Below are positions 1 through 64,000 of a DNA stretch of 64,000 nucleotides, in pieces. Below the pieces are notes generated by a model. That model worked only from the letters and a program-made list of their open reading frames with translations, did not search any database and was not told the origin of the DNA. Source of the DNA: Candidatus Eiseniibacteriota bacterium (GTDB lineage: Bacteria > Orphanbacterota > Orphanbacteria > Orphanbacterales > Orphanbacteraceae); assembly GCA_029262235.1 (NCBI GenBank), contig JAJCZU010000002.1, forward strand, positions 372,001 to 436,000. Reading direction: 5' to 3'. The position numbers and the translations under genes are program-made. Positions within the stretch are counted from its first letter, which is position 1. The number at the start of each line of letters is the position of its first letter.

Positions 1-348
1 TGCGAGGCGTTCGGATTCGAGAAGCACCTGGTCGTGCCCGGTGAAGACGGCACAATCGCCCACGCACAGCTCGTCTTCGGAAACGGAATGGTAATGCTCG
101 GCTCCGCGCACGCCAGCGAGTTCGACAATCTTCAGAAGCCGCCGAGCGCTCTGGGTGGTGCCGTATCGCAGAGCCCGTACATCATCGTCGACGACGCCGA
201 CAGACACTACGCACGAGCTGTCGCGGCGGGCGCGGAGATCGTGCGTGAAATCAAGGACGAGGACTACGGGGGCCGGGGCTACACTTGCCGCGATCCCGAA
301 GGGCACGTCTGGAACTTCGGCTCCTACGATCCCTGGGCCTCCGCCTGA
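1..348 (+). CDS. VOC (glyoxalase/bleomycin-resistance fold) family protein, 5'-truncated by window edge
   Basis: The reading frame is open from the first base, so the start lies outside the window. The visible 115 residues match the C-terminal part of a single VOC-domain protein: a strand with a glycine-rich turn (FGNGMVMLGSA), then a strand-helix segment (YIIVDDADRHYARAVAAGAEIV) and the closing DPEGHVWNFGSYDPW stretch, whose Glu-Gly-His region supplies a metal ligand in glyoxalase-type proteins. The family includes glyoxalases, dioxygenases and antibiotic-binding proteins, and substrate cannot be told from this fragment. A 137-base gap separates it from the next gene. Confidence 0.8.
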   Translation, partial: CEAFGFEKHLVVPGEDGTIAHAQLVFGNGMVMLGSAHASEFDNLQKPPSALGGAVSQSPYIIVDDADRHYARAVAAGAEIVREIKDEDYGGRGYTCRDPEGHVWNFGSYDPWASA

Positions 349-485
349 CATGCGCTTGCAGCGGCTCGTTGACTGGGAGGGGCGACTTCAGGTTTCGGCT
401 TTCAGGAGCTTCGGTGGGGAATCGCTGTCACGCCAGGCCGGCTCGGGACTGAGCAATGACGTCAGCTGGACAAAGGATGTGTCTC

Positions 486-989
486 GTGAACGACAATCAG
501 CCGCCAGTCGTGCCATCCAGTGAGCCGGAATCTCTCACTGACAAGGGCAAGACGGGCCGGTTCTGGCAGGTTTTCTGGCTTACATTCCTTGTCGTATCGC
601 TCGCCTACGCCTGGTACTCCTTCTATGCGCCATCCGTTGGCGGTGCCTGGGCTGCTGACTATGCGACGGCACAAAAACAGGCCGCCGAATCTGACAAACC
701 GATCATTGTCTTTTTCACTGCGAAGTGGTGCTCTCCCTGCCGGATCATGAAACGTGAAGTCTGGGCGGATGATCAGGTGATGGCTGCGGTCAACGAAGGG
801 TTCATTGCGGTGGCGATTGATGTGGATGACCCTGACGCAGCTGCAACAGTGGCTCGTTACGGCGTTGGTGTCACGCCGACGACCATCATCACGGATGCAA
901 AAGGAAATGTCCTGCAGAATCGACAAGGGCGGATAAGCAAGGCTGACTTTCTTGCAATGTGCTGCCCCGGGCATCAGGCAACATCGTAA
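486..989 (+). CDS. Membrane-anchored thioredoxin-fold protein (CSPC active site)
   Basis: Predicted 167-residue thiol-disulfide protein. An N-terminal cytoplasmic stretch (about 1-25) is followed by one membrane segment (about 26-47) and a thioredoxin fold with the redox motif W-C-S-P-C at Cys82/Cys85, a cis-proline region (GVTPTTII) and a closing helix. Being tethered with the fold outside, it probably works on thiols of periplasmic or surface proteins. GTG 486 is chosen because AAGGA lies 8 bases upstream; ATG 477 and ATG 456 are in frame but lack such a site. The C-terminal CC pair at about 154-155 is unusual. It could equally be a DsbD-like or cytochrome-maturation reductase; the partner is unknown. 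Confidence 0.8.
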   Translation: MNDNQPPVVPSSEPESLTDKGKTGRFWQVFWLTFLVVSLAYAWYSFYAPSVGGAWAADYATAQKQAAESDKPIIVFFTAKWCSPCRIMKREVWADDQVMAAVNEGFIAVAIDVDDPDAAATVARYGVGVTPTTIITDAKGNVLQNRQGRISKADFLAMCCPGHQATS

Positions 990-999
990 GGGCCGATCA

Positions 1000-1533
1000 G
1001 TGCATGTAGTATTCATTCATGGCCCGGCTGCTGCGGGCAAATTCACGATCGGCTCGATGCTGAGCAGGCGAACGGGCCTGCCCCTCTTTCATAACCATCT
1101 CACTGTCGATCTCGCCAAGGTCCTGTTCGACTTTGGAACCGAGGGATTCAACCGCCTCCGGGCGGAGATCTGGAGGTCAGCCTTTAGAGAGGCTGCAGCG
1201 GCGAGGCGATCTTTCATCTTTACGTTTCACCCCGAAGCAACAGTGAGTCCGATACTCATTGTTGATCTCGTCGCGATCGTCGAGCAAGCGGGCGGCCGAG
1301 TACATTTCGTCGAGCTGATGTGCTCGACCTCCGGAATACTGGAGCGCCTGAGTAACGAGTCGCGCACACGCTTCGGGAAACTCACAGACAAGAAGCTGTA
1401 TACTGAGATTCAGCGCGAGGGCGGCTTCCAGTTTCCACCGCTCCCAACACCTGTCGTGACAATTGATACCGAGATTGTTGGAGCTGAGGATGCTGCAGTC
1501 GAGATCGAGAACGCGCTTTCAAAAGTGGTCTGA
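1000..1533 (+). CDS. P-loop kinase-like protein (AAA/shikimate-kinase-like)
   Basis: 177-residue protein beginning with a strand and P-loop: H-G-P-A-A-A-G-K-F-T at residues 7-16. The usual Ser/Thr after the Walker A lysine is Phe, with Thr one place later. The following LPLFHNHLTVDL stretch is typical of a family of small nucleotide-binding proteins annotated as AAA or shikimate-kinase-like. A late lid-like region (RFGKLTDKKLY) fits a small-molecule kinase, but no substrate is known. GTG 1000 is chosen because a GTAAGGG site sits about 8 bases upstream and the family begins right before this strand. It follows the thioredoxin gene by 10 bases and may be co-transcribed. Confidence 0.65.
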   Translation: MHVVFIHGPAAAGKFTIGSMLSRRTGLPLFHNHLTVDLAKVLFDFGTEGFNRLRAEIWRSAFREAAAARRSFIFTFHPEATVSPILIVDLVAIVEQAGGRVHFVELMCSTSGILERLSNESRTRFGKLTDKKLYTEIQREGGFQFPPLPTPVVTIDTEIVGAEDAAVEIENALSKVV

Positions 1534-1665
1534 CAACTCGCTGAGCTCTGGAGGTCAGGCGAGCAGGTTGCTGGCAAAGGTAGCCGGACTACGGAGTGAA
1601 TTCGGCGGCGTGATCGCTCGGGCGGAGTCGGAGAGCTCCCGGATGAATCTGAGCCGACGATGGCG

Positions 1666-1679
1666 TATACTGTCGCTCT
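1666..1679 (+). promoter_or_regulatory. -10 box adjoining a start codon (leaderless promoter candidate)
   Basis: TATACT at 1666-1671 lies 8 bases before ATG 1680. Transcription would begin at or next to the start codon, and no Shine-Dalgarno sequence is present. No convincing -35 hexamer is visible 16-18 bases upstream. The second nucleotidyltransferase module (5171) has the same arrangement. Confidence 0.45.
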
Positions 1680-1883
1680 ATGGACACTCGTGCTGAAGCC
1701 GCCGACCTACAGGCTCGCATTCACCGCAATCTCTCGGGATCAGAGCGCCTGCTCATTGCGATGCAGATGAGCGTGGCGGCCCGCGATCTGGCTTTGTCCC
1801 GGCTCCGGCTGGAGCATCCGGAATGCGATGAGGCCGCGCTCCTGCGATTGTATCTGCATCTCCAGTTCGGTATCCCGGTATGA
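1680..1883 (+). CDS. Small partner protein of a nucleotidyltransferase (putative antitoxin-like)
   Basis: 67-residue helical protein with no signal or membrane segment. It contains an L-S-G-S-E-R-L-L-I-A-M-Q-M-S stretch at 18-31, resembling the L-S-P-A-E-R-x-x-x-x-W-E-L-T core of the small gene at 5183 that also precedes a nucleotidyltransferase. It overlaps the next gene by 4 bases (ATGA), indicating translational coupling. Such small gene plus nucleotidyltransferase pairs are often toxin-antitoxin or defence-type modules. Which partner is toxic cannot be told from sequence. The ATG lacks a ribosome binding site and sits just below a -10 box. Confidence 0.6.
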   Translation: MDTRAEAADLQARIHRNLSGSERLLIAMQMSVAARDLALSRLRLEHPECDEAALLRLYLHLQFGIPV

Positions 1884-2446
1884 ACCCGGACGATATCCTC
1901 GGGCGAGTCGTGGGAGCCCTCGACAAAGCTGGAATCCCCTACATGCTGACGGGGTCGTTCGCGAGCTCCTTCCATGGCGTGCCCCGGGCAAGCCAGGACA
2001 TCGACATTGTCGTGGATCCGACCGAAGAGCAGTTGACCGCTCTGGTGAGTTCTTTCCCTGCCCCTGACTACTACGTGGATCTCGAAGTCGCCCGGGAAGC
2101 CCGGCGGGAAGAGTCCATGTTCAACGTGGTCGACATGAACACGGGCTGGAAGATCGATCTGATCATTCGGAAGTCGCGTCCGTACAGCCGGCAGGAGTTT
2201 GACCGGCGCGTCAAAGCCGTCCTTCATGGTCAGGAGCTGTTTGTAACGAGCGCGGAGGATATCGTTCTCGTAAAGTTGGAATGGGCGAAGATCGGTCGCT
2301 CGGAAAGGCAGATCGAGGACGTGGCGGCGATTCTCAAGTTACGCCGGGGTTCTCTGAACGAGGAGTACCTCGGCCGATGGGTGCGGGAGTTGGGGATCGC
2401 GGATCAATGGGACAGGGCACGGCGGCTTGCCGGGTTGGAACCGTAG
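1880..2446 (+). CDS. Nucleotidyltransferase-fold protein (AbiEii/MNT-like)
   Basis: 188 residues. The polymerase-beta-type nucleotidyltransferase signature is present: T-G-S at 24-26 and D-I-D at 40-42, with a third acidic strand in W-K-I-D-L-I (about 93). The C-terminal half carries A-E-D-I-V-L-V-K-L-E-W-A and an I-E-D-V-A motif, as in AbiEii-like and related stand-alone nucleotidyltransferases that modify tRNA or proteins. It overlaps its small partner by 4 bases. It probably acts in the cytoplasm as the enzymatic half of a toxin-antitoxin-like pair. A housekeeping nucleotidyltransferase is the alternative. A dead relative lies at 9880-10005. Confidence 0.75.
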   Translation: MNPDDILGRVVGALDKAGIPYMLTGSFASSFHGVPRASQDIDIVVDPTEEQLTALVSSFPAPDYYVDLEVAREARREESMFNVVDMNTGWKIDLIIRKSRPYSRQEFDRRVKAVLHGQELFVTSAEDIVLVKLEWAKIGRSERQIEDVAAILKLRRGSLNEEYLGRWVRELGIADQWDRARRLAGLEP

Positions 2447-2460
2447 AGGACGAACACACC

Positions 2461-2884
2461 ATGGTGAATGAACCTGCACTTTCCGATCAGATCGCCCAGG
2501 GAAGCAGCCCGGCGCGTAGGACCTGCGGGCCCGGTCGCCGGCGTTGATCCGGGGCGCGGCATGCTCACTGTGGCGGCGGAGCTGGGTCCGGATGTGGAGT
2601 GGCGCGAGGCTGACATCGATGCTTTGACCGCGCTCTTCAAAAGTGCGGGACTGACGGCGGTGGACGTCCGGACGGAGACGGGTACGGCTCGCTTTCCGAG
2701 TATCAGGACGATGGTCGAGGCGGACCTCCGGGGTTGGTTGCCGGTCATGGGAGTCTTGCTCGAAGACCACCAGATTCAGAACATTCTTGGGAAGGCGGAG
2801 CTTGCTCTTGCGGACTACGTCACGAGAGAGGGTGAGGTTGCGTTCGATGCGCCCGCACACATCGTGACAGGCACCAGGCCGTGA
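2461..2884 (+). pseudogene. SAM-dependent methyltransferase remnant (internally deleted)
   Basis: The original N-terminus (MVNEPALSDQIAQ) is read from ATG 2461 but hits a stop at 2545. In the next frame follow REAARRVGPAGPVAGVDPGRGML (motif I/II region) and then, without motifs III-V, a C-terminal part that matches the intact methyltransferase at 24745-25548 closely: RFPSIRTMVEADLRGWLPVMG and FDAPAHIVTGT against FDSPAHIVTGT. About half of a ~270-residue enzyme is missing, apparently by two deletions, one causing a frameshift. The catalytic SAM pocket is destroyed. It lies 14 bases after the nucleotidyltransferase. An expressed 138-residue C-terminal protein from TTG/ATG 2468 is possible but unlikely. 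Confidence 0.75.
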
Positions 2885-2942
2885 CGGTATCCTGGAACGC
2901 ATTGTGAGTTCTAAACTGATGTGCACTCTGTAGGAGGTATTG

Positions 2943-3422
2943 ATGAAACTTGAGAAGTTCCGACTCGTTAACCCCGGGGAAGGCACCGCATACGAGTTCC
3001 CTGGTTTCGCAATGACGATCGTCGTGCTGGTGAGCAGCGACGACTCAGATGGACAGTACTCGGTCTTCGAATCGATCCATGAGCCGGGGAGTGGTGCGCC
3101 GCTGCATATCCATGAGAGACAGCACGAATCTGCCTATGTGGTATCGGGAGAATTCCTCATCCAGAAAAGTAATAAGCCGGTGCAGCGGGTGGGGCCTGGC
3201 ACATATCTCCATTTTCCGATGGGGCTCGCTCATGCGTTCAAATGCGTGGGGGAGACAACTGGAAAGATTCTGTTCTGGATGTCTCCCGGTGGCTTTGAGA
3301 AGTTCTTTGCCACTGCGGCGGCCAAGATTGGAAGCGGCCCACCCGATATGGCGGTGATGACCGAAATCGGCAAGGAATACGACTCCATCATTATTGGTCC
3401 CCCGATTGCAGCGGCAGAGTAA
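2943..3422 (+). CDS. Cupin-domain protein
   Basis: 159-residue single-domain cupin. Motif 1 appears as G-A-P-L-H-I-H-E-R-Q-H-E (about 55-66), supplying the two or three His and one Glu metal ligands, and motif 2 as P-M-G-L-A-H-A-F with the last His. No signal peptide is seen. AGGAGG ends 5 bases before ATG 2943, a strong site. Cupins of this short type include dioxygenases, isomerases and sugar-binding regulators; nothing here selects among them. It stands alone between a methyltransferase remnant and a shortened GNAT gene. Confidence 0.8.
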   Translation: MKLEKFRLVNPGEGTAYEFPGFAMTIVVLVSSDDSDGQYSVFESIHEPGSGAPLHIHERQHESAYVVSGEFLIQKSNKPVQRVGPGTYLHFPMGLAHAFKCVGETTGKILFWMSPGGFEKFFATAAAKIGSGPPDMAVMTEIGKEYDSIIIGPPIAAAE

Positions 3423-3447
3423 CAATGCCCTGGCCCGTCAGGCCCTT

Positions 3448-3780
3448 ATGAAAGTCACCCTGATACGTTGCGATCAGAACGGCACGCCTGTTCAATCCGT
3501 TCCGGATATGACCGAAGAACTTGCCGCTAACTGCCAGGCCACGGCTGACCTCTATCGCCGCGTGGGTTACAGAGAGCCATGGGTCGGCTACGTCGCTGTT
3601 GTTAATAATCGTGGCGTTGGTGGTGGCGCGTTTGTCGGTCCGCCTGAGGAGGGTTATGTGGAGATTGCATACTTCACGCTCAAGGAAGAGCAAGGCCGGC
3701 GATATGCGTCGCAAACGGCCGCAGGTCTTGTGGCAATCGCTCGTGCTGATGCCGGTGAGGTCTGGGAGTGGCGAGCCTGA
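3448..3780 (+). pseudogene. GNAT acetyltransferase, internally shortened
   Basis: The 110-residue frame starts like a GNAT enzyme (YVAVVNNRGVGGGAFVGPP, then YVEIAYFTLKEEQGRRYASQ), which covers the beta-bulge strands and the R/Q-x-x-x-G/A acetyl-CoA loop. After GLVAIARAD it jumps straight to G-E-V-W-E-W, a typical end of such enzymes. The last strands and helix (normally some 40-60 residues, with the N-E-x-S motif) are missing. The join is in frame, so a stable short protein might still be made, but acetyl-CoA binding should be impaired. ATG 3448 is preferred because homology begins there. Confidence 0.55.
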
Positions 3781-3829
3781 CATATTGTCATCGTGGCGGT
3801 CCGCTGAACTCAAACGTTAGGAGCTTCTC

Positions 3830-4360
3830 GTGCGAATCCTGGGCGTATCCGGTAGCTTGAGGGAGGCATCAACCAATACGAGACTATTGGTTGCTGCGAA
3901 ACAGCTGGCGCCATCAGAAGTGAAAATGCATGTGACGTCATGTGTGGGGAGATTGCCCCTGTTCACTCCAGACGCGCAGACATCCGGTGTGCCTGCCGTT
4001 GATGAGTGGGTGGAGGAAGTGCGGTCTGCCGACGGCATTGTCATTTCGACTCCTGAGTACGCCGGGGGCTATCCGGGAGCTTTGAAGAACGCATTTGACT
4101 GGTTGGTCGGCACTGACGCATACATCGACAAGCCTTTCATGCTGCTGAAAGCCAGCCCTCGATCCATCCTCGCCCAGGACACTTTCGCGAAAGTACTCGA
4201 GACGATGTCCGGAGTGCATATAGAGAGCGCCTCAGTTACGATCCCTTTGCTCGGTACCACGCTGGACGTGCCGGACATCATTGAGAATCGAGAGTTCGCC
4301 GAAGCCATTCGAGAAGCGATCCTTCAGTTCGCGTCTGATGTGAAGAGGCGTGGAATCTGA
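3830..4360 (+). CDS. NADPH-dependent FMN reductase family protein
   Basis: 176-residue flavodoxin-fold oxidoreductase. The phosphate-binding loop G-S-L-R-E-A-S-T-N is at residues 8-16, the flavin-contacting T-P-E-Y-A-G-G-Y-P-G-A-L-K-N-A-F-D-W motif near 74-91. These are hallmarks of the FMN_red/ArsH/SsuE-like group that reduces flavin, quinones, azo dyes or chromate with NAD(P)H in the cytoplasm. GTG 3830 is chosen; TAGGAG lies 6 bases upstream. The spacer just before it (3806-3822) resembles the right end of an integron attC site, but the matching left half was not found. Confidence 0.85.
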   Translation: MRILGVSGSLREASTNTRLLVAAKQLAPSEVKMHVTSCVGRLPLFTPDAQTSGVPAVDEWVEEVRSADGIVISTPEYAGGYPGALKNAFDWLVGTDAYIDKPFMLLKASPRSILAQDTFAKVLETMSGVHIESASVTIPLLGTTLDVPDIIENREFAEAIREAILQFASDVKRRGI

Positions 4361-4514
4361 AAGTCATGCCGCCGGGGGGAATTTCGCCGAGTTTATCGCA
4401 ACCGACTAGGCGATTGGGCTCCACCGGAATCGTGACTGCGAGCAGCAGGAGAAACTCACAGAGTGCCGTATCTAGATCGGGGGGCGCGTGAAATGAGCAG
4501 ACGGGCTTCCGCAC

Positions 4515-4955
4515 GTGCGGAGCATTTCGAGTATCGGCGAAATCAACAGGTGCGTCGGCACGGGAGGCTGGGATGGCACCTTTAGTTTCGGCGGACCGTA
4601 TAAGAGTTCTCCTCAATCGGTTTCGCGAGCGACTTTGGGTGGAGATGAACACACGCAGAAGTACGACCGCGTAGAAGTGCCTGAAGTCTCGGTGCGGGAT
4701 ATGTTCGATGACGCTTTCACGGCGATTGCACGTGACGGCGCGGGTGTGGTCGAGGTGTCGGTGCGGCTGCAAAAAGCACTGTGCTGTCTCGCATCGATCG
4801 GCGATGGGGAAATGCGAGAGGCCGCCGAGTACCACCGGCGGCTGGCCCTGAAACGGGCGCAAATTGCGCTGGATATGGCGGAGGATTTGACAGCCGTTCG
4901 AGACGCGGGCGGCTTCGCTGAGTCAGGTGCTTCGTCAAAAGCTCAGAGAGAGTGA
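4515..4955 (+). pseudogene. C-terminal remnant resembling DUF2254 membrane protein
   Basis: Residues from about 50 onward (VPEVSVRDMFDDAFTAIARD, then VRLQKALCCLA and a closing A-L-K-R-A-x-I-A-L-D helix) resemble the soluble C-terminal tail of DUF2254 proteins, which are normally over 400 residues with four N-terminal membrane segments. None of the membrane part is present. The first 45 residues have no recognisable counterpart. No ribosome binding site precedes ATG 4515. I regard it as a decayed 3' end; a small genuine cytoplasmic protein is the alternative. The stretch 4361-4514 and the 227 bases after it (4956-5182) show nothing identifiable. Confidence 0.4.
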
Positions 4956-5170
4956 AGTTCAACTCATCGGCCATGATCATCGAACAAGAAAACACGGCTC
5001 CCGCCGACGAGGATGCGGTAGGAAGTCTGATCTGCGTGGGCCCGTTTGTCGTGGCATCGGGCTGCGCAGGCGGAATTGAAGGCAGCAGGCAGGCCGAGCG
5101 AGAAAAGATCCTGGTCAGCATACAGCGAATGCGAGTGTTCTATGCTCGTGCCCATCACGCGCTGCGATGG

Positions 5171-5182
5171 TATAATGAAACA
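5171..5182 (+). promoter_or_regulatory. -10 box adjoining a start codon (leaderless promoter candidate)
   Basis: A perfect TATAAT at 5171-5176 ends 6 bases before ATG 5183. The transcript would start essentially at the A of the start codon, and no Shine-Dalgarno sequence is present. No clear -35 hexamer is visible. Confidence 0.5.
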
Positions 5183-5383
5183 ATGGCACGCAACGTATCA
5201 GTTACCACCCGGCGGCTCGGTGAAGTCGAGAATCCGATGCGCGCGGCGGACGACCTCTCGCCGGCGGAGCGGATCGCCCTGGTGTGGGAGCTGACCTCAC
5301 AGGCCCTTGTATTCCAAGGCGGCACGGATGCTCAACAAAGATTATCGCGACATATTGTTCGAACTCTCGGAGGCGGGAGCTGA
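5183..5383 (+). CDS. Small partner protein of a nucleotidyltransferase (putative antitoxin-like)
   Basis: 66-residue protein with a D-D-L-S-P-A-E-R-I-A-L-V-W-E-L-T helix (23-38) and a basic tail (L-S-R-H-I-V-R-T-L). This arrangement, with the gene running 56 bases into the following nucleotidyltransferase, is recurrent in bacterial genomes and is usually left hypothetical. Its core resembles that of the small gene at 1680, which also precedes a nucleotidyltransferase. I infer an antitoxin-like or regulatory role. A longer in-frame start at 4952 exists, but the conserved part and the TATAAT box support ATG 5183. Confidence 0.6.
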   Translation: MARNVSVTTRRLGEVENPMRAADDLSPAERIALVWELTSQALVFQGGTDAQQRLSRHIVRTLGGGS

Positions 5384-5777
5384 GTACCTGCTGGTCGGTG
5401 CCTATGCGCTGGCTTCACACGGACTCGTGCGCGCCACCTCCGATATCGATCTCTGGGTAAGACCCACTGCGGACAACGCCGAGCGCGTAGTAGCAGCTCT
5501 GGTGGCATTCGGAGCCCCGACCGACCAATTCTCTGTAGCTTCATTTACTCAACCGGATCAGGTCCTCCAGATCGGTGTGGCGCCGCTGCGGATTGATCTC
5601 CTCACCAGCGTAACCGGGCTGGAGTTTGATCGCGCCTGGGCTCGAAGGGTCGAAGTAGAACTGGAAGGTTTGACAGTACATGTCTTGTGCCTGGAGGACC
5701 TGGCGACCAACAAGAAGGCGACGGGGCGCCCCCAGGATATCGTTGACCTGCGCTGGATCGACGAGTCGAAAGACTAG
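5328..5777 (+). CDS. Nucleotidyltransferase-fold protein (DUF6036/AbiEii-like)
   Basis: 149 residues. V-G-A-Y-A-L at 23-28 corresponds to the G-S/G-A loop and D-I-D at 39-41 to the metal-binding pair of nucleotidyltransferases. The third acid lies in L-R-I-D-L-L. The C-terminal L-E-D-L-A-T-N-K-K-A-T-G-R-P-Q-D-I-V-D motif is characteristic of the small stand-alone family found next to short partner genes. It begins inside the partner gene (56-base overlap), so translation is probably coupled. It is shorter than and distinct from the protein at 1880, so this is a second independent module and not a copy. Confidence 0.75.
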   Translation: MLNKDYRDILFELSEAGAEYLLVGAYALASHGLVRATSDIDLWVRPTADNAERVVAALVAFGAPTDQFSVASFTQPDQVLQIGVAPLRIDLLTSVTGLEFDRAWARRVEVELEGLTVHVLCLEDLATNKKATGRPQDIVDLRWIDESKD

Positions 5778-5966
5778 TTCCTTCCGCTTTGCGAGTCAGA
5801 AGCGAGTTGACACAGTTTGGCCTGCTCGAAAGGCTGTCGAACTACGGAAGCACGGCAACATCAGCGCGATTCTCATCGAACTCGGCTTTCCGTTTGATGC
5901 TTGTAGTCAGGCGGCCCTTGCGATGTACAATTCACCCACACTCCGATCTCTAGCGCTGGCGGAATA

Positions 5967-6071
5967 ATGAGACTTCCCAATCTTTTCACAGCTCTGATCG
6001 CGCCGCTCCTGTCGGTTGCTTTTCTCTTTGCGATCGGCTGTGCCTCAGGGGGACCCCGCGCCGTCACATAA
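5967..6071 (+). pseudogene. Truncated lipoprotein leader (34 residues)
   Basis: ATG 5967 opens a 34-codon frame: a hydrophobic signal segment ending in F-A-I-G-C, a good lipobox, then S-G-G-P-R-A-V-T and a stop. A mature lipoprotein of only ten residues is implausible, so this looks like the surviving 5' end of a lipoprotein gene. No strong ribosome binding site is seen. The rest of the 412-base stretch 5778-6189 holds no recognisable gene. Confidence 0.35.
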
Positions 6072-6189
6072 ACCCGATGGACACCCTCTTCAAGATCCGT
6101 AGCCTCAGCAAAGGGCGCCATGACCGGTGCGAGCCGTAACGCCAGGTATGATTGAAATTATGGTTCCGCATGTTTGAGGGAGGTGTCGT

Positions 6190-6594
6190 ATGAGCAGGCT
6201 GGTAATTTCGTTTCTGGGCTGCGCGTTCATTGCCATTTTGGGAAGCGCATGTAGCGATGCCGACGATTCGCAGTCTCCGAAGTACATGTATTCGTGGGCG
6301 TCCGTTGATTCGGTCAATGTCCTGCAGCGCTCTGAGAATGCGGTCGAACTCGAATTGATCGGCCAGTTGCCGTCCGGGTGCAGTGAATTCTCGTCGGCCG
6401 AGGTCACATTCGTTGAGCCGGACTCTCTACTCGTGCGGCTCGAGAGCAGGCGACCAACGAGGCTGGATTGCACGTTGGCAACGATTGTGTACAGTACCTC
6501 GATTGATCTGGTCGTTCCGCGCCCGGGAACCTACGGCATCAGGTTCCACAGTTTGGGGAGGACGAGATTCGAGTGGGAGTTCGCATTCGAATGA
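6190..6594 (+). CDS. Small lipoprotein of unknown function
   Basis: 134 residues. A signal peptide (1-20) ends in L-G-S-A-C, a lipobox with Cys21 as lipid anchor. The mature part is about 114 residues, beta-rich by pattern, and contains two further cysteines (about 60 and 95) that could form a disulfide. I recognise no family. GGGAGG lies about 8 bases before ATG 6190, a strong site. It is probably an envelope protein made from its own message. Confidence 0.65.
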   Translation: MSRLVISFLGCAFIAILGSACSDADDSQSPKYMYSWASVDSVNVLQRSENAVELELIGQLPSGCSEFSSAEVTFVEPDSLLVRLESRRPTRLDCTLATIVYSTSIDLVVPRPGTYGIRFHSLGRTRFEWEFAFE

Positions 6595-6661
6595 TCGGGC
6601 CGAAGGGACGTCGGTTCTCGGTCTGGGATACGACTCAAGGAGTGCTAGTGAGCGAAAAACC

Positions 6662-7222
6662 ATGACCATCCATTGCGCCGGAGCCGCGAGAGTCATGATC
6701 AAACAGTCACTGATAAGAGAGATTCTCGAGGGGTATCCCTTGCCCAGACTTGGTGTCCACGGGGTCGGGCACTGGGGGCGTGTTCTCGAGAACGGTTTGC
6801 GACTCAGTGAGGAAACGGGTGCGAAGAAAGAAGTCGTAGCACTCTTCTCGGTGTTCCATGACGCGAGACGCGAAAACGAAGACACGGATCCCGGCCACGG
6901 CCGGCGCGGCGCCGATTTAGCGCGGAGACTTCGGGCGGAGCACATGGCGCTGTCCGACGAGGACTTCGATCTCCTTGTCACGGCATGCGTGCATCATACG
7001 GATGGGCGCACGAAAGGCGATGTGACTGTTCAAACGTGCTGGGATGCGGATCGCTTGGATTTGTGGAGGGTTCTGATCGTTCCCGACGAAGCTTATCTAT
7101 GCACATCGGCGGCGAAGGACGAGTCGATGCAGGAGTGGGCACGCCCCAGGAGCTTGTCGGAGCACGTTCCGTCGTTTGTCAGGGAAGAATGGCTTGTTGG
7201 TCTGGATGAACTGGAAGCATGA
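6662..7222 (+). CDS. HD-domain phosphohydrolase-like protein
   Basis: 186 residues. The ordered metal-binding set of an HD domain is visible: H-G-V-G-H-W-G-R-V near 32-40, F-H-D-A-R-R near 66-71, C-V-H-H-T-D near 110-115 and D-A-D-R-L-D near 129-134. Small HD proteins of this form hydrolyse nucleotides or other phosphoesters in the cytoplasm, and the substrate is not predictable. ATG 6662 is the first in-frame start with plausible context; ATG 6695 would begin closer to the domain. The 159 bases that follow, up to the next gene, contain nothing recognisable. Confidence 0.7.
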   Translation: MTIHCAGAARVMIKQSLIREILEGYPLPRLGVHGVGHWGRVLENGLRLSEETGAKKEVVALFSVFHDARRENEDTDPGHGRRGADLARRLRAEHMALSDEDFDLLVTACVHHTDGRTKGDVTVQTCWDADRLDLWRVLIVPDEAYLCTSAAKDESMQEWARPRSLSEHVPSFVREEWLVGLDELEA

Positions 7223-7381
7223 AGTAGGGACGACAGAGCGCTATCGTGCGGAGCTGAGCCTGGCGGAAAGGGCCCGGAGTAGTGATTATCTGGTTCGGGC
7301 GAGTGCGGCTGACGCGTTCCTCTACGGTATTCCAGTTCTTGTCGTCGGGCGGCAGCAAGCTGCGCGGAAGGGAGAGGCGAG

Positions 7382-8164
7382 ATGCGCACGTTCATTACTG
7401 CGATAGTGCTGGCGGGAACGCTCGGGCATGTTCCGGGTAAAGCGCAGCCGGTAGAGACCGGCTTCCTGGATCGGTCGATCGACTTCGAGGGAACGGAATA
7501 CCTTTTCCAGGTCTATGTCCCGCGAGACTACGACGGCTCCCGCTCCTGGCCTGTGATTCTGGCGCTTCATGGAAGCGGGGAACGCGGCGCGGACGGGCTC
7601 ATTCAAACCGAAGTCGGCCTCGGAAGTGCGATTCGTCGCCATGCCGCCCGCTACCCGGCGATCGTCGTCTTCCCGCAATGTCCCGGGGGCGGCGAGGTCG
7701 GCCACTGGCAGGATTTCGGGGCCAGGCTCGCTCTCGCCACGCTGGACCAAACTCTTGACGAGTTCAATACCGACACATCGGCGGTGTATCTCACCGGCCT
7801 CTCGATGGGCGGGAACGGGGCCTGGTACCTGGGGTTTCATCATCCCGACCGATTTGCCGCGATGGTCGTGATCTGCGGATGGATCAGCCGGCGGTTCGAT
7901 CGCTACCCGCCGATTGCGCCGAGTTCCGAGCCGGATCCGTTCGCCACCGTCGCGGAGCGCCTGCGGCACGTCCCGATCTGGATCTTTCATGGAGACGAGG
8001 ACGACGTAATTTCCGTGGAGGAGTCCCGCCGCATGGCTTCCGCTCTCGAGGATGCGAAGGCCGACGTGCGATACTCGGAGCTCGCAGGCGTGAACCATAA
8101 CTCGTGGGACTACGCGTATGCTGTGGAGGAGTTGCCCGACTGGCTTTTCTCCAAACGGCGGTGA
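7382..8164 (+). CDS. Exported alpha/beta-hydrolase esterase (feruloyl/PHB-depolymerase-like)
   Basis: 260 residues with an N-terminal signal sequence (1-22). Catalytic elements of an alpha/beta hydrolase are present in order: oxyanion strand L-A-L-H-G-S-G-E-R-G (61-70), nucleophile elbow G-L-S-M-G-G with Ser141, acid in H-G-D-E-D-D-V-I (about Asp207) and His239 in G-V-N-H-N-S-W. The G-S-G-E-R-G element and G-x-S-M-G-G elbow are typical of carbohydrate-esterase-family-1-like and PHB-depolymerase-like enzymes, so an extracytoplasmic ester of sugar or polyester is the likely substrate. A purine-rich site (GGGAGAGG) precedes ATG 7382. It is followed by a separate gene 88 bases on. Confidence 0.8.
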   Translation: MRTFITAIVLAGTLGHVPGKAQPVETGFLDRSIDFEGTEYLFQVYVPRDYDGSRSWPVILALHGSGERGADGLIQTEVGLGSAIRRHAARYPAIVVFPQCPGGGEVGHWQDFGARLALATLDQTLDEFNTDTSAVYLTGLSMGGNGAWYLGFHHPDRFAAMVVICGWISRRFDRYPPIAPSSEPDPFATVAERLRHVPIWIFHGDEDDVISVEESRRMASALEDAKADVRYSELAGVNHNSWDYAYAVEELPDWLFSKRR

Positions 8165-8252
8165 CAGTGTGCCGTACAACAATCGCTTGCCGGGTGCAGA
8201 CTCATACCAATAATCCGCGACACGACCTGTTCGCGAGCTATCAGGAGATCCC

Positions 8253-8843
8253 ATGAAGACGCTCATCGCTGAATTCATCAGCCTCGACGGTGTCGTACAG
8301 GCTCCCGGGGGAGCGACCGAGGACACCGACGGCGGCTTCAGCCATGGTGGTTGGTCGATGAAGTATTTCGACCCGGCCGTTATGGGTGGCGCGTTTGAAG
8401 AGATTGCCAGGGAGAGCGACGCGCTTCTCCAGGGACGTCGCACCTATCAAGTCTCGGCCGACGCCTGGCCCGGTCGCGCGGGAGACCCGTTCTCAGACTG
8501 GATCAACGGCGTGCAGAAGTACGTCGTGTCCGATACACTCACAGAGAAGGACATTGCGTGGAACCCCACCACGATTATCCGTGGCGACGGCTTCCTGAAC
8601 AAGGTTGCGCAACTGCGCGCGCAGGCCGGCGGCTACATCTATGTCTATGGCAGCGCGACCATGGTCCGGTCGTTACTCGCCGCGGACCTTGTCGATGAGT
8701 TGTTGCTCACAATTGAGCCGATTATCCTCGGTGGAGGGAAATCGATCTTCGTCCAAAACGGAAAAGCCATCCCGTTCACGCTGGAGTCCACCGCGAAAAC
8801 CGGCACGGGAGCGCAGGTGTGCCGCTATGTGCGTGCTCGGTAG
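8253..8843 (+). CDS. Dihydrofolate-reductase-like (RibD C-terminal domain) family protein
   Basis: 196 residues. The family signature is clear: S-L-D-G-V-V-Q-A-P-G-G near 10-20, L-L-Q-G-R-R-T-Y near 57-64, Y-V-Y-G-S-A-T-M-V-R-S-L near 130-141, and the closing P-I-I-L-G-G-G-K. This is the RibD_C/YyaP group, distant relatives of DHFR that reduce unknown substrates with NAD(P)H. It is not FolA and not the riboflavin enzyme. AGGAG lies 7-8 bases before ATG 8253. It stands as a single gene. Confidence 0.85.
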   Translation: MKTLIAEFISLDGVVQAPGGATEDTDGGFSHGGWSMKYFDPAVMGGAFEEIARESDALLQGRRTYQVSADAWPGRAGDPFSDWINGVQKYVVSDTLTEKDIAWNPTTIIRGDGFLNKVAQLRAQAGGYIYVYGSATMVRSLLAADLVDELLLTIEPIILGGGKSIFVQNGKAIPFTLESTAKTGTGAQVCRYVRAR

Positions 8844-8884
8844 CCTCGCATGAACTACGTAAAGATTTTAAAGGAGAATCGCGA

Positions 8885-9871
8885 ATGTTGAAGCATATGC
8901 CGATGGCGGTCATCGCACTTGTTCTTTTCTTCACACATACAACGGTGGCTGCACAGGATATTGACGGCGTCGTCGAACATCCGATGATCAAGCGCTATCC
9001 CGGGCAGGTCATCGCCTGGCAGCACATTGAAAACTACCAGCCCTACAAAGTGGCCGTGGGTCCGGTAACCGGCTACCGGACGATCACGGACTGGATCGAA
9101 ACAGAAGGTCGAGTGACCCGCACGTTCTACAAATATGAAGGTGAGGACCGGTCCTACGCCGAGGTCTACAAGAACTATCTCGACGCGCTGAAGGCCGAAG
9201 GGTTCGAGATTCTCGGGGAAGGGATGTTCGTCGATCGCAAGGGCACGGCCGTCGGCTCCGGGCAATGGATGGAAGTTACATTTCGCGCGAATCCCGCGAA
9301 CAAGCCGGGTGCCGTGGGTACGATGTTTTCGGGCACGTCTTCGTCGGGTGGCGCGGGTGCGGTGGTCGCCAGAAAAGAACGCGCAGCGGGTACCGCGTAT
9401 GTCGTTCTTTATGTCGAACAGCACTCGAGTAACTATGTCGGCACGTTGATCGATATTGTCGAAGTCGAGGCCGCCGAAACAGGACTCGTTGTCATTGATG
9501 CCGAAGCCATCGGCTCTGATCTGAAGGAATATGGTCGTGTCGTGCTGGACGGCATCGTGTTCGACTTCGACAAGGCCACACTCCAGCCTCAGTCGAAGGC
9601 CGCGCTCGATGCGATCGCAAAATACCTGAACGACAACCCGAAGAAAAGTTTCTATGTGGTGGGCCACACCGACTCGAAAGGAACCTTTGCTTACAATCAA
9701 AAGCTGGCTGCCGATCGGGCGCTGGCCGTCGCCGATGCCCTGAAGAAGGACTACGGCATTGCATCGGACCGTTTGGAGCCGCATGGCGTCGGGCCGCTTG
9801 TGCCGACGTTCTCGAACAGCAGCGATGCGGGCCGCGACAAAAACAGGCGGGTCGAACTGGTCGAAATGTAA
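8885..9871 (+). CDS. OmpA-family outer-membrane/peptidoglycan-binding protein
   Basis: 328 residues: a signal peptide (1-22), an N-terminal domain (about 25-220) of unknown fold, and a C-terminal OmpA-like domain (about 225-328). The OmpA part shows G-I-V-F-D-F-D-K-A-T-L-Q-P, the peptidoglycan-contacting G-H-T-D-S-K-G and N-R-R-V-E-L. Such proteins tie the outer envelope to the cell wall. AAGGAG lies about 9 bases upstream of ATG 8885. It ends just before a dead nucleotidyltransferase. Confidence 0.85.
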   Translation: MLKHMPMAVIALVLFFTHTTVAAQDIDGVVEHPMIKRYPGQVIAWQHIENYQPYKVAVGPVTGYRTITDWIETEGRVTRTFYKYEGEDRSYAEVYKNYLDALKAEGFEILGEGMFVDRKGTAVGSGQWMEVTFRANPANKPGAVGTMFSGTSSSGGAGAVVARKERAAGTAYVVLYVEQHSSNYVGTLIDIVEVEAAETGLVVIDAEAIGSDLKEYGRVVLDGIVFDFDKATLQPQSKAALDAIAKYLNDNPKKSFYVVGHTDSKGTFAYNQKLAADRALAVADALKKDYGIASDRLEPHGVGPLVPTFSNSSDAGRDKNRRVELVEM

Positions 9872-9879
9872 GTAATCGT

Positions 9880-10005
9880 AGCCAGAACATCGACATTGTC
9901 GTGGGGGACCCTCGACGAGGAGTACATGAGCCGCTGGGTGCGCGAGCTGGGGATCGGGGAGCAGTGAGACAAGGCATGGCAGCTTGCCGGAGTGAAACCG
10001 TAGGA
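9880..10005 (+). pseudogene. Nucleotidyltransferase remnant (third copy, dead)
   Basis: Bases 9880-9904 match 24 of 25 bases of the catalytic D-I-D region (1991-2015) of the intact gene at 1880. Directly after a short joint, 9911-10005 correspond codon by codon to its last 32 codons (EEYxxRWVRELGIxxQ and LAGxxP). The joint removes about 340 bases and shifts the frame by one. In addition a Trp codon of the intact gene is TGA here (9966-9968). The start region and the rest of the catalytic domain are absent. Confidence 0.85.
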
Positions 10006-10014
10006 GTCAGCCTG

Positions 10015-10218
10015 GTGAATTGGGAAGCGATCGCGGCAATCGGTCAGGTGGCAGGCGCGGCGGCGGTGATGTTCACCTTGATCTACCTCGCGGTTCAGAT
10101 CAGACAGAACACGGCTGCAGTCGCGACCGCTACCTACGAAGGCACGATGAGCGGGTTCAATGACATCAACGTCGTGGTGGCCAGGCTGGCACTCGCTGAT
10201 GATAGTGGATCAGGCTGA
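10015..10218 (+). CDS. Short membrane protein, probably truncated
   Basis: 67 residues: N-W-E-A-I-A-A-I-G-Q-V-A-G-A-A-A-V-M-F-T then L-I-Y-L-A-V-Q-I-R-Q-N-T. This single-span N-terminus is common in proteins of about 150-200 residues of unknown function, whose soluble remainder is absent. After F-N-D-I-N-V-V-V-A-R the frame ends in A-D-D-S-G-S-G. GTG 10015 is preceded by TAGGAG 8 bases upstream, so it is probably still translated. Its TGA overlaps the next ATG, giving coupling. The gene may be a remnant with a functional start. Confidence 0.5.
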   Translation: MNWEAIAAIGQVAGAAAVMFTLIYLAVQIRQNTAAVATATYEGTMSGFNDINVVVARLALADDSGSG

Positions 10219-10646
10219 TGCAGATGATCGAGAATCCGGATGTTGCTGCGGTGTTCGAGCGTTATCCGAAGAGTGTGCGGAAGAGATTGATGCACCTTCG
10301 CCGCTTGATACTGGCGACGGCCTCGGAGACGGGCGGTGTCGGAAAGCTGGAAGAAACGCTGAAATGGGGAGAGCCGAGCTATGTTACGACGGAATCGAAA
10401 AGCGGCAGCACCGTTCGACTGGGCTGGAAAAAGTCAAACCCGCATCAGTACGCGTTGCACTTTCATTGCAGCACGACATTAGTCGAGACATTCAGAGAGA
10501 TCTATCGAGACAGCCTCGCGTTTGAAGGCAATCGATCGATCGTCTTTGACGAGCAGGACGAGGTTCCGGAATCAGAGCTGAAGCATTGCATCGCGCTGGC
10601 TCTTACTTATCATCGCGTAAAGCATTTGCCCATGCTGGGGGCGTAA
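10218..10646 (+). CDS. DUF1801 (YdhG-like) protein
   Basis: 142 residues with the DUF1801 pattern: F-E-R-Y-P-K-S-V-R-K-R-L-M-H-L-R at 13-28, L-K-W-G-E-P-S-Y at 56-63, then the beta-sheet core with an L-H-F-H strand and the C-terminal helix A-L-T-Y-H-R-V-K-H-L. The family includes the frataxin-like YdhG of Bacillus, suggested to be an iron chaperone, but most members are uncharacterised. The start overlaps the stop of the preceding short gene (TGATG). Confidence 0.8.
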   Translation: MQMIENPDVAAVFERYPKSVRKRLMHLRRLILATASETGGVGKLEETLKWGEPSYVTTESKSGSTVRLGWKKSNPHQYALHFHCSTTLVETFREIYRDSLAFEGNRSIVFDEQDEVPESELKHCIALALTYHRVKHLPMLGA

Positions 10647-10660
10647 CGAAAGAGTTTCCA

Positions 10661-11470
10661 ATGATGACACGTATAATGCTGGGCGCCCTGCTGGCTCTGA
10701 CGACGCCTCTGGGTGCCGTTGAACGGGTGCCGGCCGTCGATGAATCGGTTGAACAGGCGCCGGCCGTGCCCCCGCTGATCACCGTTTCCGCCGTCACGGC
10801 TGACAGCGTGACAATTTATGGTGATGTGTTTTTCGGAGAGCTCGACGCGGCGTCGCCGCTGCTTCTCTTGTTTCACCAGGGGGGCGCGAACGGACGGGGT
10901 GAATACACGGAGATTGCGTCGTGGTTGAATGACGCCGGGTATCGGGCGATTGCGTGGGATCAACGGTCAGGCGGAGACATGTTCGGCGAATCCAACCGGA
11001 CGGTAGCGGGCCTGTCGGACGAGACGCCCTCAGGCTATTGCGACGCCTACCAGGATCTGGAGGCCGCGCTGACGTTCGTGATCAGCGAGGGGATGGCCGA
11101 GCAGGTGATTGCGTGGGGCAGTTCGTACTCCGCGGCGCTCGTGTTCAGGCTGGCTGCGGAAAATCCGGACCGTGTGTCCGGTGTAGTGGCCTTTTCTCCC
11201 GCGTCCGGAGGGCCCCTTGTGAACTGTCGTGCCCGCATGTGGGTAAACGACGTGAAAGTGCCCATGCTTGTTTTCCGCCCTGATGCCGAGATGGCTCGAG
11301 AGACGTCCGTGGAGCAGCGGGATATATTGACGACCGCGGGTGTCTCTTTTCGGGTCGTGGAGAATGGGGTCCACGGATCGTCCCTGTTGGTGGACGGCCG
11401 CACGGAGCACGACATGAGCCGTGATCGAACAGCTCTCCTTGAGTGGCTTGGTGAAGTAACGCTGCAATAG
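10661..11470 (+). CDS. Exported alpha/beta-hydrolase fold protein
   Basis: 269 residues. A signal peptide (about 1-19, ending P-L-G-A) is followed by a linker and an alpha/beta-hydrolase core: L-L-L-L-F-H-Q-G-G-A-N (oxyanion region), W-D-Q-R-S-G-G-D, nucleophile elbow W-G-S-S-Y-S-A-A-L, and V-H-G-S-S-L with the likely catalytic His. The G-x-S-x-S elbow has Ser in place of the usual final Gly, as in some dienelactone-hydrolase-like proteins. It is probably periplasmic and its substrate is unknown. ATG 10661 is followed by a second ATG at 10664, and either may serve. The upstream frame to 10586 overlaps the previous gene and is unlikely. Confidence 0.7.
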   Translation: MMTRIMLGALLALTTPLGAVERVPAVDESVEQAPAVPPLITVSAVTADSVTIYGDVFFGELDAASPLLLLFHQGGANGRGEYTEIASWLNDAGYRAIAWDQRSGGDMFGESNRTVAGLSDETPSGYCDAYQDLEAALTFVISEGMAEQVIAWGSSYSAALVFRLAAENPDRVSGVVAFSPASGGPLVNCRARMWVNDVKVPMLVFRPDAEMARETSVEQRDILTTAGVSFRVVENGVHGSSLLVDGRTEHDMSRDRTALLEWLGEVTLQ

Positions 11471-11503
11471 CGTCGGCCCGTCGGCCAACACAGGAGGTGA
11501 GTC

Positions 11504-11860
11504 ATGAGAATCCAGAACTTCAAAAAGTCCTGCCATTTGTTCGCACTTGTCGTGGTGGCTGCCTTGATGGCCTGCAGCAGCAGCGATCCGATCGACAGCC
11601 GCGCTGTACTCATGGCCTCCTGCGAATCGAGCCAGGGTATCGGCTACCTCAAGCGTGAGTATGGCGAAAGCTACTGTGACTGCTGGGCCGATCAAGCGAA
11701 AGAAGTCTTGAGCAGCGAGAACTATAAGACGCTTGTAAAGGCTGCGCAGGCGGAGACGATGGCCGCGGACAAGGCCGATCGAGAAAAGATCATTCGTCAG
11801 CATACAGAGATATACTCGACCGTGTCTGACGCCGCAAAGCGTTGCGCAAAGGCAAACTGA
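11504..11860 (+). CDS. Small lipoprotein with Cys-rich mature domain
   Basis: 118 residues. The signal peptide ends in L-M-A-C (lipobox, Cys24). The mature part has four further cysteines (M-A-S-C-E-S, S-Y-C-D-C-W and K-R-C-A-K), a pattern fitting two disulfides in a small helical domain. No family is recognised, although E-S-Y-C-D-C-W-A-D is reminiscent of short helical envelope proteins of unknown role. AGGAGG precedes ATG 11504 by 7 bases. Likely anchored in the envelope. Confidence 0.7.
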   Translation: MRIQNFKKSCHLFALVVVAALMACSSSDPIDSRAVLMASCESSQGIGYLKREYGESYCDCWADQAKEVLSSENYKTLVKAAQAETMAADKADREKIIRQHTEIYSTVSDAAKRCAKAN

Positions 11861-11961
11861 GCAGTGTTCGGCTGTGGCCGTGAGGCGATGGAGTCCCTGG
11901 TCATGGGGCTGGGCCGCCATTCGCACCGGGCATCCATTCAGTTCACCAGGGGAGTATTCGC

Positions 11962-12303
11962 ATGTTGCGCGTGATCCTTCGACAAGTGAAGCCGGGCAGG
12001 GAGGCCCGGTTGCGAGCATGGCTGGCTGAGCTTTCGGCTCGGGCTGACGAAGTGCGGGCGACCTTCGTTGACGAGACGGTTCGCCACGAGCAGGCGTTCA
12101 TTCTCCAGACGGTCGACGGGCCGGTACTCCTTTACGTGATGGAGGCCGCCGATTTCGACCGCGGAAGAGAGGCGTTTGCCCAATCGAAGCACGCGATTGA
12201 CGAAGAGCACAGGCAAGTCATGCGCGAGTGCCTCGGTGATCGGCTCGAGAACCAGCCGCTGTACGATGTTGCGCGGAACGATCTTCGGAACGCCGACAGC
12301 TGA
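11962..12303 (+). CDS. DUF6176-like small protein (ferredoxin-like fold)
   Basis: 113 residues without signal peptide. The arrangement of a first strand (L-R-V-I-L-R-Q-V-K-P-G), a helix with R-A-W-L-A-E-L, strand L-L-Y-V-M-E-A-A-D-F, helix A-F-A-Q-S-K-H-A-I-D-E-E-H-R and a final L-Y-D-V resembles the DUF6176 family, small alpha/beta-barrel-like proteins related to heme-degrading or monooxygenase folds. Function is unknown. A GGGGAG site lies about 9 bases before ATG 11962. Confidence 0.65.
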   Translation: MLRVILRQVKPGREARLRAWLAELSARADEVRATFVDETVRHEQAFILQTVDGPVLLYVMEAADFDRGREAFAQSKHAIDEEHRQVMRECLGDRLENQPLYDVARNDLRNADS

Positions 12304-12367
12304 CGCCGTACGCAAAATGGTATATTGGACTTCTGCGCATTCACTTAAACTCTTAAGGGCTCATTCA

Positions 12368-12619
12368 ATGATAAAACTGATCGTTCGCAACCTTGCTCGC
12401 ACCACTACCAAAGAGGAGATCATCGATCTCTTTAAGGAATATGGCACCGTACAGTCTTGTAGTTTGATATTGGACAAGGAAACCGGTGGATCCAAGGGTT
12501 TTGCTTTTGTAGTAATGCCGAAACCGGGTGAAGCCAAGGTAGCGGTGAAAAACCTGAATGACATGATTGTTGCCGGCAACAGGATTCGTGTCAAAAAAGC
12601 GGAAGTCAAAGCGCGCTGA
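12368..12619 (+). CDS. RRM-type RNA-binding protein
   Basis: 83 residues making one complete RNA recognition motif. RNP2 is L-I-V-R-N-L (4-9) and RNP1 is K-G-F-A-F-V-V-M (43-50), with the aromatic residues of RNP1 that stack on RNA. Small stand-alone RRM proteins occur in cyanobacteria and many environmental bacteria, often cold-induced, binding single-stranded RNA in the cytoplasm. The start is clear (ATG 12368) though the upstream site is weak (AAGGG about 11 bases away). The upstream sequence holds TATATT at 12320-12325 as a possible -10 box, giving a leader of about 40 bases. Confidence 0.9.
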   Translation: MIKLIVRNLARTTTKEEIIDLFKEYGTVQSCSLILDKETGGSKGFAFVVMPKPGEAKVAVKNLNDMIVAGNRIRVKKAEVKAR

Positions 12620-12661
12620 CATGGCCAGAACACGCGGCGCCATGCCGGTGCATCCAGAATC

Positions 12662-12883
12662 ATGAGCAGCGAACAGTCGAATAATCCCCTGCATGGCCTC
12701 ACGCTCGCGAAAGTTGTCACGAGTTTAGTAGAGCATTACGGCTGGGAAGGAATGGCGCAGAGAATCGACGTGAATTGCTTCAAGAGTGATCCATCCGTAA
12801 AATCATCGCTTAAATTCCTGCGCAAAACTCCATGGGCGAGAGATAAAGTAGAAGCCTTGTATATTGCAACATTTGTAAAGTGA
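12662..12883 (+). CDS. VF530 (DUF2132) family DNA-binding protein
   Basis: 73 residues matching the VF530 family: [21 protein letters not shown], and [20 protein letters not shown]. Members are compact helical proteins reported to bind DNA. Length equals the family norm, so the gene is intact. It follows the RRM gene by 42 bases, and the two may share a message. Confidence 0.88.
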
Positions 12884-12934
12884 GCGCGCCAGGGCAAGGC
12901 CCAGCAATATACGACCGGATACAAGGGGGATTCG

Positions 12935-13051
12935 ATGAACGACGAGACCTTGAGAGGAGTGCACTGGAGCTTCTGGGGGATCGGCGCCACGGCACCCGTC
13001 GCACGCGTCCTCGACTCCATTCTCGAAAATGCCGACCCGGTTTCGAAGTAA
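12935..13051 (+). pseudogene. 38-residue ORF, remnant of a membrane-protein gene
   Basis: A strong GGGGGA site lies 4-5 bases before ATG 12935. The start M-N-D-E-T-L-R-G-V-H-W-S-F-W-G-I-G-A resembles the N-terminus of a family of multi-span membrane proteins of about 130-160 residues that begin with a V-H-W-S-F-W-V-I-G segment. Here the frame then runs through A-P-V-A-R-V-L-D-S-I-L and stops. I read it as the two ends of such a gene joined after loss of the middle. It may still be translated. Confidence 0.4.
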
Positions 13052-13079
13052 TGCTCGTGGTACAATCGGCTGTACTGAC

Positions 13080-13625
13080 ATGCAATACCGAATTGACAGT
13101 GCCGACAGGATCGAGGCGGTCAGTTCCGCGTGGCTGGAGTTCGCCCTTGCGAACGGCACGAGCGAGCTGACTCGCGAAAGGGTGATCGGCCGGCCGCTCT
13201 GGGACTTCATCGCCGGAGCGGATACGCGGCATCTCTATGAGCTCATGTTTCACCGGGCTCGCCATGACGGCGTGTCGTTCGTCGTTCCGTTTCGCTGCGA
13301 CGCGCCCACCGTGCGGCGCTTCATGGAGCTGGTCGTCCACCCCGCGGGCGGGGGAAGCATTGATCTGGAAGGTCGGCTGATCAGGGGCGAGGCACGGGAA
13401 CGGGCGCGCCTGCTGGACCCGGCAGTGCCCCGCACGAATGACTCCCTGATGATCTGCTCGTGGTGCAAGCAGGTACGTCCTGATAAGACCTGGATGGACG
13501 CCGAGGTTGGGATCGCCACGATGAAGCTCTTCTCTGTGCCCCGGCTTCCGCAGCTCACGCATGGAATCTGTCCGGTGTGCGCGGATCGAGTGAACAAGGA
13601 GATTGATGCCGGCGGTGCTGCCTGA
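13080..13625 (+). CDS. PAS-like sensor protein with C-terminal Cys-pair motif
   Basis: 181 residues. The N-terminal 110 resemble a single PAS fold: Y-R-I-D-S-A-D-R-I, then S-S-A-W-L-E-F-A, and G-R-P-L-W-D-F-I-A-G-A-D-T-R-H-L-Y. The C-terminal part holds I-C-S-W-C-K-Q-V-R and G-I-C-P-V-C-A-D-R, a four-cysteine set that often follows PAS or response-regulator domains in FCB-type bacteria and may bind zinc. No kinase or output domain is attached, so it probably signals through a partner. ATG 13080 is chosen; TACAAT (13060-13065) may be its -10 box. Confidence 0.65.
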   Translation: MQYRIDSADRIEAVSSAWLEFALANGTSELTRERVIGRPLWDFIAGADTRHLYELMFHRARHDGVSFVVPFRCDAPTVRRFMELVVHPAGGGSIDLEGRLIRGEARERARLLDPAVPRTNDSLMICSWCKQVRPDKTWMDAEVGIATMKLFSVPRLPQLTHGICPVCADRVNKEIDAGGAA

Positions 13626-13684
13626 ACGCCGCGCGGCATCGACGGCCGATGGCGCTGGCCGAGCGAGCACAAGAAGGAATTCAT

Positions 13685-14158
13685 ATGAAGATACCGAAAG
13701 CCGTTCGCCCGTTCTGGGGAGAGTTCCAGGCCGCGGTTGATTATGACGCATCGGAACGCTTTTACGAAGCGTTCCATTTCGACGACAACGAACGCGACGC
13801 CAACGACCTGGCCAAGCTGGTTCTGGCGGGAACCAAGTGTGCTACCGCCGGCCTGCTCTGGACGTATGAAGCAGAGAAGAAACCAGTTCCTGAGGCTGGT
13901 ATACTCAGCGTGGTGACCGACTGGGGCGGCAAGCCGCTCTGCGTGATCGAGTCGACGGCCGTGGCCATCGTGCCGTATGACGAAGTCACCGAACGCTTCG
14001 CGGCGACCGAGGGTGAAGGCGACAGATCCCTGCGCTACTGGCGAGAGGTACACTGGGCGTACTTCGGCAGGGAGTGCGCGCGCATCGGCAGAGAGCCGAG
14101 CCTCAAAATGCCTGTGGTTTGCGAGGAGTTTTCCGTCATCTATCCGGCAGCTACCTGA
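13685..14158 (+). CDS. ASCH-domain protein
   Basis: 157 residues. The ASCH core is seen in the G-T-K-C-A-T-A-G-L motif (about 55-63), D-W-G-G-K-P-L-C-V-I-E-S-T strand, the A-A-T-E-G-E-G-D-R-S-L-R-Y-W-R-E-V-H helix and C-terminal E-E-F-S-V-I. The G-x-K-x-A/S and E-G-D motifs are those of the fold, which is related to PUA and binds RNA or modified nucleosides. AAGGAA lies 6 bases before ATG 13685. Confidence 0.85.
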   Translation: MKIPKAVRPFWGEFQAAVDYDASERFYEAFHFDDNERDANDLAKLVLAGTKCATAGLLWTYEAEKKPVPEAGILSVVTDWGGKPLCVIESTAVAIVPYDEVTERFAATEGEGDRSLRYWREVHWAYFGRECARIGREPSLKMPVVCEEFSVIYPAAT

Positions 14159-14196
14159 GTGCTGCCAGGCCGCACAATGATTCGGGAGTGACGGGC

Positions 14197-14748
14197 ATGA
14201 CAAGCAGCGATACGAAATCTCAGTTCAAAGCGAAACTGCTTCGTCCGGCGAAGGCGGGGAACGATTCTCCGTGTGCGTTTGTGATTCTCCCGAAAAACGC
14301 GAGCACGAAACTACCGAGGCGCGGCAGGACTACTATAGAAGGCACGATGAACGGCCATTCATTTCAGGCAACGCTGGAACCGGACGGTCAGCTGAGTCAC
14401 TGGCTGCCGGTGAGCAGGAAGCTGCTGAGAGCGGCAGGCGCGGACATTGGCGATACGGTTTCGTTCAAGATCATGTCGGTGGAGCAGGAGCCTGAACCTG
14501 AGGTCCCCGCTGACCTGCTTAAGGCGCTGGCGGCTTCACCCGAGGCGAAGGCCGTCTGGGATGACACGACCACGATCGCGCGCGTCGACTGGATCCACTG
14601 GATTATATCAGCCAAACAACTGAAAACTCGCGCGAAGCGAATCGGCGACGCCTGTGACATGCTTGCTTCCGGCAAGCGGCGTGTCTGCTGTTTCGATCAG
14701 TCGGGTTTCTACAGCAAAGCACTGCGCGCGCCCCAGGCGGCAGAATAG
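14197..14748 (+). CDS. YdeI/OmpD-associated (DUF1905 plus OmdA) family protein
   Basis: 183 residues with two modules. The first (about 7-90) is a DUF1905 beta-barrel: F-K-A-K-L, F-V-I-L-P, T-T-I-E-G-T-M-N-G. The second (about 105-160) is the OmdA helical part with P-A-D-L-L-K-A-L-A-A-S-P-E-A-K-A-V-W-D and K-R-I-G-D-A-C-D-M-L-A-S-G-K-R-R. The family is widespread and uncharacterised, likely cytoplasmic. ATG 14197 is preceded by GGGAG 9 bases upstream; GTG 14188 overlaps that site and is less likely. Confidence 0.8.
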   Translation: MTSSDTKSQFKAKLLRPAKAGNDSPCAFVILPKNASTKLPRRGRTTIEGTMNGHSFQATLEPDGQLSHWLPVSRKLLRAAGADIGDTVSFKIMSVEQEPEPEVPADLLKALAASPEAKAVWDDTTTIARVDWIHWIISAKQLKTRAKRIGDACDMLASGKRRVCCFDQSGFYSKALRAPQAAE

Positions 14749-14821
14749 GTCGCGGAGCGCGCATGTCACTTTCGCTTTGACAATCGCCCCGCGCGCGGTC
14801 CAATGGTCGCCCCGTGTCTGG

Positions 14822-14850
14822 CTGACAGTTCCGATATTTTTTCGTATACT
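14822..14850 (+). promoter_or_regulatory. Sigma-70-type promoter for the lipoprotein at 14874
   Basis: CTGACA at 14822-14827 (five of six bases of the -35 consensus) and TATACT at 14845-14850 (five of six of the -10 consensus) are separated by exactly 17 bases. Transcription would begin near 14857, giving a leader of about 17 bases that includes GGAGGT. Confidence 0.65.
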
Positions 14851-14873
14851 GACCTTTCACGGAGGTGATACGA

Positions 14874-15242
14874 ATGACGCGCGCGTTCCTATTCCCGGCT
14901 TTTTTCCTTCTCGCCTGCCTCGCCCTCTCTTCCTGCGGCTCGGATTCGACAACGGAGTCCCCCGCTCCGGTCTCAGCCGAGAAAGCGCAGGGGAGCATCC
15001 TCGACATGGAGATCTCCTGGTACGATTTCGGCGGCAACCTGCGTATCTTCGTGGTGCAGCCCGAGGACCTGATCGAAGAGCCGTCGCTTACATCCGTCAG
15101 CATCGAAACCGACGACGGCATTGAGCGGAGGGAGGCGTGGAAAGTCCCGGTCGCCTTCTCGGATGGCTCCGCCGGCTGGTTCGTGTACCTCGACGCCGTG
15201 ACGACGGAGCGCCTTCTCGTGGAACAGCTGTTCCAGACCTAG
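14874..15242 (+). CDS. Small lipoprotein of unknown function
   Basis: 122 residues. The signal peptide ends in L-S-S-C (Cys20). The mature region is acidic, with predicted strands (V-P-V-A-F-S-D-G-S-A-G-W-F-V-Y-L) and no further cysteines. No family is recognised. GGAGGT lies 7 bases before ATG 14874 and a strong promoter lies just upstream, so it is probably expressed alone and well. Confidence 0.7.
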   Translation: MTRAFLFPAFFLLACLALSSCGSDSTTESPAPVSAEKAQGSILDMEISWYDFGGNLRIFVVQPEDLIEEPSLTSVSIETDDGIERREAWKVPVAFSDGSAGWFVYLDAVTTERLLVEQLFQT

Positions 15243-15261
15243 TGCGAGCGGGGAGGTGCCA

Positions 15262-15351
15262 ATGACGACTGACAATCCCATTCATCCAGAAGTGCGGGCG
15301 GCCACATCTGGTGCTTCACGTTTCGCAGCAGAGAATGGAGGGATCGAATGA
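15262..15351 (+). pseudogene. 29-residue ORF, possible VOC-protein remnant
   Basis: GGGGAGG lies 5 bases before ATG 15262. The frame begins M-T-T-D-N-P-I-H-P-E-V-R, which resembles the start of many VOC dioxygenase-like proteins, then runs 17 residues of unrelated sequence and stops in an overlap (ATGA) with the methyltransferase start. It may be only a leader that couples translation to the next gene. Confidence 0.3.
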
Positions 15352-16157
15352 CAGAGCAACACTTCGGTAAAGCCTATGGCGGAAAACTACCGGAAAACTA
15401 CGAACGCTTTTTCGTTCCCGCGATTGGCGCGCCCCTCGCAACGGACCTCATTCGACTCGCTGCGCTTCGGCCAGGCGAACGAGTACTGGACGTGGCTTGT
15501 GGGACGGGTGTTGTCGCGCGGCTTGCATCGCAGGATGTTGGCGCCGCTGGAGTGGTCGCGGGGCTGGACGTCAACCCCGGCATGCTGGCAGTGGCGCGCT
15601 CCGGAACGCCGCCGGGTCTGCCCATCGAGTGGATCGAGGCGAGCGCCGAGGAGATGCCGCTCCCGGATGCGTCGTTCGACGCCGTGATCTGCCAGATGGG
15701 GCTCCAGTTCGTGCCGGACAGGAAAGCGGCACTCCGCGAGATGCGGCGCGTTCTGGTGACCGGCGGTCGCCTGATCCTCAACGTGCCTGGACCTACGCCG
15801 AAACTTTTCAGCATTCTATGCGACGCGCTCGCGCGTCACGTCGGCGCCGAGGCGGCCGGGTTCGTAAACAAGGTTTTCTCGCTCCACGACGAGGCAGAGA
15901 TTGAAAGTCTCGTGAGCGGCGCCGGCTTCGCGGACATCGCCGTTCAGTCCGACACCAGATCGCTCCGCCTTCCGGGGCCAGAGGAGTTTCTCTGGCAGTA
16001 CGTGCACAGCACTCCGCTCGGGGGCGTGCTGGCGCAGTCGGATGATGACCGTCGCGGTTTGCTGGAACGCGACGTCGCCGTCAAGTGGCAGGAGTTCGTA
16101 AAGGATGGCGCCCTGGTGCTCGAAGTGCGCAACGTGGCAGCGACCGCCCGAAAGTGA
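15348..16157 (+). CDS. SAM-dependent methyltransferase (class I, Methyltransf_11-like)
   Basis: 269 residues. Motif I is V-L-D-V-A-C-G-T-G-V-V-A-R (46-58), motif II G-L-D-V-N-P-G-M-L (71-79), then F-D-A-V-I-C-Q-M-G-L-Q-F-V-P-D and R-R-V-L-V-T-G-G-R-L. These are the SAM-binding elements of the UbiE/Methyltransf_11 group. The C-terminal 100 residues, which set substrate choice, are not recognised. GGAGGG lies about 6 bases before ATG 15348. It is related in the core, but not in the tail, to the enzymes at 18748 and 24745. Confidence 0.85.
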   Translation: MTEQHFGKAYGGKLPENYERFFVPAIGAPLATDLIRLAALRPGERVLDVACGTGVVARLASQDVGAAGVVAGLDVNPGMLAVARSGTPPGLPIEWIEASAEEMPLPDASFDAVICQMGLQFVPDRKAALREMRRVLVTGGRLILNVPGPTPKLFSILCDALARHVGAEAAGFVNKVFSLHDEAEIESLVSGAGFADIAVQSDTRSLRLPGPEEFLWQYVHSTPLGGVLAQSDDDRRGLLERDVAVKWQEFVKDGALVLEVRNVAATARK

Positions 16158-16313
16158 AAGCATTTGATGGAGCGATGGGCCGATCAGGCGCCTCCTGCAC
16201 GTTGGGTTTCTCTTTCCCTTTTCTATTCCTTGTCCAATGTGCCGGGGCGGAGTAATCTCGCCGCCATGCCGTCGTCGGGGTGACGGACGGCCGGTCATTC
16301 GCCATGGAGTACC

Positions 16314-17987
16314 ATGCCTCGTCGCTCGCTTCGCAAGCTGCTTCAGGATGAATTTACCGACTATACAGCCGGGAAGTTCCGGCAGGATGCGATGGCCGGG
16401 CTCACGGTGGCGGCGGTCGCTTTGCCGCTGGCCCTTGCGTTCGGCGTAGCTTCGGGCGCCAGTGCCGCCGCCGGGCTGGTCACCGCGATCCTGGCAGGGA
16501 TTGTCATCGGGGGGCTTTCGGGCGCGCCCTACCAGATCTCCGGACCGACCGGCGCCATGAGCGCGGTGCTGATTGTGCTGGCGCAGAAGCATGGCTTGCC
16601 TGGCATCTGGATCGCGAGCGTAATGGCCGGAGCCATGCTGCTCGTGATCGGCCTGCTTCGCCTCGGGCGTTTCATCGCATTTATCCCGGCATCCGTCATC
16701 AGTGGCTTTACTACCGGCATTGCGCTCATCATTGCGATCGGGCAGATCGACAATCTGCTCGGTGTGCAGACCGAAAGTGTCGATTCCGCGGCGCTCAAGT
16801 TGCTCGGCTACATGAGGGGGGGCTTTACTCCCGACTGGCACGCCGTTGTGCTCGGCGTATTCGTCATTGCCACGATGATCTACTGGCCGAAAAAATGGAA
16901 CGCCCGCTTCCCGTCATCACTCCTGAGCATCATCCTCGCCACCGCTCTCAATGCTGTTCTGCACTGGCCCGTATCAGTGATCGGTTCGATTCCGCAAACC
17001 CTGCTGCTTGCGGAGCGGTTGACGCTGAGCCTGATTCCGTGGGCTGATCTGCAGGAGTTCATCGGGCCGGCGCTTACAATTACGGCGCTGGGGGCCGTGG
17101 AAAGTCTGCTGTGCGGCGCAGTCGCCAGCAACATGACCGGCATTCGTCTTCAGGCGAATCAGGAATTGATCGCCCAGGGCGTGGGCAATCTGATGATTCC
17201 GTTCTTCGGCGGAGTGCCCGCCACGGCAGCCATCGCGCGCACCAGCGTGGGCATCAAGTCGGGCGGGCAGACCCGGCTCGTCAGTATTATTCATGCCATC
17301 GTATTGCTGGCCTCCATGTTTGTGATTGCGCCCCTCATGTCACGCATCCCTCTGGCGGCGCTGGCGGGAGTACTGATCGTCACGGCATGGCGCATGAACG
17401 AATGGGAATCCATTCACTATATTCTCGGGCATCGATTCAAAGCCGCCATCATCACTTTTCTGCTGACCATGCTGGCCACGATCACGCTCGACTTGACGCA
17501 GGCGATCTTGATCGGCGTGTTCCTGTCGGGGGCGCACTTCCTCAATCAGAGCGCGAGCATTCATATCGACCTGAGGGAAGTCGATCCCGAGAAACTGCGC
17601 GCACGCGGCATTCAAAACGCGGGCAGGTGCCGGCATGTGCGCGTGGCCTACATGACCGGGCCGTTGTTCTTCGCTGCAACCGGCAACTTCAACGAGGCGT
17701 TTGCTCACCTCGGTGACACCCACGCCCTGATTCTGTCCATGCGCGGCACGCCGTTGATTGATATTTCCGGCCTGCAGGCCGCTCATGCACTCCACGAAAA
17801 GCTCAAGCAGCGCGGAGGAACTCTCATGCTTTCCGGCCTGCACGATGATGTGCGGCGCATGATGGAACGGGGTGGACTGCTGGGCGTTGTCGGGCAGGAG
17901 AACGTCTTCTGGAGCGCTGACCAGGCGATCGTAGCGGCGGAACAGCGCAAGTGCGTGCATTGTGAGAACGAGGAGGTCAGGCGGTGA
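16314..17987 (+). CDS. SulP-family inorganic anion transporter with STAS domain
   Basis: 557 residues. About 10-12 membrane segments occupy 25-420. The SulP signature is present: A-G-L-T-V-A-A-V-A-L-P-L-A-L-A-F-G-V-A-S-G at 28-48 and Q-I-S-G-P-T-G-A-M near 75-83, the substrate-binding region. A STAS domain spans about 440-540, with L-I-L-S-M-R-G-T-P-L-I-D-I-S-G in the place of the usual conserved loop. The tail carries a K-C-V-H-C-E motif. Substrates of the family are sulfate, bicarbonate or C4-dicarboxylates; the lack of a carbonic anhydrase neighbour gives no hint. The longest gene of the left belt. Confidence 0.9.
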   Translation: MPRRSLRKLLQDEFTDYTAGKFRQDAMAGLTVAAVALPLALAFGVASGASAAAGLVTAILAGIVIGGLSGAPYQISGPTGAMSAVLIVLAQKHGLPGIWIASVMAGAMLLVIGLLRLGRFIAFIPASVISGFTTGIALIIAIGQIDNLLGVQTESVDSAALKLLGYMRGGFTPDWHAVVLGVFVIATMIYWPKKWNARFPSSLLSIILATALNAVLHWPVSVIGSIPQTLLLAERLTLSLIPWADLQEFIGPALTITALGAVESLLCGAVASNMTGIRLQANQELIAQGVGNLMIPFFGGVPATAAIARTSVGIKSGGQTRLVSIIHAIVLLASMFVIAPLMSRIPLAALAGVLIVTAWRMNEWESIHYILGHRFKAAIITFLLTMLATITLDLTQAILIGVFLSGAHFLNQSASIHIDLREVDPEKLRARGIQNAGRCRHVRVAYMTGPLFFAATGNFNEAFAHLGDTHALILSMRGTPLIDISGLQAAHALHEKLKQRGGTLMLSGLHDDVRRMMERGGLLGVVGQENVFWSADQAIVAAEQRKCVHCENEEVRR

Positions 17988-18058
17988 GAGCGGAGCCTCG
18001 CGATGGCTCTAGTTGGTATGCGTATAAAGCACGTTAGAAACCGAAACAGGGGACGACA

Positions 18059-18622
18059 ATGAAATCCATGCCACGCCGCACGTTTCTGCAGAGTGCGCTC
18101 GCACTCCCTCTCGTGAGTTCGATGCTTGGTGTTGCCTGCGCGGAAGAGCCGGGCAAACGGGGAATCAAAGTGAGGGCGGATCAGGATCGCTTCGGCCGGC
18201 GAAGGAAGGTATTCGGTTTCCTGCCGATTGATGTGAAAGTAGCCGGTGCCGATACGAACGGCGGTCTTTTTCTCATCGAGCAGATCGATGAAAAGAAGGG
18301 AGGGCCGCCTCGCCATGTGCATCACGGTCAGGACGAGTGGTTCCACGTCGTGCGCGGAGAGTACGCAATCGAAGTAGGGGAAGAGCGTTTCGAACTGCGG
18401 ACCGGTGACTCCGTTCTTGCTCCGCGTGGCATCCCTCATGTCTGGGCGCACACGGGGAATGAGACGGGACGGCTCCTGATTGGATTTCAGCCGGCCGGTG
18501 AGATGGAGTCCTTTTTCGAGGAAGCCACGAAGCTCGAGGGGATTCCCTCGGGGGCGGCGCTGGCCGGCTTGTTTCGTGAACACGGAATGGAAGTTCTCGG
18601 GCCACCGCTCGCAACGGGCTGA
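18059..18622 (+). CDS. Exported cupin protein with Tat-like signal
   Basis: 187 residues. The N-terminus M-K-S-M-P-R-R-T-F-L-Q-S is a twin-arginine signal, followed by a hydrophobic stretch ending V-A-C-A, so export by Tat is likely, possibly as a lipoprotein (Cys27). The cupin core has motif 1 P-P-R-H-V-H-H-G-Q-D-E-W-F and motif 2 P-R-G-I-P-H-V-W-A-H, giving the metal-binding His and Glu set. Tat use suggests that metal is loaded in the cytoplasm. Enzymatic role unknown. GGGG is near but no strong ribosome binding site is seen. Confidence 0.75.
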   Translation: MKSMPRRTFLQSALALPLVSSMLGVACAEEPGKRGIKVRADQDRFGRRRKVFGFLPIDVKVAGADTNGGLFLIEQIDEKKGGPPRHVHHGQDEWFHVVRGEYAIEVGEERFELRTGDSVLAPRGIPHVWAHTGNETGRLLIGFQPAGEMESFFEEATKLEGIPSGAALAGLFREHGMEVLGPPLATG

Positions 18623-18667
18623 TGAGCGCGCGGCCGGCGCACGGACTTGCCGTCTCGAGTTTCCTGC

Positions 18668-18695
18668 CAGACAATTCATGGATATAGGGTAAAAT
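18668..18695 (+). promoter_or_regulatory. Possible promoter upstream of the methyltransferase at 18748
   Basis: TAAAAT at 18690-18695 resembles a -10 box, and CAGACA at 18668-18673 shares four bases with the -35 consensus at 16-base spacing. The leader would be about 45 bases, with GAGGAG before the start. Confidence 0.35.
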
Positions 18696-18747
18696 AGCAG
18701 GCAGTGTAGGGAAACAGCCCGCGGCTTGTAGAAACGCGAGGAGACTG

Positions 18748-19380
18748 ATGCCATCTGATTCACGCTGCAGACCGGAACATCTCCCGGCCGAGTTCGGGCG
18801 TATCGATATTTACGTGTTCGATCAACTGCTGCGCGGTCGTATCACCGCGGATATGAGAGTACTCGACGCCGGCTGCGGCGGGGGGCGGAACTCCGAATAC
18901 CTGATGAGGAGCGGTGCCGAAGTGTTCGGCGTCGACGCGGAATCCGGCCAGGTCGATCGCGTGCGCGCTCTTGCGGCGGAAGTGGCGCCGAACCTGCCGC
19001 CCGCGAACTTCAGCGCCGCCCGACTGACCGAGTTGCCTTTCCCGGACGCGTATTTCGGCGCTGTGATCTGCAACGCGGTTCTCCATTTTGCGAAAGACGC
19101 GGCCGAGTTCGACGCAGCGCTCACCGAAATCTGGCGCGTTCTGAAGCCCGGCGGCGTCTTCTTCTCGCGGCTCGCTTCGACCATCGGGGTCGAGTCACGC
19201 GTGACGAATCTTCACGACCGATGGTATCGACTCCCCGACGGGACCGACCGGTTCCTCGTCGACGAGGAATACCTGCTGCGCGCGGCTGCCAACCTTGGCG
19301 CGAAGCAGCTGGATCCGATCAAGACAACGTTGGTCCAGAACATGCGCGCGATGACCACGTGGGTTCTGGAGAAGGAATGA
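18748..19380 (+). CDS. SAM-dependent methyltransferase (class I)
   Basis: 210 residues. Motif I is V-L-D-A-G-C-G-G-G-R-N-S-E-Y (39-52) and motif II G-V-D-A-E, followed by F-G-A-V-I-C-N-A-V-L-H-F-A and W-R-V-L-K-P-G-G-V-F-F. The core matches tellurite-resistance/Methyltransf_11-type enzymes. The length is complete. Substrate unknown. GAGGAG lies about 8 bases upstream of ATG 18748. This is a different branch from the enzymes at 15348 and 24745. Confidence 0.82.
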   Translation: MPSDSRCRPEHLPAEFGRIDIYVFDQLLRGRITADMRVLDAGCGGGRNSEYLMRSGAEVFGVDAESGQVDRVRALAAEVAPNLPPANFSAARLTELPFPDAYFGAVICNAVLHFAKDAAEFDAALTEIWRVLKPGGVFFSRLASTIGVESRVTNLHDRWYRLPDGTDRFLVDEEYLLRAAANLGAKQLDPIKTTLVQNMRAMTTWVLEKE

Positions 19381-19435
19381 GTGAAGGTTCGTGATGCCGA
19401 ATTAACCTGGTGGTCGTTCGCGACTGGGAGGGAAA

Positions 19436-19891
19436 ATGAGAACTCTGGGTAACATTCTCTGGCACTTTCCGTTTTTTGGTTTTGTGCAGGCTATCCTGAC
19501 CTGGCTCCTCGGACTCATACTCACGATCACCGTCGTGGCCGCCCCGATCGGCCGGGGCCTCATGGAATACGGGAAGTTTCTCTTCGCCCCGTTCTCGAAA
19601 GCGATGGTGAGCCGAAAGGCGCTGAACGAGAAGCAGAACAGCGTCTGGAAAGCGTATTCGATCATCATCACGGTGATCTACATCCCCTTCGGGCTGGTCC
19701 TTGCTCTCCTCTGCGTGATTCAGATCGCGGGTTTATTCGCAACGATCGCCGGCATTCCCATGGCCATTGTGCTGGCGAAGTCCCTCGGAACGTTCTTCAA
19801 TCCGGTCAACAAGAAGTGCGTTTCCGTTGCGGTGGCCGAAGAGATCGCGCGCCGTTCGGCGCAGAGTGATGTCGAACGTCATCTGGCCTGA
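19436..19891 (+). CDS. YccF-domain inner-membrane protein
   Basis: 151 residues with two YccF-like segments. L-G-N-I-L-W-H-F-P-F-F-G-F-V-Q-A opens the first, with a membrane helix (about 20-42) and A-P-I-G-R-G-L-M-E-Y-G-K-F-L-F-A-P-F. The second spans about 85-125, with G-I-P-M-A-I-V-L-A-K-S-L-G-T-F-F-N-P. The role of YccF proteins is unknown. GGGAGG lies 5 bases before ATG 19436. It sits 55 bases after the methyltransferase. Confidence 0.85.
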   Translation: MRTLGNILWHFPFFGFVQAILTWLLGLILTITVVAAPIGRGLMEYGKFLFAPFSKAMVSRKALNEKQNSVWKAYSIIITVIYIPFGLVLALLCVIQIAGLFATIAGIPMAIVLAKSLGTFFNPVNKKCVSVAVAEEIARRSAQSDVERHLA

Positions 19892-20006
19892 TCGAATCGC
19901 TCTCGCGAGCACCTGTCGCGCCGAAACCGCATTGGAATGATTTCCCGAGCTTTGCTACTCTCCCTGCTTCGCCCCCGCATGACGAAACACAAACGGGAGA
20001 CAAGCA

Positions 20007-21314
20007 TTGACCTCGAGAACGTGGATTCACTCGCTCATCATGATCGCAGTTGTCGGTATTTTCCTTTCGAGCTGCGGCGGCGACAGCGGAAGCAACGAGA
20101 TTGCCGACCCGGGAAATGGCGCGGATAACGATACGTCGGATACCGACACGACGATGGTCGACAGCATGGTCACCGAACTTCGCTACGACATGATCGAAGT
20201 CGCCGGCCTCATGACCACGGGTGATTTCGACGACGACGGATTCACGGACGTCGTGTTCACCGTGCGGACGCTGCAGGGCTTTCCCGGGGGCCAGAACATC
20301 GACATGTTCCGCGTGGCATACGGCGACAGTGCGGGGAGCTTCAGTGAGCATACCGACATCGTGCGCCTCGGCAGCTCCGACGGCACAAAGCAGGGGCACA
20401 CCCTGATCGCGGTCGATCTGGACGGCGATATGGTCGATGATTTCGCCTACGCGTCGGGCAATGTGCTCGAGGCGTTCGCGGGCGATGCGGGCAGAAGCCA
20501 CGCCGCGCTCTATCGTACGAGTACCGTCACGCGGGTCGTGGGGCAGCCGCTTTACGCGCTCGACGCCGACTCGGACGGCGACATGGACCTCGTGACCGCG
20601 CACCAGGGCCTCCGGCTCCAGCACAACGACGCCGGCGCTTTCGTCACAACCGAAATTCTGGACAGCCCCCTGCTCTCGCCCATCAATTTCGTGACAGGCG
20701 ATTTCACCGGCGATGACATTGCGGACGTGCTGGCGATCGGGCAGCCCGGAATCAACAGCGTCGCGCTGGGTCTCTACATCGGCGATGGAGACGACCTCAA
20801 TATCCCTGATGCACTCGACTCATTGTCGAACGATTTATTCCTGGGCGGGTTTAGTTTTGACACCGCCTCCAAAGAACTGGCCGCGGGCGATTTCGACGGC
20901 GACAACGATCTCGATATCGCCATCACTTCGACCACCAGTTTTCTGCAGGTCATGATCAACAATGGATTCGGACGCTTCACGCCCGGTCAACGCGTAACCG
21001 TGGGCGAAGGTCCCATTCACGTGCGAGTCGCGGATTTCGACAACGACGGGATGCTGGACCTGCTCTCGATCAATCAGAATTCGAAGACCGTGGGGATCTC
21101 TACCGGCAACGGCGACGGTACGTTTTCCGATGCCACGGGCGCGGGGGGCGGTTCGCACAGCATATTGCTGAACAACGATTTCGATTTCTTCGATACGGAT
21201 GTTGCCGACATCGACGGCGACGGATTCGTCGACGTCATCCTGGCCGAGGACGGCTCCAATCCGCAGGACTCGGGCCGAGGGTCGATCCAGTTTCTGTTCG
21301 CTCCGGGGCGCTAG
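20007..21314 (+). CDS. FG-GAP/VCBS-repeat surface lipoprotein
   Basis: 435 residues. A signal peptide ends in L-S-S-C (about Cys23), marking a lipoprotein. The rest is a set of FG-GAP/VCBS repeats, each with a calcium-binding D-x-D-x-D-G loop: D-F-D-D-D-G-F-T-D (about 72-80), D-L-D-G-D-M-V-D-D, D-S-D-G-D-M-D-L, D-F-D-G-D-N-D-L-D, D-F-D-N-D-G-M-L-D and D-I-D-G-D-G-F-V-D. Together they should form one beta-propeller on the cell surface. The start is TTG 20007: GGGAGA lies 6 bases upstream and no ATG precedes the signal peptide. Such proteins often bind ligands or other cells; the target is unknown. Confidence 0.85.
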   Translation: MTSRTWIHSLIMIAVVGIFLSSCGGDSGSNEIADPGNGADNDTSDTDTTMVDSMVTELRYDMIEVAGLMTTGDFDDDGFTDVVFTVRTLQGFPGGQNIDMFRVAYGDSAGSFSEHTDIVRLGSSDGTKQGHTLIAVDLDGDMVDDFAYASGNVLEAFAGDAGRSHAALYRTSTVTRVVGQPLYALDADSDGDMDLVTAHQGLRLQHNDAGAFVTTEILDSPLLSPINFVTGDFTGDDIADVLAIGQPGINSVALGLYIGDGDDLNIPDALDSLSNDLFLGGFSFDTASKELAAGDFDGDNDLDIAITSTTSFLQVMINNGFGRFTPGQRVTVGEGPIHVRVADFDNDGMLDLLSINQNSKTVGISTGNGDGTFSDATGAGGGSHSILLNNDFDFFDTDVADIDGDGFVDVILAEDGSNPQDSGRGSIQFLFAPGR

Positions 21315-21430
21315 AGACAAGAGCCGGCAGGGGGGAAGCCCGCTCAATGCAGAATTCGCGGCCTCCATTGGCTGGAGTCGGGTAGACTTGCAGGCAAATC
21401 AATCGATCAGTCAGAGGACGAACCGCGCGC

Positions 21431-23266
21431 ATGGCACTTCTGGGACTCTCCGAGGTCAACCTCAATTACACCGGGCCGCAAATTCTCGATTCGGTGACGC
21501 TCCAGATCGAAGAGGGGGAGCGCATCGGCCTGCTGGGACGAAACGGCGCCGGGAAGTCGTCGCTGTTTCGGGTCATCGAAGGGGTGCTGCCCCCGGATTC
21601 CGGCGAGGTGTCGCGACAGAGCGGCCTGCACATTGCGAGCCTGCAGCAGGACGTCCCGCTCGATATTGCGGGCACCGTGCGCGAGTACCTGGTGCAAGTA
21701 CGCATCCGCGGCCACGAAGATCGCCCCTGGGAAACGGAGACGGCGGTTGATCGTGTGATGCGGGATCTCCGCCTGGAACCGGACGCGTCGATCGCAACCT
21801 TGTCAGCCGGCTCCAAGCGTCGCGTGCTGCTCGCCGCCGCGTTCGTTGCCGATCCGGACATTCTGCTTCTCGACGAACCGACCAACCATCTCGACATCGA
21901 AACGATTGCGGAACTCGAAACGATCCTTCTCAGGCGGCGGGGCGCGCTGGTGTTTGTTACCCACGACCGGAGTTTCCTGCGCCGGATCGCCAATCGCATC
22001 CTGGACCTCGACCGGGGGCAGCTCCGGAGCTACTCGTGCTCGTACGAACAGTATCTCGAACGTCGCGAAGCGGAACTGGCGGCCGAGGCGGAACACGCCG
22101 CGCAGTTCGACAAGAAGCTCGCGATCGAGGAAGCGTGGATCCGGAAGGGGATCAAGGCCCGGCGTACGCGCAATGAAGGGCGCGTGCGCGCGCTCTTTGC
22201 GCTGCGCGAGGAACGCCGTGCGCGCAGAGAGAGCATGGGGACCGCGAAGGCCGAGCTGATCGACACGGCTCGATCGGGGCGTATCGTACTGAAAGCCAAA
22301 AACCTCACGTTTGCGCACTCAGAGAGCGGCCCGACCATCGTGCGCGATTTTTCCACCACGGTTCTCCGCGGCGATCGAATCGGTGTGATCGGACCGAACG
22401 GCTGCGGCAAGACCACGCTGACTTCACTGCTGCTCGGGTCGCTTACCCCGGTGGCCGGAGAGGTGTCGCACGGGACCAAAGTCGAGATCGCCCACTTCGA
22501 ACAGCTTCACGACCCCCTCGACGAGTCGAAGACCGTGATGGAGATTGTCGGCGACGGTGCGGATACGATTGTCTTCGGAGGGCGCGACCGGCACGTGATG
22601 GGGTACCTGCAGGACTTTCTGTTTTCACCCGGGGAGATCCGCGGACCGGTGCGCAAGCTTTCCGGGGGAGAACGCCGCCGCCTGCAGCTTGCCCGGCTGC
22701 TGTCCCGCCCTTCGAACGTGCTGGTCCTCGATGAGCCGACGAACGACCTCGATCTCGAGACTCTCGAACTGCTCGAGGACCTTCTGATGGAGTTCCAGGG
22801 GACTCTGCTTCTTATCTCACACGATCGTGAGTTTCTGAACAACGTCGTCACCTCGACCGTGGTGTTTGAAGGGGAGGGACGCTGGACGGAGTATGCGGGA
22901 GGGTACGATGACTGGGTGCGGCAGTCCGGCGCCGCGAGGCAGTCCCGCGTCGACAAGGCCGAGCCGAAAAAGCGCGAGGGCTCGCCCGATGGTAAGAACG
23001 GCAGGAAGTCGCCCGCCCGCCCGAAGAAACTCACGTTCAAGGAGTCGCGCGAGCTCGAAGCACTGCCGCCCATGATCGAAACGCTCGAGGCGGAGAAGGC
23101 CGCGCTGTTTGCCGAACTGGAGACACCCGACTTCTACCGGAAAAAAGGCGACGCGGTGGCGCAGACCAACAAACGCGTGAGCGAAGTCACCGCGCAGATC
23201 GAGGCTGCGTACGCGCGGTGGGAGGAACTGGAGGCGTTACGCGAAGCCGCCGCCGGAGACCGCTAG
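21431..23266 (+). CDS. uup: ABC-F family ATPase, Uup type
   Basis: 611 residues with two ABC domains and no membrane part. Domain 1 has Walker A G-R-N-G-A-G-K-S (36-43), signature L-S-A-G-S-K-R and L-L-L-D-E-P-T-N-H-L-D. Domain 2 has G-P-N-G-C-G-K-T, L-S-G-G-E-R-R-R and L-V-L-D-E-P-T-N-D-L-D. The linker between them is long and charged, and the C-terminus (about 520-611) is a coiled coil, as in Uup, which binds ribosomes or branched DNA. Signature 1 has A-G-S in place of G-G-E/Q. Acts on the ribosome in the cytoplasm. Confidence 0.88.
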   Translation: MALLGLSEVNLNYTGPQILDSVTLQIEEGERIGLLGRNGAGKSSLFRVIEGVLPPDSGEVSRQSGLHIASLQQDVPLDIAGTVREYLVQVRIRGHEDRPWETETAVDRVMRDLRLEPDASIATLSAGSKRRVLLAAAFVADPDILLLDEPTNHLDIETIAELETILLRRRGALVFVTHDRSFLRRIANRILDLDRGQLRSYSCSYEQYLERREAELAAEAEHAAQFDKKLAIEEAWIRKGIKARRTRNEGRVRALFALREERRARRESMGTAKAELIDTARSGRIVLKAKNLTFAHSESGPTIVRDFSTTVLRGDRIGVIGPNGCGKTTLTSLLLGSLTPVAGEVSHGTKVEIAHFEQLHDPLDESKTVMEIVGDGADTIVFGGRDRHVMGYLQDFLFSPGEIRGPVRKLSGGERRRLQLARLLSRPSNVLVLDEPTNDLDLETLELLEDLLMEFQGTLLLISHDREFLNNVVTSTVVFEGEGRWTEYAGGYDDWVRQSGAARQSRVDKAEPKKREGSPDGKNGRKSPARPKKLTFKESRELEALPPMIETLEAEKAALFAELETPDFYRKKGDAVAQTNKRVSEVTAQIEAAYARWEELEALREAAAGDR

Positions 23267-23299
23267 CGGCTGCTCCCGGCATGCGAGGCCCTCCCGGCT

Positions 23300-23524
23300 C
23301 TAGCCGCCCAGCGTCCAGATTTCGCGCCCGCTCTTGAGAAGCTTCTTGTGAATGTTCACGTCTTCTGCCCCTTCCGCTTCCGCGATGGACATGAGCTCCG
23401 CGATATCCTCGGCGGTGCCGTCGCAGAATCCGATGGGGCGCGGGTTGTCGGGCAGGTGAAGTATGACGGTGAACTCGCCATGGTCCCAGCGAGTCTGCGT
23501 TTCGTTGCTGTATTTATGAATCAT
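23300..23524 (-). CDS. Small conserved-looking protein of unknown function
   Basis: 74 residues on the minus strand, the only such gene in the left half. It reads as a plausible soluble protein (WDHGEFTVILHLPDNPRPIGF, then a helix with D-I-A-E-L-M-S-I-A-E-A-E-G-A). It has no recognisable domain, and I cannot name a family. It is convergent with uup (34 bases apart) and divergent from the PEP-mutase-like gene. Its frame has good codon usage and a clear start, so I believe it is real. Confidence 0.55.
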   Translation of the reverse strand: MIHKYSNETQTRWDHGEFTVILHLPDNPRPIGFCDGTAEDIAELMSIAEAEGAEDVNIHKKLLKSGREIWTLGG

Positions 23525-23652
23525 GGATCCAGCTTAGGTGACATCGGCCGGGTTCGCCAGCCGAAAATGTTGTCTTTTCTGTTGGTGCACAGGTAGATTT
23601 GGTTTGGTGTAGTCAATGGAGTCCTCAGCTCTTCGAGCATCACGAGATCAAA

Positions 23653-24507
23653 ATGAGCAGCACGCAAGCAAGCAAAGCAGCACGATTCCTGAAACGGCAC
23701 CAGGGGGGCGACTGTTTTCTCATGCCGAACGCATGGGATGCGGGAAGCGCGAAGATGCTCGTCTCGGCGGGCTTTGAAACCATTGCGACAACGAGTGCGG
23801 GGATCGCATTCGCATCGGGTAAACCAGACCACGTGTTTTGTTCGGCCGATGCCAGAGTTGCGCGAGACGCCATGATGAGCGCGATCCGCTCCATCACCGA
23901 GTCTGTTTCGGTGCCCGTGAACGCGGATCTGGAGGGCGGTTTCGGCGATGAGCCGGAGGAAGTCGCGGAAACGATCCGGCAGGCGATTGCTGCCGGTGCT
24001 GCGGGCGGCAACATCGAGGACTACACCGGCTCGGAGTCACAGCCTCTATACGACCGGGCGCTGGCGGCGGAGCGCATCGCGGCTGCACGCGAAGCGATCG
24101 ACGCGAGCGGCATCCCGTTTGTTCTCGTCGCGCGAACGGACCGCTTGATCGTCGGCCGGCCGGGGGGCGTCGCGGAAGCGATCGAAAGGGCCAACCTTTA
24201 TCGAGAGGCCGGCGCGGATTGTCTATTCGTTCCCGGTGCGAGCGACCCTGATACCATTGCGGAGCTGGTTCGCGCAATCGATGGCCCGCTGAGTGTTGTC
24301 ATGGGCCTGTCCGGCAGCGGCGCAGCGCTTGCGGAGCTCGCGGCGCTCGGCGTGCGGAGGGTGAGCATCGGCGGCAGTCTTTCGCGTGCACTTTACTTTC
24401 ATATGCGCAATGCCGCCGTGGAAATGTTCCGGCATGGGACGTTTTCGTTTGCTCGCGATCAAATCCAGCAGGCTGAATTGAATCGACTCTTTGAGTCGGA
24501 GCTGTGA
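23653..24507 (+). CDS. Isocitrate lyase/PEP mutase family protein
   Basis: 284 residues forming a TIM-barrel of the ICL/PEPM superfamily. Features seen: M-P-N-A-W-D-A-G-S-A near 23-32, T-T-S-A-G-I-A near 46-52, the metal-binding N-A-D-L-E-G-G-F-G near 85-93, N-I-E-D-Y near 122-126 and V-A-R-T-D near 157-161. The KKCGH motif of true isocitrate lyase is missing, so it is in the broad group of oxaloacetate hydrolase, 2-methylisocitrate-lyase-like and PEP-mutase-like enzymes. It cleaves or rearranges a 2-oxo acid or phosphonate. ATG 23653 is chosen, since homology begins there; the frame is open back to 23599. Confidence 0.85.
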   Translation: MSSTQASKAARFLKRHQGGDCFLMPNAWDAGSAKMLVSAGFETIATTSAGIAFASGKPDHVFCSADARVARDAMMSAIRSITESVSVPVNADLEGGFGDEPEEVAETIRQAIAAGAAGGNIEDYTGSESQPLYDRALAAERIAAAREAIDASGIPFVLVARTDRLIVGRPGGVAEAIERANLYREAGADCLFVPGASDPDTIAELVRAIDGPLSVVMGLSGSGAALAELAALGVRRVSIGGSLSRALYFHMRNAAVEMFRHGTFSFARDQIQQAELNRLFESEL

Positions 24508-24575
24508 ACAGGTAATTCCGTATGCCGGGGACTATTTGTGCAGGATTGAGGGTCGATCGACAAGGGGGAAATACC

Positions 24576-24743
24576 GTGAGACATTGTACGACTCGATCGG
24601 GACGGGCGGCCGGAACTGTTCTGGCCGTCCTGCTCATGTTCACCCCTGCGACGGCGCAGGATACCGGCTCTTTGAACGCAGAGCGCATGACGATGCTCCC
24701 CATGGAGCGTCTGGTTCTGCCGATCGCATGCAGGGGATGCTGA
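24576..24743 (+). CDS. Short exported peptide ORF, possibly a gene remnant
   Basis: 55 residues starting at GTG 24576, with GGGGGA 6-7 bases upstream. A signal peptide (A-A-G-T-V-L-A-V-L-L-M-F-T-P-A-T-A) ends near residue 29, leaving a mature tail of about 26 residues with C-R-G-C at the end. The tail is too short for a known family. It may be a true small secreted peptide, or the front and back of a larger gene joined. It ends one base before the following methyltransferase start. Confidence 0.35.
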   Translation: MRHCTTRSGRAAGTVLAVLLMFTPATAQDTGSLNAERMTMLPMERLVLPIACRGC

Positions 24744-24744
24744 A

Positions 24745-25548
24745 ATGAAGATTGCGGCCACAGCAGAACAGGTCGCTGCGGCCCAGGCGTATCAAGACCT
24801 GCACGTTCCCGCGTTGTTCCGGCAGTGGGCTTCACGGGTTGCAGACGCGGCGGGTATCCAGCCGGGCCACCGCGTTCTGGATGTCGCCTGCGGCACCGGC
24901 GTACTGGCGCGGGAGGCCGCACGTCGCGCGGGTGATGGCGGCCGCGTTTCCGGTATCGATGCGGGCGCTGGCATGCTGGCTGTGGCGGAGCGGCTGGATC
25001 CCGTCATCGACTGGCGCGAAGGGATGGCGGAATCGCTTCCGTTCGATGCGGATTCTTTCGACGCCGTCGTGAGTCAGTTCGGCCTGATGTTCTTTCAGGA
25101 TCGGAGCGCGGCCATTCGCGAGATGAAGCGCGTTCTTCGCAACGGGGGGCGCGTGGCTGTCGCCGTCTGGGAGTCGCTCGAGAACTCGGAAGCGTATCCC
25201 GCAGAAGTCGCGTTGCTCGAGCGCCTGGCGGGGAAACGCGCGGCCGATGCCCTGCGGGCTCCGTTCGTGCTGGGTGATCGGGCGGAACTGGTCACGCTGT
25301 TCGAAGACGCGGGGCTGGTTTCCGTCGAAGTCGTGACGCACCATGGAAGGGCGCGGTTCCCCAGCATCAGAACGATGGTGGAAGCGGACCTGCGAGGCTG
25401 GCTTCCCGTCATGGGCGTTGATCTGAATGAGGAGCTGATCGAAGCGATTCTCGTGGAGGCGGATGCGGCCCTCGGCGAATTCGTTACAGCGGAGGGGACG
25501 GCAGAATTCGACTCCCCGGCCCATATCGTAACGGGGACGAAGTCGTAG
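24745..25548 (+). CDS. SAM-dependent methyltransferase (class I)
   Basis: 267 residues. Motif I V-L-D-V-A-C-G-T-G-V-L-A-R (44-56), motif II G-I-D-A-G-A-G-M-L, then F-D-A-V-V-S-Q-F-G-L-M-F-F-Q-D and R-V-L-R-N-G-G-R-V-A-V-A-V-W. The tail R-F-P-S-I-R-T-M-V-E-A-D-L-R-G-W-L-P is shared nearly unchanged with the broken gene at 2461, so the two are paralogues; this is the intact one. It fits the broad UbiE/Methyltransf_11 class. The ATG is 1 base after the preceding stop, without a strong binding site, so translation may be coupled. Confidence 0.85.
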   Translation: MKIAATAEQVAAAQAYQDLHVPALFRQWASRVADAAGIQPGHRVLDVACGTGVLAREAARRAGDGGRVSGIDAGAGMLAVAERLDPVIDWREGMAESLPFDADSFDAVVSQFGLMFFQDRSAAIREMKRVLRNGGRVAVAVWESLENSEAYPAEVALLERLAGKRAADALRAPFVLGDRAELVTLFEDAGLVSVEVVTHHGRARFPSIRTMVEADLRGWLPVMGVDLNEELIEAILVEADAALGEFVTAEGTAEFDSPAHIVTGTKS

Positions 25549-25585
25549 CAGTGACGAAACCGGCGTGAAGGCGAAGTAAGGAACC

Positions 25586-26080
25586 GTGAGCGTGTTCGAA
25601 ATCGTATTGATCATGGCGACGTTCCTCTGCTCACTGGTGGCCGGATTTCTGTTCGCCTTCGCGGTGGTTGTGATGCCTGGCATCAGGCGCCTCCCGGACG
25701 CCGCGTTCATCCGCGCTTTTCAGGCGATGGATCGTGTTATCCAAAGAAATCAGCCGCTCTTCATCATGGTCTGGGTCGGTTCTGCTCTTGCCCTGCTTGC
25801 AGCGGCCGCACTCGGTTTCGGCCGGCTGGATCAATCGGGGCGAGTGCTGATCATCGGCGCAACGCTGGCCTGTTTCCTCGGCGTTCAATTGCCGACCGTT
25901 GCTGTCAATATTCCTCTCAATAACGCAATCAAGAGTGTGGATGTCGACGCCCTGGATGGCGCGGCGCAAACGATTGCCCGCGAAGCGTTCGAACCGCGCT
26001 GGATCCGGTGGAATGCGTTCAGGACGGTTGCTGCGTGCGCAGTGTCCGGCCTTCTTCTGGTGCAGCTATTCAGGCTGTGA
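25586..26080 (+). CDS. DUF1772 membrane protein
   Basis: 164 residues with four membrane segments (about 5-30, 55-77, 85-107 and 140-160) and the DUF1772 pattern: F-A-V-V-V-M-P-G-I, A-F-I-R-A-F-Q-A-M-D-R-V-I-Q, V-N-I-P-L-N-N-A-I and R-W-I-R-W-N-A-F-R-T. The family (anthrone-oxygenase-like) is mostly uncharacterised. GTG 25586 is chosen, with TAAGGA upstream; no ATG is at the right place. Confidence 0.8.
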   Translation: MSVFEIVLIMATFLCSLVAGFLFAFAVVVMPGIRRLPDAAFIRAFQAMDRVIQRNQPLFIMVWVGSALALLAAAALGFGRLDQSGRVLIIGATLACFLGVQLPTVAVNIPLNNAIKSVDVDALDGAAQTIAREAFEPRWIRWNAFRTVAACAVSGLLLVQLFRL

Positions 26081-26100
26081 GCAATGAAAACGAGGTGCGT

Positions 26101-26556
26101 GTGAGCAAAATTGACAAGCGACTGGCGGAACTCGGAATCACGCTGCCGCCTCCGAAGAAGCCCGTTGCGGACTATGTGGGTTGCAAGCAATCCGGCTCAC
26201 TCCTGTTCGTTTCCGCGCTCGTGAGTAAAACGCGTGGTGCGGCGGGGGCCGAGGTCGATACGGACGAGGCCGCCCTGGCTGCGGAAGAGACCGTACTGGG
26301 ATTGCTGGCGATCATCCGCGATCATCTCGGCAGCCTGGATCGCGTCACGTCGGTGGACAAGATGATCGGGTTCGTGCATTCGGCGCCCACGTTTACGGAG
26401 CAACCGCGGGTGGTCGACGGCGCCTCGCGCGTGCTGAACGCCGTTTTCGGTGAGGCCGGGCGTCACGCGCGGACGGCGACCGGAGTCGCACAGCTCCCCT
26501 TTGGTGCCACCGTTCAACTCGAGATGATCCTCACGATCAGCGAAAGAAAACGATGA
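26101..26556 (+). CDS. RidA family protein (YjgF/UK114-like)
   Basis: 151 residues. It shows the features of the longer RidA subgroup: L-A-E-L-G-I-T-L-P-P-P-K-K-P-V-A-D-Y-V, S-G-S-L-L-F-V-S-A-L, a helix with A-A-L-A-A-E-E-T-V-L-G-L-L, and R-T-A-T-G-V-A-Q-L-P-F-G-A-T-V-Q-L-E near the end. In canonical RidA an arginine near the end binds the imine. Here R-T-A-T-G-V-A-Q-L-P may hold that role. RidA proteins deaminate reactive enamines and imines. GTG 26101 is preferred. Its stop overlaps the next start by 4 bases (ATGA). Confidence 0.85.
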   Translation: MSKIDKRLAELGITLPPPKKPVADYVGCKQSGSLLFVSALVSKTRGAAGAEVDTDEAALAAEETVLGLLAIIRDHLGSLDRVTSVDKMIGFVHSAPTFTEQPRVVDGASRVLNAVFGEAGRHARTATGVAQLPFGATVQLEMILTISERKR

Positions 26557-27278
26557 TCGTCCTCGTGGTGGGAGCGAGTGGAGCTACGGGCCGACTTCTC
26601 GTAAAGCAACTTCTCGAGCGCGGAGTACACGTCAGGGCGGTGGTTCGCTCGCCGGCATCGCTGCCTGATGATGTCAGACTGCACGACCGCCTCCAGTTGA
26701 CCGAAGCCAGTCTACTCGACCTGACGGACGCACGGATGATCGACCTCGTGCGGGGATGTGATGCCGTCGCGTCGTGTCTCGGACACAACCTGACCTGGAA
26801 GGGCATATTCGGGCCGCCGCGAAGGCTGGTCAGGGACTCCGCGCGCCGGCTGTGCGACGCCATCAGGCACACGGATCGCACGAACGCAATGAAGTTCGTG
26901 CTCATGTGCTCCACGGGGGTTCGCAACCGCGATCTCGATGAGCGGATTTCGTTCGCGCAGAAGGTCGTGATCGCCGTGCTTCACGTGCTCGTCCCGCCGC
27001 ATGCCGACAACGAAGCAGCTGCGGACTACCTGCGTGCAAAAGTCGGGTCGCAGGATGCGTCGATTCAGTGGGTCGTGGTTCGTCCTGATACGTTGGTAGA
27101 CGAAGACAGCGTTAGCGAGTATGACGTGCATCCGTCGCCGATACGGAGCGCCATCTTCAATGCGGGCGGGACGAGTCGCGTGAATGTCGGCCACTTCATG
27201 GCGAAACTGATCACGGATGGCGATTTATGGAGCCTCTGGAAAGGGCGGATGCCCGTCTTGTACAATCAGGAATCATGA
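26553..27278 (+). CDS. NAD(P)-binding Rossmann-fold protein (atypical SDR)
   Basis: 241 residues. The nucleotide-binding loop is G-A-S-G-A-T-G-R-L-L (7-16), followed by A-V-V-R-S-P (29-34), the arginine favouring NADP. C-D-A-V-A-S-C-L-G-H and M-C-S-T-G-V complete the core. No Y-x-x-x-K catalytic pair is seen, as in atypical SDRs such as NmrA- or biliverdin-reductase-B-like proteins. It overlaps the RidA gene by 4 bases, indicating a two-gene operon, and ends 14 bases before the next start. Confidence 0.8.
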   Translation: MIVLVVGASGATGRLLVKQLLERGVHVRAVVRSPASLPDDVRLHDRLQLTEASLLDLTDARMIDLVRGCDAVASCLGHNLTWKGIFGPPRRLVRDSARRLCDAIRHTDRTNAMKFVLMCSTGVRNRDLDERISFAQKVVIAVLHVLVPPHADNEAAADYLRAKVGSQDASIQWVVVRPDTLVDEDSVSEYDVHPSPIRSAIFNAGGTSRVNVGHFMAKLITDGDLWSLWKGRMPVLYNQES

Positions 27279-27292
27279 CCTGGGAGGACACT

Positions 27293-27547
27293 GTGACCGA
27301 TTCAACTCCGTCGAAAGAGCAGCTGGCGAAAGCACTGGCGGCCGCAGGCAGGGCCCATCACGACTACGAGTCCAACTACCTTGCAGGAAAACGCGACGAG
27401 CAGTGGCCGGGGTGGTACGCGGCGTTTGTGCTGGGACGTCTCGGCGATTTTACAACACCGACAACCCTGTCCCACTGGTTGGAAGAAGCGCCAGGCGATA
27501 CCGACTGGGCAACGAGCACGGGTGCGTTCGTTGCTGCCAGGCTTTAG
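27293..27547 (+). CDS. Conserved small protein of unknown function
   Basis: 84 residues from GTG 27293, chosen because GGGAGG ends 5 bases upstream. ATG 27275 would place that site inside the gene. Motifs: A-H-H-D-Y-E-S-N-Y-L, E-Q-W-P-G-W-Y-A-A-F-V-L-G-R-L-G-D-F and L-S-H-W-L-E-E-A-P. This pattern recurs in unrelated environmental bacteria as a hypothetical protein; I know no function. A TACAAT box at 27261-27266 could serve as its -10 element inside the end of the SDR gene. Confidence 0.6.
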   Translation: MTDSTPSKEQLAKALAAAGRAHHDYESNYLAGKRDEQWPGWYAAFVLGRLGDFTTPTTLSHWLEEAPGDTDWATSTGAFVAARL

Positions 27548-27562
27548 GCGGCGAACGAGTTC

Positions 27563-28558
27563 ATGCGCATTCTCGTTACAGGAAGCACGGGCCACCTCGG
27601 CGAAGCCCTCGTGCGTACTCTCGAGGCGGGGCCCCACGAAGTAGCCGGGCTGGACGTACTCGATTCGCCGTTCACGGCGCACGTCGGATCGGTCGCGGAC
27701 GCCGATTTCGTCGGCCGCTGCATGCGCGGTGTCGACGTTGTTCTGCATACGGCCACGCTGCACAAGCCGCACGTGGCAACCCACACGAAAGCCGATTTCG
27801 TCGAGACAAACATCACCGGCACGCTCGTGATTCTCGAGGCGGCGCTGGCGGCGGGCGTTTCGAGCGTCATCTTCACGAGCACGACGAGCGTGTTCGGCGC
27901 GGCGCTCACCCCGGCGGACGGCGATCCGGCTGTCTGGGTCACGGAAGACGTTCGCCCGGTTCCGAAGAATATCTACGGCGTTACGAAAGCGGCCGCCGAG
28001 GATCTCTGCGAACTCTTCCACCGAACGAAGGGGCTCCCGTCGATCGTTCTTCGTACTTCGCGTTTCTTCCCAGAACCGGACGACAATCCGAAACAACGCG
28101 AGCGGTTCGAGGACGAGAATCTGAAGGCAAACGAGTTCCTGCATCGCCGCCTCGACATCGCGGACGCGGTCGACGCACATCTTATCGCGGCGGAGAAGGC
28201 ACCGGTCATCGGTTTCGGGCGCTATATCGTGAGCGCCACGACCCCGTTCGTGCCGGATCATCTGTCACACCTCCGCACGAACGCGCCGGGCGTCGTGCAC
28301 AGCCTGTTCCCCGACTGCAGAAAAGAGTACGAGCGACGCAACTGGTCGCTGCCGCCGGCGATCGAGCGCGTTTACGTGAATCAGCGCGCCCGGGACGAAC
28401 TCGGATGGAAGCCCCGGTTCGACTTCGGACACGTGCTCGGCCGTTTGCGGCGCGGCGAATCCGTGTTCAGCTCTCTCGCGCAGGAAGTCGGGATCAAGGG
28501 ATACCACCCGGTTCGCTTCGACGACGGTCCGTACCCGGTCGAACGCGAAGGTTCGTGA
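27563..28558 (+). CDS. NAD-dependent epimerase/dehydratase family protein (extended SDR)
   Basis: 331 residues. NAD-binding loop G-S-T-G-H-L-G-E (7-14), H-T-A-T-L near 61-65, catalytic S-T-T-S-V-F-G near 97-103 and Y-G-V-T-K near 134-138, giving the Ser-Tyr-Lys set of extended SDR enzymes. Such proteins act on nucleotide sugars or related alcohols. ATG 27563 begins right at the Rossmann strand. It lies 15 bases after the preceding gene and probably shares its message. Confidence 0.85.
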   Translation: MRILVTGSTGHLGEALVRTLEAGPHEVAGLDVLDSPFTAHVGSVADADFVGRCMRGVDVVLHTATLHKPHVATHTKADFVETNITGTLVILEAALAAGVSSVIFTSTTSVFGAALTPADGDPAVWVTEDVRPVPKNIYGVTKAAAEDLCELFHRTKGLPSIVLRTSRFFPEPDDNPKQRERFEDENLKANEFLHRRLDIADAVDAHLIAAEKAPVIGFGRYIVSATTPFVPDHLSHLRTNAPGVVHSLFPDCRKEYERRNWSLPPAIERVYVNQRARDELGWKPRFDFGHVLGRLRRGESVFSSLAQEVGIKGYHPVRFDDGPYPVEREGS

Positions 28559-28605
28559 TTGACCAAGCGGAACTCGTAAACGTTTACGGCGAGGCAAAGC
28601 ACACC

Positions 28606-29133
28606 ATGATCATTCTCGAAACCGAACGCCTGATCCTGCGCCATCTGTTGACGGAAGACCTGGGTCCGCTCTTCCAGCTCTATCGTGACCCGACCATACG
28701 CCGCTACTTTCCCGACGGAACCCTGACGCGCGACGAGACTCTTCAGGAGATCGAATGGTTTCGAGCCGGTCACCCCGACCATCCGGAACTGGGACTCTGG
28801 GCCACGATCGAACGGGAAAGCGGAGCGTTCCTGGGGCGGTGCGGGCTTCTTCCATGGACAATTGAGGGGCGAACTGAAGTCGAGCTGGCGTACCTGATCG
28901 ACAAGGCGCGATGGCGCGAGGGCATGGCGACCGAGGCTGCCAACGCCATCGTCGAATACGCACGAGATCAGCTCGGGCTACGCCGACTGATCTGCATGAT
29001 CACGCCCGGCAACGAGGCTTCAATCCGCGTCGCCGCGAAGGTGGGAATGAAGTTCGAGCGTAAATACACGGACGAATTCGGTCTCAGTCATATCTATGGT
29101 TGTTCCCTGGCGACGACCCCGCGCGCGTCGTAG
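28606..29133 (+). CDS. GNAT acetyltransferase, RimJ/RimL type
   Basis: 175 residues. The typical start E-T-E-R-L-I-L-R-H-L at 5-14 is followed by L-Y-R-D-P-T-I-R-R-Y-F, the strand F-L-G-R-C-G-L, V-E-L-A-Y-L-I-D and the acetyl-CoA motif R-W-R-E-G-M-A-T-E-A. N-E-A-S-I-R-V-A-A-K-V-G-M-K completes it. Members acetylate ribosomal protein N-termini, small amines or antibiotics. ATG 28606 is chosen by homology; upstream frame residues belong to an antiphase shadow. Confidence 0.88.
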   Translation: MIILETERLILRHLLTEDLGPLFQLYRDPTIRRYFPDGTLTRDETLQEIEWFRAGHPDHPELGLWATIERESGAFLGRCGLLPWTIEGRTEVELAYLIDKARWREGMATEAANAIVEYARDQLGLRRLICMITPGNEASIRVAAKVGMKFERKYTDEFGLSHIYGCSLATTPRAS

Positions 29134-29230
29134 CAGGGATTCCGGGATAGGCGCCGAATCGCCTGTGATGATATAGTCTTGCACATCTCTCGACACTTGA
29201 AGCATCTCATGGATGAGAAGGGGCGAGTTC

Positions 29231-29419
29231 GTGGCCAACACTCTCAAGAAACGCCGGTCGGCGATTCTCCTGTTCCTCGCAGCGGCGGCCATGTTCGCCG
29301 CCGCGATCATCACCTATGCCAGTTCCGGCGAATTGCAATGGCTGCAGGTTGTCGCGGGTGTTTTGATGGCGGCGGTCGGTTTGCGATCGTTGCTGGGCTC
29401 CGCGCGCGGCGACGCGTAG
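29231..29419 (+). CDS. Small two-span membrane protein
   Basis: 62 residues with two hydrophobic stretches (about 10-28 and 35-53) separated by a short polar loop. No family is recognised. GTG 29231 is chosen because GAAGGGG lies 8 bases upstream; ATG 29213 is in frame without such a site. TATAGT at 29171-29176 may be its -10 box. Likely in the inner membrane. Confidence 0.5.
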   Translation: MANTLKKRRSAILLFLAAAAMFAAAIITYASSGELQWLQVVAGVLMAAVGLRSLLGSARGDA

Positions 29420-29446
29420 CCGTTGCGTAAGGGCGCTGCACACTCG

Positions 29447-29761
29447 ATGAAGACTTCCACGCTCGAAATACTGGCCCCTTTGCTGCAGGTGTTGCGTGGC
29501 TACTCCGTTCTCGACGAGGTGCGCCCGGCCGCGTTTCATCTCGAAGGTCGTGACTTTATTCATTTTCACGAAGAGCCGAACGGGCTTTTCGCCGACGCCC
29601 TTCTGGCACGCGGCCGTGTGCGAATGCCGGTTTCGACCGCGGCGGAACAGGCGGAGCTTCTCGAACGAATGGAAGAGAAGCTTTCCGCGCTCGCAACACA
29701 CAAGAGCGGGAAACGCCGCAAGAAGCGCGGCAAGCGTGATCGCGAAGACCGTGACTGGTAG
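29447..29761 (+). CDS. Small basic-tailed protein of unknown function
   Basis: 104 residues. The N-terminal 80 form a plausible fold (LEILAPLLQVLRGYSVLDEV, then F-I-H-F-H-E-E-P-N-G-L-F-A-D and R-V-R-M-P-V-S-T-A-A-E-Q). This pattern resembles short luciferase-domain-like or DUF5519-like proteins, but I am not certain. The last 20 residues are rich in Lys and Arg (K-R-R-K-K-R-G-K-R-D-R-E), suggesting binding to nucleic acid. ATG 29447 is preferred over TTG 29423. Confidence 0.5.
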   Translation: MKTSTLEILAPLLQVLRGYSVLDEVRPAAFHLEGRDFIHFHEEPNGLFADALLARGRVRMPVSTAAEQAELLERMEEKLSALATHKSGKRRKKRGKRDREDRDW

Positions 29762-29981
29762 CCCCGGTGCGTTTGGTCGGCTCCCAGGGCCGATCACGGT
29801 CGTGAGCGGAATCGTGCTGCTGCCGTTCGCCCTCGTTCTGTTGCTCTGCCTCGAATTCATTCCGTTCTCGATGATGAACTGCCTACGGCCGAGGCCGGTC
29901 GTGGGAGGGCGATTCGCGCACGGACTCCGCTCCGGCGCCCGGCGCCTGATCCTGCTCCGACGCCGATTCCCGGCGTGCTAG
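29751..29981 (+). CDS. Possible small membrane protein
   Basis: GTG 29751 opens a 76-residue frame overlapping the end of the previous gene by 11 bases. It has one hydrophobic stretch (about 12-36: T-V-V-S-G-I-V-L-L-P-F-A-L-V-L-L-L) and an Arg-rich tail. No binding site or family is evident. It could be noncoding. Confidence 0.3.
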   Translation: MTGSPGAFGRLPGPITVVSGIVLLPFALVLLLCLEFIPFSMMNCLRPRPVVGGRFAHGLRSGARRLILLRRRFPAC

Positions 29982-30054
29982 AATCACGGAGCGCCGCACC
30001 GTTAACCCGGAATCGTTCCGGATTACGAACCTGAGCGCCAGCGCGGGAGCGTGC

Positions 30055-30294
30055 ATGCTCGACCTGAGACCCAACTGCGAATGCTGCGACAAGGATCTGC
30101 CGCCGGAATCGACAGAGGCGATGATCTGTACTTTCGAATGCACGTTTTGTGTTGCTTGCGTGCGCGACAGACTCCATGGCGCGTGCCCGAATTGCGGCGG
30201 CAATCTCGTGCCGCGTCCGATCCGGCCGCGCGCGAAGCTCATGAAACATCCGGCGTCGATGAAACGAATCCTGCGGAGTGGCGGGTGCGGCTGA
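30055..30294 (+). CDS. DUF1272 zinc-ribbon-like protein
   Basis: 79 residues matching DUF1272: R-P-N-C-E-C-C-D-K-D-L-P-P-E-S, A-M-I-C-T-F-E-C-T-F-C and C-P-N-C-G-G-N-L-V-P-R-P. Eight cysteines in C-x-C-C, C-x-x-x-C-x-x-C and C-x-x-C spacing suggest a zinc-binding fold. Function unknown. A 15-base inverted repeat (CCGGAA-TCG-TTCCGG, 30007-30021) lies about 33 bases before the start and may be an operator. Confidence 0.88.
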   Translation: MLDLRPNCECCDKDLPPESTEAMICTFECTFCVACVRDRLHGACPNCGGNLVPRPIRPRAKLMKHPASMKRILRSGGCG

Positions 30295-30361
30295 CGAGAC
30301 ATTGCCGCCCGATTCATCGCCTTGGCTGAAACACGGCTCCGCGCCTGAAGGGAGAGACCGA

Positions 30362-30982
30362 ATGACAAACGAATCGAACCGTGTGGAGACGCTCGGCGCG
30401 GACGATGTTTCGGCGATCGTCAGCGTCCTGAGCGAGGCATTCTCGGACTACCCGGTCATGACGTATATCCTGGGCGACGAAGGCGATTACGCCGGCCGTC
30501 TCGAGAAGCTCGTCACGTTCTTCATGATGTCGCGCGTGCTTCGCGGGGAAGTCATGCTCGGTGTGCGGAGCCCGGATGGTCTCGCTGCTGTCGGGCTCGT
30601 GTCGTACCCGGGCTCAGGGGACGAGCCCGCGGCGCTCGGCGCGCTCCGCGAACTGACCTGGGCGACGATCGGTGCCGACGCGCGTGCGCGATACGAGACG
30701 TTCGTAGAAGCCACCGCTCCGCTCGGAATCACCGCCCCGCACATTCACCTGAACATGATCGGCGTCCGGCGCGCGGCGAGAGGGCAGGGGCTCGGACGGG
30801 CAGTGCTCGAAGCCGTGCACGCGCTCTCCGTTGCGAATGAATCCTCAACCGGCGTCAGCCTGAGCACCGAAGTCGAGACGAATGTCGCTCTCTACAAAAG
30901 CTTCGGCTACGAAGTCGTCGGAAGCGCCGAGGTCGGTTCCGCATTCACGACCCGGGCGATGTTCCGTCGCGATTCTCAGTAG
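30362..30982 (+). CDS. GNAT acetyltransferase
   Basis: 206 residues. The A-F-S-D-Y-P-V-M-T-Y-I-L segment near 22-33 and the acetyl-CoA motif G-V-R-R-A-A-R-G-Q-G-L-G-R-A-V-L near 140-155 identify a GNAT fold; L-S-T-E-V-E-T-N-V-A-L-Y-K-S-F-G-Y-E-V near 171-189 is the usual end. The group is common in environmental bacteria and its acceptor is unknown. GGGAGAG lies about 7 bases before ATG 30362. Confidence 0.85.
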   Translation: MTNESNRVETLGADDVSAIVSVLSEAFSDYPVMTYILGDEGDYAGRLEKLVTFFMMSRVLRGEVMLGVRSPDGLAAVGLVSYPGSGDEPAALGALRELTWATIGADARARYETFVEATAPLGITAPHIHLNMIGVRRAARGQGLGRAVLEAVHALSVANESSTGVSLSTEVETNVALYKSFGYEVVGSAEVGSAFTTRAMFRRDSQ

Positions 30983-31007
30983 CAGTCAGCATGCGAGGAG
31001 CCGTGCC

Positions 31008-31706
31008 ATGCCGTTTCATGATTCCGCCGCGCGTTCCGGCGTGGATTCGGACCATTACGCGAACCGCCCCTGCTATCCCGAACTGATCACCATCCTCGCC
31101 GCAGGCTTCCTGCATGTTCTGATCGAACTCGCGCTTTCCGAGTCCGCCGCCCGCAACAGCAACATCGTTCTGTCGCTCCTGGCCGTCGTCTATCTCGTGT
31201 GGCGCTCCCGCCGGAGCAGGGGCGCCCTGCGGGCATGGGGAATGCGGCGCGACAACTTCCGGTCGGCCCTTCGCGCGCAGCTGCTGTTCGGCGCGGTGGC
31301 CGCGGTCACTCTCGTCGCGATCGGCGCGGTACGGGGCTCGCTCGCGCTGCCGATGTCGTTCTGGCTCACGGTCGGGCTCTATCCGGTCTGGGGGATCGCG
31401 CAGCAGTTCGCTCTGCAGAATCTCATCGCGCGTAATCTCTCGAAGCTGCTCCCGAACCCGCTCGCGATCGCGTGTGTGGCTTCGGCGTTCTTCGCCGTTT
31501 CGCACTATCCCCGCATGGAACTCGTAGCGCTGACGGGACTCGGCGGCATTTTTCTGACGATGATCTATCGCGGGCACCCCAATCTGTGGGCGGTCGGGAT
31601 CGTTCACGGCATTCTGGGATCGCTGGCCTTCCATTTCGTGCTGCAGAAGGATCCCGGCGGGGCGATTCTGCGGTTCCTCACGGAATTCCTTCCTCCACGA
31701 ATGTAA
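31008..31706 (+). CDS. CPBP-family intramembrane protein (protease motif altered)
   Basis: 232 residues with six to seven membrane segments. Motif 2 (F-F-A-V-S-H) and motif 3 (V-H-G-I-L-G) of CPBP intramembrane proteases are present. The first motif, normally E-E-x-x-x-R, reads Q-Q-F-A-L-Q-N, so the catalytic glutamates and arginine are replaced. It may be an inactive member or belong to a subgroup with Gln at these sites. Families of this kind process prenylated or bacteriocin-like proteins. GAGGAG lies 8 bases before ATG 31008. Confidence 0.7.
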   Translation: MPFHDSAARSGVDSDHYANRPCYPELITILAAGFLHVLIELALSESAARNSNIVLSLLAVVYLVWRSRRSRGALRAWGMRRDNFRSALRAQLLFGAVAAVTLVAIGAVRGSLALPMSFWLTVGLYPVWGIAQQFALQNLIARNLSKLLPNPLAIACVASAFFAVSHYPRMELVALTGLGGIFLTMIYRGHPNLWAVGIVHGILGSLAFHFVLQKDPGGAILRFLTEFLPPRM

Positions 31707-31784
31707 CTTCCCACGTGCCTGTAATCGTCCCGCGAGAGAAGAAATCGGTCATGGGCCGTTGCGCTCAGGGCAAACCCCCAACCG

Positions 31785-32150
31785 GTGGCAACCGGACCGC
31801 AAACGGGAACTGACCGAATCGCCGGCGGCCGGTTCTATCGCCGTGGCCTGCTGCCGGAAGACGTGACGAGTACGACGCTCGGGGAAGCGGCCGCCTACGA
31901 CCTCTCCTGGACCTTCATGGGGTACTCGTTCGCCTGCGTTCTTTTCATCGGGATTGCCGAAGTCGCGGGCGGCTGGCTCCTTCTCCGGGAGCGAACGAAA
32001 CTGCACGGGGTGGCGATCCTGTTGCCCGTCATGCGACCCCTGGCCGGAGGGCCCGAGCAGCGATCGCGGCGCTCGTATGCATGGGCATTCTGTTTGCGTG
32101 TGATCGGTTCCTCGTCAACGCGTCTTGCAATCGAGTCAGACAGGTCTTAA
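31785..32150 (+). pseudogene. DoxX-like membrane protein remnant
   Basis: The frame contains a convincing stretch F-M-G-Y-S-F-A-C-V-L-F-I-G-I-A-E-V-A-G-G followed by W-L-L-L-R-E-R-T-K-L-H-G-V-A-I-L-L-P-V-M, as in DoxX-like four-span proteins. It then runs into unrelated Arg-rich sequence; another frame at 32050-32150 has a further hydrophobic stretch. The end of the gene seems lost or frameshifted. The 600-base region 31707-32312 holds nothing else clear. Confidence 0.45.
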
Positions 32151-32312
32151 TCTGAACGAACGCAGCGGGGGACACTCCATCATCCTGCGTTGCCGGCATT
32201 CTCATGAAATCGATCCGCTTTCTCATCGTTTCTCCATCGAAACAGCAGGAGGGGCGTCCTGAAAAACGCGATCGTTCTTCTCGTCCGCACACTCCTCGTC
32301 TATTTTCCCTGG

Positions 32313-33032
32313 ATGGATCGCGCCAAAGTGTTCACGCAGCGCTTTGTGCAGAGAGCATTCCGGCGACCGTTCGATCGCGACTTCCGTGCGCTGGCCCATT
32401 TTCCGGAGATAGAAGGCGCCGTCTATCTCGATATCGGCGGAAATCGCGGGTTTGCGGTCGACGCGATGCTGATGCAAAACCGCACGTGCCGTGTACACTC
32501 GTTCGAACCGAACCCCGGGCTTGCCCGCGAAATCGAGAAGCGATTCGCAAACGAGCCGAGGGTCGAAGTGACGAACCGGGGGATGGGGGACGAGGCGGGT
32601 GAGTTCACGCTGTATGTTCCCGTGTACCGCGGGTACGAGTTCAGCGGCCTGGCGTCTCTGATACGCGAAGAGGCCGAGACCTGGCTCGCGGGCGGCAACC
32701 TGCTCTTCTACGACGCGAAGCAGCTGCAGATCCGCGAACATCGATGCGCTGTGGGCAGACTGGACGACCTCGACTGCGATCCGTTCTTCATCAAGCTCGA
32801 CGTGCAGGGGTACGAGTACAATGTGCTTGCCGGCGGGCGCGGCATGATCGCGCGCGCCGAGCCGATTCTGCTGATCGAATCGATACAGAAAGACGATGCA
32901 ATCGTGAGGTTACTGGGCGAGTTCGGGTACAGGCTTTACCGGTACGAACGAGGTGCGTTCATCCCCGATGAAACCGGGGGCATCAATTCGTTCCTGATGA
33001 CGGACGCCAGGCGACGCATGCTCGCCACATGA
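32313..33032 (+). CDS. FkbM-family methyltransferase
   Basis: 239 residues. Motif I is V-Y-L-D-I-G-G-N-R-G-F-A-V-D (38-51), then S-F-E-P-N-P and D-P-F-F-I-K-L-D-V-Q-G-Y-E-Y-N-V-L, the hallmark of FkbM enzymes, which O-methylate sugars or polyketides. The annotated start is ATG 32313, but the frame stays open upstream, and CTG 32259 follows AGGAGGGG by 4 bases with a hydrophobic N-terminus; initiation there is possible. Cytoplasmic or membrane-associated. Confidence 0.82.
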   Translation: MDRAKVFTQRFVQRAFRRPFDRDFRALAHFPEIEGAVYLDIGGNRGFAVDAMLMQNRTCRVHSFEPNPGLAREIEKRFANEPRVEVTNRGMGDEAGEFTLYVPVYRGYEFSGLASLIREEAETWLAGGNLLFYDAKQLQIREHRCAVGRLDDLDCDPFFIKLDVQGYEYNVLAGGRGMIARAEPILLIESIQKDDAIVRLLGEFGYRLYRYERGAFIPDETGGINSFLMTDARRRMLAT

Positions 33033-33100
33033 CGCGCGCGTGCAATCAATCGCCCGACAGTGGTTCCGGGCGGAATGGGACACCGTACGAGGGGGGAGAA

Positions 33101-33421
33101 ATGGGTAAGTATCTCTTGCAGGGTAACTATGCGGGCGACGGGATCAAGGGCCTGCTCAAGGAGGGGGGCACGCGCCGCCGCGCGGCGGTCGAGAAGCTGC
33201 TGCACTCCGTTGACGGAAAAGTCGAAAGCATGTATTACGCGTTCGGGGATTCGGACTTCTGCGTCATCGTCGACGTGCCGAACCACGTCAGCGCGATGGC
33301 CGCGATCATGGTCGCCAACGCAAGCGGGGCTGTCAAGGTCAGGACTACGGTGCTCCTGACCACCGAGGAGATGGACGAAGCCGTCAGGATGACGACCGAC
33401 TACACACCCCCGGGGAAGTAG
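33101..33421 (+). CDS. GYD-domain protein
   Basis: 106 residues: Y-L-L-Q-G-N-Y, G-I-K-G-L-L-K-E-G-G, R-R-A-A-V-E-K-L-L, G-K-V-E-S-M-Y-Y-A-F-G-D-S-D-F-C-V-I-V-D-V-P. This is the GYD family, small ferredoxin-like proteins of unknown function. GGGGGGAG lies 4-5 bases before ATG 33101. Last gene of the left belt; the minus-strand operon ends 160 bases on. Confidence 0.88.
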   Translation: MGKYLLQGNYAGDGIKGLLKEGGTRRRAAVEKLLHSVDGKVESMYYAFGDSDFCVIVDVPNHVSAMAAIMVANASGAVKVRTTVLLTTEEMDEAVRMTTDYTPPGK

Positions 33422-33480
33422 CAACTCCGCGCCCTGACGCAAAAAACGAAAAGGGCCGGTTCTCCGCGCCCCCGACGAGA

Positions 33481-33575
33481 ACAAAAAAAGAGGCCGGGTT
33501 CCCGGAGCCCTGAGCCCCATTGGCCGGTAGCCAGGGCGAAGGGCGGAGGGAATTCCCGGCCTCTTGCTATTTTTC
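33481..33575. terminator. Bidirectional terminator with long loop
   Basis: AAGAGGCCGGG (33488-33498) is exactly complementary to CCCGGCCTCTT (33555-33565). On the minus strand the stem is followed by seven consecutive T (33482-33488 on the + strand), a good intrinsic terminator for the fusA operon. On the plus strand it is followed by GCTATTTTT, serving the GYD gene. The loop of 56 bases is unusually long and contains further GC-rich pairing. Confidence 0.75.
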
Positions 33576-33581
33576 GGTCGC

Positions 33582-34281
33582 CTACGCGGTTTGGTGCGAC
33601 TTCAGCAGCAGCGTCGTCGGATCGAGATCGACGCCCATTTCATCCACTTCTTTGCTGTCGTGATCTTTCAGGAGCCGGAGACGAATGTAGTCGTCGGTCG
33701 GATCGAGGTAGATCTTGACGGTGAGGAACGGATCGAACTGTTCCACCGGGTCGGGGTAGCCGAGTTCGTTCGTCTTCGTGTCGAGGTGGGAGAGCGCCGA
33801 GAGCCAGACTTCGCAGTCCATCTCTTCCGCCAGCTGTTTCACCGCGCGCATTTCTTCTTCGCCGCTCGAAGCGAACGGGAAGTTGTCGACGAGCACGGCA
33901 TCGACCTTGAAGTCGGCGTGATCGCGCAGAAAGCGCGCGACACCGACCATGCGGTCGACCGAAAAACTCACGTCTTTGTACGAGTGAATGTGACGGTTCT
34001 GTTCGACCATGAGCCGCACTTCGTCAGGGTGTTCGAGATGAGTCGACTTGGCGAGCTCCACGAACATCTTGTCGTAAAAGTTGCGAACGGCTTCGACCGT
34101 ATTGTTGACGGTCATGTGCAGAACCTTGCGCTTCCGCATGGCGTCGTCGAGCGCGACATCCACCAGAAACGCGGTCTTGCCGACGCCCGCTCGCGAGATC
34201 ACGACACCGACGTTTCCGCGGCCGAGGCCACCATGCGTCGACTTCTCAAAAATACGGAGCGGGCTCCGCTCATTGACTTCC

Positions 34282-34292
<11 letters not shown>
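33582..34292 (-). CDS. RecA/KaiC-like P-loop ATPase of unknown function
   Basis: 236 residues. Walker A is A-G-V-G-K-T (39-44, after V-V-I-S-R), and [11 protein letters not shown] is a plausible Walker B. The N-terminal [14 protein letters not shown] layout resembles KaiC/RadA/DnaB-like single-domain ATPases, with no helicase or protease partner domain. Similar proteins occur as hypothetical 'cytoplasmic' ATPases in deltaproteobacterial genomes. It starts with GTG 34292, overlapping fusA by 11 bases with GGAGGG 5 bases upstream, so it is co-translated with EF-G. Confidence 0.65.
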
Positions 34293-36381
<2,089 letters not shown>

Positions 36382-36414
36382 CTTCATTCCCACGAGCCGT
36401 TTTCGCCATGCAAA

Positions 36415-36499
36415 AGCCCCTGACTTTAGCCAGGAGCGAGGCTACTTCACGGATTCGAGTGAAGGAGTTCGTGTTACCTCCCCCCGTGCAAGGGAGGAG
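36415..36499 (-). promoter_or_regulatory. Hairpin-rich leader of fusA
   Basis: Between the promoter and the start lie three hairpins, read on the minus strand: CCTCCC with GGGAGG (36478-36499), CTTCAC with GTGAAG (36444-36463), and CTCCTGGC with GTCAGGGG (36415-36438). The last is followed by CTTTTG and ends about 30 bases before the start, so it could terminate transcription early or expose or hide the binding site. No ligand class is recognised. Confidence 0.45.
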
Positions 36500-36530
36500 C
36501 GCGGCTGATCTATTTGGAAACTAGTCCTAT

Positions 36531-36559
36531 ATTATAGAGGGCGGAAATGGCCCTTGCAA
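36531..36559 (-). promoter_or_regulatory. Sigma-70-type promoter of the fusA operon
   Basis: On the minus strand TTGCAA (36554-36559) and a perfect TATAAT (36531-36536) are separated by exactly 17 bases. Transcription would begin near 36524, giving a leader of about 140 bases before fusA. Confidence 0.78.
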
Positions 36560-36695
36560 CTTATTTTCTGAGCAGGCCCCTGCCGCAGCCCCGGGGAAAG
36601 GGAGGGCGGATGGCCTGGAGCACGACCTTGGGGTTTCCCTTTCTCAGCCCTTACGGTATCATCCTGAACGCAAACCGCAAGGAAAGGAACGCATT

Positions 36696-37943
36696 TTGTC
36701 AGAAGCTGTGAATGATCTGATCCGCCGGGTCGCCGCTGACGCGGCCGCAGAAGTCGATTCCACACCGGAGCCGAAGCTGACCGTCGACGACGTCAAATGG
36801 CCGATCGACGTCAAGATCGGGCGCGGGCTGGAAGGCGCGATTGCGGCGACGAGCAAGATCGGGTATGTGAACGGGCAGAAGGGATGGCTCGTATATGCGG
36901 GCTACAACTGCTTCGACCTGGCCCAGCATTCCACCTATGAGGAAACCGCGTTCCTGCTTCTCTACGGCAAGCTGCCGACTTCGAAAGAGCTCAGCGATTT
37001 TTCGGCCAAACTGGCCTCTCACCGGTCGATCCCCGATAGCGTGATCGATCTGATGCGGCATCTGCCGATTCGCGAGGCGCACCCGATGGGGATCCTGCGG
37101 ACCGCGGTTTCCGCCGCCGGCAATTTCGCGCTGGACGCCGACAATACTTCCGTCGACGCCGAGCGCGAGGTTTCGATCCGTCTGATCGCCGAGTTCCCGA
37201 CCATCGTGGCCGCCATCGGCCGCATGCGTCAGGGCAAGGATCCGGTTCCGCCCGACTCGAACCTGGGCCACGCCGCGAATTTCCTCTATATGCTGAATGG
37301 TGAGGAGCCTGACGTTGACGCCGCCCGCGTCATGGACGTCGCGCTGATTCTCCATGCGGATCACGGCATGAACGCTTCGACGTTCACGACGATGGTCGTG
37401 AACGCGAGCCTCTCCGACATGTACAGCTCCGTGGTGGCCGGCATCGGCAGCCTCAAGGGGAGCCTGCACGGCGGGGCCAACGAGCGGGTCCTCTATCAGC
37501 TCGAGGAGATCGGAAAGCCCGAGAACGCGCTGGCCTGGTTCAAGGAAGCGCAGAAGAACAAGACCAAGGTCATGGGGATGGGGCACCGGGTTTACAAGGC
37601 ATACGATCCGCGTGGCCGGATCTTCGGGCCGCTTGCCGGCCTCGTGAGCGATCGAAATCCTGAAGTGGCCCGTCTCTATGAAGTGGCGAAGGAAGTGGAT
37701 CGCGTCGTCTCGGCTGAGCTCAAGGACAAGAAGATCTACCCGAACGTCGACTTCTACTCCGGGCTGGTATACAAAGCGCTCGGTATCGAGACGCCGCTCT
37801 TTACGCCGATTTTCGCCGTGTCGCGTGTTGCGGGCTGGACGGCTCGCGCTCTCGAACATCTTGCGGACAATCGCCTGTTCCGTCCGCGCGCGATCTACAC
37901 CGGCGAGACCGAGCTCGACTACAAGCCCATCAGCGAACGGTAA
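36696..37943 (+). CDS. gltA: Citrate synthase
   Basis: 415 residues, type II-like citrate synthase condensing acetyl-CoA and oxaloacetate at the entry to the TCA cycle. The catalytic residues are seen: His258 in G-S-L-H-G-G-A-N-E, His297 in M-G-M-G-H-R-V-Y-K and Asp352 in N-V-D-F-Y-S-G. TTG 36696 is chosen, with AAGGA 7 bases upstream; GTG 36708 is the alternative. The N-terminal 25 residues are extra compared with short forms. It is divergent from fusA, and its TAA directly abuts a tandem repeat. Confidence 0.93.
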   Translation: MSEAVNDLIRRVAADAAAEVDSTPEPKLTVDDVKWPIDVKIGRGLEGAIAATSKIGYVNGQKGWLVYAGYNCFDLAQHSTYEETAFLLLYGKLPTSKELSDFSAKLASHRSIPDSVIDLMRHLPIREAHPMGILRTAVSAAGNFALDADNTSVDAEREVSIRLIAEFPTIVAAIGRMRQGKDPVPPDSNLGHAANFLYMLNGEEPDVDAARVMDVALILHADHGMNASTFTTMVVNASLSDMYSSVVAGIGSLKGSLHGGANERVLYQLEEIGKPENALAWFKEAQKNKTKVMGMGHRVYKAYDPRGRIFGPLAGLVSDRNPEVARLYEVAKEVDRVVSAELKDKKIYPNVDFYSGLVYKALGIETPLFTPIFAVSRVAGWTARALEHLADNRLFRPRAIYTGETELDYKPISER

Positions 37944-38011
37944 GGCCGAAGCCCTCATCGGGCCGAAGCCCTCAGCGGGCCGAAGCTCTCAGCGGGCCGA
38001 AGCCCTCAGCG
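37944..38011. repeat. 17-bp tandem repeat, four copies, between gltA and ggt
   Basis: The unit GGCCGAAGCCCTCAGCG recurs at 37944, 37961, 37978 and 37995 with one substitution in copies 1 and 3, and a broken fifth copy follows. Each junction gives GGGC-CGAA-GCCC, a four-pair hairpin with a stable loop. The array begins immediately after the gltA stop, and its last copy contains the stop codon of the convergent ggt gene. Confidence 0.9.
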
Positions 38012-39766
38012 GGCCGTGATCCCTGCGGGTTTGCCACCTTTCCGCGGATCGGATGCTGCCTGATAACCCCCGTCTTTCTCCCGGATCAGCTGCACCACGC
38101 CTACATGCGCGATCTTCTTCGGCGAATGCCCTCGGCTGAACAGGTCCGTGAAGATCGCTCTCTCCCGCAATCCATCTTCGAGTTTCAGCTCGTTCGGCTT
38201 CCACTGGTGATGAAAGCGGGGAGCCGCGACCGCCTCGTCCGCGTCCATGTCGAACAGGAGCACGTTCAGAACGGCCTGCGTCGTCCCTGAGATAATGCGC
38301 GGGCCGCCCGAAGCGCCGGCGATGATCCGCACCTTGCCGTCGCGCAGCACGATGGTCGGCGACATGCTCGAGAGGGGGCGCTTGCCCGGCTCCGGCATGT
38401 TGCGAATCGACTGTTCGAGGCCGAACGCGTTCGCGGTGCCGCGCACGGTCAGGAAGTCGTCCATCTCGTTGTTCAGAAAAAAGTCGTATTCGGGAACGGC
38501 GATGTGCGACCCGAAGTAGAGGTTGATCGTTTCCGTGCAGGCGACGGCATTTCCCTGCGCGTCGATGACCGAAATGTGGCTCGTTCCGCTGTCTTCGGGC
38601 GGGGCGGGGGCGGTTCCGTACGTGTCGATCTTCTTCGTGCTCTTCATGCTGATCGCGCCTGCACGCGCGTCGAGGTAGGGACTCGAAAGAAGATTGTCGA
38701 CGGGCACTTCGACGAAGCGCGCGTCACCGAGCCATGCGGCGCGATCGGCGAACGCGTGCTTCATCGCTTCGGTTACGAGATGAATGTAGTCCGGCGTACC
38801 GGGCTTGCACGCGTCGAGTTCTTCCGAATGGCGATCCAGTATGCCGAGAATCTGCTGCATCGCGATGCCGCCGCTCGATGGAGGGGGCATCGTCAGCAGG
38901 CGGTTTCCGCGGAACGAACCGGCAAGCGGTTTCTCCTGGAACACTTCGTAGTCGGCGAGATCTTCGAGCGTGATGACGCCTCCGCTTTTCGCCACCGCGT
39001 TTCGAACGGCGTCCGCAACCGGCCCCTGATAGAATCCGGCTCGCCCGTTCGTCACGATCAACTCGAGCGCATCGGCCTGCTTCGCGGGCGTGATTCTGTC
39101 GCCTTCCCGGATCGATCCTTCGCGGATGAATTTTTTCCAGAGATGGTAATGCGTCTCTTTTCGTTTCGTGTCTTCGGCGAACCAGGCGCTGACGTCTGCC
39201 GCCACCTGCGCGTAGTGGGCGTCGGCGGGAAAGCCTTCGCGCGCGAGGCGAATGGCCGGAGCAAGCACCGTGGCGCGGTCGAGTGTGCCGTACGTCTCGA
39301 GCGCCGTGAGCAGTCCGGCGACGGATCCAGGCACGCCGACGGCGAGGCCCGAATAGCGGCTCGCGAGGCTGTCGGCGTTCGCCTCCTCGAATGTGGTGGG
39401 GCCCACCGCGGCGGGCGTCGACTCCCTGTAGTCGAGAGCAACTTCGCGGGGTGCGCCGCCACCGCTGCCTGCCATGTGGACGATCATGAAGCCGCCGCCC
39501 CCGATTCCGCAGGAATACGGCCGGACGACCGACAGCGTAAAGCTCGCCGCAACGGCGGCGTCAACGGCGTTCCCCCCGGCTTCCAGGATCTCGCGTCCTG
39601 CCTCGGACGCAAGCGGGTGATCCGCGGCCACGACCCCTCCGTCGTAAATCGGGGCCGCCGCAAAGGCTGCGGGAACGGAAAGCACGAGCGCGACGAAAAG
39701 CAGCAGTGCAACTGAATGTCTGCGGGAGTCCGGAGGCGAGGGGGCATTCGTAAGCGGAATCAACAC
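38006..39766 (-). CDS. ggt: Gamma-glutamyltransferase
   Basis: 586 residues. A signal sequence (about 15-36) targets it to the periplasm. The proenzyme is cut before Thr395 in D-S-G-T-S-H-I-S-V-I-D, the nucleophile of the small subunit. G-G-N-A-V-D-A-A-V-A (near 65-74), R-E-S-T-P (near 113-117) and S-S-M-S-P-T-I-V (near 484) are typical substrate-site elements. It transfers or hydrolyses gamma-glutamyl groups such as those of glutathione. The last codons and stop lie in the 17-bp repeat shared with the gltA end. Confidence 0.92.
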   Translation of the reverse strand: MLIPLTNAPSPPDSRRHSVALLLFVALVLSVPAAFAAAPIYDGGVVAADHPLASEAGREILEAGGNAVDAAVAASFTLSVVRPYSCGIGGGGFMIVHMAGSGGGAPREVALDYRESTPAAVGPTTFEEANADSLASRYSGLAVGVPGSVAGLLTALETYGTLDRATVLAPAIRLAREGFPADAHYAQVAADVSAWFAEDTKRKETHYHLWKKFIREGSIREGDRITPAKQADALELIVTNGRAGFYQGPVADAVRNAVAKSGGVITLEDLADYEVFQEKPLAGSFRGNRLLTMPPPSSGGIAMQQILGILDRHSEELDACKPGTPDYIHLVTEAMKHAFADRAAWLGDARFVEVPVDNLLSSPYLDARAGAISMKSTKKIDTYGTAPAPPEDSGTSHISVIDAQGNAVACTETINLYFGSHIAVPEYDFFLNNEMDDFLTVRGTANAFGLEQSIRNMPEPGKRPLSSMSPTIVLRDGKVRIIAGASGGPRIISGTTQAVLNVLLFDMDADEAVAAPRFHHQWKPNELKLEDGLRERAIFTDLFSRGHSPKKIAHVGVVQLIREKDGGYQAASDPRKGGKPAGITAR

Positions 39767-39794
39767 GCGGGATCCTCCGTTGCTGGGGTGTAAC

Positions 39795-40334
39795 TCAACC
39801 CGACACGGTCATGCCGAGCATGACGGGAATCGCGGCGATCAATCCGAATACGGCGATGTAGAGGAGTGCGCCGAGCAGGCAGACCCCGATGGCGCGGCCG
39901 GTGCTCTTGTAGTCGAGCGCCTGGCGAACCGCGACAACCATGGCGGCCAGTGTCCAGAAGAAGACCGCGAGATTCACGATCGCCCCGAGTCCGGGAATGA
40001 TGCCGAATACACGAAGCACACCCGGCGACGTCGAGAATCCGATCGTTCTCAGAAGCTGGCCGAGATCGGCGTCCGTGCTTTCTTCCGGCAGTATTTTCGT
40101 TCCGATGAAATACGTCGTGAACGCCCAGAGAAACCAGCCGAGCAGTGCGCCGAACGCGCCCATCAGCAGACCGAAAAAGCCCATGTGGAGCGAGGTGCCG
40201 ATGCCGGCCGCAGCGCTCGAAAGCAGGACAACGATCATCGCCTGCGGCAGCGCATCCTGGTCCGCTTCGACTTCCTCGTAGAGTGCGGGCTCGAGGCGTG
40301 CGGCTCTGATCATCCTGTCGGCGAGTGATGCCAT
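39795..40334 (-). CDS. Yip1-domain membrane protein
   Basis: 179 residues with five membrane segments. The first part E-P-A-L-Y-E-E-V-E-A-D is typical of the bacterial Yip1 family, with G-x-x-x-W-F-L-W-A near 64-72 and I-I-P-G-L-G-A-I-V near 118-126. Function unknown. ATG 40334 is chosen, with AAAGGAG about 8 bases upstream. It lies 28 bases upstream of ggt on the same strand and may share a message. Confidence 0.75.
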   Translation of the reverse strand: MASLADRMIRAARLEPALYEEVEADQDALPQAMIVVLLSSAAAGIGTSLHMGFFGLLMGAFGALLGWFLWAFTTYFIGTKILPEESTDADLGQLLRTIGFSTSPGVLRVFGIIPGLGAIVNLAVFFWTLAAMVVAVRQALDYKSTGRAIGVCLLGALLYIAVFGLIAAIPVMLGMTVSG

Positions 40335-40440
40335 GGGGTCTCCTTTCGTAGAGGACCCAAGACTATCGAAAGCGCCGCGCGCGGTCAATCGAAGCCCGGT
40401 GCGCGTTTCCCGTACGGGAAGGCTGCTCGCGCGAAAATGA

Positions 40441-40469
40441 TTGGACCTCGGATCCCGGACAGGTATCAT
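40441..40469 (+). promoter_or_regulatory. Promoter candidate for the Lon-type protease gene
   Basis: TTGGAC (40441-40446) and TATCAT (40464-40469) are separated by 17 bases. The -10 box is five of six to consensus, the -35 only three of six. The leader would be about 36 bases. Confidence 0.5.
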
Positions 40470-40511
40470 CGCCGTATCCCACCCGCAAATCAGCCGAAAC
40501 AGGATGGATAC

Positions 40512-43388
40512 ATGGCGAAAAAGAAACTCAAGAAGAAGTCAGCAACCCGCGCCGCCGGCAAGAAGGCCTCTGCGCGCAAGAAAAAGACCACCACAGGCAG
40601 CAAATCCCCCTCTCGCAAAAAAGTAACGCGCAAAAAGGCCGGCGCGAAGAAGAAGGCGACGACGAAGAAGAAGACGTCGACGCGCAAGAAAGCAACGACG
40701 AAGAAGAAGACGTCGACGCGCAAGAAAGCCGCGACGAAGAAGAAGGCGTCGACGCGCAAGAAAGCAACGATGAAGAAGAAGACGTCGACGCGCAAGAAAG
40801 CCGCGACGAAGAAGAAGGCGTCTGCGAAGAAGAAAACGTCCACACGCAAAAAGGTCACGCGCGCCCGTGCCGCCGCGGGTAAGACGCGCGGCAGGACGAA
40901 TAAGAAGTCGTGGAAGCGCGCGCGCCCGCATGCTTCTCTGACGCCAGGCGACCTGAAGAAGAAGTTCGCTTCGGGCAAGTTCGACTTCGACTCCACGAAG
41001 GAGCTGACGCCCCTGAACGACATCATCGGTCAGGACCGCGCGCTGAAGGCCCTCCGTATGGGAGTGCAGCTCAACTCATCCGGCTACAATATCTACGTCA
41101 GCGGCATGGCAGGCACGGGCAAACTCTCCACGGTCAATCGCCTTCTCGATCAGATTCGCCCTGACTGTCCCGCGCTCCGCGATTTCGTTTATGTCTACAA
41201 CTTTGAAAAGTCGAACGAGCCGATTCTGATCGAATTCCCCGCAGGGCAGGGCAAGGCGTTCGCAAGCGAGATGGATCGCGTACTGCAGATGATCCGCGAG
41301 GAGCTTCCGAAGATCCTGCACGGGGAAGGAATTCTCGAGCAGAAGGAGCTTCTGGCGAAACCGTTTCTCGATCAGCAGAAGGAACTGCTCACGAACTTCG
41401 AGAAAGATCTCAAGAGCGCCGGCTTCGAGCTCACGCAGGTGCGTATCGGCAACATGGTGCGCCCCGAAATCGTGATCCCGATCGGCGAGGAGCAGTACCC
41501 GTTCGAGCAGCTCGCGATGATGGTCGAGGTCGGCCAGATGGAACTGGCCGAGGGGATCGATCTCGAAGCGCTGCGCGAAGGGTACGAAACGTTCCGCAAG
41601 CAGATGAAGAAAATCATGAAGGAGTCGCGGCGGCTCAGTGAGACGATGATGAAGCGTCTCGAGAATCTGGATCGCGAAATCGTGAACTTCCTGATCGGCG
41701 ACACGCTGGAAGAACTGATCGAAAAATACGCGACGCATGAAAAGATCGTCACGTATCTGCAGGCTTACAAGGAGAACGTGCTCGAGTACGTTCCCGAACT
41801 GAAGGCCCTGGCCGAGGAGATGGAGGGGGGCGAGCTGCCCGCGCACGCCGACCCCATCATCCCGTACCACGCGAATCTCGTACTCGACAATTCGCGTACG
41901 AAGAAGTGTCCGGTCGTTCTCGAGTCGAACCCCACATACAACAGCGTCTTCGGTTCGATCGAACGACGCATTCTGCCGAACGGGCAGGCGATCACCGACT
42001 TCACGAAGATCACCGCGGGCTCGCTGCTGCAGGCCGACGGCGGGTATCTCGTGTTGAACGCGGCGGACGCGCTCTCGGAACCCGGCTTCTGGAAGACGCT
42101 GAAGCGCATTCTGGTGCACAAACAGCTCGTAATTCAGGGAATCGAAGGGCTGATGCAGCTCTCCACAGTGAACCTGAAGCCGGAACCGATTCACGTGAAC
42201 GTGACGATCATTCTGATCGGAAGCGCCGATCTCTATTTCATGCTGAACCGTTTCGACGAGGACTTCCGCAAGATTTTCAAGGTGCGCGCCGACTTCGACA
42301 ACAACATGCCGATCGGCAAGCAGACGGTCGAACACTATGGCCGCTTTGTGGCACAGATGTCGGAGCGCGAGAAGACGCTGCCGTTCGCCGCGCCCGCCGT
42401 GGCGAAGCTGCTCGAGTTCGGCGTGCGTCTCGCCGGTCGCCAGGACAAGGTGTCCACGCGCTTCGGGGATATCGCGGATGTGGTGCGCGAGTCGAGCTTC
42501 TGGGCCGTCCATCACAAACAGAAGAACGTGGACGTCAAGGCGATCGAGCACACGCTGAAAGAACGCGATGACCGAAGCAATCTGATCGAAGAAAAAGTGC
42601 GCGAGCGTCTGCGGAACGGCGTCGTCCTGCTGGATGCCGAGGGCGGACGCGTGGGGCAGGTCAATGGACTTGCCGTCCTGACGTACGGGCAGCACCGGTT
42701 CGGGATCCCTTCGCGGATCACGGCGTCCGTTGCGCGCGGCAAAGCAGGTATCATCAATATCGAACGGGAATCCCAGCTCTCCGGCAGCAGCCACGACAAG
42801 GGGATGCTCATTCTCGCGGGCTTCCTGCGGGAACAGTTCGCGCAGGAGATCAACCTGTCGCTGACGGCCAGTATCTGCTTCGAGCAGTCGTACGGCGGCG
42901 TCGACGGTGACAGCGCGTCCTCTACGGAGCTCTACGTGCTGCTTTCCGCGATCGGTGAGATTCCGCTGCGCCAGGAGATCGCCATCACGGGTTCCGTGAA
43001 TCAGAAGGGCGACATTCAGGCGATCGGGGGCGTGAACGAAAAGGTCGAGGGGTTCTACAAGTTCTGCAAAGAGCGCGGGCTGACCGGCAAGCAGGGAGCG
43101 ATGATTCCGGCCGCCAACGTCGCGGACCTCATGTTGCACGATGAAGTCGTGCAAGCCGTTCGTCGCAAGAAGTTTCATGTGTATGCGATCGAGCGTATCG
43201 AGCAGGGGATCGAAATTCTGACCGGAGTGCGTGCCGGAACGCGCGGCCGGAACGGGCGCTTCCCGAAAGGCACGGTCTTCGGAGCGGTGGAAGATCGCCT
43301 GCGCGTGCTCGACACGGAGCCGCCGCGCGTCATAAAGAAGATCGTGAAGAAGAAAACGCGACGCAGGAAGAAAGCCGCACGCCGGTAG
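40512..43388 (+). CDS. Lon-type AAA protease (AAA_32 branch) with histone-H1-like basic tails
   Basis: 958 residues. Residues 1-145 are almost only K, T, S, A and R, with a 12-residue repeat, resembling eukaryotic H1 tails and bacterial AlgP/HC2 proteins. The ATPase begins at about 160 (I-I-G-Q-D-R-A-L-K-A-L) with Walker A G-M-A-G-T-G-K at 198-204, followed by Leu where Ser/Thr is usual. A long helical insert (about 255-420) matches this Lon branch (YcbZ-like). The protease domain has Ser801 in D-G-D-S-A-S and Lys844 in G-V-N-E-K-V-E-G, the Lon dyad at its usual 43-residue spacing. The C-terminus is basic again (K-K-I-V-K-K-K-T-R-R-R-K-K). It probably degrades proteins at DNA. ATG 40512 has GGATGG upstream and fits the family. 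Confidence 0.88.
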   Translation: MAKKKLKKKSATRAAGKKASARKKKTTTGSKSPSRKKVTRKKAGAKKKATTKKKTSTRKKATTKKKTSTRKKAATKKKASTRKKATMKKKTSTRKKAATKKKASAKKKTSTRKKVTRARAAAGKTRGRTNKKSWKRARPHASLTPGDLKKKFASGKFDFDSTKELTPLNDIIGQDRALKALRMGVQLNSSGYNIYVSGMAGTGKLSTVNRLLDQIRPDCPALRDFVYVYNFEKSNEPILIEFPAGQGKAFASEMDRVLQMIREELPKILHGEGILEQKELLAKPFLDQQKELLTNFEKDLKSAGFELTQVRIGNMVRPEIVIPIGEEQYPFEQLAMMVEVGQMELAEGIDLEALREGYETFRKQMKKIMKESRRLSETMMKRLENLDREIVNFLIGDTLEELIEKYATHEKIVTYLQAYKENVLEYVPELKALAEEMEGGELPAHADPIIPYHANLVLDNSRTKKCPVVLESNPTYNSVFGSIERRILPNGQAITDFTKITAGSLLQADGGYLVLNAADALSEPGFWKTLKRILVHKQLVIQGIEGLMQLSTVNLKPEPIHVNVTIILIGSADLYFMLNRFDEDFRKIFKVRADFDNNMPIGKQTVEHYGRFVAQMSEREKTLPFAAPAVAKLLEFGVRLAGRQDKVSTRFGDIADVVRESSFWAVHHKQKNVDVKAIEHTLKERDDRSNLIEEKVRERLRNGVVLLDAEGGRVGQVNGLAVLTYGQHRFGIPSRITASVARGKAGIINIERESQLSGSSHDKGMLILAGFLREQFAQEINLSLTASICFEQSYGGVDGDSASSTELYVLLSAIGEIPLRQEIAITGSVNQKGDIQAIGGVNEKVEGFYKFCKERGLTGKQGAMIPAANVADLMLHDEVVQAVRRKKFHVYAIERIEQGIEILTGVRAGTRGRNGRFPKGTVFGAVEDRLRVLDTEPPRVIKKIVKKKTRRRKKAARR
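40656..40820 (+). repeat. 36-bp in-frame tandem repeat inside the Lon-type gene
   Basis: Copies start at 40656, 40692, 40728 and 40764, with a partial fifth at 40800. Each encodes 12 residues, A-T-T-K-K-K-T-S-T-R-K-K with minor changes. Copies two and four, and three and five, are most alike (ACG against GCG at codons 2-3), suggesting duplication of a 72-bp pair. Copy number may vary between strains. Confidence 0.85.
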
Positions 43389-43401
43389 CCGGCCACGCAA
43401 T

Positions 43402-43450
43402 CAGAATGAAAAGCGCGCCCCCGTTGTCGAGGGCGCGCTTTTTCGTTCTG
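43402..43450. terminator. Bidirectional intrinsic terminator
   Basis: AAAAGCGCGCCC (43409-43420) pairs with GGGCGCGCTTTT (43431-43442) around a 10-base loop, followed by T on one side and preceded by A on the other. CAGAA and TTCTG extend the stem after a bulge. It serves the Lon-type gene and the convergent aceE. Confidence 0.88.
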
Positions 43451-43504
43451 TGTGCAGGATCCTGTAATGTCCATCGGCCGGAGTCGGCCGCTGTCCGTTG
43501 CCGC

Positions 43505-46270
<2,766 letters not shown>

Positions 46271-46325
46271 AAATCACCCTCTGCATAGGATTGGGAGATG
46301 GGTCACTGTCCTGTTCGATCTCCCT

Positions 46326-46354
46326 ACGATATCGCAAGCGCGTCTCTGGCTCAA
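46326..46354 (-). promoter_or_regulatory. Promoter candidate for aceE
   Basis: On the minus strand TTGAGC (46349-46354) and TATCGT (46326-46331) are separated by 17 bases. Each matches four of six consensus bases. The leader would be about 50 bases. Confidence 0.45.
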
Positions 46355-46402
46355 GCGGCCGTTCTCCGCCCTGGGTGGTCAATTCCACCTTCCGGGGATA
46401 TC

Positions 46403-46431
46403 TTGACAGGCGGGGGGGCTGCTTATAGCAT
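46403..46431 (+). promoter_or_regulatory. Promoter candidate for the radical SAM gene
   Basis: A perfect TTGACA at 46403-46408 is followed after 17 bases by TAGCAT (46426-46431), four of six; TATAGC at 15-base spacing overlaps it. The leader is about 25 bases and contains GGAAGG before ATG 46462. Confidence 0.5.
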
Positions 46432-46461
46432 TCAGTCGTAAACCGTCCCGGAAGGAATTGT

Positions 46462-48294
46462 ATGAAGAACGTACTTCTGATCGCGCCCGCACAACCCATC
46501 ACATTCTGGTCTTTCAACGAATCCCTGGCATTGCTCGGCAAGAAATGCGCTTTTCCTCCGCTCGGTCTGATTACCGTTGCGGGAATGATCCCCGGTGACG
46601 ACTACGATCTCCGGCTCGTGGACCTGAACGTCGACGAACTCAGTGACCGGGATCTCGCGTGGGCCGACGCGGTCGTGACGTCGTCGATGATCATTCACTG
46701 GCAGTCGCTCGAAGAGGTCATTGCCCGCTGCAACAAGGCCGGTGTTCCCGTGCTTTCGGGCGGCCCGCTTCCGACGCAGTATGCCGAGGAGATCGAAGGC
46801 GACAGCGTCTTCTTTCTCGGAGAAGCCGAAACCGGATTTATCGATATTCTCGAAGAGGTCGTGGCGAAGGGCGGATCGGAGCGGCGCATAGTAGACAGGC
46901 GGAAGGATTTCCGTCCGCTCACCCAGACTCCGGCGCCGCGATGGGACCTCATTCGAGCGAGTGCGTATACGGACATGCTCGTGCAGATCACGCGCGGCTG
47001 CCCGGAAAGCTGCACGTTCTGCAATATCCCCGCGCTCTACGGCAAGACGACGCGTCTCAAGGAAGAGAAACAGACGCTGCGCGAACTGGAAGCGCTTTAC
47101 GCCGCCGGCTGGCGCGGTTCCGTGATGGCGGTCGACGACAACTTCATCGGAAACCGTGACGCGATCGTGCGGATTCTGAACGAGGAGATCATTCCGTTCC
47201 AGAAGGCGCACAAGTACCCGTTCCAGTTCTTCACGCAGGCCTCGATTCGCATGAGTGACGATCCGGAACTGCTCGAAGCCATGCACGGCGCCGGTTTCAA
47301 TCACGTGTTCTGCGGGATCGAGTCGCCCGTAAAAGAAAGTCTCAAGTTCATGGGCGCGCAGAAAAATCTGCAGGGCGACCGTTCACTGCTCGACAAAGTG
47401 AAAACGCTGCAGGGTTACGGGTTCGAAGTGTCGGCGGGATTCATCGTGGGCCTCGACGCGGATCCGGACGACGTAGCCGAGCAGATGATCGATTTCATCC
47501 AGGAAGCCGGAATTCCCGTGGCGATGGTCGGCATTCTGGGCGTGCTGCGCGACACTCCCGATTACAGGCGCTTCGAGAAAGCGGGGCGTCTGGTGCAGGG
47601 CATCAAGTATTCGGGCGATTCCGGACTGTTCCGGAAAGAGCTCAGCTTCGTCCCGGCTGTCGAGCCTGACGAACTGTTCCGGCGGCATCAGCAGATCGTT
47701 TCAACGATCCATTCGGCCGAATACTATTTCCCGCGGGCGCGTACTCTCCTGAGGCGGCTCGGCCGTAACGCCAAGCGCCCGCGCCCGATCGGCCGCCCCG
47801 AAATCATCGGCGCGCTCCGGTCGGCCTGGGTGCAGGGTGTGACTTCGCATTACAAGATGGAGTACTGGAAGCTTTTGCTCGGGACGCTGATCAGGAATCC
47901 TCGGCGCTTCCCGATCGCGATGCGCCTGGCGATTCAGGGTCATCATATGGTGACCGTGACGCAGCAGTCGCTGCGGGTCGCGAAGCTGCAGACTTTCTGC
48001 GAAGAGGCGCTCACCGTTTTCGAGCGGCTCGGGAAAGCGAAGGACGCGATGATGCCGATTCCGGCGCGCGCGGGCGAAATGCTCGCGTCGGTCGCGGGTC
48101 GGCTGAGCCCCGTGAAGAGCGTGACCACCGCGAAGAACAACGCGCAGGTCCTGCTTTCGGCCGCGACAGCCCAGGCGTCGAAGCTCAAAGCCGAGTACCG
48201 GTCGCAGGCGAATCAACAGCTGCGCGAATTTCGCACCAAACTCGAGAACCTCGTAAACGAATACGCGACGGAGACGCACGGCCTCGACGCCTGA
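46462..48294 (+). CDS. B12-binding radical SAM protein with DUF4070 domain
   Basis: 610 residues. Residues 1-140 form a cobalamin-binding Rossmann domain (V-L-S-G-G-P-L-P-T near 96-104). The radical SAM core has C-P-E-S-C-T-F-C, with Cys180, Cys184 and Cys187 for the iron-sulfur cluster, and D-D-N-F-I-G-N-R after it. The region from about 370 resembles DUF4070, as in the hopanoid methylases HpnP and HpnR. A role in C-methylation of a lipid or pigment is likely, the substrate open. The last 150 residues are helical and charged and may be an extra domain. GGAAGG precedes ATG 46462. Confidence 0.85.
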   Translation: MKNVLLIAPAQPITFWSFNESLALLGKKCAFPPLGLITVAGMIPGDDYDLRLVDLNVDELSDRDLAWADAVVTSSMIIHWQSLEEVIARCNKAGVPVLSGGPLPTQYAEEIEGDSVFFLGEAETGFIDILEEVVAKGGSERRIVDRRKDFRPLTQTPAPRWDLIRASAYTDMLVQITRGCPESCTFCNIPALYGKTTRLKEEKQTLRELEALYAAGWRGSVMAVDDNFIGNRDAIVRILNEEIIPFQKAHKYPFQFFTQASIRMSDDPELLEAMHGAGFNHVFCGIESPVKESLKFMGAQKNLQGDRSLLDKVKTLQGYGFEVSAGFIVGLDADPDDVAEQMIDFIQEAGIPVAMVGILGVLRDTPDYRRFEKAGRLVQGIKYSGDSGLFRKELSFVPAVEPDELFRRHQQIVSTIHSAEYYFPRARTLLRRLGRNAKRPRPIGRPEIIGALRSAWVQGVTSHYKMEYWKLLLGTLIRNPRRFPIAMRLAIQGHHMVTVTQQSLRVAKLQTFCEEALTVFERLGKAKDAMMPIPARAGEMLASVAGRLSPVKSVTTAKNNAQVLLSAATAQASKLKAEYRSQANQQLREFRTKLENLVNEYATETHGLDA

Positions 48295-48345
48295 CGCGTT
48301 GCTGCCATGCGTCGTCTGCGCTCGACCGCGCGAGATTCGCGCGCG

Positions 48346-48397
48346 AGTCTAGCCTGCGGGTTTAGCCTGCGAGTTTAGCGTACGAGTTTGAGCGTCG
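48346..48397. repeat. 13-bp imperfect tandem repeat, four copies, at the end of the propeller-protein gene
   Basis: AGTCTAGCCTGCG, GGTTTAGCCTGCG, AGTTTAGCGTACG and AGTTTGAGCGTCG follow each other at 48346, 48359, 48372 and 48385. Copy 3 contains the stop and last two codons of the minus-strand gene, copy 4 the codons before. The array lies between convergent genes. Confidence 0.7.
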
Positions 48398-51023
48398 TCG
48401 TTTCGACCGTCGTCCCGCTCGCAACCCGCGCAAAGTAGGTCCCCGACGCAACAGGCGTGCCGCTGTCCGTGGTGCCGTCCCACTCGATCGACCGATCTCC
48501 CGCGCCCTGCTCACCGCTTACGAGCGTTCTTACCTTGCGCCCCGCTACCGAGTACACAGCCAGTTCCACGAGCCCGCGTTCGGCGAGCGAGTAGCGAATG
48601 GTCGTGCGCGGATTGAACGGGTTCGGTGCGGCCGTCAGCGCGATGCGCGCGCGCGGGGGCGCTTCGTCGGCCGCGACTGACGTCGCCTGGCTCATGTCGA
48701 GCGACCACATCGAACGCGCGTGCGTTCCCGCCACGAGAAGCCGCGTGGCGCGGTGCATCTTGAGTTCGTACGTCGAAACGCCGGGAAGTCCCGTGCCCAG
48801 AACCGCCCATGTGCCGCCCGTGTCGTCCGACCAGTACACGCCGAGATCCGTGGCGACATAGAGAATGTTGCCGTAGTCCGGATCGACGAGCAGTCCGTTG
48901 ATCGGCGTTTCGGGCAGGTTGGCGCTGATGTCGGTCCAGTTCGCACCCGCGTCGTCGGTGCGGTAAATGTGGGAGATGTCGTCGTCCCAGCGAAGCCCGG
49001 AGAACGTGACGTACGCGATTTCTTCGTCGACCGGGTCGAATGCGACCTGCGTTACCCAGCGGTTCGGAAGCGATCCCGACACGTTGCTCCAGCTCAGCCC
49101 GGCGCCGCCGTTCGTCGTCAGCCACACATTGCCGTCGTCTGTTCCCGCCAGGATGTACGACCCGTTCGAAGGGGAGGCAGCGAGCGTCGTAATCGTGCCG
49201 AAGTTCGCGCCCTGATTTCCGTTCGTGAGGTCGGCCGAGATCGCCGACCAGTTGTTCGCTTCGTCGGTCGACTTCCACACGCGATGCGTACCGTAGTACA
49301 TCGTCTGGTCGTTGCTCGGGTCGAAGATATAGGGCGTGTTCCAGTTCCTGCGGTCGCCGCCGTCGACCCCGTTCAATCCCCAGTTGAAGTTCTGGGCATA
49401 GTCCGTCGACTTGAACATGTTGCCGTTCTGATACTCGACGAAAATCGTGGCGGAGTCGCTCGGGCTCACGAGGCACACGAACCCGTCGCCGCCGAAGATC
49501 GATTCGTAATCGTCCGTCGCTCCCGTCGTCGTTCGCATCGTTCCGTTATCCTGCGTGCCGCCGTATAGCCGTGCCGGATTGTGCGGGTCGATTTCGATCG
49601 CGTAAAACTGATTCGTGGGCTGATTGTAGAGTTTCGTCCAGCTCGATCCGCGGTTTTGCGAAACGTATACACCGCCGTCGTTCCCCGAGAAAATGCGCTG
49701 TGTGCTGAACGGATCGAATGCCATCGCATGAAAATCGACGTGCTGGATGCCGGTGATGCTCGACCAGTTCGTGCCCCCGTTCGTCGAACGGTTCAGCGAG
49801 ACGCCGAACTGATACACGTAGTTCGCGTCGTCCGGATGCGCGCGCACCTGCCCGAAGTACCACCCGAACGAGCTTGTGGTGCCGTTCAATTGTGTGCCGC
49901 CGACTTTGGACCACGTCGTGCCGAGGTCGTTCGAACGGTAGACGCCGTCGAACGAGCTGGCCGTTTCGATCGAGGCATAGACACGGCGCGGCGAGTCGGG
50001 CGAGATGGCGAGTCCGATGCGTCCCACGCCCGATCCCGTCGGAAGGCCGCCCGCCAGTTTCACCCAGTTCGAACCGCCGTCGTAAGACCTGTAAATGCCC
50101 GACGCCGGGCCCGCGCTGGTGCGGTAGTTCAGGCCGCGCACGCGCTCCCACATGGCGGCAAAGATCGTGTCGGCGTTCGTGGGATGAATCGCGATATCGA
50201 TGCAGGATGTCGAGTCGTTCACGAACAGGCTTTGCGTCCAGATGTCGCCGCCGTCGGTCGTGCGATAGACGCCGCGATTCGTGCCCGTTCCGTACAGGAT
50301 TCCCGTTGCGGCGACCCACACCCGGTCGCTGTCGTTCGGGTCGACGACGACGCGCCCGATGTACCGCGTATCCGCAAGCCCCTTGTGCTCCCAGGTCGCG
50401 CCCGCGTCCGTGCTCTTGAACACACCCATGCCGAACCAGCTGAAGCTGTGCGCGTTCGCTTCGCCCGTCCCCGCCCAAAGCGTATTCGGGTCGTTCGGAT
50501 CGATCGCGATGTCGCCGATCGTGAGCGTGGGTTGATCGTCGAAAACGGGAGTCCAGTTGACGCCGCTGTCGTTGCTGCGGAAGATGCCGCCGCTCGCCAT
50601 CGCGGCGTAAATCCGGTTCGGCGTGACGGGATCCATTTCGAGATCCACGACGCGGCCTCCGATGTTCGACGGCCCCTCTTCCTGCCACACGAGGCTCGCG
50701 GCCGTTTTGCTCTGCGCCGCTTCCGCCCGGAGCGCCTGTGCCTGCACGAGCCCTTCGAGATAGTTGTCGTAGTTGATCCGGTCGTACGGATACGCGCGCT
50801 GCCGGAATGCCCAGTCGCTCGGTGCCGTGCCCGGCCCGAACGGGAGTCCGTCGTCCCGCAGTTCAGCCCGCCTCTCCTGCTTCTCGGCCTTGATGCGCGC
50901 GTCGATGTCGGCCTTCGTAAACGTTTCCGGTGCGTCAGGGCCGCCGCCGGGGCCGCCGGGGCGCAGGAACAGCGCAAGAGTGAAGGCGGTAAACAGTATC
51001 GGCAGTACGAGTCGTCGCAGCAT
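48375..51023 (-). CDS. Secreted beta-propeller protein (BNR/VPS10-like) with FlgD-type C-terminal module
   Basis: 882 residues from ATG 51023, chosen with GAGGA 5 bases upstream. A signal segment (1-20) is followed by a proline/glycine linker and about 12 or more sialidase-like Asp-box repeats of S-x-D-x-G-x-x-W form (S-N-D-S-G-V-N-W, S-T-D-A-G-A-T-W, T-T-D-G-G-D-I-W and others), building one or two beta-propellers. The C-terminal 80 residues hold P-N-P-F-N-P-R-T-T-I-R-Y, then V-A-G-R-K-V-R-T-L and V-A-S-G-T-Y-F-A-R-V. The end is a FlgD-type sorting or anchoring module. No catalytic sialidase residues are evident. Probably cell-surface. Confidence 0.85.
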   Translation of the reverse strand: MLRRLVLPILFTAFTLALFLRPGGPGGGPDAPETFTKADIDARIKAEKQERRAELRDDGLPFGPGTAPSDWAFRQRAYPYDRINYDNYLEGLVQAQALRAEAAQSKTAASLVWQEEGPSNIGGRVVDLEMDPVTPNRIYAAMASGGIFRSNDSGVNWTPVFDDQPTLTIGDIAIDPNDPNTLWAGTGEANAHSFSWFGMGVFKSTDAGATWEHKGLADTRYIGRVVVDPNDSDRVWVAATGILYGTGTNRGVYRTTDGGDIWTQSLFVNDSTSCIDIAIHPTNADTIFAAMWERVRGLNYRTSAGPASGIYRSYDGGSNWVKLAGGLPTGSGVGRIGLAISPDSPRRVYASIETASSFDGVYRSNDLGTTWSKVGGTQLNGTTSSFGWYFGQVRAHPDDANYVYQFGVSLNRSTNGGTNWSSITGIQHVDFHAMAFDPFSTQRIFSGNDGGVYVSQNRGSSWTKLYNQPTNQFYAIEIDPHNPARLYGGTQDNGTMRTTTGATDDYESIFGGDGFVCLVSPSDSATIFVEYQNGNMFKSTDYAQNFNWGLNGVDGGDRRNWNTPYIFDPSNDQTMYYGTHRVWKSTDEANNWSAISADLTNGNQGANFGTITTLAASPSNGSYILAGTDDGNVWLTTNGGAGLSWSNVSGSLPNRWVTQVAFDPVDEEIAYVTFSGLRWDDDISHIYRTDDAGANWTDISANLPETPINGLLVDPDYGNILYVATDLGVYWSDDTGGTWAVLGTGLPGVSTYELKMHRATRLLVAGTHARSMWSLDMSQATSVAADEAPPRARIALTAAPNPFNPRTTIRYSLAERGLVELAVYSVAGRKVRTLVSGEQGAGDRSIEWDGTTDSGTPVASGTYFARVASGTTVETTTLKLVR

Positions 51024-51154
51024 GAAATCCTCGCGGTGTTTGAGATTGATCCCAGTGATCGGAACGGGAGTCGGGGGAGACGCGGGCCGTGGCACGCTTC
51101 CACTATTTTAACACACTTGGAATGCGCGTGCCGAGCGGCGGGGGGAGAAGGCTG

Positions 51155-52048
51155 TCAGGCTCCGTCTACGAGAAGCGGCTCCTCGACGCTCACGCGCTTT
51201 CCGTCGATGGCGAGCCGCGCTCCGCCCATTCTGCGGTCGTGCGGGAACGCGATGCGCAGATTTTGCGCACGGACTCTCTCGTAGAGCGCGAGCCTCTCGT
51301 TCAGCGTCTTCAGCGGGTAGAGATCGTACGCCATGACCCATGCGGGGGGGAGATGGCTGGCCGTCGGCACGAGGTCACCGGTAAAGAACAGGGGGCTCGT
51401 TTCGTCGTCGAAAACGGGAAGCAGCTGGTACGGCGTATGACCGTGGCTGAGCGCCCATTCCACGCCCGGTATCGGGCAGGCCGGATCGTCGCCTTCGACG
51501 AACTGCACGCGCCCCGACTCTTCGAGCAGCTGAAAGTCATGCGAAAAGAACGAAGCCCTGTCGCGCAGCGTGGGGGAGAGCGCATGGTCCCAGTGCCGGC
51601 GATGCACCCAGTGCGTGGCGCCGGGGAACACCAGCGCGAGGTCGGTGCGTGCTTCGTCCTTGAAACGGGTCATGCCGCCCGCGTGATCGAAGTGGAGATG
51701 AGTCGCGACGATGTCGGTCACGGCTTCCGGCGCATGGTCGAGCGCGGCAAGCGCATGGCGAATCGCCCCCTTTCGATTCTCGACGGCGTACCGCTTCGCG
51801 TCTTCCGGCGGCCACTTCGATCCGACGCCCGTGTCGACGAGAATGATCCGGCTCCCGTCGTCCCTGGCCGCGATCAGTGTGCGCGTCGCGAGAAGGATGC
51901 GATTCGAATCATCGCAATCCTCTCCCTTTTCCCAGAGCACTTTCGGCACCACGCCGAACATCGCGCCGCCGTCGAGCCGCGTCCATCCGGTGACGACAGA
52001 AGTGATTTTGTATCGGCCGACGCGCATGGTTTGCATGGTATGAGACAC
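51155..52048 (-). CDS. Metallo-beta-lactamase-fold hydrolase
   Basis: 297 residues. The metal site is T-H-L-H-F-D-H-A-G-G (near 111-120), with a later H of W-A-L-S-H-G-H-T-P and D of F-F-T-G-D-L-V-P. The layout is like quorum-quenching lactonases and related MBL hydrolases of about 290 residues. GTG 52048 is chosen, since GGGAGCGGA lies just upstream; ATG 52036 and ATG 52027 are in frame. It follows the epimerase gene with about 80 bases between and may belong to its operon. Confidence 0.82.
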   Translation of the reverse strand: MSHTMQTMRVGRYKITSVVTGWTRLDGGAMFGVVPKVLWEKGEDCDDSNRILLATRTLIAARDDGSRIILVDTGVGSKWPPEDAKRYAVENRKGAIRHALAALDHAPEAVTDIVATHLHFDHAGGMTRFKDEARTDLALVFPGATHWVHRRHWDHALSPTLRDRASFFSHDFQLLEESGRVQFVEGDDPACPIPGVEWALSHGHTPYQLLPVFDDETSPLFFTGDLVPTASHLPPAWVMAYDLYPLKTLNERLALYERVRAQNLRIAFPHDRRMGGARLAIDGKRVSVEEPLLVDGA

Positions 52049-52127
52049 GGATCCGCTCCCGTGCAGTTCAAGTGTCGCGCACGCGCGGGCTCCCGCCCGA
52101 AGCGCGCCTGTATATTTCCAGACTAAG

Positions 52128-53228
52128 CTAACACAACGGGCCGAGTATTTGCGCCACAGTCTCCCGGATCGGCCGGTGCACCCAGCCCAGTTCCCGCGCG
52201 GCCTTGCCCGCATCGTAGTACCATGCGAAACGCGCGAGCGCGGCCCGTTTGCGATCCCATTTCGGACGCCTGCCCAGCGGCTTGTGCAGCGTCTCGCTGA
52301 GCGCCCCGCCCATCGTGAGAAGGGACGCGGGAACAGGAATCACGGGCGTGGCGACCGGGAAGAACTCCCGCAGGATCGACACGATCTTCGCGTAGTCGAG
52401 ATTCTCGCCGCCCAGGATGTAGCGCTCCCCCGGGCGCCCGCTTTCGCCGGCGGCCAGGATGCCGCGGGCGGTTTCGCCGGCGTCTGCCAGGTTCACGCGA
52501 ACGGGAAGGCGGAACGGGAACGCGCGGAGCCACGGCACCCAGGACGGCCGCTCCGTCAGCGACAGAAGGGAAGGTTCCCGGCCCGCCCGGACCTGGGCCG
52601 CGCGCGAGCGGATCGCCTTGCGTTCGCCGATGTTGATCGCAGGGCAGACGACGACGACCTCGGGCACCGGGCCGGAGCTATCGCGGACCGCTTTGCGCGA
52701 GCCGGCATTCTGACCGGCGACAAGGATCCACTGCTCCGCTTCGCGTTTTGTTTCGAAGTAGGGATTGTCGAATGCAGTGAGATTGTAAGGGGCTGTTTCG
52801 TCGAGCGGAGCGCCGTCCGCGGAAGCGCCGATCGTCACGATGGAACTGACATGCACGATGCGCCTGACGCCCGCCCGCGACGCGGCCCGATACAGGTTCT
52901 TCGTTCCCTGCACGTTTACGCGCTTGTGCTGTTCCCTTTGCCGCGTTCCCACATGCACGTAGGCGGCGAGATGATACACGGTGTCGATTCCGGCGAGCGC
53001 GGTTTCGAGTGTACGGAGTACGCGCTCGCGCGCCTCTTCAGACGCTCCCGCATTCGCCGGCGCGATGTCGCCCGTAACCATGTGCACGCGGTACGGTCCC
53101 CACGCCTCGTCCGGATACTCCTGCCGGACGAGAACGCGGGGAACGATACCCGTTTCATTGAGATGGGAGAGGAAGTGTGTGCCGAGCTGCCCGGTCGCGC
53201 CGGTAACGAGTACGCGGCTCTCCGTCAC
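52128..53228 (-). CDS. NAD-dependent epimerase/dehydratase family protein
   Basis: 366 residues. NAD-binding loop T-G-A-T-G-Q-L-G near 8-15, Y-H-L-A-A-Y near 82-87, S-S-I-V-T near 125-129 and Y-F-E-T-K near 152-156, the tyrosine and lysine being catalytic. The arrangement resembles the 3-beta-HSD/dihydroflavonol-reductase-like extended SDRs. GTG 53228 begins 4 bases after the stop of the aminopeptidase gene, so it is the third gene of the operon. Frame upstream to 53285 lies inside that gene. Confidence 0.82.
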   Translation of the reverse strand: MTESRVLVTGATGQLGTHFLSHLNETGIVPRVLVRQEYPDEAWGPYRVHMVTGDIAPANAGASEEARERVLRTLETALAGIDTVYHLAAYVHVGTRQREQHKRVNVQGTKNLYRAASRAGVRRIVHVSSIVTIGASADGAPLDETAPYNLTAFDNPYFETKREAEQWILVAGQNAGSRKAVRDSSGPVPEVVVVCPAINIGERKAIRSRAAQVRAGREPSLLSLTERPSWVPWLRAFPFRLPVRVNLADAGETARGILAAGESGRPGERYILGGENLDYAKIVSILREFFPVATPVIPVPASLLTMGGALSETLHKPLGRRPKWDRKRAALARFAWYYDAGKAARELGWVHRPIRETVAQILGPLC

Positions 53229-53232
53229 GGCA

Positions 53233-54522
53233 TCAGTTCGTGCCGGCGGACATTGCGCGCGCTTCCCGGCACCACGCTTCGACATCGGAGCGGGTTCTCG
53301 GAATGTGCGCGGACAGATTCTCGCGGCCGGTCTTCGTTACGAGGATGTCGTCTTCGATCCGAACCCCGATCGCGTCGTCGCGCAGATAGAGACCAGGCTC
53401 CACGGTGATGATCATGCCGGGCCGAAGCGGGACGGAATAATCCGCGACATCATGCACGAGAAGTCCGAGATGATGCGAAGTCCCGTGCTTGAAATGGTCG
53501 ACGAGCCCGTGCTTACGGAGCACGTCGCGCGCCACTTCGTGCACTTCGGCCATCGTCGCCCCCGGTTTGACAGCCGCGATCGCCGCGTCCTGCGCCTCCA
53601 GGACGATGTCGTAAATCTTCGCCTGCTCGGGCGTAAACGTATCGCCGAGCGGCACGGTGCGGCTGATATCCGCGCAGTAGTGCTTCCATTCGGCGCCGAC
53701 GTCGAGAAGCAGAATGTCGCCGTCCTCGAGCGTTTTGTTCTTCGCGCGATAGTGGAGCACGGTCGACTGCACGCCCGACCCGATGATCGCGCCGAACGCG
53801 TTGAACTGCGCGCCCTGGCGTTTGAACGACGCCTCGAGCACGCCGTCGAGTTCGAATTCCGTGACGCCGGGACGTGCCCGTCCCAGAAGCTCCGTGATCC
53901 CGCGGTGCGTCACGTCGATCGCCTTGCGCACGAGATCGACTTCATCCTTCGATTTGATCATACGCATATTCTCGATGTAGTTCGCGGAATTCACGATGCT
54001 CGTGCCGGGAACGCGGGACTGTACCTTGCGATAGAGATCGAGCTCCTCCGGAACGCCGCTGTTCGGCCCCACGATCGGGCCGAGAAAGTGCAGCGTGTCG
54101 TTCCGCTTCATGCTGCGGGCGAGAAAGCGGTTCAGATACGTCGTGCGGCGCAGCCTGTCGAAGCCGAGCGCATCCGTCAGCGAATCGGAGATGTCCGCAC
54201 GATACCCGTTCCAGAGTTCGTCGTCCGCGTCGCGGGGAGCGAGCATCAGGATCTGCTCTTCCGCCCCGCCCGGTACGAGCACCAGAATGGCGCCGTTTTC
54301 CTCGAGCCCCGTCAGATAGTAGAAATCCGTGTCCGCGCGGTATCCCGTTTCGCCTTCTTCCGCTTTCGAGTAGAGAACGGCGATCCCGTTTCCGAGAGAA
54401 TCGAGGAGCGCCGCGCGCCGTGCCGCGAACGGCGCGAACGCGGGCGCAATGTCCGCGTTCGCGCGCTCCGTCGCGAGCAGTGCAAAAACGGCGAAAGCAG
54501 CTGTCAGAAACCGCTTCGTCAT
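53233..54522 (-). CDS. Exported Xaa-Pro aminopeptidase (M24B)
   Basis: 429 residues. A signal peptide (1-23) is followed by an N-terminal AMP_N domain (A-A-R-R-A-A-L-L-D-S-L near 32-42, then D-T-D-F-Y-Y-L-T-G near 64-72). The catalytic 'pita-bread' domain has metal ligands in L-L-L-D-V-G-A, C-A-D-I-S-R-T, H-H-L-G-L-L-V-H-D, T-V-E-P-G and R-I-E-D. It removes N-terminal residues before proline outside the cytoplasm. Its ATG 54522 overlaps the stop of the M3 peptidase gene (ATGA), so the two are coupled. Confidence 0.9.
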   Translation of the reverse strand: MTKRFLTAAFAVFALLATERANADIAPAFAPFAARRAALLDSLGNGIAVLYSKAEEGETGYRADTDFYYLTGLEENGAILVLVPGGAEEQILMLAPRDADDELWNGYRADISDSLTDALGFDRLRRTTYLNRFLARSMKRNDTLHFLGPIVGPNSGVPEELDLYRKVQSRVPGTSIVNSANYIENMRMIKSKDEVDLVRKAIDVTHRGITELLGRARPGVTEFELDGVLEASFKRQGAQFNAFGAIIGSGVQSTVLHYRAKNKTLEDGDILLLDVGAEWKHYCADISRTVPLGDTFTPEQAKIYDIVLEAQDAAIAAVKPGATMAEVHEVARDVLRKHGLVDHFKHGTSHHLGLLVHDVADYSVPLRPGMIITVEPGLYLRDDAIGVRIEDDILVTKTGRENLSAHIPRTRSDVEAWCREARAMSAGTN

Positions 54523-56318
54523 CGAGCCGCGCCTGTCTTCTGCTGCGCCAGCTTGACGAAATCGCCGACGTGTCCCGTCGCCCGGTTGACCGACGCCTGC
54601 CAGAAGTCCGGTTTCGTGAGATCGATTCCGAGATGCTTCTTCGCAAGCTCTTCGCACGTCATGATCCCCGTGTCCTGCAGCAGCGCGTCGTACTTCGCCG
54701 CGAACGAGGGACCCTCTTCGAGCGCGCGATCGTAGAGACCGTTGCTGAACAGGTAACCGAACACATACGGGAAGTTGTAGAACGGGTACGTCGTGATATA
54801 GAAGTGCAGCTTCGACGCCCAGAAGTACGGATGGTACGCGTTGTCGTCGAGACCGTTGCAGTACGCTTCCTTCTGCGCGGCGACCATGAGCTCGTTCAGC
54901 TTGTCGACGCTGAGCGGACCGTTCGTGCGCTCCTTGAAGAAATTCATCTCGAACACGAATCGTGACCGCAGGTTCATCATCATCGTCGCAGCTTCATCCA
55001 GCTTCTTGTCGAGCAGCGTGAGACGTTCCTCTTCGTCCGTCGCGGCTTCGAGAGCGGCATCGAGAATGAGGCTCTCGCAGAACGTGCTCGCCGTCTCTGC
55101 GAGCGTCATCGGGTACATCGTGGCGTAGTACGGTTTCTTGCGAAGCAGCCACGTGTGATACGAATGACCGAGCTCATGCGCGAGCGTCGAAACGCCGCCG
55201 AACGTGCCGCCGTACGTCATGAAGATGCGAGTCTCTTCGCTGACCGGGAAGTCCGTGCAGAAACCGCCGGCGCCTTTCCCCGCGCGATCTTCGACTTCGA
55301 TCCAGCGCTTTTCGAACGCCATTTTCGCGAAGCCGGCCATGTCGCCGCTGAAACGCGTGAACTGGTCAACGATATACGGGGCGGCCTCGTTGTAATCGAG
55401 CGCGCGTTCCTTCGACGCCACGGGCGCCGACTTGTCGTACCACGTGAGCTTCTTCTTGCCGAGCAGGCGCGCCTTTTCGTCGAGGTAGGGGAGAAGCTTT
55501 TCGCTCCCGTCCGCGACGACGCCCCACATGGTGTCGAGCGTTTCGCGGCTCAGTCGGTTCAGCTGCAGCGGTTCGAAAAGCACCGAGTCCCACTTGCGCT
55601 GGTCGTACATCGTGAGCCGGAAGCCCGCCTGTCCGTTCAGCGCCGCGGCCGTGTAATCCGCCACGGACTTCCAGGCACCTTCGAGTTTCTCGAACGCCTC
55701 TTTCCGTACGGCCCCGTCCGGCGACTCCATCTTGTTATGGAGCTGGCCCATCGAGATCGGCTCGGTCTTCCCGTTCGTCTTCCAGTCGGCGCGGAGCGAT
55801 CCCGCGATCTTGTCGTAAAGGCGGCCCCACGCGTGGTATCCGTCCTTCGCGAGTTCCGTCGTCAGGATCTCCTTCTCGGGATCCATTTTCTTCTTCGCGA
55901 GCGTCCGCTGTTCGTTCAGTGCGAACGCGATCGGCTCCAGTTCCTTCGATGCCAGCAGCTTTTTCCAGTCAGCGTCGTCCGCGCGGAGAAAAAGATCTTC
56001 GAGGCGCACGTCGATCGTCTTCAGCGTGGCGCGAAACGCGTCGAGTCGACCGGTCAGCTGCGAGGCCTCCTTGTCGGACGTGTTCTGCGCTTCGAGGCAT
56101 TCCGTGAAGCTGGACGCCTGGAAGAAGCGGGCGTTCAGGTTCTGCACGTCGAGGATGAATGCCTTCCAGTCGTCGTTCGGCTTCGAAGAGAGCGAATCGA
56201 TCCGCTTTCTCAATTGATCAAGGTCGTCTTTCATTTTCTTCGTGAATGTCGCCAGTTCTTTCGAGGAGCTTCCTCCCGCAAAGATGGCGTCGAGATCCCA
56301 GGTTTCCGAATAGGCCAT
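54519..56318 (-). CDS. pepF: Oligoendopeptidase F (M3 family)
   Basis: 599 residues, the usual length. The zinc motif H-E-L-G-H is at 381-385 (His381, Glu382, His385) in S-T-L-A-H-E-L-G-H-S-Y-H, with the third ligand in C-E-S-L-I. No signal peptide, so cytoplasmic peptide turnover is likely. The N-terminal half is helical as expected. First gene of a minus-strand operon with the Xaa-Pro aminopeptidase and the epimerase. AAAGGGG lies about 8 bases before ATG 56318. Confidence 0.92.
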   Translation of the reverse strand: MAYSETWDLDAIFAGGSSSKELATFTKKMKDDLDQLRKRIDSLSSKPNDDWKAFILDVQNLNARFFQASSFTECLEAQNTSDKEASQLTGRLDAFRATLKTIDVRLEDLFLRADDADWKKLLASKELEPIAFALNEQRTLAKKKMDPEKEILTTELAKDGYHAWGRLYDKIAGSLRADWKTNGKTEPISMGQLHNKMESPDGAVRKEAFEKLEGAWKSVADYTAAALNGQAGFRLTMYDQRKWDSVLFEPLQLNRLSRETLDTMWGVVADGSEKLLPYLDEKARLLGKKKLTWYDKSAPVASKERALDYNEAAPYIVDQFTRFSGDMAGFAKMAFEKRWIEVEDRAGKGAGGFCTDFPVSEETRIFMTYGGTFGGVSTLAHELGHSYHTWLLRKKPYYATMYPMTLAETASTFCESLILDAALEAATDEEERLTLLDKKLDEAATMMMNLRSRFVFEMNFFKERTNGPLSVDKLNELMVAAQKEAYCNGLDDNAYHPYFWASKLHFYITTYPFYNFPYVFGYLFSNGLYDRALEEGPSFAAKYDALLQDTGIMTCEELAKKHLGIDLTKPDFWQASVNRATGHVGDFVKLAQQKTGAAR

Positions 56319-56434
56319 GGTAGTTGTCCCCTTTCGGGCTGGAGTATAGCAACGGGCGCGCGGAGAGGTCCAGACGCCCCGGGGCCGAAAACCGTTGATT
56401 GCGGCGGTCCCGCCCTCGGGCTATGCTGACCGCC

Positions 56435-57799
56435 ATGTTTCGTACTGCCGCCAGAGCCCTCGGAATCCGCCATGGGCGCGAGATTCTCACCCTTGCCATC
56501 CCGACGATCCTCGGCATGCTCTCCCATACGCTCATGTGGGCCGTGGACAGCGCGTTTCTGGGCCATGTCTCTGCTCTCGCCCTCGGTGCGGCCGGCCTCG
56601 GGGGTCTGATCACGTGGACCGTCTACTGCTTCTTCAATGGTGTCACGCGGGTCGCCTCGACCTTCGTTTCCCAGGCGAACGGCCGCGGAGACGACGAAGC
56701 CGTGGCCGTCTATACATGGCAGGGCGTCTACGTCGCGATCGTGGCCGGCGCAATCCTGACCCTCGTCGGATTGCGGAGCGATCTGATCCTGTCGCTCACG
56801 GGGAATTCCGCGGAAGTGCAGAGCGCGGCGGCCAGCTACATGCAGATCCGCATGTACAGCGCGATTGCCACGCAGCTCACGATGACACTGTCGGGGTTTT
56901 TTCAGGGCCGAAAGGACGTGAAGACCCCGATGTATGCCGGGATCGCAGCAAACGCCCTGAACATCGTTCTCGATTACGTCATGATCTTCGGAGTCGCCGG
57001 CTTCCCCGCAATGGGGATCGAAGGGGCCGCGATTGCGACTTCCATCGCGAACAGCCTGAACGCTCTCATTCTCGTCTGGTTCGCGTTCGTGCCCGCTGCG
57101 CTTCGCACGCGGTACCGGATCCACGTTCCGCGCGGAATCGATCGCACGCGCATGGGCCGCCTGATCCGGGTAGGCGCTCCTCTTTCGTTCGCGGAACTCG
57201 TCGACATGATCAGCTTCTCGACGTTCACGGCCATCATCGGCCAGCGCGGGGAGGCGGCGCTGGCCGCGAGCCAGATCACGGTGCAGCTCATTTCGTTCAG
57301 TTTCATGCCGGTCTGGGGGATTACGACGGCGGCCACTGTGCTCGTCGGAAACGAGATCGGGAAACGGGATCACGACCGTGCCGAGCGACTTGCGATCGAA
57401 ACGTACAGAATCGCGTTTCTCTATACGCTCGTGATCGGGGGCGTGCTCGTGCTCGTGCGGGAACCGCTCTTCTCGATCTTCACGAGTGACGCGTCGGTGC
57501 TCGCCTATGCCGCCGTGCTCGGTCTCCTCGCGGCGCTGTTTCAGGTGTTCGACGCGCTCCGCATGATCGGGATCGGCGTCCTGCAGGGAGCCGGCGATAC
57601 CCGATTCCCGTCCATTCTGGCGGCAGTCGTCCTGTTCGGCATCTTCGTGCCGTGCACCTGGGCGGTCGTGGCTCTCCGGGGGGGCGGGGTCGTCGAAGCG
57701 TGGTTCGTGGGTTCGTTCTCCTATCTCCTGATGGCAGCGGGCATTTACCTGCGTTTTCGGACCGGCGCCTGGAAGCGCATCGATCTATCCGAAGCGTGA
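56435..57799 (+). CDS. MATE-family efflux transporter
   Basis: 454 residues with twelve predicted membrane segments. MATE features include L-A-I-P-T-I-L-G-M-L, V-D-S-A-F-L-G-H-V near 41-49, the second-half G-A-P-L-S-F-A-E-L and L-Q-G-A-G-D-T-R-F-P near the end. It exports drugs or metabolites against Na+ or H+. No ribosome binding site is seen before ATG 56435 or ATG 56423. TATGCT ends 7 bases before ATG 56435, so a leaderless start is possible. Confidence 0.9.
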   Translation: MFRTAARALGIRHGREILTLAIPTILGMLSHTLMWAVDSAFLGHVSALALGAAGLGGLITWTVYCFFNGVTRVASTFVSQANGRGDDEAVAVYTWQGVYVAIVAGAILTLVGLRSDLILSLTGNSAEVQSAAASYMQIRMYSAIATQLTMTLSGFFQGRKDVKTPMYAGIAANALNIVLDYVMIFGVAGFPAMGIEGAAIATSIANSLNALILVWFAFVPAALRTRYRIHVPRGIDRTRMGRLIRVGAPLSFAELVDMISFSTFTAIIGQRGEAALAASQITVQLISFSFMPVWGITTAATVLVGNEIGKRDHDRAERLAIETYRIAFLYTLVIGGVLVLVREPLFSIFTSDASVLAYAAVLGLLAALFQVFDALRMIGIGVLQGAGDTRFPSILAAVVLFGIFVPCTWAVVALRGGGVVEAWFVGSFSYLLMAAGIYLRFRTGAWKRIDLSEA

Positions 57800-57829
57800 T
57801 CGCGCCGGACGAGTGTCGTTCGCAACTGT

Positions 57830-57858
57830 TTGACGGGACACGACTTGCGTGGTATTCT
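57830..57858 (+). promoter_or_regulatory. Sigma-70-type promoter of the lysyl-oxidase-like gene
   Basis: TTGACG (57830-57835) and TATTCT (57853-57858) are separated by 17 bases and match five and four of six consensus bases. The leader would be about 60 bases, with CAGGAGAA before ATG 57924. Confidence 0.7.
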
Positions 57859-57923
57859 GCAAGCAATCGATCCCCCATCTTCGATACGACATTGCCGTCT
57901 TATGATCCACAGGAGAATCCCCG

Positions 57924-60638
57924 ATGCGTCTTTGCGTTCCGTTCGCCCTGATCCTCTCGTTCATTCCTGCGCTCGTGCAGGCCGAGAAACCGGTTTCCAA
58001 AGCAGACCGGATTCAACAGCTGAAAGCCGCGGGCCAGCCGGTACCGACGGAGATGTGGCGTGAAGCGGACGCGCAGTTTCTCGCTGTGAGCGCGGAAGCG
58101 AAAGCCGCCTTGCGACCGGCGGAATGGAACGCGGAGCGGAACAAGGTGTCGGACGGCGGGAGCTCGAACGTCGATGCGACCTCGATCCCTGCCAGCCCCT
58201 ATCAAGACGACGGGAACACGACGGGCAAAGGGAACAACGCTTCGCTTCCTGGATGCGGAGCGGGCGGGGGCGACGCGGCGGAAGACGCCTGGTACGAAGT
58301 CACGTTCAACGCCCCGGCTACCCTGACGGCATGGACGACCTGCGCTACAACCGGTCCGCCGAGTTACGACACGCGGCTTGCCGTGTTCAACAGCAGTCTG
58401 GCGCTCGTTACATGTAATGATGATGACCCTGCCTGCGGCGCACCGAATTATCAGTCGCGCATCAGCGATCTCCAGCTGAATGCCGGCACCTACTACATTG
58501 TTGTAGACGGGTACGGCAATCTCGAAGGTCCGTACCAGTTGAACGTCGTGTACGCGGAAGAAGGCGCCGGTTGTACGGGAGGGTCCGACATCACAAACGC
58601 GACCCCGATCACTCTGCCGTACGCCGCCGCGGACTCGACCGTCGGCGCCTGCCACAACTACTCGATCAACTGTGAGCTGGGCCAGGGGCTTCCCGTTTCG
58701 GACATGTGGTACACGGTCGTACTGGACACTTTTGTATTCATGGACGTCTGGACGACGTGCGACTCCCTCGGGATCGACACCCGCGTGGCCGTGCTCGACA
58801 GCAATGCCAATCAGATTCACTGCAATGACGACGACCCGGCATGCGGCACGAACAAGTCCCGCATCGATTCCGCCTATCTTTCGCCCGGCCAGTACTACAT
58901 CGTAGTCGAGGGCGCGACGTCCGACGGCGACTTCACGCTGAACGTCGATACGACCGCCGCGGCCCCGAACCTGACGTTCGATATTCTTCCCGATATTTAC
59001 GTGCGTGAGTCGGATCTGTACGACAACGACATCTCGACATCGATCGTGCCGGGACGCACGCACCTTCGGCTTTCGAACGGCACGGCGAACATCGGCCTCG
59101 GCAAGCTTTACATGTACGGCGTACTGCCCGGGAACGGGGATGGAACGCAGGATGTGCGCCAGCGGATCTGGCGCACCGACGGCACGTGGTACGACCGCGA
59201 TGCCGGCCAGTTCGTCTTTCATGAAAGCCACAATCATATCCACGTCGAGGACTGGGCCTCCTATCGCATCCGTCAGATCCTGCCCGCGGACGGCGTCGGC
59301 GCGATCGTGGCGGAAGGCGTCAAGACGAGCTTCTGCATTCTGGATCTCGGGATCTACGACAGTTCGCTTCCCAATCACAATCCGAGCGGCGAATTCACGA
59401 GCTGCGGCTCGAGCATCCAGGGGCTCTCGGTCGGTTGGATCGATATCTATTCGAAAGGGCTGACGGGTCAAAATATCGACATCACAGATGTGCCGGACGG
59501 GACATACTGGCTCGAGTCGCTCGTTGATCCGGAGGATGGATTCCTGGAGTCGGACGAAACGAACAACGCGACTCGAATCAAGGTCGTGCTCGGAGGCGGT
59601 CCGGCGATCTCGCCCGATACATATGAGCCGAACGACGAGCCGCTGGACGTGATCGGGAGGCCCGAGGGAGGGCCGAACAGTCCGAATCTCGGCCCGGTCG
59701 ATCCCGTGCGGACGCTGACGAATCTCACGATTCACACGGCTGACAATGAAGATCACTTTCGTTTCTACATGAACGACACGGGAACCGCGTCCGACTTCGT
59801 ACGGATCAATTTCACGAACAGTCAGGGGAATCTCGATCTCGACCTGACGGATTCGACCGGCGCCGTGGTCCTGACATCCGCCGGAAGCACGGACGAAGAA
59901 CTGATCAGCCTGGACGGCATAGGGGAGGGGTGGTACTACGCGGTGGTACGCGGCCAGTCAGGCGGGCAGAGCCCGGCCTACTCACTTACGATCGACCCGC
60001 CGTCGAACACGGCTCCCGTTGTGACGCCGGTCGACCCGGCCGGCAGCGAAACCCGGATTCACGGGCAGCAGACCTATACGGCAACCTGGTCCGCAAACGA
60101 CTTCGAGAATGACCTGACGTGGGTTTCGCTATACGCGAACACAACCCCGGCTCTTGACGGCAACGAAGTGCTGCTTCCCACATCCCTTCACACGGACGGG
60201 GCGCAAGGCTTCTACATCATCAATTCAGCCGACCTCGATCCCGGCACGTACTACTTCTACTTTTCGATCACGGACGGCGGGACGACAACGGGAGCGTGGA
60301 GTGCGGGAACCGTGGAGTTCGTCGACATCACGACCGATGTCGCGGGGAATACGCTGCCGACGCGCACGATCGTGCACGCGGCGCGGCCGAACCCGTTCAA
60401 CCCGGTGACGAAACTTCGCATCGAGCTTCCGGAAGCGGCGGACGTGCGATGGGAGATTTACGACGTGCGGGGACGGCTCGTGCGCTCGCTCGCGAAAGGG
60501 GTTCTCTCGGCAGGGCCCCACGAGAGAAACTGGAACGGGACGGACGAGAGCGGTTCGCCGGTCGCGTCGGGCGTCTACTTCCAGATTCTGAGCGCGCCGG
60601 ACGGGCGTACGGGAAATCGGGTCGTGTTGATCCGGTAA
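57924..60638 (+). CDS. Secreted lysyl-oxidase-like protein with PPC repeats and FlgD-type C-terminus
   Basis: 904 residues. A signal peptide (1-20) is followed by two pre-peptidase-like repeats (about 100-215 and 220-335), each with C-N-D-D-D-P-A-C-G and an L-x-x-G-x-Y-Y-I-V-V strand. A lysyl-oxidase domain (about 345-560) has His433, His436, His438 and His440 in F-H-E-S-H-N-H-I-H-V as likely copper ligands, F-C-I-L-D, G-L-S-V-G-W-I-D-I-Y and E-T-N-N-A. Then come a third such repeat (about 590-690), a fibronectin-like part and the C-terminal P-N-P-F-N-P module. It may oxidise amines in surface proteins. The preceding promoter is strong. Confidence 0.82.
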   Translation: MRLCVPFALILSFIPALVQAEKPVSKADRIQQLKAAGQPVPTEMWREADAQFLAVSAEAKAALRPAEWNAERNKVSDGGSSNVDATSIPASPYQDDGNTTGKGNNASLPGCGAGGGDAAEDAWYEVTFNAPATLTAWTTCATTGPPSYDTRLAVFNSSLALVTCNDDDPACGAPNYQSRISDLQLNAGTYYIVVDGYGNLEGPYQLNVVYAEEGAGCTGGSDITNATPITLPYAAADSTVGACHNYSINCELGQGLPVSDMWYTVVLDTFVFMDVWTTCDSLGIDTRVAVLDSNANQIHCNDDDPACGTNKSRIDSAYLSPGQYYIVVEGATSDGDFTLNVDTTAAAPNLTFDILPDIYVRESDLYDNDISTSIVPGRTHLRLSNGTANIGLGKLYMYGVLPGNGDGTQDVRQRIWRTDGTWYDRDAGQFVFHESHNHIHVEDWASYRIRQILPADGVGAIVAEGVKTSFCILDLGIYDSSLPNHNPSGEFTSCGSSIQGLSVGWIDIYSKGLTGQNIDITDVPDGTYWLESLVDPEDGFLESDETNNATRIKVVLGGGPAISPDTYEPNDEPLDVIGRPEGGPNSPNLGPVDPVRTLTNLTIHTADNEDHFRFYMNDTGTASDFVRINFTNSQGNLDLDLTDSTGAVVLTSAGSTDEELISLDGIGEGWYYAVVRGQSGGQSPAYSLTIDPPSNTAPVVTPVDPAGSETRIHGQQTYTATWSANDFENDLTWVSLYANTTPALDGNEVLLPTSLHTDGAQGFYIINSADLDPGTYYFYFSITDGGTTTGAWSAGTVEFVDITTDVAGNTLPTRTIVHAARPNPFNPVTKLRIELPEAADVRWEIYDVRGRLVRSLAKGVLSAGPHERNWNGTDESGSPVASGVYFQILSAPDGRTGNRVVLIR

Positions 60639-60648
60639 AGAAGTTTCG

Positions 60649-63165
60649 TCAACGAACGAGAATCAGGCGGCGCTTCGCCGCTTCGCCGTCCGACTCGAGA
60701 CGGGCAAAATAGACGCCGGATGCGACATCGTGTCCGGCGTCGTTCTGTCCGTTCCATTCAATGGCATGGTCGCCGCCGGCGCAATGGCCGTCAGCAAGAG
60801 TGCGCACGAGCCGTCCCGCCGGCGTGAAGATGCGCAAGCTGGCCCTTCCCGGCCGGTCGAGCGTGAAGCGCACCGTTGTGCGCGGGTTGAACGGATTCGG
60901 TGCGTTCGTGAGCGCGAGTTGTCTGACCGGCGCGGGCCCGCCGGCAATCGTGGTGGCGACCGAGTAATCGAAGTCCCAGATGCCGCGGCCGTAGGTGCCG
61001 AAGCGCATGACGCCGGCAGCGGGAACGGCTTCGACGCACCAGTAGGTCGTAAGCGGCGCCTCCCCTCCGGCGATCGCGGACCAGGTTTCGGTCGAGGGGT
61101 CGAACTGATACGGGCCCGCTTCCGTTGCGGCATAAACGAAACCGCTTCCCGTCTTTTCGTACGCGAGTTCATACACCATGGTTGCGGGGAGCCCCGCGCT
61201 TTCAGCCTGCCAGCTCACGCCGCCGTCCTGCGAACGGAAAACGCCGGGACTGCTGTATCCGCTGCCGCCCAGGAAGAACTCGTCCGCATCGTGCGGTGAG
61301 GCCGCGATCGCGGTTCCGTAGAGATACATCTGTGACGGTCCGTTGTTCGCGGACTCGGACCACGTGCCCGCGCGGTCTGACGAGTACCAGATCGTGCCCG
61401 TATTCGTGACGCCGACCCAGCGTGTCGTATCGACCGGCGAAAACGCGATGGCCGACAGGAATTCGCCGCCGCCGTTCGAAAAGTCGTGCGCCAGCTGCGT
61501 GGGAACCCAAGTTCCCGGTCCCGTCTTGTCGTACCGATAAAGATAGCGGGCGCAGAAATAAACGGCATTCGGGTTCCGCGGAGCGGCCTGCACGTACGGG
61601 AGCCACGGATAGCTTTCGCCGGGGGGAAAGTCGGCCGTGTAGAGCGTGGGAATGTTCTCGCCCTGCTGAATCAGCATGAAGCCGGGGTAGACGGAGTACA
61701 CGCGGCCGTGTCCGCCGTTCCACGAAGTGAGGTGGGCGTAATCGCCGCTGATCAACTGGTCGAAGTCGTGAAGCGTGCCGACGAGATTTCCGTTCGTGCG
61801 TTGATAGCCCTGATCCTGCGCGCCGGCGAGAATGAGATCGGGATCGTTGATTGTCGTGAGGGTCGTGTAGTACTGGCTGACACCGAGATTCACGAGGGAA
61901 ATGTTCGCGACGCTCGCGCCCTGGTCGTCGCTTCTGTAAAGCCCGCCGTCGGTAGCGATGTACAGGATCTCCTGCCCGTCATCCCATACGGCGTTCATTC
62001 CCGGCAGATCCGCGTGCAGTTTCGTGGCCGGACTCCCGTAGTACTCGCCCCAGCCGTTGATCTTCGCGAACGACGAGCCGCCGTTCGTCGAGCGCCAGCA
62101 TTCGACTCCGCCGAAGTACACCATGTTCTCGTTCACGATCGAAGACTCGAGCGTCTCCCAGAAATCGTTGATGTCGCTCTTGTAAGTCCATGTGCTCCCG
62201 GCGTTCGCCGATCGATAGAGTTTCCACTGGCTGCCGACCCGTGCCGCCGCGTAGAGAGCCGGCGCGCCCGCTTCCGAACCCGCGAGAACGATGCCGCTTT
62301 CCGACGCGGCGGGAATCATGCCGAGCGTATCCCAGCTCGCTCCCTGATCGAACGTGCGCAGCGTCTGCAATCCTTTCTGCACGTAGAGCACGCCGCCGCC
62401 GGCGCGGTCTGTCCAGATGTCTCCGTTCGCGCTCGTAAGGCGCAGGATGAGTCCGTAGGACCGGCCGCCGTCGCTCGAAAAGAATACTTTCCCCGACGTT
62501 CCGGACTGGCGTAGCGCGAAATAAACATGGCCCGGGTTTGCCGGATCGCTGACGACCCGCGTGCACTCGGTGAGCGTGGCCGGGATGCCGGCCGGCACGT
62601 TCCAGGTGTTTCCCCGATCTTCCGTGTAGTGGACGAGGCCGCCGTCCGTGATGGCCGTGATCACTTCACCGCCCGATTCCGAAACGGCCACTCCGTGCAC
62701 CCCTCCGTAGAGGTTGTCGCCGAGCGGGCGCCATCCGTTTCCATGAGGATCGGCTTTCCAGAGGCCGCCCAGGGAGGACCCTCCCACGAGGCTGTCGCCC
62801 CCGTCGGAAAGCGCCGCGCAATGCATGCGCCCCGCCAGATTCCGGCTGCCGATCTCGGCCCACTGCGCCATCGAAAGCTTGCCGGCCGCCCGATTGCGCT
62901 CAGCCTGCCTTGCCGCGCCGTTCGCTTTCTCGATCGCGCGCCAGTCATCATGCTCGGCGGTCCGGTGCATCGACTCGATCCACGCTTTGCGGGACTCCTT
63001 GTGACGGCGCTCCGCATCGGCGTCGAGCACGTGCTCCGTGGGTGCCGGGTGGAGGTGGTCAGGCGAGGGGGCCGGATCGAGGATGTGGCCGAAGATCAGA
63101 AACGCCCCGCCAGAGAGCAGCAGCGCGCTCCATCCGGCGAAATACGGAATACGGGGCATGGGCAC
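60649..63165 (-). CDS. Secreted beta-propeller protein (BNR-like) with FlgD-type C-terminal module
   Basis: 838 residues from GTG 63165, chosen with GGAGG 6 bases upstream. A hydrophobic segment (about 8-30) exports it. Asp-box repeats follow (T-E-D-R-G-N-T-W, S-S-D-G-G-R-S-Y, S-A-N-A-G-S-T-W, S-Q-D-G-G-V-S-W), so a large propeller is likely. The end carries P-N-P-F-N-P-R-T-T-V-R-F and V-A-S-G-V-Y-F-A-R-L. It is similar in plan to the protein at 48375, with little close identity outside the C-terminus. Convergent with the lysyl-oxidase-like gene, 10 bases apart. Confidence 0.83.
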   Translation of the reverse strand: MPMPRIPYFAGWSALLLSGGAFLIFGHILDPAPSPDHLHPAPTEHVLDADAERRHKESRKAWIESMHRTAEHDDWRAIEKANGAARQAERNRAAGKLSMAQWAEIGSRNLAGRMHCAALSDGGDSLVGGSSLGGLWKADPHGNGWRPLGDNLYGGVHGVAVSESGGEVITAITDGGLVHYTEDRGNTWNVPAGIPATLTECTRVVSDPANPGHVYFALRQSGTSGKVFFSSDGGRSYGLILRLTSANGDIWTDRAGGGVLYVQKGLQTLRTFDQGASWDTLGMIPAASESGIVLAGSEAGAPALYAAARVGSQWKLYRSANAGSTWTYKSDINDFWETLESSIVNENMVYFGGVECWRSTNGGSSFAKINGWGEYYGSPATKLHADLPGMNAVWDDGQEILYIATDGGLYRSDDQGASVANISLVNLGVSQYYTTLTTINDPDLILAGAQDQGYQRTNGNLVGTLHDFDQLISGDYAHLTSWNGGHGRVYSVYPGFMLIQQGENIPTLYTADFPPGESYPWLPYVQAAPRNPNAVYFCARYLYRYDKTGPGTWVPTQLAHDFSNGGGEFLSAIAFSPVDTTRWVGVTNTGTIWYSSDRAGTWSESANNGPSQMYLYGTAIAASPHDADEFFLGGSGYSSPGVFRSQDGGVSWQAESAGLPATMVYELAYEKTGSGFVYAATEAGPYQFDPSTETWSAIAGGEAPLTTYWCVEAVPAAGVMRFGTYGRGIWDFDYSVATTIAGGPAPVRQLALTNAPNPFNPRTTVRFTLDRPGRASLRIFTPAGRLVRTLADGHCAGGDHAIEWNGQNDAGHDVASGVYFARLESDGEAAKRRLILVR

Positions 63166-63214
63166 TCGCAACCTCCGGTCGGCGGAAAAAGAGACGGATT
63201 CAGACGCTCCTGCG

Positions 63215-63244
63215 ATTCTATCAGGGGACGGAATGCCCTCGCAA
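63215..63244 (-). promoter_or_regulatory. Promoter candidate for the propeller-protein gene
   Basis: On the minus strand TTGCGA (63239-63244) and TAGAAT (63215-63220) are separated by 18 bases. The -10 box matches five of six bases, the -35 four of six. The leader is about 40-45 bases with GGAGG. Confidence 0.55.
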
Positions 63245-63300
63245 GGAGGGGGGCGCCCGGGAACTCCGTGAAATCGGGGCTTTTTCTTTGTGTTCCGTAT

Positions 63301-63329
63301 CTGGCAGTGCGCGAAAAACCTGCTACTAT
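63301..63329 (+). promoter_or_regulatory. Promoter candidate for the korA-like gene
   Basis: CTGGCA (63301-63306) and TACTAT (63324-63329) are separated by 17 bases; each matches four or five of six consensus bases. The leader is about 50 bases. Confidence 0.5.
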
Positions 63330-63385
63330 TGAGAGCACAGTGCGAACATTCACTGCGCGCGGCGACGGTCGTGCGAGAGGGAGAT

Positions 63386-64000
63386 CATGAGCGACACGAA
63401 GGTAAAGCGTCCGGATCGCACCGTCGAAGAGATCGAAAGCGTCGTCATTCGGTTTGCCGGAGACTCGGGCGACGGGATGCAGCTCACGGGGACGCAGTTC
63501 TCGAATACAGCGGCGTTCGTCGGGAACGACATCAGCACGCTGCCCGACTTTCCCGCCGAAATCCGCGCCCCCGCCGGATCGCTGCCAGGCGTCAGCGCCT
63601 TTCAGCTGAACTTCAGCTCGGTGGATATTCTGACGCCCGGCGACGAGCCCGATGTGCTTGTGGCGATGAATCCGGCGGCGCTCAAGACGAACCTGTCCGA
63701 CCTGAAGCGCAACGGCCGTCTCATTATCAATACCGACGCGTTCACGCCGATGAATCTGCGCAAGGCGGGCTACGAAACGAACCCGCTCGAAGACGGCACG
63801 ATCAAAGATTATCAGGTCATCGAAATTCCGATCACGTCGAGCAACGCGCAGGCGCTGAAGGAAGTCGATCTTCCGAAGAAGGCGATCGACCGTTCCAAAA
63901 ACTTCTGGGCGCTCGGTCTCCTGTTCTGGCTTTATGATCGTCCGCTCGAACCCACGATCAAATGGGTGACGGACAAGTTCGGCAAAAACGAAGTGCTCGT
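63386..64000 (+). CDS. korA: 2-oxoacid:ferredoxin oxidoreductase, alpha subunit (KorA-like), 3'-truncated by window edge
   Basis: The first 205 codons of the gene are visible. The start resembles the gamma-type domain of Kor[14 protein letters not shown] (23-35), [10 protein letters not shown] (54-63), [10 protein letters not shown] and N-P-A-A-L. This is the fused gamma-alpha subunit of 2-oxoglutarate (or related) ferredoxin oxidoreductase, which makes or consumes acyl-CoA with ferredoxin. The beta subunit should follow outside the window. GAGGGAGA lies about 5-8 bases before ATG 63386. Confidence 0.9.

Follow-up and report, generated by a model that had tools for sequence, protein, structure and literature searches.

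What does a long, histone H1-like tail do on a bacterial protease? The question is raised by a gene at positions 40512–43388 (+) of the window, by which we mean the whole stretch of 64,000 nucleotides of Candidatus Eiseniibacteriota DNA analysed here. A preliminary description had placed at these coordinates an intact Lon-branch AAA protease joined in frame to about 145 N-terminal residues of almost only Lys, Thr, Ser, Ala and Arg. The coordinates are right, and they enclose an open frame of 958 codons (ATG at 40512, stop codon at 43386–43388), which we refer to below as lonC. The in-frame fusion is also as described. Residues 1–147 include 51 Lys, 15 Arg, 25 Thr, 24 Ala and 13 Ser, only 7 of the 147 residues are hydrophobic, no acidic residue precedes position 147, which holds the first of the whole protein, and tail and core have net charges of +65 and −7, respectively. 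Among 2,628 stop-free windows of 140 codons in the six frames of the 64 kb, the 10 listed with more than 33% Lys plus Arg all lie over the lonC tail, so the basic stretch is not a product of chance. AlphaFold gives a pLDDT of about 31 for residues 1–130, which are predicted to be disordered, and models the core with confidence from residue 131. A second basic tail at the C-terminus, likewise reported before, is present as well (Table 1).

The N-terminal tail is Lys/Ala-rich, acid-free, disordered by prediction and built of repeats, all features of H1-like proteins. When searched alone it has no match in Pfam, and its best profile is NF038053 with a non-significant E value of 5.3; the tails of the related genomes G003 and G005 reach E values of only 0.31 and 0.75 against HC2, short of a profile match. 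On these searches, the likeness to histone H1 families is one of composition only.

Is the tail actually made? An alternative in-frame ATG at 40437 would lengthen lonC, but it sits just 5′ of a sigma-70-like promoter element, the region of which is well kept in the same-genus relative G001, and in G001 a stop codon separates it from the gene; 40512 is therefore the likely real start. In G001 a TAG lies immediately 5′ of the ATG that opens MAKKKLKKK, and in G005 a stop is found one codon 5′ of the lonC ATG. Within residues 1–190 of the window protein the only in-frame start codons are at 1, 87, 183 and 185, so that translation of the conserved core has to include a large portion of the tail; in G001 an internal ATG at residue 69 would in principle allow a tailless form. 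Codon choice in the tail is that of the core, with AAG:AAA ratios of 38:13 and 45:14, respectively. Gene structure in the genomes compared and codon usage in the window gene thus show that the N-terminal tail is translated. The converse possibility, named in the preliminary description, was that the upstream part is untranslated. Both this and a start-codon error are excluded by the upstream stops in relatives and by the next start lying, except for Met87, at 183. The gene is convergent with aceE in the window, and aceE is also the neighbour of lonC in G004 and G005, as judged by its start sequence, which fits vertical inheritance of the locus.

Table 1. Features of the lonC locus, in window coordinates.
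Feature	Position	Strand	Basis or remark
Sigma-70-like promoter element TGGACC-16-TATCAT	40442..40469	+	9/12 matches; 0.6 expected by chance in region
N-terminal H1-like tail, residues 1–146	40512..40949	+	66 Lys/Arg, 0 Asp/Glu; predicted disordered to residue 130
36-bp tandem repeat in tail	40650..40822	+	4.8 copies; 12-residue units such as KKATTKKKTSTR
Folded LonC core, residues 148–935	40953..43316	+	Pfam domains, phmmer, Foldseek, AlphaFold
P-loop-like GMAGTGK, residues 198–204	41103..41123	+	Followed by Leu205, not Ser/Thr
Walker-B-like GGYLVLNA, residues 510–517	42039..42062	+	No Asp/Glu pair; GYLILDA in MtaLonC
Catalytic Ser801	42912..42914	+	Alignment of homologues
Catalytic Lys844	43041..43043	+	Alignment of homologues
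LonC insertion 1, CKERGLTG, residues 852–859	43065..43088	+	Consensus CX3GLX(G/E)
Second basic tail, residues 936–958, with stop codon	43317..43388	+	Sequence EPPRVIKKIVKKKTRRRKKAARR
Hairpin between convergent lonC and aceE	43409..43442	.	Called terminator for the − strand

The core contains the Pfam domains LonC_helical (residues 224–256), AAA_32 (465–596), LonB_AAA-LID (624–688) and Lon_C (797–900). Its best solved structure by sequence is MtaLonC (phmmer, E 3.8e-82), and Foldseek ranks the LonC structure 8k8v first (E 1.1e-53; TM score 0.81 by target length). The LonC group is defined by an insertion of the form CX3GLX(G/E) and by a hydrophobic-X2-Ala-hydrophobic insertion in helix α5 (PMC3391209). 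The window protein has both, the second as VVQAV, which aligns with VLEAV of MtaLonC. Its score is 23 bits against the LonA equivalog TIGR00763 (cut-off 608) and 145 bits against the archaeal LonB equivalog TIGR00764 (cut-off 517), below the cut-off in both cases. By these family models and structural matches, the protease is a LonC and not a standard ATP-driven Lon; the earlier assignment to the Lon branch stands and is to be narrowed to LonC. A plain ATP-dependent Lon is ruled out by the LonA model score, the degenerate ATPase motifs and the top Foldseek match to LonC.

The word intact, applied earlier to the enzyme, suits its protease half only. The Ser801/Lys844 dyad had been correctly located and is present in 101/101 aligned homologues with residues at these positions. 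The AAA half is degenerate: the P-loop-like motif does lie at 198–204 as reported, with Leu205 behind it, and the Walker B motif reads GYLVLNA. In an alignment of 102 rows, 53 have Arg at the P-loop position and 47 have Lys, and an acidic pair is absent from the common Walker B forms. MtaLonC degrades unfolded substrates and lacks ATPase activity (PMC3391209). From the motifs it is likely that nucleotide hydrolysis has been lost in the window LonC, although the P-loop of G004 and G006 is GKT. The near-canonical P-loop here, together with GKT in these two genomes, makes the loss of AAA+ motifs a graded feature.

MtaLonC (Meiothermus taiwanensis; TTC1975; PDB 4fwd and 8k8v) is the closest known system, with the same domain order, fold and Ser/Lys dyad, the same insertions and similarly degenerate Walker motifs, although the window P-loop is nearer to consensus (GTGK) and its Walker B more degenerate (LNA versus LDA). 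However, MtaLonC has 719 residues and no basic N-terminal tail. LonA and LonB share the Lon protease domain with its Ser/Lys dyad but are ATP-driven with canonical AAA+ motifs, LonA having its own N-domain and LonB membrane segments. LonA binds DNA without sequence specificity, and E. coli Lon binds DNA and polyphosphate via the ATPase domain, not via an H1-like tail (PMC7566177). The statement that Lon proteins bind DNA, offered earlier in support of a DNA-bound enzyme, therefore holds for LonA, whereas the window protein is a LonC.

Our survey found a strong LonC match in 118 of 386 genomes. The phylum sample consists of seven genomes, all of one family. Every one of the seven has lonC, and the combination of tail and LonC, which the preliminary description had proposed to look for in related genomes, is found in 7/7, with 32–46% Lys plus Arg in the tail (the tail of G002 was judged by eye from the translation). 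The same description had warned that relatives might begin at about residue 150. This is so outside the phylum, where an N-terminal basic tail occurs in 0/94 LonC homologues with a readable N-terminus and the open frame extends upstream by fewer than 56 codons in 75 of the 94, but not inside it. This comparison shows that, among the sampled genomes, the tail is confined to the phylum and kept throughout it. Searches of an open-access collection of papers found no Lon-family protease previously described with a tail of this kind. Inside the phylum the tails vary in sequence and in length (147, 82, 67, 56, 57, 72 and about 56 residues, the 72-residue tail being that of G003). The same-genus pair formed by the window's genome (G000) and G001 has tails of 147 and 82 residues on cores that are 95% identical. 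The tails of G004 and G006 are the weakest, with a net charge of about +11 and acidic residues present. In G002 (L006 / L170, G002:C27) the core of the lonC gene is interrupted by an in-frame TAG, which is either an assembly error or the mark of a broken gene or pseudogene.

The C-terminal tail has a different distribution. A basic stretch ends LonC in 7/7 genomes of the phylum, and basic C-termini also occur in 19/93 LonC homologues outside it, which leaves the N-terminal tail alone as peculiar to this lineage. LonC homologues of other lineages with C-terminal Lys-rich tails were seen at L016, L021, L069, L074, L107, L112 and L131, and some of these tails are H1-like, for example KKKKKSPKKSKAKKPSAKKK in L107.

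To our knowledge, LonC proteases, though widespread, have no established cellular role. A polycationic tail fixed on the LonC of one lineage suggests that the enzyme acts at nucleic acid. By analogy with the tails of HupB, TopA, AlgP and PhaF, we propose, with a probability of roughly 0.55, that the protein is a phylum-specific LonC variant that is electrostatically tethered to the nucleoid or to other nucleic acid. The preliminary description had likewise supposed that the tail holds the protease on the nucleoid or on polyanions, and of the mechanisms considered this one has the best support. A Lys-rich H1-like tail keeps HupB on the nucleoid, a Lys-rich tail stabilises TopA on DNA, and the H1-like tails found in AlgP and PhaF are believed to anchor granules on the chromosome; more generally, Lys-rich low-complexity regions of prokaryotic proteins have been linked to DNA binding (PMC6821194). 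Each analogy has its differences. AlgP and PhaF likewise fuse Lys-rich, disordered H1-like repeats to another domain and are regarded as nucleoid tethers, but their repeats are C-terminal, Pro-rich and of the KPAA type, whereas the window tail is N-terminal, nearly Pro-free, made of units like KKATTKKKTSTR, and has a protease as its cargo. The lysine repeats of actinobacterial TopA and the mycobacterial HupB tail are alike in being Lys-rich and H1-like and in keeping the protein on DNA, but those proteins act directly on DNA or package it, and carry the tail at the C-terminus. Lys-rich repeats in variable copy number are also present in chlamydial Hc2 and Burkholderia-type H1-like proteins, which are nucleoid proteins that stand alone and have no enzyme domain. 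The window protein adds a protease to the bacterial enzymes that bear H1-like tails.

In the mechanism we envisage, LonC of the phylum's ancestor would have gained a long, disordered, polycationic N-terminal tail beside its short basic C-terminal one, so that each subunit of the ring would bear a charge of about +65 on a flexible tail. The tails would bind nucleic acid of any sequence, chiefly nucleoid DNA and possibly RNA, and would hold the proteolytic chamber at the sites where DNA-associated proteins occur in unfolded or disordered form; the tethered enzyme would degrade these proteins without an unfolding motor. Since the characterised member of the LonC group has no ATPase, clearing of unfolded or disordered proteins is to be expected rather than ATP-driven unfolding. 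LonC, as represented by MtaLonC, prefers hydrophobic residues at P1 of its cleavage sites (PMC3391209), and the scarcity of hydrophobic residues in the tail would spare it from cleavage by its own protease. The weak, partly acidic tails of G004 and G006 count against the tethering model, and RNA, ribosomes, polyphosphate or acidic lipid could equally be bound by a tail of this kind.

Among these ligands, RNA or ribosomes would place the protease on nascent or ribosome-associated proteins. We take YcbZ to be the LonC-type relative in E. coli, where ycbZ is located near rmf. A two-hybrid assay showed an interaction of YcbZ with RNase E (PMC13232886), and ribosomal and RNA-binding proteins also often carry Lys-rich low-complexity regions (PMC6821194). 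However, the tail has no RNA-specific motif, and the phylum's similar tails on a ParB-adjacent protein and on a free-standing H1-like protein fit DNA better; we consider this reading unlikely, though worth keeping in view. Binding of inorganic polyphosphate would instead put the protease on polyphosphate granules under starvation. That AlgP, with its H1-like domain, associates with such granules (PMC9239181), that polyphosphate redirects E. coli Lon (PMC7566177), and that PPK1 and PPK2 are both encoded in the window's genome all speak for it. Neither PPK1 nor PPK2 has a match in G003, G004 and G006, which bear the tail and are 91–100% complete, and polyphosphate is thereby made unlikely as the general ligand or the general reason for the tail; we regard a role in polyphosphate binding alone as improbable.

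A tail could also arise by neutral repeat expansion in a GC-rich lineage and be tolerated without function. The 36-bp tandem repeats that make up part of the tail are what such a process would leave, as is the variation of the tail in length and sequence even within a genus, but the basic composition is maintained throughout the seven genomes. Moreover, 0 of 27 non-synonymous codon differences between the G000 and G001 tails give an acidic residue or a stop in either tail, an outcome to which a rough mutational model assigns 0.8%, with the alignment of the two tails being uncertain. We give this explanation very little credence.

Other proteins of the phylum with comparable Lys-rich stretches speak for the nucleoid-tethered reading of LonC. 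One of them, encoded in G000 at L059:5152–5613 (G000:C3, about 313150–313610), is a free-standing H1-like protein. It has a GTG start and 153 residues, of which 92 are Lys or Arg and none is acidic, consists almost wholly of KKATRKKATKKK-type units, matches nothing in Pfam or NCBIfam, and has relatives in G001, G003 and G005. A zinc-ribbon protein (L060:3969–4946, G000:C4) lies directly downstream of parB (L060:2920–3828) and combines a C4 zinc ribbon, for which Zn_ribbon_9 scores slightly under its cut-off, with a tail, about 215 residues long, built of KKVAAGKK/KKPLKK repeats. It is possibly a chromosome-segregation or nucleoid factor, and proteins resembling it, with Lys-rich tails, are found in G003 and G005. 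In G003 (L159, G003:C20, about 130404–130553) a protein that by eye resembles PEP-utilising enzymes ends in a Lys-rich H1-like tail. These proteins were located by a DNA pattern search that misses the Lon tail itself, so the count of tail-bearing proteins is incomplete and a lower bound. A search of the window's own genome with the Lon tail found only the Lon tail, among the 150 scored of 492 candidates. A shared origin of the Lon tail and the L059 protein is unsupported, BLASTP giving no alignment and shared words being no more frequent than in shuffles; as far as such comparisons reach, the likeness among the phylum's Lys-rich tails is one of composition, and no homology emerged. We raise as a tentative and rather doubtful extension that the H1-like tail is a shared nucleoid address on unrelated proteins of the phylum (the free-standing H1-like protein, the ParB-adjacent zinc-ribbon protein, LonC and, in one genome, the PEP-utilising-enzyme-like protein), with the tailed LonC serving as a dedicated, nucleoid-bound, ATP-free protease.

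Tandem repeats also occur elsewhere in the window. A 17-bp repeat of 4.3 copies (GGCCGAAGCCCTCAGCG) at 37944–38016 is placed between an open reading frame of 419 residues (36702–37958; no Pfam match) and a gamma-glutamyltranspeptidase gene, and a 13-bp repeat of 3.6 copies (GCGAGTTTAGCCT) lies between two open reading frames at 48343–48389.
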